Source of the DNA: Actinomycetota bacterium
Lineage (GTDB): Bacteria > Actinomycetota > Actinomycetes > S36-B12 > UBA10799
Direction: 5' to 3'
Assembly: GCA_963169225.1 (NCBI GenBank)
Contig: CAUJDH010000055.1
Coordinates: forward strand, 1 to 37,194
DNA: 37,194 bases
In this document: in pieces, positions 1 to 37,194 of the stretch
How positions within the stretch are numbered: position 1 is the first letter of the stretch
How the letters are laid out: every line of letters begins with the position of its first letter
Notes under the pieces: generated by a model
The model's input: only the letters and a program-made list of their open reading frames with translations
Told to the model about the DNA's origin: nothing
Database searches by the model: none
Position numbers and translations under genes: made by a program

Positions 1-114
1 CAGCTGCGCCTCGCGATCATCTACTGGATCGTAGCGGCCTACCGCCGAAGGAGGAGACAACGAGCACTCGGACGACTCACACCACTAGAGTTCGAAACAG
101 TGCATCAAACCTGA
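1..114 (+). pseudogene. IS3-type transposase, C-terminal end (cut by window start)
   Basis: Frame 1 is open from the first base and encodes 37 residues before TGA at 112-114. It contains an arginine-rich stretch (YRRRRRQRALG) followed by LTPLEFE. This matches the usual end of the DDE integrase domain of IS3-family OrfB transposases (NRRRRHSxLGxLTPxEFE). Only the tail lies in the window, so whether the element is intact upstream is unknown. It is marked as a pseudogene only because it is partial here. I found no clear terminal inverted repeat between the stop and the tRNA at 343. The call rests on a short motif. Confidence 0.55.
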
Positions 115-324
115 AGTAACAACTAAACCTTCAGCAGTCCCTAGCGACGCCAGGATCGATATTTCGCTTTATGTTGATCCAATAATGACTACGGATCAAA
201 ACCGCAGATCCACTATCTCCCTGCCTTCAAACGGAGACGAGACCAAGAAACCGAAGATCCTGTTTTCTTCAAACTTCTTAGTCGGATTTAGTTCGCACCG
301 AACAAGGCTGATACCCTTATTTTT

Positions 325-340
325 GGCGTCTAAGGACGCC
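325..340 (+). other. Short hairpin just upstream of tRNA-Gly
   Basis: GGCGTC (325-330) and GACGCC (335-340) form a perfect 6-bp stem with a TAAG loop, ending two bases before the tRNA-Gly acceptor stem. It could be a terminator for upstream transcription or a leader structure affecting 5' processing. There is no T-tract. The rest of 115-342 holds no gene I can support. Confidence 0.35.
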
Positions 341-342
341 TC

Positions 343-413
343 GCGGGTGTAGCTCAATGGTAGAGCCCCAGCCTTCCAAGCTGGTGGTGCCAGTTCGATC
401 CTGGTCACCCGCT
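343..413 (+). tRNA. tRNA-Gly (anticodon UCC)
   Basis: A full cloverleaf can be folded. The acceptor stem is GCGGGTG/CACCCGC, the D-arm is GCTC-AATGGTA-GAGC, the anticodon stem is CCAGC/GCTGG with loop CTTCCAA, and the T-loop is TTCGATC. The anticodon TCC reads GGA glycine codons. The discriminator base is T413. The following CCG shows that CCA is not encoded, so it must be added by the CCA-adding enzyme. The transposase remnant upstream and the accessory genes downstream suggest this tRNA lies at the edge of a variable region. Confidence 0.96.
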
Positions 414-522
414 CCGCAGGTCGAGAGCAGTGGGCGAGTATAGTCGCACATTGCCGAGACCAAGGAAGAGTTTCAGGCGAAGCAAAACACTCCTCCGCTT
501 CAAACCACCGGTCAATTTGCTT

Positions 523-1224
523 ATGAACTTTTTTTCGCTGATTGCGCAACTATGGCCTCTTGCCATCGGTGCAGCCATAAGTCCAAGCATCACCGTGATT
601 TGCTTCGCGCTACTTCAAGGCCCAAATGGCAGACGACGAGTTTTTGCCTTCTGGGTTGGCGCCGCTTCTGCACTGCTTGTTTGGGCGATCCTCGTATCAA
701 GTTTCATGTGGCGGTTCGTCCAGAGCTTGGGAGGTGAGCTTGAGGATGCAACCCATATTCTGAGCCGATATGAACGTCTACTCGACTTGGTACTGGGTAG
801 CCTACTGATCGCCATCGGGATTCTTCGATTACTCCGAAGGCCCACCACCAAGAAAAAAGTGCACAACCGCTTCAGCATCTCGGATCTCAAAGATGGTCCA
901 TTGCGACGTCAGGTAACTTTTGGTGCCATCGTTCAAGGTCGAAATGTCACCTCAATTCTGATGTTCATCGCCGCACAACAAAGTATTGTCGCCTCGGAGA
1001 TCGCTGATTGGCAGAAGGTAGCCACAACCTTGATAGTTATCGGAGTGGCAACGTCATCAATCTGGCTCGTGCTCGTCACTCCACAACATTGGACAGACAA
1101 GACCGGTGGCTGGCTATCGCCTATCAAAGACTGGATGCAACACAATGCAAGATATGTTGAAGTCGCTGCCGCCTTTGGAATCGGCACCTACCTGATTATT
1201 CGATCCCTCATAGGCTCAATCTAA
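523..1224 (+). CDS. GAP-family (Sap/SfLAP-like) integral membrane protein
   Basis: This is a 233-residue polytopic membrane protein. The first hydrophobic segment begins almost at the N-terminus (LWPLAIGAAISPSITVICFA), followed by about five more. A basic cytoplasmic loop (RRPTTKKK) lies in the middle. The layout and the AISPxxIxxxxxLL region near the start fit the actinobacterial GAP family, which includes the mycobacterial Sap protein linked to glycolipid export. ATG 523 is chosen because it puts the first membrane segment near the N-terminus. An ATG at 430 would add 31 basic residues and begin only 17 bases after tRNA-Gly. No strong Shine-Dalgarno is visible for either. The transported substrate is unknown. 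Confidence 0.75.
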   Translation: MNFFSLIAQLWPLAIGAAISPSITVICFALLQGPNGRRRVFAFWVGAASALLVWAILVSSFMWRFVQSLGGELEDATHILSRYERLLDLVLGSLLIAIGILRLLRRPTTKKKVHNRFSISDLKDGPLRRQVTFGAIVQGRNVTSILMFIAAQQSIVASEIADWQKVATTLIVIGVATSSIWLVLVTPQHWTDKTGGWLSPIKDWMQHNARYVEVAAAFGIGTYLIIRSLIGSI

Positions 1225-1249
1225 AATCGGCCCAAAATTCTGGCATTAG

Positions 1250-1263
1250 ATCGCGTGCGCGAT
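1250..1263. other. Short perfect dyad after the GAP-family gene
   Basis: ATCGCG-TG-CGCGAT is a 6-bp perfect inverted repeat 25 bases after the stop of the membrane-protein gene. It could be a weak terminator stem without a T-tract, or a regulator half-site pair. Evidence is limited to the symmetry. Confidence 0.2.
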
Positions 1264-1313
1264 GTAGAACACAAAGGGATCCGGCACGAGGCCATTACTT
1301 ATGTTCTGCTCCA

Positions 1314-1353
1314 CATTGTCTAACTGTAGCGTTTTCGCTACAGTTAGACAATG
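1314..1353 (+). promoter_or_regulatory. 40-nt perfect palindrome covering the promoter and start codon of the XRE gene
   Basis: Two 18-base arms (1314-1331 and 1336-1353) are exact reverse complements around a TTTT centre. The right arm ends with the ATG of the XRE gene. Inside the palindrome are a -35-like TTGTCT (1316-1321), a 17-base spacer, and a -10-like TACAGT (1339-1344) exactly six bases before ATG 1351. This predicts transcription starting on the start codon (leaderless) and an operator filling the whole RNA polymerase site. Autorepression by the encoded XRE protein is the obvious inference. In RNA only the last few bases would be present, so the palindrome acts as DNA rather than as an mRNA hairpin. 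Confidence 0.8.
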
Positions 1354-1659
1354 ATGGGAATTGCTCAAATGTTACGAACCATGCGAGAGCGGGCTGGATT
1401 TAGTCAATCCGAACTCGCCCGTAGAACTGGATTGCCACGAACTGTAATCAACGCTTACGAGCATGGAAGCCGAGAACCCCGCAGTGAAGTTGTATCTCTC
1501 ATCGCAGATGCCTGCGGCCAAACCATCGTTGTGCAAGACAAACCAAGAATCGATCTTGAGCGAAATGGGCACATCCTCATGCAGGTCCTTGATCTAGCAG
1601 ATGCACTTCCATTCAGACCCTCACCAGAACTCAAGTTTCCACCTCTGGCTACGTCATGA
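1351..1659 (+). CDS. XRE-family helix-turn-helix regulator (probable antitoxin/repressor)
   Basis: This is a 102-residue protein with a single HTH_3 (Cro/CI-like) domain at about residues 5-60: LRTMRERAGFSQSELARRTG, then PRTVINAYEHGSREP, the classical XRE pattern. The C-terminal 40 residues are short and not recognisable. The gene starts at the end of a perfect palindrome that contains its own promoter. Its stop overlaps the next start (ATGA, 1656-1659), so it is translationally coupled to the nucleotidyltransferase. ATG 1351 and ATG 1354 are both possible; the -10 spacing favours 1351. By analogy with other XRE/nucleotidyltransferase pairs it may repress the operon and act as antitoxin. That role is inferred. 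Confidence 0.85.
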   Translation: MMGIAQMLRTMRERAGFSQSELARRTGLPRTVINAYEHGSREPRSEVVSLIADACGQTIVVQDKPRIDLERNGHILMQVLDLADALPFRPSPELKFPPLATS

Positions 1660-2201
1660 CGTCGCTTACCCAACGTCTCTTCGTTATCGATGAAGCGCTC
1701 AATGCCGCGGACATTCCACATGCGTTCGGCGGGGCGATCGCACTTGCCTACTGCACCCAGGAGCCTCGAAGCACGCAAGACCTAGATATCAATGTGTTCG
1801 TACCTCATGACGAAGCCGATTTCGCCCTTGAAGAACTGGGACAAGTCATCACCGTCACTGCACAGAATCGTGATGACATACGAAAATCAGGCCAAACTCG
1901 CGCTTGGTTTGACGAAACTCCCATCGATTTGTTCTTCAACAACCATCCATTCCACGAATTTGTAGCCAACCGAATTACATTCGCCCCTCTCGGCGAAAAC
2001 ACTATTCCGCTACTGGACTGCACAAGTTTGGCCGTATTCAAGATCTTCTTCAACCGAACCAAAGATTGGGCAGATCTCGAAGCAATGAATGAAGCAGGTC
2101 AACTAGATAAAACAGCACTCAAAGTCATACTTGCAGATCTAATTGGTGACGATGACCCACGTTTGACCCGCTTGGCAAACCTAAATGTCGAATCCGAATA
2201 G
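1656..2201 (+). CDS. AbiEii-like nucleotidyltransferase (candidate toxin)
   Basis: This 181-residue protein has a minimal nucleotidyltransferase core. It shows a GG motif near residue 26 (FGGAIALAY) followed by RSTQDLDINVF at about 38-48, giving the GG...DxD signature of the DNA polymerase beta-like fold. A conserved SLAVFKIFFNRTKDWAD region at about 122-139 resembles the KLxAxxxRxxxxKDxxD element of AbiEii/DUF6036-type proteins. The ATGA overlap with the XRE gene makes a two-gene operon of the kind described for AbiE and MenAT type systems, in which the transferase modifies tRNA or another target. Target and toxicity cannot be read from the sequence. It could instead be an antibiotic-modifying or orphan transferase. 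The motifs look intact. Confidence 0.8.
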   Translation: MTSLTQRLFVIDEALNAADIPHAFGGAIALAYCTQEPRSTQDLDINVFVPHDEADFALEELGQVITVTAQNRDDIRKSGQTRAWFDETPIDLFFNNHPFHEFVANRITFAPLGENTIPLLDCTSLAVFKIFFNRTKDWADLEAMNEAGQLDKTALKVILADLIGDDDPRLTRLANLNVESE

Positions 2202-2212
2202 TTACCCAAAAT

Positions 2213-2230
2213 TGGATGTTGAGACATCCA
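2213..2230 (+). terminator. Weak hairpin after the nucleotidyltransferase gene
   Basis: TGGATGT (2213-2219) and ACATCCA (2224-2230) form a 7-bp stem with a TGAG loop 12 bases after the stop. There is no T-run, so this is only a candidate terminator. The remainder of 2202-2334 contains two copies of GCGAAAGTG, at about 2250 and 2309, but no gene. Confidence 0.3.
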
Positions 2231-2334
2231 TCCTCAGACAAATTCTCAGGCGAAAGTGCAACCAATTGCTGCGGGTATCAACATGCCCAGGTGCACTTAT
2301 CTAGTTGAAGCGAAAGTGTCACGCGGCTGTGGCG

Positions 2335-3693
2335 CTATTTCCAGCCGACAGCCTGCTCCAACTCGAAGGCAATTTCTAGGAGCGTCTCTTCCCCACCAAA
2401 CGGCGCAGCAAATTGAATTCCAATCGGCACATTCTGATCGGTAACACCGAGCGGCAAAGAAATCGCTGGCGCACCAGAAATATTCTGAATCGGCGTGTAA
2501 GCGACGAAGCGCAAAAGCCTGACCAAATGCTCGAAAGCATCGACATCAGGTCCAAGGTATCCGAGTTCAGGTGCCGAGTGACTTGTAACCGGCGATAGCA
2601 GTACGTCGTACAGGTCAAATATCTGTTCGTACTCGGCGGCAAAAGTCAGTAAGCGGCGCAAAGTGCTTGGCATTTTGAATGCTTGTCCCGGAAACCTCGA
2701 AGCTAGTTCTTGCACCACAGGTTCAAGTAGTGACCGGTCAAAACCAGGCCCAAATTCCCGCTTGCCGCCAAACTTGATAGCGAACGCAAGCGACGACCAG
2801 TACCTAACAAAATCGCGAGCAATTCGGTCGTCAAATGGGAATGAAATTTCTTCGACTTCATGGCCAAGCCCTTCACACACCAGCGCCGTATTCTGAATCG
2901 CTGCTTGAGTGTCGGCATCTACTGCAATACCTGAAATACCCTCAACGAAAAAACCGATCCTCAGTCGCCTACCAGGACCTTGAACAAGCGGAAGTGGTGG
3001 CAACTCATGTCGAATCTTTCCCAGCTCGTGAAATATAGCTGCGGTGTCACGAACTGTTCGAGTGACGACTCCTTCATGCCCAATCTTCAATGGCAGCTTT
3101 TCCATCTCTGGCCTCAGCGAAAAACGACCTCGAGAAGGCTTGAGGCCGACTAACCCACAACAAGCAGCGGGGATTCGGATCGAACCGCCACCGTCGTTCG
3201 CATGTGCGAGTGGAACCGCTCCCGCCGCTACTAATGCCGCAGAACCACCGGACGAACCACCCACTGAGTGCTTGAGATTCCGAGGATTCCTCGTCGGTCC
3301 GTAAGCCAGAGTCTCGGTACTAGCAGTCAAACCAAACTCGGGCATCGTGCTCTTACCGACAAAATTGAAGCCGAGGCTCTGCATGTCAGCGATAAACGGG
3401 CTCGACTCAGTTGCGAGAACATCCGGCGTCGCTCGGGATCCATGCCTCGTGACCATTCCGGCCAAATTGTTGTTGTCCTTCACGAAGCTTGGTACTCCAG
3501 CAAAAGGTCCCTCACCGTGACGCGGCTGAGCAACCATGCCGACAACTGCGTTGAGTCTTTCATTCGCAATTTCAACCCGTTCCGTCGCAGCAGCTAATAC
3601 CTCCCCAGAACTGACTCGTCCAGCGCAGATCTCTTCGGCCAATCCAACAGCATCATGATTGCCAAGTGCGTCGTCGCGATCAATGTAGAACAC
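2335..3693 (-). CDS. Amidase signature family hydrolase
   Basis: This 452-residue member of the amidase signature family (Ser-cisSer-Lys hydrolases) is full length for the family. The triad is visible: Lys72 (SFVKDN), cis-Ser147 in GGSSGGSA and nucleophile Ser171 in DGGGSIRIPA. The 24-residue spacing between the serines matches FAAH and peptide amidase. GLVGLKPSRGR follows as usual. The substrate is unknown. It is not GatA by context, since no gatC or gatB is nearby. The GTG start at 3693 is supported by TAACGT six bases upstream (3705-3700), a leaderless arrangement. A second amidase lies at 23973-25394; the two share the family core but have different N- and C-termini, so they are not a recent duplication. 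Confidence 0.9.
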   Translation of the reverse strand: MFYIDRDDALGNHDAVGLAEEICAGRVSSGEVLAAATERVEIANERLNAVVGMVAQPRHGEGPFAGVPSFVKDNNNLAGMVTRHGSRATPDVLATESSPFIADMQSLGFNFVGKSTMPEFGLTASTETLAYGPTRNPRNLKHSVGGSSGGSAALVAAGAVPLAHANDGGGSIRIPAACCGLVGLKPSRGRFSLRPEMEKLPLKIGHEGVVTRTVRDTAAIFHELGKIRHELPPLPLVQGPGRRLRIGFFVEGISGIAVDADTQAAIQNTALVCEGLGHEVEEISFPFDDRIARDFVRYWSSLAFAIKFGGKREFGPGFDRSLLEPVVQELASRFPGQAFKMPSTLRRLLTFAAEYEQIFDLYDVLLSPVTSHSAPELGYLGPDVDAFEHLVRLLRFVAYTPIQNISGAPAISLPLGVTDQNVPIGIQFAAPFGGEETLLEIAFELEQAVGWK

Positions 3694-3796
3694 GAATCAA
3701 CGTTAGAGGCTCAGTCGCTCCGGCGCGAGTCGAACAAACTCGGTTGAAGTTCGAAACACATAGCGAGACTCTGGGTCGGTCACCTGCCGCGTTGAT

Positions 3797-5642
3797 CTAT
3801 CTGACTCGCACTGACACCACGTCAGCGTCGAAGTACGAACTGGCTTTCACTGAGAACCGATAGGTGGCGGGTCGAAGCCGTAGGGAGGCGTGGCCTTTCG
3901 CCTTGACCGTCACGTTTCGAATGGATCGCCACTTGCCGCCAGATTTGCGTTGTACTCGAACGACGGAGCGAACGTCTACTCCGGGCGTCACTATAAGCGT
4001 CCGAAGCTTTGGCTGCTTCCCCTTCTGCGTGACCCTAATATCGGCTTTCACTCTGACCAGCCGCTTCGCGCTAGTGATCGACTTGGGCGAGGCTGTCGAA
4101 ACCCAGACATAGGTATGGCGGGACATCGGAACTGTCACCTTTGCGACGCCAGTCTTGCTGAATCTGCCAGGCGCCACCGGGTAGGACGAAACCCTCGACG
4201 ATCCCCTCGCCTGCACATTCAACGTGACGATTCCCATCGGACGAACGCCGGAATTGCTTCGCGTCTTGACCGTCAGTTGAACCCACGTCCTGCCATTCTT
4301 CGGCTTACCTAAAGTCACCTGCAGCTTCGCGGGATCCGAAGCGTTGCTAATCGGAGCTACTGGCGAAGACTTGGCAGGCGGCACGATGGGCGGAGCTGTC
4401 GCAGGCTGGGTCGGCTCAGGAGTCGTTGGTTCAGGCAGGGTTGGTTCAGGATCCGTCAGCTCAGGTTCGGTCGGCTCGTCGTCACCTTCGGACAGCGGGA
4501 ACTGCGCAATAGCCGCTACCGGATCGATCAGGACGTAACCAAATTCGTCATCACGGCCAGGTGCACCAAGATCACGCGCCGAACCGAGCACCGCATCCTC
4601 TACGTCAATTCCGGGAGTACGAGGCTCGCGTGTCATCGCTCTTGGGCGCTCCCACGCCAATCACACCCGCAGCATTGGCAAGGTAGGACAGTGGACTCCC
4701 CCACTCCCCAGCGTTTCCATTGGACGCCACCACAGATACACCCAAATTGCGCGCATAGTTCACGGCACTTTCGAAATCGTTACTGACGCCGCCAAGCGAC
4801 ATGTTGATGACGTCGGCACCGAGATCCGTCGCCTTGATAATTCCGTTTACAACGTCGGAATTGTAGCCATTCCCGTCCTCGTTGAGCACCCGCATCGGAA
4901 TGATCTTCGTATCGTATGCGAGACCGGTGGTCCCTAGCGGACCTGCTAGAGCGGCGACGATTCCTGCTACGTGGGTTCCGTGCCCATTAGGATCGTCCCC
5001 TCCGTTGGTGCCAGACTCTGGATCAACGAAGACATACCCGTCGAGAACTTGACCTTACAGGTCGGGATGGTTCGCTAGAACCCCAGTGTCAAGAACGGCT
5101 ACCTTGACTCCAGCTCCGATCGCGTCGGCCCACGCCTCCTCAGCCTTAAGTGCCTCTAACGCCCACTGCCAATAGTGGCCGCCACCGGGAAACCCGGTTT
5201 CGCTCATGTCGAACGCCTTGACCTTGCGGTCGATACCGATCTCAATGACAGTGTTGTCCGCCTCGGCCTTCTTGATCACTTGTTCGACATTGCCCGCTTT
5301 GACCTTGGTGACGGTAGCTCCAGTCAAGCCGGCGTCTGATCCGTCTTGGGAATGAATTTTGAGGATTCTCAAAGTCTTGGATTTCGCATACTTAGTGGCA
5401 TCTCGCCGTAGTCCTGCTACACCTCTTACAGACCCCTCGCCCATCCGCTTTGTGCGTTTAGCTTCGGCTGGACGAATTGGAAGATCGACAGCGGCGCCAG
5501 AGAGACTAGCGGAAGTTGCCAGTGAACCACTATGAGCAGTGATTACACCTGGGTCAAGCGCTGATTCGGGATTCTGAATACCGGCACCAACTCCACCGAG
5601 CAAAATCAGGACAGAAACACTCACCAACACCTTGAACCGCAT
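3797..5642 (-). pseudogene. Decayed secreted subtilase (S8 peptidase) with proline-rich linker and C-terminal domain
   Basis: Starting at ATG 5642, with a good GAGGTGAT Shine-Dalgarno, the frame encodes a signal peptide, a propeptide-like region and the catalytic Asp block (VAVLDTGV), then hits an in-frame TAA at 5057-5055. The same frame continues after the stop with GHGTHVAGI (catalytic His) and the oxyanion Asn region (VVASNGNAG). At about 4611-4630 sequence is missing and the frame shifts: ASYS is joined to PGIDVEDAVLGSARDLG, which normally follows the GTSMAxPH serine block by a few tens of residues. The catalytic serine is therefore absent. The downstream frame carries a PEPT-repeat linker and a basic, beta-rich C-terminal domain ending at 3797. 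Two independent lesions make it a clear pseudogene. The annotation joins three open segments (5642-5058, 5054-4608, about 4620-3797). Confidence 0.9.
4413..4472 (-). repeat. 15-bp tandem repeat encoding a PEPTx linker
   Basis: Four imperfect 15-base units (starting at 4413, 4428, 4443 and 4458), each containing a variant of GGTTCAGG, encode the proline/glutamate/threonine linker of the decayed subtilase on the reverse strand. Such linkers usually span the cell wall in secreted actinobacterial enzymes. The unit length of five codons keeps the frame when copy number changes. Confidence 0.7.
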
Positions 5643-5824
5643 ATCACCTCAACTAATTGTGAAGAATTATTTTTGAGCGTATTGCGACATGGTTCGTAAC
5701 AAGGGGTTTAGGGATCGATCCCACAGACAGAGATCGATCCCTAGGTAATAACTTCACTACTCGAAATAGCCGCCTTCCTCGCTCCGATTGAGGTTTGATC
5801 CGCGAATTCGGCTAATGTGGCCAC

Positions 5825-6106
5825 ATGAGCTACGAAGACCTTCCCTATACGGAACTACGCGACAAGGCTTTCGCCGTTGCCAAAGAGCACCATGATGTCG
5901 GCTTCTTCTTCGACCTTTACCGCCACGCACCGTCGATGCAAGACGCGCAAGCTGAAGGTGGTTCACTTGGTGACATCTCCGGCACCATTATCGACATGAT
6001 CGCCGCAGCGGAGCAGACCTTTGGCGAGGAGAACGTCGGAGATATGGAACCGCTATTCGTTGCCAAGTTCGCCACCTACTTACGTGAACACGACAACGAC
6101 AAATAG
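5825..6106 (+). CDS. Conserved small actinobacterial protein of unknown function
   Basis: This is a 93-residue acidic soluble protein without signal peptide or membrane segment. It opens with SYEDLPYTELRDKAFAVA and contains VGFFFDLYRH and GGSLGDISGTI motifs; the predicted fold is mostly helical. I recall similar short proteins in other Actinobacteria but no function. The start is supported by TAATGT (5813-5818) exactly six bases before the ATG, with a possible -35 TTGAGG at 5788-5793, implying a leaderless mRNA. It is transcribed toward the large surface protein, with hairpins between the two genes acting as likely terminators. Confidence 0.75.
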   Translation: MSYEDLPYTELRDKAFAVAKEHHDVGFFFDLYRHAPSMQDAQAEGGSLGDISGTIIDMIAAAEQTFGEENVGDMEPLFVAKFATYLREHDNDK

Positions 6107-6122
6107 CGCACTCTTTACACAG

Positions 6123-6140
6123 CGTTAGACCTCACTAACG
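6123..6140 (+). other. Small hairpin after the 93-residue protein gene
   Basis: CGTTAG (6123-6128) and CTAACG (6135-6140) pair with a 6-base loop just upstream of the larger 6142-6177 hairpin. The two together probably form a compound 3' end structure between convergent genes. Confidence 0.3.
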
Positions 6141-6141
6141 T

Positions 6142-6177
6142 GGTGCCTATATATAGAGAGACTGATATATAGGCACC
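6142..6177. terminator. Bidirectional terminator hairpin between convergent genes
   Basis: A perfect 13-bp stem (6142-6154 with 6165-6177; arms GGTGCCTATATAT and its complement) closes a 10-base loop. It sits midway between the convergent stops at 6106 and 6212 and could serve both. There is no clear T-tract on either side, as is common for actinobacterial terminators. Confidence 0.65.
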
Positions 6178-6211
6178 CGAAACTTGACCCACCTTGCCAA
6201 AACTCTTCGGC

Positions 6212-9200
6212 CTAGTGGCTGCGGTTTCGTCCGATGCGTCGCATGACGACACCAAGAGCAATCACGATTAGACCGATAATTCCGATCAGAATCGCCCAGC
6301 CACCTCCTGTATGTGGCAACCAACCTGGGCCAGCGTCGCCACCGTTGTCACTTGGGCTCTGAGTCGGCCCACTTGGACTCGGCGGCTCACCCGAACCAGT
6401 CGTTTCTGACGGCGATGGAGTCGGCGGAGTGGGTGGCGGGAAGGTGTTTTCGATCGCGCCAAAACCAATCGATTCCGGTTGTTCCGCTGACGCAGGGTCG
6501 AACGCAGGCATCTTCACCTTGAGTGGATTATCTTTCGTGGCACTAGAAGTCGCACCACGAGAATCTGTTTCCCAAATATCGCATTCAACATCAGGGAACA
6601 CTTCCTCCGTTAAGACAGTTCGCTTACCAGGAACAACTTCACCCTTACCTGAAGTCAGTTCCTTGCCAGTAAAAGAGCACTTGTATTCGACTGGGAATGG
6701 ACTCGTGGTGTCATTACCACCCTCATGGCCGCTGACCTTCTTTTCAACCTCGAGCCTGGAGAACATCATGCCCACACCAACCTTCTCAGGCTCGGCAGGA
6801 AGCAAGAACTTGTCTTTGCCGTTGGGCTCACGGGCCCAGGCAGACTGACCGAACGAGTTCCATGCGATCGGGAGCTGAGTCCTATCCTCTAGCTTGCTAG
6901 GTGAATCCATAGTCAGCTCCAGGTCAACAAAACCACCCGGCGGCAATAACTCACCTTCGTCAAAGAGAACCTGAGTAAAGAACGAACCGGTGCTTGCGTC
7001 CGGTGCACCACTAAAGTCGCAACGGTCAGTATGTCCTGGAAGTAGATCCTCCACGCAAGCACGCTTCTGGTCTGAGTAGCCAGTCTTTACTGACATACCC
7101 GAAGGCCCTTCGGAGGAGACCTCGCCAGCCAGCGTAGGCGACGGCTCCCAGTCCGTAAGTCGAGGCGACGGCACCCAAGTGCCTTGGTCACCTTTATGCG
7201 GCAATGAATCGGCCACACGGATCTCCTTGACCGGATTAGTTCCGGCATTCGACAAACGCAGAATGTAGTCGAACTGCTCGCCAGGATGGATCAATGCAAC
7301 ACACGGGTAGCGGGTGTAGGTACGGCCGTTTTTCGAGATCGTTGGGCATGATGACTCGCTAACCTTCTCGAAGGCGGGTCGCCCAGTACCCACGTTGCTC
7401 GGAATGTAGAACCAATCCAGCGTTCCAGCCACCCACTTATATGAGGCAAAAGCGTTGCCCTCTTGGGTAGTGACGTGAGCCTTTGAAGTACAGAACAATT
7501 GGCCAGCTGGTCCGAAGTAACCGCTCGAGTCAATGCCTTTGATCACTCCGCCTGATGTCGTTGGCGCAGTGCATTCTTCTGGGTTCAGCGAATTGAATCC
7601 ATCTCCTGTGACACCAGCCTCGTTCTCAAGTTTCATACCGGTGGTTGCGCCAGGCATCATCTTGACTTTGAACTTCACCGTGACCTTGTCTCCGGGCAGC
7701 ATGTCCCATTCTTTCCATTGCAACGCCATCTGTTGAACCTTGCCGTTACCGCCCCGGGTCAACGTCGTCGTAGGTGCGGAAGGGTTCGGGCGGTCATCTG
7801 CCATTGCGTACGTCACGACGTACGGGTCACTTGGTCCGTTGCCATAGTTCATGTCGAGGTCGAGCAGGTCTGGCAAACGATCAACAAGCAGCGGATTCTG
7901 GACGATCCCTGTTCCCGTGTTCTTGAATTCAAGAGTGAACTCGTGGGAGCCACCCGGAGAAATGTTGCCATTAGGCTTCTTGACCAGATCAAGCTTGCGC
8001 TTACCCTCGGTCAATTGGAAGCTGCTGGAATCTGGCGGAATCGGGAACTTGCCATCTGGAGCGCTCTTGCGCGGAACAGACTCACCCTCGGCAGATGTTC
8101 CGTTGGTGATCTTGTCTGGAACTGGCGTCTTGGAATCCGAGAAGAGCGTGACCCGAGGCTTGACCTTAAAGCAGACCGAAGCCTCCGGGCAGTTTCCGGT
8201 GGCGGGGAAATTCGTGGTCGGCAAAATCAAAGCTTCGCCCTTGCCATCAGCATTAGTAGCGAAGGTGACTCGGATGCCACCGATACGCTTCGCCCCAGAA
8301 GCACCGGGCCGAAAGGCGGCCACAATATTTTGCGTGTTGCTGGTGCTGAAGTTGTTGTTCAAAACCCACGTATCAGCTGTGCAACCGGCACCGAATTCGC
8401 AGAGCTCAATCTTGGTGTGGGTAGCTCCAGGAGGCTTATTGAGGAAGATCTGCGTTGACGACACATCTACCGCATCAAAGAAGTTCGCGGTACCCCCCGA
8501 AGCATCGCCTTTGTCGGTAATAGTGAGGCTCTTGAGGTAAAGCGGTCCACCATTATTTACGCGAAGCTTGGTAGTGACCTCCGCCGCAGTAGCGGACGTC
8601 AAAGTACGGGGAACTTCACCAGGGACAAACATCTTCTGGAGTGCACCAGAAACGTCCCCTTCCTTTACCTCCACGCCACCCGAACAGCGGTCCTTGCTCC
8701 ACGTCACTCCGCCATCAATAGATACGTTCATGCAGTTAGTGAACTCGGCACCAGGTTTGACATCGTCACGCACATCAACGTCCAACCGAACGTTGATTAC
8801 TTGACCACGTAGCAGCGGTGTCGTGGTGCTGACTCGGAAACCTTTAGCTCGCTCCAAAAGAGCATCGTCTTCTTTGTAGTCGACATAAGCACCCTTACCT
8901 CCATCGGCCTCTGGGTCCCAGAGCTCGATACGAGGTGGATTGTCCGCAACGACGCCTGAACCACTCACCGTGATTTTCTTGACCCGGATCGTGTCCCACG
9001 TATCGTTCTGCTGAGTCGGATCCATCGGATCAGCCAAAATCACATGCTCCAACGGGACATAGCCACTGTTGTTGAACGACATGTTGATGGTCAATGGCTG
9101 ACCCGGAACTATAGTTCCTACTCCATTAGTGGTCTTAGTTTGTCCGCCACTAGATGGTTCATCGGTTCGAACAGTCAGGGTGTCTTGCACCTCTCCGCTA

Positions 9201-10978
9201 AATGAACCACTGCCATCCATGGGGTTGTCACCCTCGACCCACGCAATATTGTGCAACGGGCTGTTTTTGGTTTGTTGTTTGCCATTGAGCTCACCTGTCA
9301 GGCTGAGTCCGGCAGCTGCACCATTGGCGATAGCGGGCTTCTTAGGATCACTTTCGAACCTAGCTGAGGCCGAAGTGATGAACTCCCCCTCTGGACACGG
9401 CTTAATCTTTTTACCGCCATCAGCAGGCAAGAAGTCCTTCTGAATTTCTGAGCCACCGGAGCACTTGATCGTCACATGGGCTTTGACAGCACCTTCAGGG
9501 AATGTGAGTCGGAATTCGGTCGGTTCGAAAAAGCCCAGGTCGGTTCCTTCTTTGGGATCAGTGATGGTGATGTTGGAGATCGGGAAGCCACTGTTATTGG
9601 TTGACGTCACCACTGTGGACACAGGGGTTCGCTGGTTGGCGATCGCGTCGTCGCCACCGTTGGTGAAGTTGTTCTTGGGATCCACAAAATAGGACTTGGT
9701 CGAATCGACCCTCACGATATTCGGGTTGAGCGTGTAGGGAGCTTGCACTTTCGGACCGGACACCCAGACGATTTCACCCTTGTCGTTCTTGCCGTTGATA
9801 CCAGGAGTCACTTCATTTCGCACGGTCGTCGAAGTATCTACCTGGACCTTCTCGCCGTTATCACGGAAAGTGTCGCGAGCCTTGAACTCCATCTCGATCT
9901 TGCCGGTGCGATCAGCACCATGACCTGCGGCGATGGGTTCACCCTTGTCGTTGACAAATGTGTAACGAATTCCCGTGACGTCGCTCGCATTGACACCGCC
10001 AGGTAGAGCCAAGTCCGGACCAGCCTGTTTGCCACTGTCTTTCCACTGATCGTCAGCACATCCACCGGCCTCGGTACACACCGACACGATTACGCGGTCG
10101 GCATCCTTCGGGAACTGGGTGACTTTACCTGCCGAATGAACATCGAATACGTTGAAGAATTCGCTCGACACATCCTCAATACGAAGCTGATCCACTTCAG
10201 TAACAGTCGTTGAACTATTGGTGACACCCAAATTTGCCTTGACGACTTGGCCGTTCCCGGCGATTCCACCACCGGGGCTAATCGACTTGGCGGCGGTGAC
10301 TTCCAAATCAACGGGGACCTCAACCTTGACGTTTGCATCGTCTTCTTGTTTATCTGCATTGCTCGCTGTGACGTTAGCAACGTTGGGGACGACTGTTCCT
10401 GGTTTGATATCGGTGTCAGCAGGAACCGTGATTCCGACTCTGAATTGAAGACTCGACCCGGCACTCATACTGGCCGATGTCACAGTCAACGTGTTCGTTG
10501 ATTCATCGAAGTTGACATTTGCGCCACCAACGCTGTCAGGCGGCGTCACTTTGAAGGCCGGATCAAATTTGTCAGTGATCACAACGTTTTTACAAGGGGT
10601 CGTGATACTGGAACATGACACTTGAATGTCGTAGTAGAACGTATCGCCAGCCTTGATGGTGTCTTCGCTAGCAGTTTTATTGATCGCCAGTAGGGCGTCA
10701 CTATTTTCGTTATCTTTTGTGACTTTCTTACTATCCTTTGCGGATCCTTTGCTGTCTTTGGACACGTCGTTATTGTTGGGCGTGCCATTACCGAGGGAAC
10801 CAGTAATGGGTGGATCATCCCTATCGGAAGGGTTTGCCAATTGCGTAACACTATCCGGTGAAGTTTCTGCACCTGCTGGACTACCAGCCATGCCGACCGC
10901 ACCTAGCACTAGTGCAAGCACAGCAAAGATAACTACAACGAGACGCATTTGGGCATTCTTCGCCCCTTGCCTGATCAT
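6212..10978 (-). CDS. Giant LPXTG-anchored surface protein with DUF11-type repeats
   Basis: This 1588-residue protein is built for the cell surface. Residues 1-38 form a signal peptide (hydrophobic core VVVIFAVLALVLGAVGMAG, cleavage near AGA-ET). An acidic low-complexity stretch (DSKGSAKDSKKVTKDNENS) comes next, followed by several beta-sandwich repeats with DUF11 hallmarks (INKTASEDTIKAGDTFYYDI, LVKKPNGNISPGGSHEFTLE, NTGTG). Near the C-terminus is a DUF5979-like domain (VEKKVSGHEGG). The tail is a Pro/Ser/Thr cell-wall spacer, then LPHTG at 1554-1558, a hydrophobic helix and a basic end (RRIGRNRSH): a complete sortase signal. No sortase gene is in the window. ATG 10978 has TACCAT (10990-10985) exactly six bases upstream, fitting a leaderless start; ATG 10948 is an alternative. 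An adhesin or structural role is inferred. No frameshift was seen. Confidence 0.9.
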   Translation of the reverse strand: MIRQGAKNAQMRLVVVIFAVLALVLGAVGMAGSPAGAETSPDSVTQLANPSDRDDPPITGSLGNGTPNNNDVSKDSKGSAKDSKKVTKDNENSDALLAINKTASEDTIKAGDTFYYDIQVSCSSITTPCKNVVITDKFDPAFKVTPPDSVGGANVNFDESTNTLTVTSASMSAGSSLQFRVGITVPADTDIKPGTVVPNVANVTASNADKQEDDANVKVEVPVDLEVTAAKSISPGGGIAGNGQVVKANLGVTNSSTTVTEVDQLRIEDVSSEFFNVFDVHSAGKVTQFPKDADRVIVSVCTEAGGCADDQWKDSGKQAGPDLALPGGVNASDVTGIRYTFVNDKGEPIAAGHGADRTGKIEMEFKARDTFRDNGEKVQVDTSTTVRNEVTPGINGKNDKGEIVWVSGPKVQAPYTLNPNIVRVDSTKSYFVDPKNNFTNGGDDAIANQRTPVSTVVTSTNNSGFPISNITITDPKEGTDLGFFEPTEFRLTFPEGAVKAHVTIKCSGGSEIQKDFLPADGGKKIKPCPEGEFITSASARFESDPKKPAIANGAAAGLSLTGELNGKQQTKNSPLHNIAWVEGDNPMDGSGSFSGEVQDTLTVRTDEPSSGGQTKTTNGVGTIVPGQPLTINMSFNNSGYVPLEHVILADPMDPTQQNDTWDTIRVKKITVSGSGVVADNPPRIELWDPEADGGKGAYVDYKEDDALLERAKGFRVSTTTPLLRGQVINVRLDVDVRDDVKPGAEFTNCMNVSIDGGVTWSKDRCSGGVEVKEGDVSGALQKMFVPGEVPRTLTSATAAEVTTKLRVNNGGPLYLKSLTITDKGDASGGTANFFDAVDVSSTQIFLNKPPGATHTKIELCEFGAGCTADTWVLNNNFSTSNTQNIVAAFRPGASGAKRIGGIRVTFATNADGKGEALILPTTNFPATGNCPEASVCFKVKPRVTLFSDSKTPVPDKITNGTSAEGESVPRKSAPDGKFPIPPDSSSFQLTEGKRKLDLVKKPNGNISPGGSHEFTLEFKNTGTGIVQNPLLVDRLPDLLDLDMNYGNGPSDPYVVTYAMADDRPNPSAPTTTLTRGGNGKVQQMALQWKEWDMLPGDKVTVKFKVKMMPGATTGMKLENEAGVTGDGFNSLNPEECTAPTTSGGVIKGIDSSGYFGPAGQLFCTSKAHVTTQEGNAFASYKWVAGTLDWFYIPSNVGTGRPAFEKVSESSCPTISKNGRTYTRYPCVALIHPGEQFDYILRLSNAGTNPVKEIRVADSLPHKGDQGTWVPSPRLTDWEPSPTLAGEVSSEGPSGMSVKTGYSDQKRACVEDLLPGHTDRCDFSGAPDASTGSFFTQVLFDEGELLPPGGFVDLELTMDSPSKLEDRTQLPIAWNSFGQSAWAREPNGKDKFLLPAEPEKVGVGMMFSRLEVEKKVSGHEGGNDTTSPFPVEYKCSFTGKELTSGKGEVVPGKRTVLTEEVFPDVECDIWETDSRGATSSATKDNPLKVKMPAFDPASAEQPESIGFGAIENTFPPPTPPTPSPSETTGSGEPPSPSGPTQSPSDNGGDAGPGWLPHTGGGWAILIGIIGLIVIALGVVMRRIGRNRSH

Positions 10979-11068
10979 GCAAAAATGGTAGAGGTTCCCA
11001 CACTTTTTTGCTGAGTGGAACCGGCGAGTTGGTGATAATTCAGTGGAACATGCTGCAGGCTAAGTTAG

Positions 11069-11860
11069 CTATTTACGGCCGAGCTTCTTATAACGCAAAA
11101 CCGCCAGCGGAGCGAAAATGACGAAGATAATCACGATCCAAATCAACGAATAAAGGATCGGATTCTGCAGCGACCACGCGTCAGGCACCTGGGCACCAGG
11201 AGGTAGGTTGCCAAAGAGTTCACGCGTAGCTTGAGTAATCGCCGAGATCGGATTCCACTCTGCGAATACTTGGAGTGGACCAGGCAGAGTCTCGAGTGGA
11301 ACAAAGGTGTTCGCGATAAACGTCAGTGGGAAGATCACCATGAATGACGCATTGTTGATTACCTCGACGCTTGGCACGATCAGCGCAATGTATGCCATCA
11401 CCCACGAGAACGCGTAGGCAAATAGCAGCAACAACACGTAACCCAGCACAGCCTGCGGCACTGAAGAATGAATCGACCAACCCACGAGAAGCCCCGTGAG
11501 CGACATGATGAGCAGGGACAGAATGTTGTAGATAACATCCGAGCCCGTGCGTCCGGCTAGAACAGCCGACGGATGCATAGGGAGTGAACGGAACCTCGAG
11601 ATGATCCCTTTTTGCATATCCTCCGCGATACCAACGCCTGTGAACGTGGCACCAAACATGACGGTCTGCGCGAAGATTCCCGCGATCAAGAACTCTTTGT
11701 AGTTAGAACCTGGAACATCAATCGCTCCACCAAAGATGAATGCGAAAAGCAACACGAACATAATCGGCGAAAGAAGTACGAACACCAAAACTTCTGGCAC
11801 CCGCTTGATCTTGATGACATTGCGCTTGGCGACGACTGCGGTATCTGTAAGCATCGACAT
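11069..11860 (-). CDS. ABC-2 type exporter permease (DrrB-like)
   Basis: This 263-residue permease has about six hydrophobic segments and a typical ABC-2 arrangement: cytoplasmic N-terminus (AVVAKRNVIKIKRVPEVLVF), first segment at about residues 25-45, and NTFVPLETLPGPLQVFAEWNPIS between the last two segments, a hallmark of the DrrB/daunorubicin-resistance group. Its ATG lies two bases after the stop of the ATPase gene (11863), so the pair is one operon. The likely function is export of a lipophilic compound. The substrate is unknown and no biosynthetic cluster is adjacent. Confidence 0.9.
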   Translation of the reverse strand: MSMLTDTAVVAKRNVIKIKRVPEVLVFVLLSPIMFVLLFAFIFGGAIDVPGSNYKEFLIAGIFAQTVMFGATFTGVGIAEDMQKGIISRFRSLPMHPSAVLAGRTGSDVIYNILSLLIMSLTGLLVGWSIHSSVPQAVLGYVLLLLFAYAFSWVMAYIALIVPSVEVINNASFMVIFPLTFIANTFVPLETLPGPLQVFAEWNPISAITQATRELFGNLPPGAQVPDAWSLQNPILYSLIWIVIIFVIFAPLAVLRYKKLGRK

Positions 11861-11862
11861 GG

Positions 11863-12858
11863 CTACACCACCTCCGTCTCGTCGGCTGCTTCTTCTTTCT
11901 CGATCAAATCTCCTTCAGCCGTATGGCCAGTCAGCGACAAGAAGACATCATCGAGCGTTGGGCGGCGCAAGCCTGCATCGATTGTCTCGATGTTCTTTGA
12001 TTCGAGTTCGTTGAGCACACGCGTCAGGGTTGTCGTTCCCCCATCTACCGGGAACAGTAGCTGCGCATCTTCCTCGTTCACCTGAATCTCTCCCGAAGCA
12101 AACTGCGCAAGAGCGGACTTGGCATCTTCGATGGACTGCCCCGGGGTCAAAGTCAGCTCAACACGGTCGCCACCGAGTTGAGTTTTGAGCTCATCGGCTG
12201 TTCCAGCTGCAATCTCCTCACCATGATCGATCACGACGATCGAGTCAGCAAGGTGGTCAGCCTCTTCGAGGTATTGCGTGGTGAGCAATAAGGAGGCACC
12301 GTCAGCCACCAATTGCCTGATCGTCTTCCATAGGCCAAGTCGACTTTGCGGGTCAAGGCCAGTAGTTGGTTCATCGAGGAAGATCACTTGCGGCCTGGCC
12401 ACCAGCGCGCCCGCGACGTCGAGTCGCCTACGCATTCCACCTGAATAACCCTTGGCAGGCCTGTTGCCTGCATCCGTAAGGTTGAACATGGCGAGAAGTT
12501 CATTGGCACGTGCGGTCGCCTCCGAATTGCTCATGCCGTAAAGACGACCGAACATGTGCAAGTTCTCGAAACCAGTCAGGATCTCGTCGACTGCTGCGAA
12601 CTGGCCAGAGAGGCCAATGTTCTCTCGTACTTTGTTGGGTTCCTTGAGTAAGTCGTAACCCGCGACTACGCCTTGGCCTGCATCGGGAATCAAAAGCGTC
12701 GAAAGGATCGATACTGCAGTCGTCTTACCGGCACCGTTGGGACCGAGGACGCCAAGGACTTTACCTTGAGGAACTACGAGGTCGAGACCTTTGAGCGCCT
12801 TGATTTCGCCCTTGTTATAGGTCTTGACCAAACCTTGTACTTCAACTGCATTGCTCAT
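11863..12858 (-). CDS. ABC exporter ATPase (DrrA-like)
   Basis: This 331-residue ATPase has Walker A GPNGAGKT at about residues 39-46, signature SGGMRRRLDVAGALV, Walker B VIFLDEPTTGLDP, and a C-terminal extension ending in PTLDDVFLSLTGHTAE, all typical of DrrA subfamily proteins. ATG 12858 is preferred over the TTG at 12876: homologues begin close to the first strand, and TAAAGT (12872-12867) lies eight bases before this ATG, a possible near-leaderless start. It pairs with the permease directly downstream to form a DrrAB-type pump. Confidence 0.92.
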   Translation of the reverse strand: MSNAVEVQGLVKTYNKGEIKALKGLDLVVPQGKVLGVLGPNGAGKTTAVSILSTLLIPDAGQGVVAGYDLLKEPNKVRENIGLSGQFAAVDEILTGFENLHMFGRLYGMSNSEATARANELLAMFNLTDAGNRPAKGYSGGMRRRLDVAGALVARPQVIFLDEPTTGLDPQSRLGLWKTIRQLVADGASLLLTTQYLEEADHLADSIVVIDHGEEIAAGTADELKTQLGGDRVELTLTPGQSIEDAKSALAQFASGEIQVNEEDAQLLFPVDGGTTTLTRVLNELESKNIETIDAGLRRPTLDDVFLSLTGHTAEGDLIEKEEAADETEVV

Positions 12859-12900
12859 AGGGCGAAACTTTACCAAAGTACACCCAGGTATTGATGATCA

Positions 12901-14232
12901 CTAGGAGTCGCTGCCCTCGCTCGCGTACCTAGCAACTTCACCTCGAATGACCTCATAAACCTGAGGGTTGTTCATCATTGGAATATGTGAGATTCCCTCG
13001 ACGGCGTGATACTGCCCGCCCTCGAAATCCGAACGGTTCACGCCATCGGACTTTGCGCTCGCGCTGTCTGCAGGAACGATGACGTCACCGAGCATCTCGG
13101 CTGCACGACCTCGCGAAGGAGACATTTTGTAACCAACAATCAAATGATGTTCAGCACCGGGTAACGGCATAACATCCTTATGCTCAGCAAGATCGCGATG
13201 ACTTGACGAAGGGTCCGTAGCTGCCTCACCCAGCTCGTCAACGAGGATCGTTCCAAAACGCAGATCCTTGATTCCCGCGCTGCGTTTGTTGAGTAAGGGA
13301 ACCAGTGGCCTTGATCGATTGAAGTTCTCCATCTGCCCAATCGCCTGGTTGGCGACTCGTTCCATCGGAGCGCCACGATGCGGACTGCCGATATAAAAGA
13401 TCTGGCGAACATGGTCGGTCCAAGCATCACCTTGCTTATCCTCGAGCCCAGTTCCAGCCGAGATACTTTCCTCAAGTGCCGCGACAACTTGGGCACATGC
13501 ACTACGAATCACCAAGCCACCCATGGAATGGCCGATAAGAATAATGTTGTCTACCTTGACTGGCCAATTGTCGTAAATGAGCTGTGTGAGCAGAGCAAAG
13601 TCAGCACCGTTTTGGTAGATATTGGCGCCGGTGTTGTAGCGAACATACAGCGGCGTGTATCCAAATTCTTCGTGAAGATGATGACCAAAAGACTCGTGAG
13701 TTGCACCCCACACATACTCAGTGGCTCCCAAACCATGAACAAAGATCACGATCGTAGAATCTGCGTGCGGATAAGCCTCAGCCAAGTCCTCTTGCGACGG
13801 CAGGACCGTATGTCCGTGCGCTTTCAACGCCATCTCTGGGGCCAGTGAACTCCCACGGATTTTGAGATTGTCTCCAAATGCCGTGTTGAGCGCCGAAATA
13901 GCCGTTGCACCGCGCTTGGTGTCATGAATCGAAACGGCCTCGGGATCCTCCTTGAGCTGACCAAGCATCCAAGCGACGCCCTCGCCAGTAAGAACAGATG
14001 TTCCTCGAACTGCGCGATAAATATTTGCCCGAAGCCCATAGTTAGAACGAACCTCGGCAGCACTATCAAGATCAATTTTCTCGTCTAGGCCAAAGGCCTT
14101 GCCCAACCTAACAGCTGTGGCCGAGAAGATCGGATCGGCAAAAGCTTTATGCATATCCTCAACAACGGAGGCAACCTCGCTAACAGCAGCTCCGGTTGCC
14201 TTGGCAGCATCAGCTTTCTCGTTACGCTTCAT
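12901..14232 (-). CDS. Lipase-like alpha/beta hydrolase, third gene of the encapsulin operon
   Basis: This is a 443-residue protein without a signal peptide. Residues 1-155 are a helical, alanine-rich region of unknown role. The alpha/beta hydrolase core begins at VIFVHGLGATEYVWG (HG oxyanion motif near 165) and has the nucleophile elbow GHSMGG with Ser236. A C-terminal catalytic His is likely in the VEGISHIPMM region. The layout resembles PGAP1/triacylglycerol-lipase-type esterases. Its ATG lies inside the end of the DyP gene (overlap 14222-14232), so translation should be coupled to the peroxidase. It has no C-terminal cargo-loading peptide like that of DyP. The substrate is unknown; ester or lipid hydrolysis is inferred. 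Confidence 0.85.
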   Translation of the reverse strand: MKRNEKADAAKATGAAVSEVASVVEDMHKAFADPIFSATAVRLGKAFGLDEKIDLDSAAEVRSNYGLRANIYRAVRGTSVLTGEGVAWMLGQLKEDPEAVSIHDTKRGATAISALNTAFGDNLKIRGSSLAPEMALKAHGHTVLPSQEDLAEAYPHADSTIVIFVHGLGATEYVWGATHESFGHHLHEEFGYTPLYVRYNTGANIYQNGADFALLTQLIYDNWPVKVDNIILIGHSMGGLVIRSACAQVVAALEESISAGTGLEDKQGDAWTDHVRQIFYIGSPHRGAPMERVANQAIGQMENFNRSRPLVPLLNKRSAGIKDLRFGTILVDELGEAATDPSSSHRDLAEHKDVMPLPGAEHHLIVGYKMSPSRGRAAEMLGDVIVPADSASAKSDGVNRSDFEGGQYHAVEGISHIPMMNNPQVYEVIRGEVARYASEGSDS

Positions 14233-15352
14233 CGTCGTTCTCCGTTGTGAGATACGACGATTCCCCCATCAAAGATCCGATGTTGAGTGAGCCTGGGCTA
14301 GATGAGGTTTGCACCTCGGCCTGCGCTGACACAGGCGCTGTTGGCGCTTGCGCAGGAAGGTTGATGTCAGCACCAAGCTCCTTGGCTTCGTCTGGGTTGA
14401 TCTCGACGCCGCCGGAGACAATGATCTCGTCTGGCAGAGCGTTGATGCCGCCAAAGGCAGCTGTCAGATCGTTCATCGATGGCGCAAAGAACCAACTGCC
14501 GGTTACGGGCGTTGAGAACTTCGTTAGGTGGTCGGTGAGACCATCACCTGAGGTGCCGAACATACGCGAAAGCATCGTGTTGAGTCGATCAGTCTCGCGC
14601 GTGCATCCAATGAACAAGGTGCCCACTTCATCGACTGAAGCGAACGGCGTATTCAATCGGAAGATGTGCCGTTCGTTTCCTTCGGCATCCAAGATCACAT
14701 TGCGTGCGACGTGTGAAGTCGCCGGCTTGACGTCATCTTCCATCTCGATGCTGTCAGCCTTGGAGCGACCGAACACATCCTCTTGGCCTTCAAGCGAAAG
14801 AGCATCGAAAGCCGGAAGGTTATGGATCCATTTTTGGATGAAGACAGATGTGCCAGCGGCACCAGGTTCGCCATCAGGTACCAACGAAACCTCTAGCGCC
14901 TCGTCCAAAGCCGGGTTCTCGGAACCATCAATAAAACCGATCGGGTCACGACTGTCGGCAGCCTTGTAACACTGCAGATCCTCTTGAAGATCACAAACAT
15001 CAGCCAACGCAATGTGGATATAGCGAGCGGCCTCCCACACCACGTCATACTCTGACCCGTGGCACCACACCCAGATGTCCCATTGGGTTGCTGGAGCAGA
15101 GACACCATCTATGCCGTGAATGCCCTCGAAATTAGCGACATCTGCAGGGGTCGACTCTGGCATGAGCGAACGCCACAAGTCTGGCCCGAAGCCCCACACG
15201 ATATTGGGGCCGCCGATCCAGCTCGAGTCCATCCGGGCGCGCGTTACCGCCGCCACAACCTCTGACGGTTTCGTCCCAGGCTTGAGAGTCAAGAACTGGT
15301 GAAAATGCAGATGAGTGTGGACGGTGAAGAGTCCGGGTTGCGGCTGTGGCAT
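14222..15352 (-). CDS. DyP-type heme peroxidase, encapsulin cargo
   Basis: This 376-residue dye-decolorizing peroxidase shows the GXXDG motif as GFIDG with catalytic Asp142, followed by SENP. The likely proximal heme ligand is His214 (SHVAR) and the distal arginine is Arg232 (RLNTPF); the spacings from Asp142 match the class typified by YfeX. After the catalytic domain comes a flexible linker rich in Ala, Pro and Gln (about 330-352), then PGSLNIGSLMG at 353-363, which fits the encapsulin cargo-loading consensus (GSLxIGSLKG). A 13-residue acidic tail follows that peptide, so the signal is not at the very end. The gene starts two bases after the encapsulin stop. It is inferred to be packaged in the shell and to act in oxidative-stress chemistry. 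Confidence 0.95.
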   Translation of the reverse strand: MPQPQPGLFTVHTHLHFHQFLTLKPGTKPSEVVAAVTRARMDSSWIGGPNIVWGFGPDLWRSLMPESTPADVANFEGIHGIDGVSAPATQWDIWVWCHGSEYDVVWEAARYIHIALADVCDLQEDLQCYKAADSRDPIGFIDGSENPALDEALEVSLVPDGEPGAAGTSVFIQKWIHNLPAFDALSLEGQEDVFGRSKADSIEMEDDVKPATSHVARNVILDAEGNERHIFRLNTPFASVDEVGTLFIGCTRETDRLNTMLSRMFGTSGDGLTDHLTKFSTPVTGSWFFAPSMNDLTAAFGGINALPDEIIVSGGVEINPDEAKELGADINLPAQAPTAPVSAQAEVQTSSSPGSLNIGSLMGESSYLTTENDDEA

Positions 15353-15354
15353 GA

Positions 15355-16158
15355 CTAGTCGTCGATGTCGAGGACGATGGCTGCCTCAGGAGTGTTGAGC
15401 AAGAATGTGAAGCTCTCTTCCAAGTACAACTCAACCTTGTCAGCATCATGATCCAGATAACCGATCGACCAATCCTGGCCACCGACGATCTCGAAGTCGC
15501 CTCCACGCTGGCTAAGAACCACCGCACGTTCCATGCCAGGCGCCCAAACAACAGGAACATCGAGCAACAGGTTCAAGTGCTTGACCAGCGGGTATCCGCC
15601 GCCTTCGTTGGTCTCCATGATTCGTGCCCAGAAATCGGGGCCAACCGCCATAGCGTAAGGCCCTTGGACACCTTCGTCTTGAATCCGATTCATTGCCTTA
15701 GCCACAACGTGAGTCAGGTTCTTGAGGTCTTGATCAACCTTGAGCACATCGTAGGGAGTGGCCTCTGAGATACCGGTGATTCCAGCATCGGAGTTACCGA
15801 CGAAGATCGCACGATCCTCGGTCTTAGCCGCGCGACGAGCCGCATCAACGACTGGGTCAAGATTGGCGTCCTGAGCACCGCGGTCGATGGCTTCGAGGTC
15901 ACGGCGATCCAAGGTGAACGGAACGCGCAATTCGGTAAGGGGCTGAGCGGCCCGGTTTTGCACCCTGGCGCCATCCTTGTCAGTTGGCTCGCCGACGCGT
16001 CCTACTGTGACTGCCGAGCGTTCCCAATTGCCATCAGCCGAGTAGTCGATGACTTTGCGAGCAGCTAGAAAGTGTTTAAGCGAACGGGTCGCTTCTTCGT
16101 CGATCTGCGCCCAAGAGGCATCGCTAATTGGCGCTTTCGGCCTCAGTAAATGGTCCAT
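15355..16158 (-). CDS. Family 1 encapsulin shell protein
   Basis: This 267-residue HK97-fold encapsulin matches the roughly 265-residue size of T=1 (60-subunit) shells. The N-terminus MDHLLRPKAPISDASW is the conserved encapsulin start. IDRGAQDANLDPVVDAARRAA and the C-terminal LYLEESFTFLLNTPEAAIVL are also typical of linocin-like proteins. ATG 16158 is chosen because homologues begin MDHLLR; an ATG at 16167 would add MGI. The gene is first in a tight operon with DyP and the lipase-like hydrolase. It encodes the protein cage that would enclose the DyP peroxidase. The glpD stop lies 126 bases upstream, so co-transcription with glpD is possible but not shown. Confidence 0.95.
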   Translation of the reverse strand: MDHLLRPKAPISDASWAQIDEEATRSLKHFLAARKVIDYSADGNWERSAVTVGRVGEPTDKDGARVQNRAAQPLTELRVPFTLDRRDLEAIDRGAQDANLDPVVDAARRAAKTEDRAIFVGNSDAGITGISEATPYDVLKVDQDLKNLTHVVAKAMNRIQDEGVQGPYAMAVGPDFWARIMETNEGGGYPLVKHLNLLLDVPVVWAPGMERAVVLSQRGGDFEIVGGQDWSIGYLDHDADKVELYLEESFTFLLNTPEAAIVLDIDD

Positions 16159-16283
16159 GATCCCCATCCGGTTGGTTGTTGATACTGATATGAGCTGTGG
16201 GAGTTAGCCGAGGAATTACCGTCGACTACTACGCACTGCTGACCCTAACCAGATGCGCCAACAAACGCCAACTAATGGACTAC

Positions 16284-17930
16284 CTACAGACCCGCTTCGA
16301 GCTTCTCAGCCTTGTCGGCCGAACCTCCAGGTGCAAAGTACTGGTCGTATCGATACTGCGCATACTTGCCGAAGAGGAGTTCGGCGGCTTCTTGGATTCC
16401 CTCTGCGTTAGCAATATCCTCACGCCTAAGCACCAGCGCAATCTTGGATCGGCGCCTAAGGAAGTCGTCGAACTTGGTGATCATCTCCGTACGAGCCGCA
16501 TAATAAAGCTCACATCGCACATACTCGGCACCTTCGATAACTTCATCTGCCATTGCCGGATCTTCACGGATCTCTTCTAGCATGGCGAAGGCACGCAGGC
16601 CATAACGTCGCCAGAGCCTGGTCGAGAGGGATTCGTAGTCATTAGACGGAATGTCGTCAAGACCCATATGACGAGCCTGACGGAAGAACTCCTCGCGCGT
16701 TCCCTCAGAGGGCTCGCCGTACCAATCATGGTTCTCTTTATCGAGCGAGATCCCCAAGGTGCGCACAATGTCGCAGATCTCTTGACCAACATTGACACAG
16801 TCAGTGATCTTGCCACCATAGATCGTCACGTACTTCTGCTCTTGATTGACTTCGACGGCATGCTTTCGCGATAGCTTGGTCCAGTCAGTTTCGTCTTCGT
16901 CATCGCCAGATGCATCAACAACGAGCGGACGCACTCCACAGCGTGTGGAGATCACATCGTCGGGCGTGAGCGGCTTCTCGAGAGCTAGCCGTTCGTTGAT
17001 TTGTTCGAGCAGGAAGTCCCGATCCTCTGCAGTCACTTGCGTTACCGGATCATCGACCCGCTCATCGGTCGTTCCGATCACACTCCGTGGCCCCATTGGA
17101 ATTACATAGAACAAGCGCTGCGTGTCATCGAAGAAGGCGAGCACGCGCTTCTCTTTGGTCAGCTGCGGAACGATCAGGTGGATTCCCTTGGAGAACACGA
17201 TGCGATGGTTTGACTTGATGCCGACTTTCTCGTTGAGTGAGTCGACAAAGGGACCAGCAGCATTGATTACAACTTTAGCTTTGGCGGTGAATTCCTCTTC
17301 TTGGTCCGTGTCTTTAAGCGATAGATGCCACAGCCCATCCTCACGTTTGGCATCGTAAAAGCGTACATAGTTGACGCAAGCAGCTCCGAAGTTGAGAGCT
17401 GTGCGAACAAAGCTGAATACAAAGCGTGAATCATTGTCAATCACGTAAGCATCAGAGTATTCGATACCTCCGATCACATTGGTGTCGTCAATGATTGGCT
17501 CCGCAGCCTTGATCTTCTTCTTGCTCAGAACTTTGGGTCGCTTAGTGAAGAAGTTGCCAATCGTCCAATAGGCATTGGCGCCGAGCCCAGCAAACCACGG
17601 CTTGTACGGGCTGTTTTTGTCGAGCGCAGACAAGAACCGAATTTCGCGCAAGTTCTCGGGGTAAGCCTTGATCAGTTGGTTGCGTGATTTACACAAATGC
17701 CGCACCAACGAAATTTCGTAGTTTTCGAGGTATTTGAAGCCACCCCATACCAAGTTCGACGACTGCATCGAGGTGAAACCCGCGAAGTCGCCGCGATCAA
17801 CCAGTGCCACCTTGGCTCCCCGTGCCGCGAGAGCAGCGGCAGACACGGCACCGTTGATTCCACCGCCAATGATCAAGACGTCGAAAGTCTCGGACTTGAG
17901 CCGGTCAATGTTTGTGGAGCGCAGACTCAT
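16284..17930 (-). CDS. glpD: FAD-dependent glycerol-3-phosphate dehydrogenase
   Basis: This 548-residue flavoprotein oxidises sn-glycerol 3-phosphate to dihydroxyacetone phosphate at the membrane. The N-terminal Rossmann FAD motif is VLIIGGGINGAVSAAALAARG, followed by LVDRGDFAGFTS. The C-terminal helical domain (from about 390) is present and the length fits the family. One motif is atypical: SSNLVWGGFKYLE replaces the usual S(T/K)LxHGGLRYLE, so Trp stands where His is common; GTTDERVDDP and the YGGKITD region are conserved. The start overlaps the stop of the upstream membrane-anchored gene (ATGA, 17930-17927). It links to glycerol release by the lipases and to acylglycerol synthesis elsewhere in the window. 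Confidence 0.88.
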   Translation of the reverse strand: MSLRSTNIDRLKSETFDVLIIGGGINGAVSAAALAARGAKVALVDRGDFAGFTSMQSSNLVWGGFKYLENYEISLVRHLCKSRNQLIKAYPENLREIRFLSALDKNSPYKPWFAGLGANAYWTIGNFFTKRPKVLSKKKIKAAEPIIDDTNVIGGIEYSDAYVIDNDSRFVFSFVRTALNFGAACVNYVRFYDAKREDGLWHLSLKDTDQEEEFTAKAKVVINAAGPFVDSLNEKVGIKSNHRIVFSKGIHLIVPQLTKEKRVLAFFDDTQRLFYVIPMGPRSVIGTTDERVDDPVTQVTAEDRDFLLEQINERLALEKPLTPDDVISTRCGVRPLVVDASGDDEDETDWTKLSRKHAVEVNQEQKYVTIYGGKITDCVNVGQEICDIVRTLGISLDKENHDWYGEPSEGTREEFFRQARHMGLDDIPSNDYESLSTRLWRRYGLRAFAMLEEIREDPAMADEVIEGAEYVRCELYYAARTEMITKFDDFLRRRSKIALVLRREDIANAEGIQEAAELLFGKYAQYRYDQYFAPGGSADKAEKLEAGL

Positions 17931-18409
17931 GCGTGCAAATCACCCTTCGCTTGTTCGATAGCAGCGACCCATTGAGTGGGGTCATCCACGGACCAAGCAA
18001 TAGTCTTCTGGCTTTGACCCTGGTTAGTCCAGTTGACCACCAGAACCGGGTTAGGACGACGAACCTTCTTGGCCAGAATTTCGACCGATTTGAGCACTTC
18101 CACCGAGTCGATCGACGCCAGCGGGATGATGACAGAGCCTTGGCTTTGACCGTGACCAAACACAAGCGCCTGGTCGGTTAGCCCTAGGGCACCAATACCT
18201 TTGAGGTGAAGCCGTTCTGGGTCGCTGATGCCCTCACAGTTGGCAGGTGCCGAACGTAGGGGCTCACGTCCGTGCAGTTCTTGACCCAATACGAGCGACC
18301 CAGTCTCGACTCGACCCATGACCCGTGGACGCACCACAAAGTAGACGAAACAGATCGACAAAACCGCGGTGATGAAGATGACACCGAGGATCAACCATAA
18401 AACTGACAT
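17927..18409 (-). CDS. Membrane-anchored protein of unknown function (DUF2550-like)
   Basis: This is a 160-residue protein with one N-terminal membrane helix (VLWLILGVIFITAVLSICFV) followed by a cytoplasmic beta-rich domain with alternating hydrophobic strands (ALGLTDQALVFG, VIIPLASIDSVEVLKS). It looks like a small PH-like domain and resembles the DUF2550 family of actinobacterial single-pass proteins. ATG 18409 is used because it places the helix at the N-terminus; a start at 18457 would run across the divergent pepN start. GAAACT lies six bases before it, a weak leaderless-type -10. Translation is coupled to glpD by an ATGA overlap. Function is unknown. Confidence 0.7.
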   Translation of the reverse strand: MSVLWLILGVIFITAVLSICFVYFVVRPRVMGRVETGSLVLGQELHGREPLRSAPANCEGISDPERLHLKGIGALGLTDQALVFGHGQSQGSVIIPLASIDSVEVLKSVEILAKKVRRPNPVLVVNWTNQGQSQKTIAWSVDDPTQWVAAIEQAKGDLHA

Positions 18410-18474
18410 AGTGCCAGTTTCGCAGGCGTATGAATCAGCCTCAACGACGCGGGTCAATGTGCCAAGATGGGCGC

Positions 18475-21087
18475 ATGATTCCAGCAGCTAGCGATACCGC
18501 AGATTCCCCAACAAGTGCCGAACTCGAAAACCTCAATCGTGCTGAATGCGCCCAGCGACGAGCGGTGATCGGATCCGTGAATTACACCGTCGACTTGGAC
18601 TTGTCGCTAGTGGGAGGTCCCGACGCCTCTCCAACGTTCGGTTCAACCACTTTGGTCGAATTTGAAGCTACCGAAGGCGCTTCAACCTGGATCGATTTGA
18701 TCGCACCGACAGTCCACTCGATAGAACTCAACGGTCAGCAACTTGACCCGTCTGAAGTATTCAATGGCGCGCGAATTCAGTTGGACAATCTACAGGAACG
18801 TAACTCGCTAACAGTTGTAGCTGATTGTCTGTATATGCGTTCAGGTGAAGGCCTACATAGGTTCGTGGATCCTGTCGATGACGAAACCTACCTCTACACC
18901 CAGTTTGAAGTAGCCGATTCCCGCCGCATGTACACCTGCTTCGAGCAACCCAGCCTCAAGGCCACCTTCCAACTCAGCGTAAACGCCCCCTCTCACTGGG
19001 AGGTTGTGTCCAACAGCCCGACTCCTGAAGCCGTCAAAATCGACGATGCGATTTCGCGCTGGGAGTTCGAACGCTCAGCACTCATGTCGACCTACATCAC
19101 CGCACTAGTAGCAGGGCCCTATCACGTAGTGCGTGACGAATATGTCGGCCCGCATGGCACCTACCCACTGGGAATCTTCTGCCGCAAGTCTCTGGCGGAC
19201 CATCTGGACGCGGATGACATATTTGAGCTCACCAAACAAGGCTTCGAGTTTTACGAGAAGACTTTTGACATGCCGTATAGCTTCGGCAAATATGACCAAC
19301 TGTTCGTTCCGGAGTTCAATGCGGGAGCTATGGAGAACGCCGGCTGTGTCACGTTCCTTGAGGATTATGTATTCCGCTCCCGCGTGACCGATGCGGCTTA
19401 CGAGCAACGTGCCAATACGATCTTACACGAGCTCGCTCATATGTGGTTTGGCAATCTGGTCACGATGGAATGGTGGGACGATCTATGGCTCAATGAGTCG
19501 TTCGCCGAGTGGGCCTCGCATTACGCCAACGCCGAGGCAACTCGCTACAAGGACGCTTGGACCACCTTCCAAAACCAGCGAAAGGCCTGGGCCTACCGAC
19601 AAGATCAGCTTCCTTCGACCCACCCAATTGCAGCAGACATGTCAGATCTCGAAGCTGTACGAGTCAACTTCGATGGCATCACCTACGCCAAAGGTGCTTC
19701 TGCGCTTCGACAACTCGTGGCCTGGGTCGGCGAAGAACAGTTCTGCGAGGGAATCAAGGCCTACTTCAAAAAGCACGCATGGGGGAATACTGAGCTAAGC
19801 GACTTACTCGACGCTCTTGAGGAGTCCTCTGGTCGTGAGCTTCGGTCGTGGTCTAAGCAGTGGCTCGAGACGACGGGTGTCAACACCGTGACCCCTGAAG
19901 TCTTGATTGCCGAAGATGGAACCTACAGCCATGTCGCGCTACTTCAGACTCCCCCAACTGCACCCGATGGAGTTGACCAGCTGTTACGCGATCACCGGAT
20001 TGGCGTTGGGCTCTACAACCGCTCGGGCAATACATTGAAGCGCAACGTTCGTGCCGAAGTTGATCTTGTCGGAGACTCTGTCGGCTTGGACGAGCTCGAC
20101 GGTTTGCCACGGGCCGAGATCCTACTGCCCAATGACGGCGACCTCACTTTCGCCAAGATTCGGTTGGACGATCATAGTGCTGCCAATGCCGTGGCATCGG
20201 CCCACGAGGTCGACGATTCACTCGCACGTGCCTTACTGTGGGGCGCCGCATGGGACATGACCAGAGACGCTGAGATGCCAACCCGTGAATTCTTAACCAT
20301 GGTGACGCGTGGAGTGGCAACTGAACCGGATGTGGGCGTGGTCCAACAAGTCTTGCGCCAACTCCATCTGGCGATCGACTTATATGCCGATCCGCACAAG
20401 CGCGATTTGTACCAAGAGTCAGTGGCGGAATCGATGTACGAATTGCTCGCGACTGCTGAACCTGGCAGCGATCACCAGCTTGCCTTCGCACGTGCATTTG
20501 TTGGATACGCAAGCACCGAACTCCAACTCACGAACGTCGAAGAACTCTTGAACGGTTCGACGACCTTTACCGGACTCACGATCGACACTGACCTACGTTG
20601 GAGTATTTTGGCCCGCCTGGTTCAGACCGCCCGAGCTGGAACAAGCGAGATCGAAGCAGAGCAAGAACGTGACCAAACCGCGCAAGGAATCAAAGCGGCA
20701 ACCGCTTGTTTCGCATCGATTCCTACCGCCGAGGCTAAGGTAGCCGCTTGGGATACTGCGCTCAACGATCCGGACATTGCTAACCACCTGCTCGCCGCAA
20801 CGATCGACGGAATCAACGTTCCCAGCCAGCGTGAGTTGCTACGACCTCACGTCGATGAGTACTTCGAGAGCATTGACCGAGTGTGGAAGAACCGGACACC
20901 AGAGATGGCGCAACAGGTCGTGGCAGGGCTTTATCCGGTCCTATTGGTTGATGCGGAGACCGTCACTCACACCGAAGCATTCTTGAACCACAACCCAAAT
21001 CTGGCTCCTGGTGCCAAACGTCTCGTCAATGAGGGTTTAGATGCTGTCCTGCGCGCTATGCGCTGCCAGGAACGTGACGCCAGATAG
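18475..21087 (+). CDS. pepN: Aminopeptidase N (M1 family zinc metallopeptidase)
   Basis: This 870-residue M1 peptidase removes N-terminal residues from peptides. From the chosen start, the exopeptidase motif GAMEN is at 284-288, the zinc site HELAH at 318-322 and the third zinc ligand Glu341 (LNESFAEW) follows with the canonical 18-residue spacing. The C-terminal half is the helical ERAP1-like domain. No signal peptide is seen, so it is cytoplasmic. ATG 18475 (MIPAASD) is preferred to 18430 and 18457 because homologues start a short distance before the LNRAECAQRRA region; CAAGAT lies six bases upstream as a weak -10. It is divergent from the 160-residue membrane protein, with only 65 bases between them. 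Confidence 0.93.
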   Translation: MIPAASDTADSPTSAELENLNRAECAQRRAVIGSVNYTVDLDLSLVGGPDASPTFGSTTLVEFEATEGASTWIDLIAPTVHSIELNGQQLDPSEVFNGARIQLDNLQERNSLTVVADCLYMRSGEGLHRFVDPVDDETYLYTQFEVADSRRMYTCFEQPSLKATFQLSVNAPSHWEVVSNSPTPEAVKIDDAISRWEFERSALMSTYITALVAGPYHVVRDEYVGPHGTYPLGIFCRKSLADHLDADDIFELTKQGFEFYEKTFDMPYSFGKYDQLFVPEFNAGAMENAGCVTFLEDYVFRSRVTDAAYEQRANTILHELAHMWFGNLVTMEWWDDLWLNESFAEWASHYANAEATRYKDAWTTFQNQRKAWAYRQDQLPSTHPIAADMSDLEAVRVNFDGITYAKGASALRQLVAWVGEEQFCEGIKAYFKKHAWGNTELSDLLDALEESSGRELRSWSKQWLETTGVNTVTPEVLIAEDGTYSHVALLQTPPTAPDGVDQLLRDHRIGVGLYNRSGNTLKRNVRAEVDLVGDSVGLDELDGLPRAEILLPNDGDLTFAKIRLDDHSAANAVASAHEVDDSLARALLWGAAWDMTRDAEMPTREFLTMVTRGVATEPDVGVVQQVLRQLHLAIDLYADPHKRDLYQESVAESMYELLATAEPGSDHQLAFARAFVGYASTELQLTNVEELLNGSTTFTGLTIDTDLRWSILARLVQTARAGTSEIEAEQERDQTAQGIKAATACFASIPTAEAKVAAWDTALNDPDIANHLLAATIDGINVPSQRELLRPHVDEYFESIDRVWKNRTPEMAQQVVAGLYPVLLVDAETVTHTEAFLNHNPNLAPGAKRLVNEGLDAVLRAMRCQERDAR

Positions 21088-21097
21088 TACGTGCCAA

Positions 21098-21126
21098 ACC
21101 TGAGGACGAGCTACGCGTTCTCAGGT
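21098..21126. terminator. Hairpin between convergent pepN and DUF5130 genes
   Basis: ACCTGAG (21098-21104) and CTCAGGT (21120-21126) pair around a 15-base loop. The stem starts 11 bases after the pepN stop and includes the last codons of the convergent gene. There is no T-tract. It probably serves as a pepN 3' end. Confidence 0.45.
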
Positions 21127-21542
21127 AGGTCCCTGTGAAGAACGTGATTGGGATGGGCGTGATCGGCCATCACTGCGATGCCATCGCGAAGTCCGTTGAT
21201 CAAGTCGCCCACAACAAATCGTGAGGTCATAGCGAGTGCAGCCAACTGGCAGGTACGGTCATCGATCGACTGCTTCGCCTTTGCCCCCACAACAATCTCA
21301 AGTCCGCGTGAATGTGGATCTACCGCAACTAGGACCGAGTCGTCAGCGTGCACAAGCTGTCCATGGAGAGCCAGAGCCGTCTTTCGGTCTTCGGGTAACC
21401 GACCGACGAAGGTTTCAAACTGCACCTTCGCTACTTGCTCAGCTGAACGAATCGTTGAAGCCAAATTTGAGATCTGTGCGGAACTAAAGGGGTCTTGATC
21501 GTTCCAGACACCATCGATCGCATCAGAATTACCATCTAACAC
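21111..21542 (-). CDS. DUF5130 (TPM-like) domain protein
   Basis: This 143-residue soluble protein has the TPM-like pattern: SSAQISNLASTIRSAEQVAKVQFETFVG near the start, SVLVAVDPHSRGLEIVVG in the middle and a helical end. It belongs to the actinobacterial DUF5130 family usually encoded beside pepN. The GTG start at 21542 has an excellent Shine-Dalgarno (GGAGG five bases upstream). It overlaps the stop of the upstream small membrane protein by 14 bases, so the two form an operon. The biochemical function is unknown. Confidence 0.85.
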   Translation of the reverse strand: MLDGNSDAIDGVWNDQDPFSSAQISNLASTIRSAEQVAKVQFETFVGRLPEDRKTALALHGQLVHADDSVLVAVDPHSRGLEIVVGAKAKQSIDDRTCQLAALAMTSRFVVGDLINGLRDGIAVMADHAHPNHVLHRDLPENA

Positions 21543-21813
21543 TGATACCTCCTACGGTGTCGTCTCCTGTCCCAGCATCACTCGACCCGGCGGTCAACTG
21601 AGCCGGTTGCTGGGCGCCATCGAGAGCAGGCACAGCCTTCGATCCACCACCGCCGATAAGTACGGGCTCGTGATCCCACGAGTCACCTGGACGGTAGCGA
21701 CCGGCTCGCGTCCAACCTGGCGCGAGCACGATCAAGGCGATTACAGCGATGATCGCGATCGGAATGCCGATCACGATCAACACAAACTGAACTGCTGTCG
21801 GGTCTTGGTTCAC
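21529..21813 (-). CDS. Small single-pass membrane protein
   Basis: This 94-residue protein has one strongly hydrophobic N-terminal helix (FVLIVIGIPIAIIAVIALIVLA), then a hydrophilic Gly/Pro/Asp-rich tail that includes PGWTRAGRYRPG, a motif I associate with small membrane proteins encoded next to DUF5130 in Actinobacteria. The GTG start is supported by TAGCGT (21825-21820) exactly six bases upstream, indicating a leaderless mRNA. Its stop lies inside the start region of the DUF5130 gene. A role as a membrane partner of that protein is inferred only from the overlap. Confidence 0.8.
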   Translation of the reverse strand: MNQDPTAVQFVLIVIGIPIAIIAVIALIVLAPGWTRAGRYRPGDSWDHEPVLIGGGGSKAVPALDGAQQPAQLTAGSSDAGTGDDTVGGISVRW

Positions 21814-21822
21814 GCGTCTACG

Positions 21823-23976
21823 CTACCAACGCGCCCGACCACTTGCACCAAGAGCAGACAAGATGCGCCCAGTCAGGGGTTGCTCATCAAGCTGCTCAAT
21901 TAATACTGGCTCCCCCTCAGAGTCGAGCAACGGAATTCTCCAGTTGGGATATTCGTCCTTGGTGCCCGGCTGATTCTGAGTTTCGACTTGACCTACCAGA
22001 TCAGGCACAGCAACGGCCATGAGGGCAGACCGTGAACGCGCAGCGAATCGATGCAGGGCAACGAGTATCTCTTGGTTAGAAGCATCCGGCGGAATGAGCG
22101 CTTCAGACTCCAGGAGCGACCGCCACGCTGCAATCTCGCGACTATGTACCTCTTGCTCTTCCTCGAGCGAAGAGGTGAGCAGACCCAAATCGTTGCGTAA
22201 CTGCACATGAGTACCGGCCAGGTAGCCAAGGGTTGGCGGTAGATCGTGCACGGTTACCGCAGTCATAGCATTACGACGCCAGTTCGACGGATGCACTGGC
22301 TGATCACCGTCACGCTCGAACCACAGAATATTGGTTCCGAGGATCCCCTTATTCGCTAAGACTTCTCGCACCCACGGCTCGACGGTACCGAGATCCTCTC
22401 CAACGATTACCGCGCCTGCCCGTTGCGCCTCTAGCACCAGGATGTTGATCAAGGCTTGGTAGTTGTACGAGACATAGGTGCCCTCAGACGCTTTTTCACC
22501 CTCGGGTATCCACCACAACCGGAACATGCCAAGAATGTGATCTATGCGCAATCCACCGGAATTTCGCAGCAGAGTCCGGAGCATATCGCGAAACATCGCG
22601 TAGCCAGTCTGTTCCAGCATGTCCGGGCGAGGTGGCGGTTGGTTCCAATTCTGACCCACTTGATTGAAGCTGTCTGGTGGCGCACCCACCGTGATCCCAC
22701 GCGCGACTACGTCACCGTAGATCCAAGTGTCCGAGCCATAACAATGCACCCCAACAGCTAGGTCGTGCATGATTCCTACCCGCATTCCACCGTGCTTAGC
22801 GGCGGACTGAGCCTCAGACATCTGTTGATCAAGCACCCATTGAACCCACATGTGGAACTGAACTCTAGGTTGCAACCGGTCGAGTTCTTTCTCAACCTCC
22901 GGGCTATGTTGATCTTGCAGCTCGGTAGGCCATTCGTCCCACGCAGCACCGTATTCCTCAGCCAATGCAACCCACGATGCGAAGTCGCGGAGACCAGGAT
23001 TCTCCTGATACGCGTATCGCTCGAACAATGCTTGCCTGGCAGGACTCAGCGGCACCTCGTGGATCAGTTCAAGCGCCGCTAGTTTGGCCTCCCAAACAAG
23101 GTCACGGTCCAATAAGTCGGAAGTCAGATCGCGTTCGCGGGACTCCTTAGCCATTTGCTCCAACTCGGCTTTGTTCGCAGCACTCAAATACTCGTATTCA
23201 AGAATCGCCTCAGGTCGCAAATAGATTGGATTCTGGAACCTTCTCGTGACCGGCAAATAAGGTGAAGGATCGATCGGAGCAACCGGCGCGGCAGCATGCA
23301 AGGGATTGACCAACACAAAGTCTCCCCCGGCCTTGACCGCAGACCACGTTGCGATCTCAGTCAGATCCGCCAAGTCTCCCAAACCCCATGACTCCCTGGA
23401 ACGCAAGGTATAAAGCTGTGCGGCAAGCCCCCAGGCTGGTCGGTTCATGAACGGGTCTGAGGTGTCCAGACGATTAGGCGTCACGATCAATGTGGCACTG
23501 CGGCGACTCTCAGCCGAAGTGTCGCCTCCTGCTCCGACTGTCAGCTTGTGCCAACCGAGCGGCAGATCCTTGGGTAGGTAGCATCGCCGCTTGGCTATGC
23601 GCTGGCGGCCAATCGTTCGGATATCTGCATCTTTGAAGTCCACCCGTACGTCGTGGCGGCGGCCGCCATCCTCGAGATCGATCCAGACAGACGTTTGAGA
23701 ATCCACCGGCAGATAGATGTGAAATATATGATCGTCGCGGACTTGGCTTCGGGTGAGCACGATTGTGGGATCTACCACTCGCGTCCATTGTTGATCTTCT
23801 TGAGCTTTGAGCGACTTCTCGCATGCAGTAGATGTCGAGGCATCGACACCCATGGCCGCGAGCACTGCAACGAGGGTCTTCTTGCCAATCTTCTTGGTAA
23901 TGCCGGCTTGGTCTATATAGCTCGTAGCGACTTGATAACTGCGGGCCAACTGCTCAAGCGAGCGAGAGACACTCAC
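21823..23976 (-). CDS. malQ: 4-alpha-glucanotransferase (amylomaltase)
   Basis: This 717-residue GH77 enzyme transfers alpha-1,4-glucan segments in maltodextrin and glycogen metabolism. The catalytic residues are present: nucleophile Asp479 (GLRIDHILG), acid/base Glu527 (VGEDLGTV) and the stabilising HD pair ending at Asp578 (VTVHDLPPTLGYLAG). The long N-terminal domain is typical of actinobacterial MalQ. The GTG start at 23976 overlaps the TGA of the upstream amidase in a GTGA, with CGGAG five bases before it. A longer TTG start at 24003 is less likely. Coupling to an amidase is unusual, and no other maltodextrin gene is visible. Confidence 0.95.
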   Translation of the reverse strand: MSVSRSLEQLARSYQVATSYIDQAGITKKIGKKTLVAVLAAMGVDASTSTACEKSLKAQEDQQWTRVVDPTIVLTRSQVRDDHIFHIYLPVDSQTSVWIDLEDGGRRHDVRVDFKDADIRTIGRQRIAKRRCYLPKDLPLGWHKLTVGAGGDTSAESRRSATLIVTPNRLDTSDPFMNRPAWGLAAQLYTLRSRESWGLGDLADLTEIATWSAVKAGGDFVLVNPLHAAAPVAPIDPSPYLPVTRRFQNPIYLRPEAILEYEYLSAANKAELEQMAKESRERDLTSDLLDRDLVWEAKLAALELIHEVPLSPARQALFERYAYQENPGLRDFASWVALAEEYGAAWDEWPTELQDQHSPEVEKELDRLQPRVQFHMWVQWVLDQQMSEAQSAAKHGGMRVGIMHDLAVGVHCYGSDTWIYGDVVARGITVGAPPDSFNQVGQNWNQPPPRPDMLEQTGYAMFRDMLRTLLRNSGGLRIDHILGMFRLWWIPEGEKASEGTYVSYNYQALINILVLEAQRAGAVIVGEDLGTVEPWVREVLANKGILGTNILWFERDGDQPVHPSNWRRNAMTAVTVHDLPPTLGYLAGTHVQLRNDLGLLTSSLEEEQEVHSREIAAWRSLLESEALIPPDASNQEILVALHRFAARSRSALMAVAVPDLVGQVETQNQPGTKDEYPNWRIPLLDSEGEPVLIEQLDEQPLTGRILSALGASGRARW

Positions 23977-25394
23977 CACAACTCCGGCTTGCGCTGAGCC
24001 CAAGGATTCGACTGCTCAAGTTGGCTTGCAAGCGAAATAATCGTTTCTTCGTCGAACATCCGTCCCACAAGCTGGATTCCAACAGGCAGATCGCCCTCTG
24101 TCCAGTTCATCGGAACGTTAATAGCCGGCTGCCCCGTTGTGTTGTATGCGGAACAGAACGGCGAATACTTCACTTGGTCCATGAAGTCCTTGGCTGGATC
24201 GTCGTCGTTTCGCAATTGGCCAACCTCAGCTGGCAGGTCGGCGATCGTAGGTGCAACCACTACATCCAAGTCATCGACAGCTGCAACCGAGATTCTTGCC
24301 TGAGTACGGATAGTTCCGAGCGCAGCTGCCAAGTCCGGACCCGCCACCTCTTTGCCACGTCCGCGCAGATACTGGGTAAGCGGGCGCAACTCGCTCTCCA
24401 ACTCAGGCGGAACTGGAATCCCCGCTGCGAGGATCGTCCACATCACTTCGAAGATCGGGAGCAGTCCCTCACCAAATGGCGGTTCCACCTCAACGATGTC
24501 ATGACCAAGGTTCTCTAGCGCTTCAAGCGTGTTAGTGAGTGCCCGCTCGACTTCTTCATGAATGGGCACATCGATAAGCGCGCCACGACGATAGAACCCG
24601 ATCTTAAGGGATCCAGGTTCCCGCTTAGCCGCGTCCAAGAAAGTCCCTTGCTTTGGTAGGTGCGCACCATAAGGATCGCCTGCAAACCGCATAGACATGA
24701 CATCGAGCAATGCCGCGGCGTCGGCAACCGTGCGTGCCAATGGCCCGTTCACCACCAAGTCACCTAAACCATCACCAATCGGGCCGTTACTGACCCGACC
24801 ACGGGAAGGCTTGAGACCGACAAGTCCGGTGACAGCACTTGGGATCCGAATTGATCCTCCCCCATCACTGCCATGCGCGATCGGCGCGAGACCCGTTGAC
24901 ACTGCCGCCGCCGCCCCACCACTGGAGCCGCCGGCTGACCGATGATTGCCCCAAGGTGACTTTGCTGCGGGCGCAACTTCCGGCTCTGTGTAACACGGCA
25001 GACCGAACTCTGGTGTGTTCGTCTTGCCAGTGATCACCATCCCGCCAGCGCGGACGGCGGTCACCACGTTCTCATCCACGGTCGCATCAAGCTTGAAAGC
25101 CTTCGACCCAAACCTGATTGGCATCCCCGCCACCATGGTGAGGTCTTTGATCGGGCATACGACGCCAAAAAGTGGAGCATCCTCAGCCAGAACCTCGCCA
25201 GCTGCCACCTGAGCATCGGCTTCTTTAGCAGCTTGGAAGGCTGATTCGCGGTCGAGGTAAACGAAAGCACCGACCTGGTCATTGAGTCGCTCGGCACGAT
25301 TCAGATAGTGCTCAGTCAGTTCTTGGGCAGAAGTCTCACGACTCTGGATCGCAGCAGCTTGCTCAAGTGCCGTCAGATCATGTAACTCAGACAT
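23973..25394 (-). CDS. Amidase signature family hydrolase
   Basis: This is a 473-residue amidase. The Ser-cisSer-Lys triad is Lys83 (CPIKDL), cis-Ser157 (GGSSGGAA) and nucleophile Ser181 (DGGGSIRIPS), numbered from ATG 25394, with the standard 24-residue spacing and GLVGLKPSRGRV following. ATG 25394 has GAGG six bases upstream; the ATG immediately before it (25397) is too close. It is likely cytoplasmic and acts on an unknown amide. The stop overlaps the malQ start, so the two are co-expressed. It shares only the family core with the amidase at 2335-3693. A GatA role is unlikely without gatB or gatC. Confidence 0.9.
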   Translation of the reverse strand: MSELHDLTALEQAAAIQSRETSAQELTEHYLNRAERLNDQVGAFVYLDRESAFQAAKEADAQVAAGEVLAEDAPLFGVVCPIKDLTMVAGMPIRFGSKAFKLDATVDENVVTAVRAGGMVITGKTNTPEFGLPCYTEPEVAPAAKSPWGNHRSAGGSSGGAAAAVSTGLAPIAHGSDGGGSIRIPSAVTGLVGLKPSRGRVSNGPIGDGLGDLVVNGPLARTVADAAALLDVMSMRFAGDPYGAHLPKQGTFLDAAKREPGSLKIGFYRRGALIDVPIHEEVERALTNTLEALENLGHDIVEVEPPFGEGLLPIFEVMWTILAAGIPVPPELESELRPLTQYLRGRGKEVAGPDLAAALGTIRTQARISVAAVDDLDVVVAPTIADLPAEVGQLRNDDDPAKDFMDQVKYSPFCSAYNTTGQPAINVPMNWTEGDLPVGIQLVGRMFDEETIISLASQLEQSNPWAQRKPELW

Positions 25395-25445
25395 CATTTA
25401 CCTCAAATGGGCCTCAAGCCGGTAGTTCGACGTTCTACAGGATGG

Positions 25446-25724
25446 CTACTTCTGCTGCTTATCAGATTTGCGCTTGCGTGATGCCGCAAACGCGTAACCG
25501 ACAATTGCTCCAATAACGAACATGAGGACCAAAATCGCGATCAGCGAGATATTAACCGTGAAGAACACAAAGTTGATGTTCTGCTCATCCGTATTTAGGA
25601 AGATGATGAACAAGACATAAAGGATCACGAGAGCCAAAAGGCCCACCTTGATGTACTTCGCTGCCGATGCCGAAGAATCTGGCTGCGACGCAGGAACTTG
25701 GTTTTGTGGGGTTTGCTGTGACAT
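25446..25724 (-). CDS. LapA-domain-like small membrane protein
   Basis: This 92-residue protein has a Gln/Pro/Ser-rich N-terminus, then two membrane helices: YIKVGLLALVILYVLFIIFL and ISLIAILVLMFVIGAIVGYA, joined by a short segment with NTDEQNINFVFFTVN. It ends in a basic tail (SRKRKSDKQQK). This two-helix layout with the N-F-V-F-F linker fits the LapA/DUF1049 family. ATG 25724 has AGGAG with proper spacing; a start at 25742 would lack one. The function in actinobacteria is unclear. Confidence 0.8.
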   Translation of the reverse strand: MSQQTPQNQVPASQPDSSASAAKYIKVGLLALVILYVLFIIFLNTDEQNINFVFFTVNISLIAILVLMFVIGAIVGYAFAASRKRKSDKQQK

Positions 25725-25795
25725 ATCGTCTCCTCTGTTCAATCAAATAATGCCGCAGAGGCCGGTGCCATTGCCTGTTGGTTTAGTCTGAAAAC

Positions 25796-26200
25796 GTGAC
25801 TGACGTGAATAGCCCAACCGGGATCAATGAGCAGACACCTTTCGAACAGTTTGGTGGCCACGAGTTTTTTCAGGCATTCGTTCACGATTTTTATCTTGAA
25901 GTCGCCGAGGACCAGCCACTTCGCGCACTCTACCCAGAGGAAGACTTAGGGCCAGCCGAAGATCGACTTCGGTTGTTCTTAGAGCAGTACTGGGGCGGCC
26001 CGCAAACCTATTCGGAACAGCGCGGCCACCCAAGACTTCGAATGCGCCACGTCGACTACAAAATCGACCTTGACCAGCGAGATCGTTGGCTCGGCCATAT
26101 GCGCTCCGCACTTGATAAGCGCGAATTGAGTCCAGAATTAGACAATCTCATGTGGACGTACTTGACGCGGGCGGCAGATTCAATGGTCAACTCCGACTAG
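25796..26200 (+). CDS. glbO: Group II truncated hemoglobin
   Basis: This 134-residue trHbO-type globin has the family's pattern: TPFEQFGGHEFFQAFVHDFYLEV, DLGPAEDRLRLFLEQYWGGP with Trp in the haem pocket, and HPRLRMRHVDYKID containing the proximal His region, as in mycobacterial GlbO. It is likely involved in oxygen, NO or redox chemistry. The GTG start at 25796 has TAGTCT (25784-25789) exactly six bases upstream, so the mRNA is probably leaderless. The TAG stop (26198-26200) lies at the loop of a long stem-loop, and the last six codons plus stop are repeated in frame 48 bases downstream; see the separate entries. Confidence 0.93.
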   Translation: MTDVNSPTGINEQTPFEQFGGHEFFQAFVHDFYLEVAEDQPLRALYPEEDLGPAEDRLRLFLEQYWGGPQTYSEQRGHPRLRMRHVDYKIDLDQRDRWLGHMRSALDKRELSPELDNLMWTYLTRAADSMVNSD

Positions 26201-26216
26201 GAGTTGCTATTGAATC
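26177..26216 (+). terminator. Stem-loop across the glbO stop codon
   Basis: GATTCAAT (26177-26184) pairs with ATTGAATC (26209-26216), and CAACTCC (26188-26194) pairs with GGAGTTG (26200-26206), separated by a small internal loop (GGT/CT). That gives 15 bp closed by a GACTA loop containing the first two bases of the TAG stop. There is no T-tract. It could be a terminator-like 3' structure or affect termination of translation. Confidence 0.6.
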
Positions 26217-26248
26217 CATTCAGCACGTCAATGGTCAATAGCGACTAA
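26180..26248 (+). repeat. Direct repeat of the glbO C-terminal codons (SMVNSD-stop)
   Basis: Bases 26180-26200 encode SMVNSD and TAG at the end of glbO. Bases 26228-26248 encode the same six residues followed by TAA. The second copy is offset by exactly 48 bases (16 codons), in the same frame. Seventeen of 21 bases match, and all four differences are synonymous (AAC/AAT, TCC/AGC, TAG/TAA). Confidence 0.75.
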
Positions 26249-26278
26249 TCGCGGCGCTAGTTCATTAGTCGTAGCGCC
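26242..26278. terminator. Two interleaved, mutually exclusive hairpins after glbO
   Basis: CGACTAAT (26242-26249) pairs with ATTAGTCG (26264-26271), while GGCGCTA (26253-26259) pairs with TAGCGCC (26272-26278). The stems overlap, so only one can form at a time. The site covers the end of the convergent gene at 26257 and may be a two-way 3' end structure. Confidence 0.45.
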
Positions 26279-26958
26279 AACGACCCAAACTCCTCAGGGC
26301 AGAAGATCTGTCCGCTCGGGGTGTTCAGCCGTGTCCATCCGGCATTGTTCAAGATCGTGACGTTGACATCCGGGTTCGACAAGAAGCCCAACAGTTTCGC
26401 TGTATGGGCACCTCTGGTCGGCAGTTTCCCAACGATCGGACGAGCCCAAATTTCGTCAGCCACTCGTTGTGCCCGCGCCTGCGCGTCTGGGGCAGCCGAG
26501 TTTTGGTCGATCTGTGCACGATAGTCAGCTAGAGCTTGATCAACCCCACCATCAAGCACACCGGCCTCGATCTGACCCTCAACTTGCCAACCCTGCTGAG
26601 GTGGAAGCATCGCAAGTTCAGCTGGCCCGGTGACGGCCTCCGGTAGTTGGATGCGGTGATTAGCATCAGCTACAGGAGCGTGCGAGACATCACCCACGCA
26701 GTCACGGAGCCTGCCGGCCGAAACAACTCGGCCGAGGTTCGGATCCGGTGTTGAATCATCAAACGCGTGCTCCTCTTGCAAAGGAATTGCCACAAAGCTG
26801 ATGCACGCAGTGGGCGGGGCACCAAAGACCCCGACCACACGGCCTTTGCGTTGGAGTCGCACACAGGCCTTCGCGTCCCTCTCGACAAGCTTGTCCAAAT
26901 AGCGAGCCAGGAATGCTGCCTCGGCATGTTTAACGTAGATCGCTTGGATGTCTGCCAT
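26257..26958 (-). CDS. Conserved hypothetical protein
   Basis: This is a 233-residue soluble protein with no signal peptide or membrane helix. Blocks that look conserved are FVAIPLQEEHAF, a central PEAVTGPAELAMLPPQQGWQ, a helical stretch (ALADYRAQIDQNSAAPDAQARAQRVADEIWARP) and a C-terminal NAGWTRLNTPSGQIFCPEE. I do not recognise a catalytic motif. Its position between glbO and ettA matches a hypothetical gene at the equivalent mycobacterial locus. Neither a Shine-Dalgarno nor a clear -10 supports the ATG at 26958 strongly. Confidence 0.75.
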   Translation of the reverse strand: MADIQAIYVKHAEAAFLARYLDKLVERDAKACVRLQRKGRVVGVFGAPPTACISFVAIPLQEEHAFDDSTPDPNLGRVVSAGRLRDCVGDVSHAPVADANHRIQLPEAVTGPAELAMLPPQQGWQVEGQIEAGVLDGGVDQALADYRAQIDQNSAAPDAQARAQRVADEIWARPIVGKLPTRGAHTAKLLGFLSNPDVNVTILNNAGWTRLNTPSGQIFCPEEFGSLALRLMN

Positions 26959-26999
26959 GAGTTCGTAAGCCGTCGCGTCTAGCGAGCCTTCGTGCCGAC

Positions 27000-28670
27000 T
27001 TAGCCGCGAGTGAGCTTGCGGTAAGTGGCACGGGTAGGACGCGCGGCCTCTGGGCCTAGTCGCTCGATCTTATTGGCCTCGTATGATTCGAAGTTACCTT
27101 CAAACCAGAACCACTGCGAATCACCTTCGTAGGCAAGGATGTGGGTAGCCACGCGGTCGAGGAACCAGCGGTCGTGGGAGGTGATCACGGCGCAACCTGG
27201 GAATTCGAGCAATGCGTTTTCAAGACTGCTCAGCGTCTCAACATCAAGGTCGTTAGTGGGCTCATCGAGCAGCAACAGGTTGCCGCCCATTTTGAGTGTG
27301 AGCGCCAAGTTCAACCTGTTGCGCTCACCACCGGACAGCACGCCCGATGGCTTTTGCTGGTCGGGCCCTTTGAAACCGAAGGCACTGACATAGGCGCGGC
27401 TTGGCATCTCAACCTTGCCGACGTTGATGTAGTCGAGTCCGTCCGAGACGACCTCCCACACGTTCTTCTGCGGATCAATGCCAGAACGGTTCTGGTCAAC
27501 GTACGAAATGCTGACGGTTTCACCGACCTTGATATTGCCCTCGGTTGGCTGTTCCTCGCCAACAATCATCTTGAACAGCGTCGTTTTACCGACACCGTTG
27601 GGACCGATAACGCCAACTATGCCGTTTGGCGGAAGGCTGAACGACAGATTGTCCATAAGGATCCGGTCATCGAATCCCTTGGTGAGGTCGGTGGTCTCGA
27701 CCACAATGTTGCCAAGACGTGGTCCCGGCGGAATCTGGATCTCTTCGAAGTCGAGCTTCCGGGTCTTCTCTGCCTCGCTTGCCATCTCGTCATATCGAGT
27801 TAGACGAGACTTTGACTTGGCCTGACGGGCTTTCGGATTCGAACGAACCCAGTCGAGCTCTTCGGTCAAGCGTTTGCGGAGCTTGGCATCCTTATTGCCT
27901 TCGACCTTGAGGCGCTGCGCCTTGACGTCGAGGTAAGTCGAGTAGTTGCCCTCGTAGGGGTAAGCGTGACCGCGGTCAAGCTCAAGGATCCACTGCGCCA
28001 CATTGTCCAAGAAGTAGCGATCGTGGGTAATTGCGACAACGCAACCCGGGTACTTCTCAAGATGTTGCTCAAGCCAAAGCACGCTCTCGGCATCCAAGTG
28101 GTTGGTCGGCTCGTCCAGGAGCAACAGATCAGGTTGCTGCAGCAACAACTTGCACAGGGCAACACGGCGTCGCTCACCACCGGAGAGCACTGTGACATCG
28201 GCATCGGGGGCTGGACAGCGAAGCGCATCCATCGCTTGTTCAAGCTGGGCATCTAGATCCCATGCGTTCAGGCGGTCCAGTTCCTCTTGCAAGGTGCCCA
28301 TCTCTGCCAACAATTTGTCGTAGTCGGCATCGGGATCGGCCAGCTCCTCGGAGATCTCGTTAAAGCGAGCAATCTTGGCTTTGGTGTCAGCGACTCCATC
28401 TTCGACGTTCTCCAGGACGGTCTTGTCTGGGTCGAGCTCGGGCTCCTGCATAAGGATGCCAACCGTAGCCTCGGGGTCGAGGAACGCTTCTCCGTTGGAG
28501 AGCTGGTCGATTCCAGCCATGATCTTGAGCAAGCTCGACTTACCCGCACCATTCGGACCGACCACACCAATCTTGGCGCCGTGCAGGAACGAAAGAGTTA
28601 CATCGTCGAGGATTACTTTGTCACCGTGAGCCTTGCGAGCTTTGTACAGCGTATAAATGAAGTCAGCCAT
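27000..28670 (-). CDS. ettA: Energy-dependent translational throttle protein (ABC-F)
   Basis: This 556-residue ABC-F protein has two ATPase domains and no membrane segment. The first domain has Walker A GPNGAGKS (38-45) and signature LSGGERRRVALCK (from 162); the second has Walker A GPNGVGKT (356-363) and LSGGERNRLNLALTLK. The linker at about 240-300 (EGNYSTYLDVKAQRLK... RSNPKARQAKSKSRLTRYDEM) is the P-site tRNA interaction motif of EttA, which gates the ribosome according to ATP/ADP ratio. TAGGCT lies eight bases before the ATG, a possible near-leaderless promoter. Confidence 0.96.
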   Translation of the reverse strand: MADFIYTLYKARKAHGDKVILDDVTLSFLHGAKIGVVGPNGAGKSSLLKIMAGIDQLSNGEAFLDPEATVGILMQEPELDPDKTVLENVEDGVADTKAKIARFNEISEELADPDADYDKLLAEMGTLQEELDRLNAWDLDAQLEQAMDALRCPAPDADVTVLSGGERRRVALCKLLLQQPDLLLLDEPTNHLDAESVLWLEQHLEKYPGCVVAITHDRYFLDNVAQWILELDRGHAYPYEGNYSTYLDVKAQRLKVEGNKDAKLRKRLTEELDWVRSNPKARQAKSKSRLTRYDEMASEAEKTRKLDFEEIQIPPGPRLGNIVVETTDLTKGFDDRILMDNLSFSLPPNGIVGVIGPNGVGKTTLFKMIVGEEQPTEGNIKVGETVSISYVDQNRSGIDPQKNVWEVVSDGLDYINVGKVEMPSRAYVSAFGFKGPDQQKPSGVLSGGERNRLNLALTLKMGGNLLLLDEPTNDLDVETLSSLENALLEFPGCAVITSHDRWFLDRVATHILAYEGDSQWFWFEGNFESYEANKIERLGPEAARPTRATYRKLTRG

Positions 28671-28795
28671 AGTTATCTAGCCTAGTCGTTTGCCAAGCCA
28701 GTCGACCATGAGCCTGGGCTACGTGGATTTTGACGCGATGAAGCACTTGCAATTAGTGGCGTAGATCGTCAACCAAATAACTCAAACCACGGACT

Positions 28796-28842
28796 TAGGT
28801 CAAACGAGTGAAAAAACCTCAACGTCCGGGTTACTTGACCTA
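28796..28842. promoter_or_regulatory. TAGGTCAA inverted repeat upstream of the amidohydrolase gene
   Basis: TAGGTCAA (28796-28803) and TTGACCTA (28835-28842) are perfect 8-base inverted copies separated by 31 bases. They lie in the only long spacer between divergent ettA and the amidohydrolase, and the right copy contains a -35-like TTGACC. This could be an operator pair. The remainder of 28671-28875 shows nothing else I can support. Confidence 0.35.
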
Positions 28843-28875
28843 CAAAATATCCATCAACCGTGTAGCTTTATGGCC

Positions 28876-30111
28876 ATGACAACAATATTGCATAACGCAA
28901 CCCTCATTGATGGAAACGGCGGAGACCCCGTTAAAGACGCTGTCGTTGTTATCGACGACAACAAAATCACCTACGCAGGCGCTGCTAGCGGCGCCCCAGC
29001 GGCTGACGACAAGGCAACCAAAGTCGACCTAGGCGGAAACACCATTTGTCCGGGATTCATTGACGTGCACGTGCACTTCTCTCTCCCAGGAACCAAAGGC
29101 ATTCCTGCCATGGCTGTTTTGACTTCGCCAGAATATCGAGCCATGCAACTGCTCGAGCGCTTCAAGATCACTCTTGAGGCTGGTGTGACAACCGCACGCG
29201 ACCTGATGGGCGTCGCTCCAGGTGTTCGCGACGCGATCGACCATGGCCTGATTCCGGGACCACGTCTCCACGTATCGAGCAAAATGCTCAGCCAGACTTG
29301 TGGCCACGCCGACTTCCATCTCAAATCAGGTATTGATGGTGGCGACGTTATCGGTGGCGAGCTCGTTGACACCGTCGACCAAGCTCGTACGGCAGCTCGT
29401 GAGCTGATCCGTGATGGCGTCAACGTCATCAAGGTCGCTTCGTCCGGTGGAGTCAGCACACCGAACGATGACCCGGACTTCCTAGGTGCTCGCCCAGAGA
29501 TCATCGAAGCCCTGGTCCAGGAGGGACAGGATTACGGCGGAATTCCAGTTGCTGCACACGCCATTGGTTACCCAGGCATCAAGGCTGCCGTTGAGGCTGG
29601 CGTTCACTCGGTCGAGCACGGCTACGCACTCGACGATGATCTGCGTAAGCAAATGATAGAGAACGGCCAGTACCTCGTACCGACTCTGATCGAAACACTC
29701 AAGGACGATACTGCCACTCCAATGGCAGTTGCCAAGAGCCAGAAGTGGCACAAGATCGCTCAGGATTCAGTTGCCGAATCGGTCAAGGCTGGCGTCAAGA
29801 TTGCCACCGGCACCGACGCTGGACTGGTTCCGGATCACGGTGACAACCTTGGCGAGCTAGGATGCCTCGTCAAGTTCGGCGGCATGAGCCCCCTCGATGC
29901 GATCACCGCCGCCACCAAGCACGGCGCTGAGGTACTCAAGATCGAAGACCAGGTCGGCACCGTTGAGCCAGGCAAGCTTGCTGACATCGTCGTCGTCAAG
30001 GGCAACCCACTCGATGACATTGACGGCCTCAAGGACCACGACAACATTTTGCTCGTGGTCAAAGAAGGCAAGTCAGCTATCGACCGAGGAGACTTCGGCT
30101 ACCCAGCCTAA
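28876..30111 (+). CDS. Metal-dependent amidohydrolase (imidazolonepropionase/prolidase-like)
   Basis: This 411-residue amidohydrolase-superfamily enzyme has metal ligands visible in order: HVH in FIDVHVHFSLP (His65 and His67), the probable bridging Lys in GVNVIKVASSGGVS, His in VAAHAIGYPG, His in HSVEHGYALDD and the catalytic Asp in GTDAGLVPDHG. The C-terminal KLADIVVVKGNPLDDI is the usual composite beta domain. Members hydrolyse Xaa-Pro dipeptides, N-acyl amino acids or cyclic amides; the substrate here is unknown. ATG 28876 is preferred to 28870 because TAGCTT lies seven bases upstream, though both are possible. A strong terminator follows the gene. Confidence 0.9.
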   Translation: MTTILHNATLIDGNGGDPVKDAVVVIDDNKITYAGAASGAPAADDKATKVDLGGNTICPGFIDVHVHFSLPGTKGIPAMAVLTSPEYRAMQLLERFKITLEAGVTTARDLMGVAPGVRDAIDHGLIPGPRLHVSSKMLSQTCGHADFHLKSGIDGGDVIGGELVDTVDQARTAARELIRDGVNVIKVASSGGVSTPNDDPDFLGARPEIIEALVQEGQDYGGIPVAAHAIGYPGIKAAVEAGVHSVEHGYALDDDLRKQMIENGQYLVPTLIETLKDDTATPMAVAKSQKWHKIAQDSVAESVKAGVKIATGTDAGLVPDHGDNLGELGCLVKFGGMSPLDAITAATKHGAEVLKIEDQVGTVEPGKLADIVVVKGNPLDDIDGLKDHDNILLVVKEGKSAIDRGDFGYPA

Positions 30112-30128
30112 GCACTTCCCACTCTTGG

Positions 30129-30176
30129 TGGAGGGGTTCAGCAGATACCAGTTCTGCCGAACCCCTCCATTTATTT
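30129..30176 (+). terminator. Rho-independent terminator of the amidohydrolase gene
   Basis: TGGAGGGGTTC (30129-30139) pairs perfectly with GAACCCCTCCA (30159-30169), extended inward by GCAG/CTGC after one mismatch, and is followed by TTTATTT. This is the clearest intrinsic terminator in the window. It lies 17 bases after the stop. Confidence 0.9.
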
Positions 30177-30213
30177 AAGACGAGAGCAGAGTCACGATCA
30201 GGAACCCTCAGCG

Positions 30214-30636
30214 TTACGCCGCAACCGTTGCGTCCGAGACTGAAGCATTCGCAGACTGCTGTTTGGGCCTAACCGTTCGATTGACGTGTCGGAACATACT
30301 GACCCCTCGACAAAGATCGTGACCAATTGAGTTTGCATAGATCTCGGTACTTGAACGCCTTTGATCGCCCGACTCCCACTCGCGTACCTGGATCGTGCCC
30401 GAAACGAATATCGGATCACCCACTCTTAAACTCTCTAGCACGTTGAAAGCCAGACCTTTACGAGTAATCACCGTGTAGTACGACGGCGTTCCATCAACCC
30501 ATACGCCGGATGCTTGATCGAATTTGCGTGGCTGCACCACCATCCGAAATCTCGCAAGGTCGTTCCCATTGAGCGACACTGACTGCTTCGGCTCCGAAAC
30601 GACATTGCCCACCAAAGTGGCATTCCCGTTGATCAT
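30214..30636 (-). CDS. Single-stranded DNA-binding protein, paralog
   Basis: This 140-residue OB-fold protein starts MINGNATLVGNVVSEPKQS with FRMVVQPRKFD and SYYTVITRKGLAFNVLESLRVGDPIFVSGTIQVREWE, a standard SSB core. It ends KQQSANASVSDATVAA and lacks the acidic DDDxPF tip that recruits repair partners, so it is probably the secondary SSB (like mycobacterial SsbB near ettA) rather than the replicative one. The ATG has a strong AGGGGG Shine-Dalgarno four bases upstream. Confidence 0.92.
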   Translation of the reverse strand: MINGNATLVGNVVSEPKQSVSLNGNDLARFRMVVQPRKFDQASGVWVDGTPSYYTVITRKGLAFNVLESLRVGDPIFVSGTIQVREWESGDQRRSSTEIYANSIGHDLCRGVSMFRHVNRTVRPKQQSANASVSDATVAA

Positions 30637-30655
30637 AATTCCCCCTATTTATTTG

Positions 30656-30718
30656 AGAGCTCTAGTGAGCTCTTCTCGATACTGAAACTGCATATTTTGA
30701 TCTTGTTTCTTGATCTTG
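30656..30718. promoter_or_regulatory. Palindrome and direct repeat in the SSB upstream region
   Basis: AGAGCTC (30656-30662) and GAGCTCT (30667-30673) form a 7-bp dyad with a TAGT centre, 20 bases upstream of the ssb start. TTGATCTTG then occurs twice (30697-30705 and 30710-30718) at a 13-base pitch. These may be regulator sites for ssb. The rest of 30637-30865 contains no gene. Confidence 0.35.
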
Positions 30719-30865
30719 CAGGCGTTAATCCTGCCGAACTATCAGAACACAAATCAGCTAACTTCGGCTACGAGAAATCTTTGCCCTGGGGATAACTCAA
30801 CTGCGCGACCGCCTGTGGGAAACTATTTTCTAGCGATGACGCTTGTCCCTGGATCGTCACCGCCA

Positions 30866-30938
30866 AGCGCCCGTAGCTCAACGGATAGAGCAACTGGTTT
30901 CTACCCAGCAGGTTGGGGGTTCGATTCCCTCCGGGCGC
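30866..30938 (+). tRNA. tRNA-Arg (anticodon UCU)
   Basis: The cloverleaf has acceptor GCGCCCG/CGGGCGC, D-arm GCTC-AACGGATA-GAGC, anticodon loop TTTCTAC (anticodon TCT, reading AGA), and T-arm GGGGG-TTCGATT-CCCTC. The discriminator is G30938. CC follows, but no full CCA. The anticodon stem has an A-C mismatch at its outermost pair (ACTGG/CCAGC), which is tolerable but unusual. The gene lies upstream of a flavoprotein gene. Confidence 0.95.
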
Positions 30939-31014
30939 GCCGGCTACTCATTTTCGCCACTTCCCGTTGCACTCTGAGAGGAGTATGGTCGGGTTTAAGG
31001 CGGAAGGAATGCTC

Positions 31015-32136
31015 ATGACCATAACTATCGTTGGTGGCGGTCTAGCTGGAGCCACTGTAGCTACAGAACTTCGCGACAGTGGCTACACCGAACCCATTGC
31101 CCTCTTCGCGTCCGAGGCCCACTTCCCCTATGAACGGCCTCCACTTTCCAAAGGTTTCTTACTTGGAGAGAAACCGCTTAGCTCAGCCTATGTTCACGAG
31201 CCAGATTGGTACGCCGCGAACAATGTCGATCTTCATCTGACTACTCCTGTGGTTGAAATTCGACCGACTGATCACGTTTTAGAAACCGCAAATGGAACCC
31301 AGCCCTTTGGACAACTTGTTCTTGCCACGGGAGCAAGCCCACGCCCACTCCCAATGGCAGACCATTCGGGCAAGGAGGTCGTCTACCTCCGAACCATGGA
31401 CGACAGCATGAAGCTTAAAGATCGCCTTGCAAACAAACCCAAGGTTGCCATTATTGGTGCCGGATGGATTGGCCTTGAGGTCGCTGCAGCTGCCCGCGCT
31501 GCAGACTGCGAAGTCACCGTCTTCGAATCTGCAGCTAAACCACTCATCGGGGTTCTCGGACCAGAGATCGCTCAGGTATTTGAGGATCTCCATCGAGCAC
31601 ACGGAGTCGACCTCCGATTGGATCATGAGACCACCCAGGCCGATCTTGAAGATGCCGATCTAGTTGTTGTTGGCATCGGAGCTATTCCGGCAACCAAGCT
31701 AGCCAAAGAGGCAGGCCTCGACATCGACAATGGTGTCCTCGTCGATGCTCAGCTTCGGACATCACATCCCGATATCTACGCGATTGGCGACATTGCGAAT
31801 CATGATCATCCGGTTCTGAAACGCCGAATCCGGGTGGAGCATTGGGACACTGCCATAGAGCAGGCGAAGGTGGCAGCCCACAATCTCCTAGGAAAAGACG
31901 AGCCTTACGAACGATTCCCCTACTTCTTCACCGACCAATATGACCTGGGGATGGAGTATGTCGGAAGCGTTGGCCCCGAAGGCTACGACGATTTGATCAT
32001 TGAAGGCGATCTGGCAGACAAGTTCCGAGCTTATTGGCTTCGTCAAGGCAAAGTCGTCGCTGCGATGCACGTCAACGATTGGGACGCCACAGAAGTACTT
32101 CGAGCAAGCATCGGCAACAGCCCATCAGCCATCTAG
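31015..32136 (+). CDS. Ferredoxin/rubredoxin-reductase-like FAD, NAD(P) oxidoreductase
   Basis: This 373-residue flavoprotein is of the putidaredoxin/rhodocoxin reductase type. The FAD motif GGGLAGATVATELR is at the N-terminus, followed by PYERPPLSKGFL, typical of this group. The second Rossmann motif is VAIIGAGWIGLEVAAAA, and IYAIGDIAN precedes the reductase C-terminal domain. It passes electrons from NAD(P)H to a ferredoxin for P450 or ring-hydroxylating partners; none are nearby. ATG 31015 has AGGA seven bases upstream. Longer frames back to 30913 would overlap the tRNA. Confidence 0.9.
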   Translation: MTITIVGGGLAGATVATELRDSGYTEPIALFASEAHFPYERPPLSKGFLLGEKPLSSAYVHEPDWYAANNVDLHLTTPVVEIRPTDHVLETANGTQPFGQLVLATGASPRPLPMADHSGKEVVYLRTMDDSMKLKDRLANKPKVAIIGAGWIGLEVAAAARAADCEVTVFESAAKPLIGVLGPEIAQVFEDLHRAHGVDLRLDHETTQADLEDADLVVVGIGAIPATKLAKEAGLDIDNGVLVDAQLRTSHPDIYAIGDIANHDHPVLKRRIRVEHWDTAIEQAKVAAHNLLGKDEPYERFPYFFTDQYDLGMEYVGSVGPEGYDDLIIEGDLADKFRAYWLRQGKVVAAMHVNDWDATEVLRASIGNSPSAI

Positions 32137-32181
32137 AGCTATCGCGCACATCGACTCCAACAACAGGTCTAGCCTGTGACT

Positions 32182-33375
32182 ATGACCGTAAAGGGCAACT
32201 GGTTCGTCATCGTCGGCTACTCGCTGGTAGCAGCTGCCACCCAGCTGCTCTGGCTGACCTTCGCACCAATCACGACAAATGCAGCGGCCTACTACAACAC
32301 CAGCGAAGGCTCAATCGGCATTTTGTCGATCATCTTCCCGCTCATCTATGTCGTTCTTGCTATTCCCTGCGGACTGTTTTTAGATCGATTCTTGCGGCCC
32401 GCACTTGCCTTGGGCGCAATCCTTACCGCATTAGGTGGAGTTATTCGCCTATTCGGTAACGCAGACTTCACGACCGCTGCTGTAGGTCAAATCGTGGTAT
32501 CGATCGGTCAACCATTGGTCTTGGGAGCCGTGACGGCGATTTGCGTAAGCTACCTGCCCAAGCATCAACGTGCCGCAGGTATTGCTACAGGTTCAGCTGC
32601 ACTCTTTGCCGGAATGCTGATCGCCTTTATTACAGGTGCTTTGTTCGAGAACGATATTTATATGCTGCTTATTATCCAAGCAACATTTGCTGTGATCGCT
32701 GCGATCGTGCTGTGCCTCGGCCTTGCCAGAGAAGGTCCCTTTAGCGACGACACCGAACACTCACTACTTGAGGATCCTGCCGAAGCTGTCAAACATCCGC
32801 TACGAACAGTGTGGGGTGACCCAGTCATTCGGCTCTTGGTCCTCATAGTCGCTGTTGGCTTCGGAGTCTTTATTACGATCACGACGTGGCTTCAAGCGTT
32901 GCTTGAGCCAGCTGGTATCTCGGTTGAATCAGCAAGCATCATGCTGTTGCTCATGGTCGTGGCGGGAATCATCGGCTCAGCAGTGTTCCCTCCGATGGTC
33001 ATGAAGCGACATTCACAACCGTCTTGGCTTATGACAGCAATAGTGGTGAGTGCTGTCGGCTGCTTGATTTTGGCCGTCATACCGGGCGACTTCACCGGCA
33101 TCATCGTCTCAATCGCCTTTGGTTTACTCCTGTTAGCAACTTTGCCGATCGTGCTGGAGATGGTCGAGGTTCGCACGGGCACTGCTGCGAGCACAGCCAC
33201 CTCACTCGTTTGGCTAGCTGGCAATGCGGGAGGAGTCGTCCTCTCTGCGATCGTGGGCGTCTTTGTCGGCGCTCCCCTCTTTGCCTTTTTACTCACAGGG
33301 TTCGTCGCCATCGTCTTTGGCGTTCCGTTAGTGGAACGCCTCAGAGGAATGCTGGCGCAAGAACAAAGCCAATAG
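32182..33375 (+). CDS. MFS transporter
   Basis: This 397-residue major facilitator has about 12 hydrophobic segments and the loop 2-3 motif degenerated to PCGLFLDRFLRP. The N-terminal half includes GQPLVLGAVTAICVSYLPKHQRAAG and the C-terminal half VVAGIIGSAVFP, an FLVCR/NNP-like arrangement. The substrate cannot be assigned. ATG 32182 has TAGCCT (32170-32175) exactly six bases upstream, fitting a leaderless mRNA. A GTG two codons earlier would be an alternative. It converges on the WS/DGAT gene with only 21 bases between stops. Confidence 0.88.
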   Translation: MTVKGNWFVIVGYSLVAAATQLLWLTFAPITTNAAAYYNTSEGSIGILSIIFPLIYVVLAIPCGLFLDRFLRPALALGAILTALGGVIRLFGNADFTTAAVGQIVVSIGQPLVLGAVTAICVSYLPKHQRAAGIATGSAALFAGMLIAFITGALFENDIYMLLIIQATFAVIAAIVLCLGLAREGPFSDDTEHSLLEDPAEAVKHPLRTVWGDPVIRLLVLIVAVGFGVFITITTWLQALLEPAGISVESASIMLLLMVVAGIIGSAVFPPMVMKRHSQPSWLMTAIVVSAVGCLILAVIPGDFTGIIVSIAFGLLLLATLPIVLEMVEVRTGTAASTATSLVWLAGNAGGVVLSAIVGVFVGAPLFAFLLTGFVAIVFGVPLVERLRGMLAQEQSQ

Positions 33376-33396
33376 TGTTGTTCTAATGTGCGAACT

Positions 33397-34839
33397 TCAC
33401 TTCTTGCTCTGAGACTCTCGCGCCTTTCGCTTCTTGGCTTGAGCCAACGCGGCAGCAGTTTGCTTCTGCTTGGACTTGGCCTTATTTTCGCTGGCGTACT
33501 CTACGATCTCTGCTAAGCCTCGTTCAATTCCAGCCACGAGCACATCGACATCCGGCGCGTTCTCGCCATCACCAGTCACACCGATGTTGAGATAGTCACC
33601 GAACGAGGTAATACCCACAATGATGCGAAATTGGCCCTCGATAGGAATGATCGGCTTGGAGCTCGCGATCTCCTCACCATTCAAGTACATGGGGAACTGC
33701 GGACCTGGCACGTTTGTTACCAAAGTTTCTGCCATATATTCGGTTTTACCCGCCACCATCTGGACCACTGCTTCTTCTACTGGAGCAGGAATCAGCTTCT
33801 CGGTCGAACGCCGTATTTGATCGCCAATAAGCGGAAGCGTGCTCTTCTTGGAGTGTTTAGTCTCTTTTTTGATTTCACGAATTCGATCCATCGGAGGAAT
33901 ATCGCCAAGCGGTACCGGCAGAGGCAAAAGACCAACTTGGTTATTGGTCTTGAGGTCTCTACGTAGAGAGGTTGGCATGACAGTTCGCAAAGTGCGTCCC
34001 TCGGGATCTTCGCCACGAGCACGTAGAAGATCCGTGAAGCCGACAGCGACCGCCGCCATCACAATGTCGTTGATCGTAACCTTCTTAAGCGATCTCTTAG
34101 CTGCCTTGATCTCGGTCAGCGGGTACCGACCACTTGCCCAAATACGCTTGGCCGAGACGTCTCCGGTCAGCGAATCGAGCCGGTCTTGCGGCAAGAACAT
34201 CAAAGCTGAACGAACTGTGTCCGGCAACGTCGAAATAAACATGCCTGTGAGTCGCATCGATTTCTCGGCCACTTTGGCGAGTTTGGCTGCTGTGGCCTCA
34301 ACTCGTCCACCACTGTCAGTTTCAGCCTTGACTGAACGAGGTGCCACCATCGCCTTGATCGCATCGGTGAGTCGCACATTGCCACCCGGATCCAAGTCGA
34401 TCAATTGCCCCAGCAAGACCGTCGCACCTTGACCGTCAGCAATTGCGTGATGGATGCGGATCACCATGGTCCACTCGTTAGTCGCATACCCAGTGATCAT
34501 CGTGACATCCCAAAGCGGTCGGTCAAGATCCATCGGGATTTCGATGATCTCGGAGACGACGGCATCGATGCTGCCACCTGACTTGAGCTTGCGCTGCGTG
34601 ATGTGGTGCGTTAGGTCAGGCGTCGCATCGATCCACTTGCCCCGCATGAACTTGGTGCGGCTCGGCACAAAACGTTGCGAGAAACTCGGCATAGAGGGAA
34701 TTCGTTCGGCAAAGAATGACCGCAATTTGGCAACCGTTGGTGCCTTGCCTTCGATACCCACAACCGAGCCCACTGCGAGTGAAGGGCCTGACTGGTCCAG
34801 ATCGAGGAAACTCTCGTCAAGGGAACTTAAGCGGTCCAT
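33397..34839 (-). CDS. Wax ester synthase/diacylglycerol acyltransferase (WS/DGAT)
   Basis: This 480-residue acyltransferase makes triacylglycerol or wax esters from acyl-CoA. The condensing motif HHAIADG is at 130-136. The N-terminal LSSLDESFLDLDQSGPSLAVG and the PLWD motif (near 108) are also typical of bacterial WS/DGAT proteins, with the NVPGPQFPMYLNG block near the C-terminus. The extreme end is lysine-rich (KAKSKQKQTAAALAQAKKRK). ATG 34839 has GGAG five bases upstream and overlaps the stop of the alpha/beta hydrolase gene, so the two are translationally coupled. Confidence 0.95.
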   Translation of the reverse strand: MDRLSSLDESFLDLDQSGPSLAVGSVVGIEGKAPTVAKLRSFFAERIPSMPSFSQRFVPSRTKFMRGKWIDATPDLTHHITQRKLKSGGSIDAVVSEIIEIPMDLDRPLWDVTMITGYATNEWTMVIRIHHAIADGQGATVLLGQLIDLDPGGNVRLTDAIKAMVAPRSVKAETDSGGRVEATAAKLAKVAEKSMRLTGMFISTLPDTVRSALMFLPQDRLDSLTGDVSAKRIWASGRYPLTEIKAAKRSLKKVTINDIVMAAVAVGFTDLLRARGEDPEGRTLRTVMPTSLRRDLKTNNQVGLLPLPVPLGDIPPMDRIREIKKETKHSKKSTLPLIGDQIRRSTEKLIPAPVEEAVVQMVAGKTEYMAETLVTNVPGPQFPMYLNGEEIASSKPIIPIEGQFRIIVGITSFGDYLNIGVTGDGENAPDVDVLVAGIERGLAEIVEYASENKAKSKQKQTAAALAQAKKRKARESQSKK

Positions 34840-35825
34840 GATTGCTCCATCCAACATTCGAGCACATGCGTTGCAACGTCGACTGGTCGCTCCAGTTGAG
34901 CCACATGTGCCGTATCGAGGGTGATGACTGTGCTGCCCTTGATATTGCGGGCCGTAGGAATCGCCATACGAGGGTCAACCAATAGGTCTTGAGTACCGAA
35001 GAGGGCCAATGTTGGTGCCTTGATCTCGTGCGCAAACTTCCAGGTGTTCTCTGGGTGCCCCGGCAGGTACGCACGCATTAGGCTTCGCGCAGAACCTGCA
35101 AGCGACTCATTAACGTTGAAGTTCTTCATCCGCCAACTAGCATCTTTGATTTGAGTCTCAAGCCGTAGCGGATGCTCGACAAAATCCTTCGTATAGACAA
35201 CTCGTTGCATCCGCTCGATGACTTTCTCAGGACTCGGCGCACCAAAAGCAAACCGCATAGCTTCGGCTACGCCAGGTGTGGACAAGAGCATTACCTGAAA
35301 CGAGCCTAAGCGAGGCCGAAGATTCGGAACCGCTGGCGAGACGACAGTTAGCGAGCGCACTAGATCAGGGCGAGACCCGGCAATTCGGATCGAGATCGCA
35401 CCACCCATCGAATTACCAAACAGATCAACTGGCTCGTCAAAACTTTCTTCAATAAATCTAATGACAGTTGCGGTGTGTGCCGCCAAACTGTAATCACGGT
35501 CTACCGGAAACGGCGACCTGCCGAAACCGGGAAGATCGGGAGCGTAACCGTTGGCAATCGGAGCCAATAGGAACATCAAGTCAGTCCAGTTAGTGGCTGA
35601 ACCGCCGAGCCCGTGGACATATACGGCTGTCCGCTTAGCCGGATCGTGAGGACCCGTCGACCGAACGTTTAGCTGTCGCTCGCCGACCTGGATCTGCTCA
35701 CCCAAGTAGTCCGGAATCGGCAAACCGTTCGTGCCGTTCAACCTCTCGGTGAGCCCTTTAATCAGTTCTGGATAATCAACAGACCCCTCAAGTTGCACAT
35801 GGGGTTCTACCTGAGAAGTTGACAC
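34827..35825 (-). CDS. Alpha/beta hydrolase linked to WS/DGAT
   Basis: This 332-residue alpha/beta hydrolase has oxyanion motif VHGLGGSATNW (from about 70), nucleophile elbow GNSMGG with Ser139, acid in LFGTQDLLVDP and catalytic His in DTAHVAQLERP. No signal peptide is seen. The GTG start at 35825 has TAGGCT (35837-35832) exactly six bases upstream, predicting a leaderless mRNA that continues into WS/DGAT. A gene of this class sits next to a WS/DGAT at the mycobacterial locus as well. A lipid esterase role is likely but the substrate is unknown. Confidence 0.9.
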   Translation of the reverse strand: MSTSQVEPHVQLEGSVDYPELIKGLTERLNGTNGLPIPDYLGEQIQVGERQLNVRSTGPHDPAKRTAVYVHGLGGSATNWTDLMFLLAPIANGYAPDLPGFGRSPFPVDRDYSLAAHTATVIRFIEESFDEPVDLFGNSMGGAISIRIAGSRPDLVRSLTVVSPAVPNLRPRLGSFQVMLLSTPGVAEAMRFAFGAPSPEKVIERMQRVVYTKDFVEHPLRLETQIKDASWRMKNFNVNESLAGSARSLMRAYLPGHPENTWKFAHEIKAPTLALFGTQDLLVDPRMAIPTARNIKGSTVITLDTAHVAQLERPVDVATHVLECWMEQSWTA

Positions 35826-35853
35826 GAGATGAGCCTACTGGTTTACCCCAGAT

Positions 35854-36966
35854 TTAGGCGGCAACTTCTTGCGTCGGGGTTTCCGCAGTAGCATCCGCGA
35901 TACCGTGCCTACGTCGCGAGACCATTCCGATGATGAAACCGGCAATCGCCAGGAGCGCGCCAAGCGGAATCAGAATCTCTGGCCTGAGTGCGGCAGATGC
36001 CAACAGGGCCAAGACAATGGCGGCAAATATGAAGTGTCCGCCGACAGCTAAGTCCCGACGCTTGATGTGATACGCCGATTCAGTAACACTTCGACTCTGA
36101 GAAACAGCGTTACCAAGTACCGCTGCGGCTCCGACAGCCCCCACAATCGATAGCAGCGCGATAAAGATTGCTGCCAAGACCGGTGGGACGTAAGCGACAA
36201 CCGTGTGCATTGGGACGCTTGGCAACTGGATCGCACCGCCGAACAAGAGCAGAAGACCAAGGTAACCAAGGAACGTGAATACAGCCGTGATGATGGCACC
36301 ACGGATCACTGCCGGGCGGCTGGTTCCGCCCATTTCACGCAGACCGGGGTTGAGTGCGGTCACAACGAGTACGGCCAGGCCGTAGATCAGGATCTGCCCG
36401 AAGCCCACCTGGTTGTAGAAGATGACAGGGTCACCGAGGAATTGGAATGATCCACCGACAACACCGACGACCAGCATCAGCACCGCCACAACACAAAAGA
36501 TGATCGCTGCAGTCTTAGCCAGGCCTCGTGAGGATCCGCGCCCAAAGGCGACGGCAGCGCCAGCGACGACAATGAACACCACAACCACCCAGTAGTTCAA
36601 TGTCGAGAAAGCGGCGATCGTCGAGGCGATCCACGATACGAACAAAGCCCCGATCACCAGGAGGATTGCATAGGCGATTGCTGACTCCAGCCCACGAGTG
36701 GCGACTCCAGCTTTCGACTCTGATGGAGGACCAAGGTAGACGGAAACAACCGCACCAATGAGGATTGCGAGAATCGCAACAACCGCCCAAGTCAAAGTAA
36801 AGCCATGGTGGAATCCGGCGGCTCCCGCAATAGCGACGGACGGCAACAAAGCAACGAGCACCTTGGAGGGCGTGACGCTAGATTGTCCAGCTATTTTTCC
36901 GAGTAGCCCGATCTGGGCTACCACGGTTAGGGCGATTGCGGCAGCAGCGATTGCATATAGAGACAT
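35854..36966 (-). CDS. Polytopic membrane protein of unknown function
   Basis: This 370-residue protein has roughly 10-11 membrane helices and few charged residues. Recurrent features are Gly/Ala-rich helices and loops such as GPPSESKAGVATRG and LREMGGTSRPAVIRGA; the C-terminus is hydrophilic (SRRRHGIADATAETPTQ). I recognise no transporter motif. The ATG at 36966 has GGAGG five bases upstream and shares its A with the TGA of the lipase gene (TGATG), so the two are in one operon. Confidence 0.8.
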   Translation of the reverse strand: MSLYAIAAAAIALTVVAQIGLLGKIAGQSSVTPSKVLVALLPSVAIAGAAGFHHGFTLTWAVVAILAILIGAVVSVYLGPPSESKAGVATRGLESAIAYAILLVIGALFVSWIASTIAAFSTLNYWVVVVFIVVAGAAVAFGRGSSRGLAKTAAIIFCVVAVLMLVVGVVGGSFQFLGDPVIFYNQVGFGQILIYGLAVLVVTALNPGLREMGGTSRPAVIRGAIITAVFTFLGYLGLLLLFGGAIQLPSVPMHTVVAYVPPVLAAIFIALLSIVGAVGAAAVLGNAVSQSRSVTESAYHIKRRDLAVGGHFIFAAIVLALLASAALRPEILIPLGALLAIAGFIIGMVSRRRHGIADATAETPTQEVAA

Positions 36967-37194
36967 CAGTTCCTCCCCACACATCCGTTAGGGGCAGGTT
37001 TGCCTTCCATCCGGTCGTTCATCCAGCTAATGGTTTCAGTTCGGGCTGTCCAAAGTAGCGAGTTGTGATCGTCACCTGGATACACCTTCATATCGGCCTT
37101 GGTGCCGTTCTCGCATAGAGCTCGGAACGTTGCATAGGTGAATTCGGGGACGATTGCCGTGTCCTGGTCACCTTGCGTGATCAAGAGCGGTGTT
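36966..37194 (-). CDS. Secretory (LIP-family) lipase, C-terminal part
   Basis: The frame is open from the window edge to TGA at 36968-36966 (75 residues visible). It has the acid-loop motif LITQGDQDTAIVP and a catalytic-His block YPGDDHNSLLW, followed by ISWMNDRMEGKPAPNGC, which matches the end of actinobacterial LIP-family secretory lipases. The nucleophile and any signal peptide lie outside the window. It is coupled to the membrane protein downstream. Confidence 0.7.
   Translation of the reverse strand, partial: TPLLITQGDQDTAIVPEFTYATFRALCENGTKADMKVYPGDDHNSLLWTARTETISWMNDRMEGKPAPNGCVGRN

What the first reader, a model, noticed from the sequence alone, without database searches (positions are those of the whole stretch)
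1314..1353. 40-nt perfect palindrome fuses operator, promoter and start codon of an XRE/nucleotidyltransferase pair
Seen: 18-base perfect arms around TTTT, with -35-like TTGTCT, a 17-base spacer and -10-like TACAGT inside, and the ATG six bases after the -10. The whole RNA polymerase site is one dyad and transcription would begin on the start codon. Inference: the XRE protein binds here and shuts off its own leaderless operon. Together with the AbiEii-like transferase, this looks like a compact toxin-antitoxin or phage-defence module near a tRNA and an IS remnant.
Basis: partly seen in the sequence, partly recalled or inferred. Interest (0 to 1): 0.6.

Follow-up and report, generated by a model that had tools for sequence, protein, structure and literature searches.

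The report
Self-repressor site over leaderless toxin-antitoxin promoter
A perfect 40-base mirror-image DNA sequence sits exactly on the promoter and start codon of a two-gene regulator/enzyme pair that looks like a toxin-antitoxin module; about 90 relatives show that its inner 20 bases are the pair's conserved repressor-binding site, while the full 40-base length is peculiar to this genome.

Summary
The palindrome is real: 18-nt perfect arms around TTTT at 1314-1353, by far the longest in the window (shuffles reach at most 11). It precedes a 102-aa XRE protein and an overlapping 181-aa nucleotidyltransferase. 102 of 106 homologous transferase loci carry the XRE gene upstream. Most have a palindrome at the same place: TGTTAGCGnnnnCGCTAACA or TGGTATCnnnnnnGATACCA, centred 17-18 nt before the start codon. 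The two arms vary together. A TANNNT -10 box ends 6-7 nt before the start in 72 of 95 loci (background about 1 per offset), with no Shine-Dalgarno enrichment. A leaderless promoter whose -10 lies inside the operator is therefore a family trait, in Actinomycetota and Gammaproteobacteria. The -35 is not conserved, so 'the whole polymerase site is one dyad' is overstated. The outer 8-10 bp of each arm, including the pairing of the ATG, are absent in the nearest relatives. The transferase model matches the tRNA-modifying toxin MenT1 (Z 18), with all four key residues kept. Best reading: an autoregulated, leaderless XRE/MenT1-like toxin-antitoxin module. Phage defence, tRNA linkage and an IS remnant are not supported. 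Binding, transcript start and toxicity are untested.

The parts
1314..1353 (.). 40-nt perfect palindrome (18-nt arms, TTTT loop)
1324..1343 (.). core operator CTGTAGCGTTTTCGCTACAG, the part conserved in relatives (family forms TGTTAGCGnnnnCGCTAACA and TGGTATCnnnnnnGATACCA); proposed XRE dimer site
   Evidence: unique in own genome
1339..1344 (+). -10 box TACAGT (TANNNT) inside the right arm
   Evidence: sequence; TANNNT 6-7 nt before the start in 72 of 95 relatives; same TACAGT-6 nt-ATG in L116
1316..1321 (+). -35-like TTGTCT; probably incidental
   Evidence: present in sequence; not conserved in family
1351..1353 (+). start codon ATG and predicted transcription start (leaderless mRNA)
   Evidence: geometry conserved; transcript not mapped
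1351..1659 (+). XRE-family HTH protein, 102 aa; proposed repressor and antitoxin
   Evidence: HTH_3 E 1e-13; alignment A2; model pLDDT 90
1438..1464 (+). XRE recognition helix PRTVINAYE (residues 30-38)
   Evidence: HTH second helix in model; helix type matches operator type in 85 of 85 loci but with a single change on the tree
1591..1656 (+). XRE C-terminal conserved stretch (consensus VLxLAExLPxRxRxxLxxP), proposed transferase-binding part
   Evidence: alignment A2; role inferred
1656..2201 (+). MenT1-like nucleotidyltransferase, 181 aa, overlapping the XRE gene by 4 nt (ATGA); proposed toxin
1773..1787 (+). active-site codons T40, D42, D44 (T40 and D42 equal MenT1 T39 and D41)
   Evidence: alignment A1, alignment to 8an4, PMC11375011

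Best explanation
The inner 20 bp of the palindrome (1324-1343) is the operator of the adjacent XRE gene. The operator contains the -10 box of a promoter that starts transcription on, or within a base or two of, the XRE start codon, so the XRE/nucleotidyltransferase mRNA is leaderless. An XRE dimer (with or without the transferase) binding there blocks RNA polymerase and shuts off its own operon. The second gene is a MenT1-like nucleotidyltransferase, most likely a toxin that modifies tRNA ends, and the XRE protein, probably through its conserved C-terminal tail, is its antitoxin. Loss of XRE would free both the promoter and the transferase. Shown here: the palindrome, its conservation and arm covariation, the -10/start geometry, constant gene pairing, the transferase fold and active site. 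Inferred: binding, repression, transcript start, toxicity, tRNA target and neutralisation. The outer 8-10 bp of each arm, reaching the ATG, are a local extra whose role is unknown.
For: XRE gene directly upstream of the transferase in 102 of 106 homologous loci, usually overlapping by 4 or 7 nt. 10-bp dyad scores of 9-10 in 42 of 95 loci against 0.3% of shuffles. Operator centre 17-19 nt before the start in 55 of 73 loci with a -10 box; 14 others lie about one helical turn further up (25-31 nt) and keep the -10/start spacing. TANNNT ending 6 nt (46) or 7 nt (26) before starts that were chosen without looking at the operator, background 1.3 per offset; no Shine-Dalgarno enrichment (7 of 95, shuffled 10.9); other ORFs in the same loci 35 of 633. 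The arms covary at dyad positions 3, 5, 8 and 9 (0 of 1000 arm shuffles reach the counts). Recognition helix type and half-site agree in 85 of 85 loci. Transferase model pLDDT 94 matches MenT1 at Z 18.1, TM 0.75. MenT1 residues T39, D41, K137, D152 correspond to T40, D42, K129, D140, three invariant and one nearly so. M. tuberculosis TA pairs are mostly leaderless, with TANNNT and no -35 (PMC3898074).
Against: No experiment: binding, transcript end and toxicity are untested. The helix/operator match reflects a single evolutionary change, so it is not independent statistical proof. About ten loci with a clear operator lack a -10 box at the expected place. The 40-nt extension is not explained by the family operator. 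A MenT1-like fold is shared with antibiotic nucleotidyltransferases such as ANT(2'')-Ia (Z 13), so a toxin role rests on pairing and active-site likeness.
Confidence: 0.8

Rival explanations
1. The palindrome works as RNA: in read-through transcripts from the upstream gene the 18-bp stem hides the AUG, so the pair is translated only from leaderless mRNA.
For: The folded strand gives -35 kcal/mol, z -7.5, with AUG 1351-1353 in the stem; the upstream gene reads the same way and ends at 1224; no + strand terminator-like site found between.
Against: Relatives keep the DNA core but not the pairing over the ATG, including the two nearest ones; the covariation is explained by a protein dimer on DNA.
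Confidence: 0.1
2. The pair is an autoregulated operon as described, but the transferase is not a toxin: for example a small-molecule or housekeeping nucleotidyltransferase.
For: Fold also close to ANT(2'')-Ia and LnuA; Pfam AbiEii match just below cut-off; no NCBIfam model matches.
Against: MenT1 is clearly the best match (Z 18 vs 13), the MenT1 phospho-acceptor Thr is invariant, constant pairing with a DNA-binding protein, patchy presence (25 of 396 genomes of the phylum sample).
Confidence: 0.15
3. The palindrome is a repeat or mobile-element end, or a terminator of the upstream gene, and its place at the promoter is coincidental.
Against: Single copy in the genome; no terminator-like site at the palindrome; core and spacing conserved before the same gene in two phyla.
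Confidence: 0.02

Closest known systems
MenAT1 of Mycobacterium tuberculosis (Rv0078A/Rv0078B)
   Same: Transferase fold over 171 residues (Z 18.1, 20% identity) and the four key residues; small two-gene module.
   Different: MenA1 is a 68-aa protein without a DNA-binding domain (PMC10435456); here the partner is an XRE HTH protein. Target and neutralisation unknown here.
AbiE / MenAT3 and MenAT4 type systems (AbiEi-like antitoxin with DUF1814/AbiEii toxin)
   Same: Nucleotidyltransferase second gene, DNA-binding first gene; AbiEi and Rv2827c repress their own promoters at inverted repeats (PMC7319586).
   Different: AbiEi antitoxins are two-domain winged-helix proteins; here a single XRE domain plus a short tail. 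Transferase is 181 aa against about 290 for MenT3/MenT4. AbiEii Pfam score below cut-off.
Xress-MNTss of Streptococcus suis
   Same: XRE regulator followed by a nucleotidyltransferase; XRE and the complex bind and repress their own promoter, which holds palindromes (PMC8406773).
   Different: The transferase was described as kanamycin-nucleotidyltransferase-like; homology to the present pair was not tested; no leaderless operator described in the passages read.
Leaderless genes of Actinobacteria with TANNNT about 12 bp before the start
   Same: Same -10 signal and distance (PMC3160421); M. tuberculosis toxin-antitoxin pairs are predominantly leaderless (PMC3898074).
   Different: Here the -10 box is also part of a conserved palindromic operator.

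Membership tests
MenT / DUF1814 (AbiEii) nucleotidyltransferase toxins | NTase fold with GG and DxD motif, catalytic Lys and Asp, Ser/Thr at the MenT phosphorylation site | tested here: met
   GG25-26, T40, D42, D44, K129, D140; alignment to MenT1 8an4 E 2e-6; structure match Z 18
MenT / DUF1814 (AbiEii) nucleotidyltransferase toxins | Pfam AbiEii (PF08843) at gathering score | tested here: not met
   21.7 bits against cut-off 22.5; 12 of 22 family members match at E 0.01 or better
MenT / DUF1814 (AbiEii) nucleotidyltransferase toxins | tRNA nucleotidyltransferase activity and growth inhibition | not testable with these tools
   needs expression and tRNA assays
Autoregulated toxin-antitoxin operon with XRE antitoxin | Two adjacent, usually overlapping small genes kept together across genomes | tested here: met
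   XRE upstream of transferase in 102 of 106 loci
Autoregulated toxin-antitoxin operon with XRE antitoxin | HTH protein with a palindromic site at its own promoter | tested here: met
   HTH_3; conserved dyad with covarying arms
Autoregulated toxin-antitoxin operon with XRE antitoxin | Toxicity of the second gene relieved by the first | not testable with these tools
   needs growth assay
Leaderless gene | TANNNT -10 box ending 6-8 nt before the start codon, no Shine-Dalgarno | tested here: met
   TACAGT, 6 nt, ATG; family 72 of 95 at 6-7 nt, no SD enrichment
Leaderless gene | Mapped transcript 5' end on the start codon | not testable with these tools
   no RNA data held
Phage-defence system | Match to a known defence family or presence in phage/prophage or defence islands | tested here: inconclusive
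   PADLOC: only generic HTH models and weak AbiEii, E 0.006; no match in phages, plasmids or viral contigs; neighbourhoods not surveyed

The most novel reading that the evidence does not exclude
The perfect 40-nt palindrome is a two-level lock: as DNA it is the XRE operator over the -10 box, and as RNA its outer arms hide the start codon in any read-through transcript, so this toxin-antitoxin pair can be translated only from mRNA that begins at the start codon itself.
Probability: 0.1. Interest if true: 0.6.

Novelty: new variant of a known kind. Interest (0 to 1): 0.42.

Why it matters
The comparison links an uncharacterised MenT1-like enzyme to an XRE partner and gives the pair's operator consensus in two types, across Actinomycetota and Gammaproteobacteria. 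It shows the operator fused with a leaderless -10 box and held at 17-18 nt from the start, sometimes shifted about one helical turn. MenT1 itself has an antitoxin without a DNA-binding domain, so this family could show how a MenT1-like toxin is kept under transcriptional control. The prediction (operator sequence, transcript start, active-site residues) is precise enough to test in a laboratory host.

Tried and rejected
(1) Palindrome as repeat or IS end: single copy in the genome, and the stretch 2195-2345 downstream is also single copy. (2) tRNA linkage as a family trait: 1 tRNA in 60 loci. (3) Phage or plasmid origin: no homologue in the phage, plasmid or viral-contig collections, pattern not in viral contigs. 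(4) Helix/operator co-variation as independent proof: the match is perfect, 22/63 with no exception, but the tree needs one change only. (5) Empty-site comparison: in family relatives the two flanking genes lie on different contigs or far apart, so insertion could not be shown. (6) A divergent leaderless ORF from the minus-strand ATG at 1316-1314: it stops after five codons on reading the sequence. (7) A conserved -35: TTG shows no peak.

Full report
Observation. The palindrome is exactly where described: CATTGTCTAACTGTAGCG TTTT CGCTACAGTTAGACAATG at 1314-1353, 18-nt perfect arms. It is the longest perfect palindrome of the window; 20 shuffles give at most 11-nt arms. TACAGT (1339-1344) lies in the right arm and the ATG at 1351 follows six bases later. 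A stop codon (TAG, 1345-1347) in the XRE frame rules out an earlier in-frame start. TTGTCT stands at -35 distance but is a 4-of-6 match; a standard promoter scan reports nothing.

Genes. The XRE protein is 102 aa (HTH_3, E 1e-13), modelled as five helices with the recognition helix at residues 30-38. The next gene starts in an ATGA overlap and encodes a 181-aa nucleotidyltransferase, just under the Pfam AbiEii cut-off (21.7 vs 22.5 bits).

Relatives. The transferase was found in 25 of 396 genomes sampled from the phylum and in 80 further loci of named genomes: mainly Acidimicrobiia, Solirubrobacterales and Gammaproteobacteria. The XRE gene stands upstream in 102 of 106 loci, mostly overlapping by 4 or 7 nt.

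The operator. Nearly all these loci have a dyad just before the XRE start. Two types occur: TGTTAGCGnnnnCGCTAACA and TGGTATCnnnnnnGATACCA. The window (CTGTAGCGTTTTCGCTACAG) belongs to the first. Symmetry is far above shuffles. The arms change together: at dyad positions 3, 5, 8 and 9 none of 1000 arm shuffles reaches the observed complementarity. That is expected if a symmetric dimer reads the site. Recognition helices lacking the T-S-H/P pattern go with GCT half-sites, those with it go with GAT, 85 of 85. This is suggestive only, because the tree of the transferases needs a single change.

The leaderless promoter. With XRE starts chosen from the protein profile and not from the operator, TANNNT ends 6 nt before the start in 46 and 7 nt in 26 of 95 loci; other offsets average 1.3. 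Other ORFs of the same loci show it in 35 of 633. Shine-Dalgarno-like motifs are not enriched (7 of 95, shuffled 10.9). This is the known signature of leaderless genes in Actinobacteria (PMC3160421), and M. tuberculosis toxin-antitoxin pairs are mostly leaderless with TANNNT and no -35 motif (32 of 37 pairs; PMC3898074). In the common arrangement the -10 box is part of the operator and the dyad centre is 17-19 nt before the start (55 of 73). In 14 loci the operator sits 25-31 nt before the start, about one helical turn further up, and a separate -10 box keeps its distance. The geometry also holds in gammaproteobacterial loci such as L069, L086, L102 and L112.

What is special in the window. 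Its dyad runs for 18 consecutive pairs (position 3 to 20), the longest in the set; the next are 14, 13 and 12. The two nearest relatives, L035/L115 (59% identity) and L116 (56%), keep the right half-site and the -10/start spacing, L116 with the same TACAGT-6 nt-ATG, but not the outer arms. Dyad positions 11-14 and 17 are slightly above chance across the family, 18-20 are not. So the extension to the ATG is recent and local. As RNA it would hide the AUG in a -35 kcal/mol hairpin, which could silence read-through transcripts; no relative supports this.

The enzyme. AlphaFold2 on the family alignment gives pLDDT 94. Foldseek and VIA-align 2 put MenT1 of M. tuberculosis first (TM 0.75, E 4e-9; Z 18.1, rmsd 2.7, 171 residues), well above ANT(2'')-Ia at Z 13 and MenT3 at Z 10. 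MenT1 T39, D41, K137 and D152 (PMC11375011) correspond to T40, D42, K129 and D140 (from the alignment, allowing one residue of numbering offset). T40, D42 and D140 are invariant in 22 members, K129 in at least 90%. MenA1, the MenT1 antitoxin, lacks a DNA-binding domain (PMC10435456); here the partner is an XRE protein, closer in layout to Xress-MNTss (PMC8406773).

Mechanism and limits. The best account is negative autoregulation of a leaderless toxin-antitoxin operon: XRE covers the -10 box, blocks polymerase, and also neutralises the transferase, probably through its conserved C-terminal tail. Sequence comparison supports the operator, the promoter geometry and the enzyme class. Binding, repression, toxicity, tRNA target and neutralisation are inferred.

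Phage defence, tRNA linkage and an IS remnant found no support. The -35 is not conserved.

Noticed in passing
window 6142-6177: A second long perfect palindrome (GGTGCCTATATAT ... ATATATAGGCACC, 13-nt arms) between the ends of two convergent ORFs (5825-6106 + and 6212-10978 -); possibly a two-way terminator.
   Followed up: no
window 4605-5642, minus strand: A subtilisin-like protease seems to be split into two ORFs (5055-5642 and 4605-4895) with a further ORF at 3797-4660; looks like a decayed or frameshifted gene.
   Followed up: no
L017, 300-500 nt before its transferase gene: Two further long near-perfect inverted repeats (19- and 20-nt arms) just upstream of the XRE gene, different from the operator.
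   Followed up: no
L131 (G398), about 80-550: A transferase relative (45%) for which no XRE match was found; the reading frame before it keeps the C-terminal tail motif, and a tRNA-like sequence lies a few hundred bases upstream.
   Followed up: partly
L023, just before the XRE gene: Another member with an unrelated perfect palindrome of 18-nt arms (AACTCTGGGCATCGACGA and its complement) upstream of the start; its sequence fits neither operator type.
   Followed up: no
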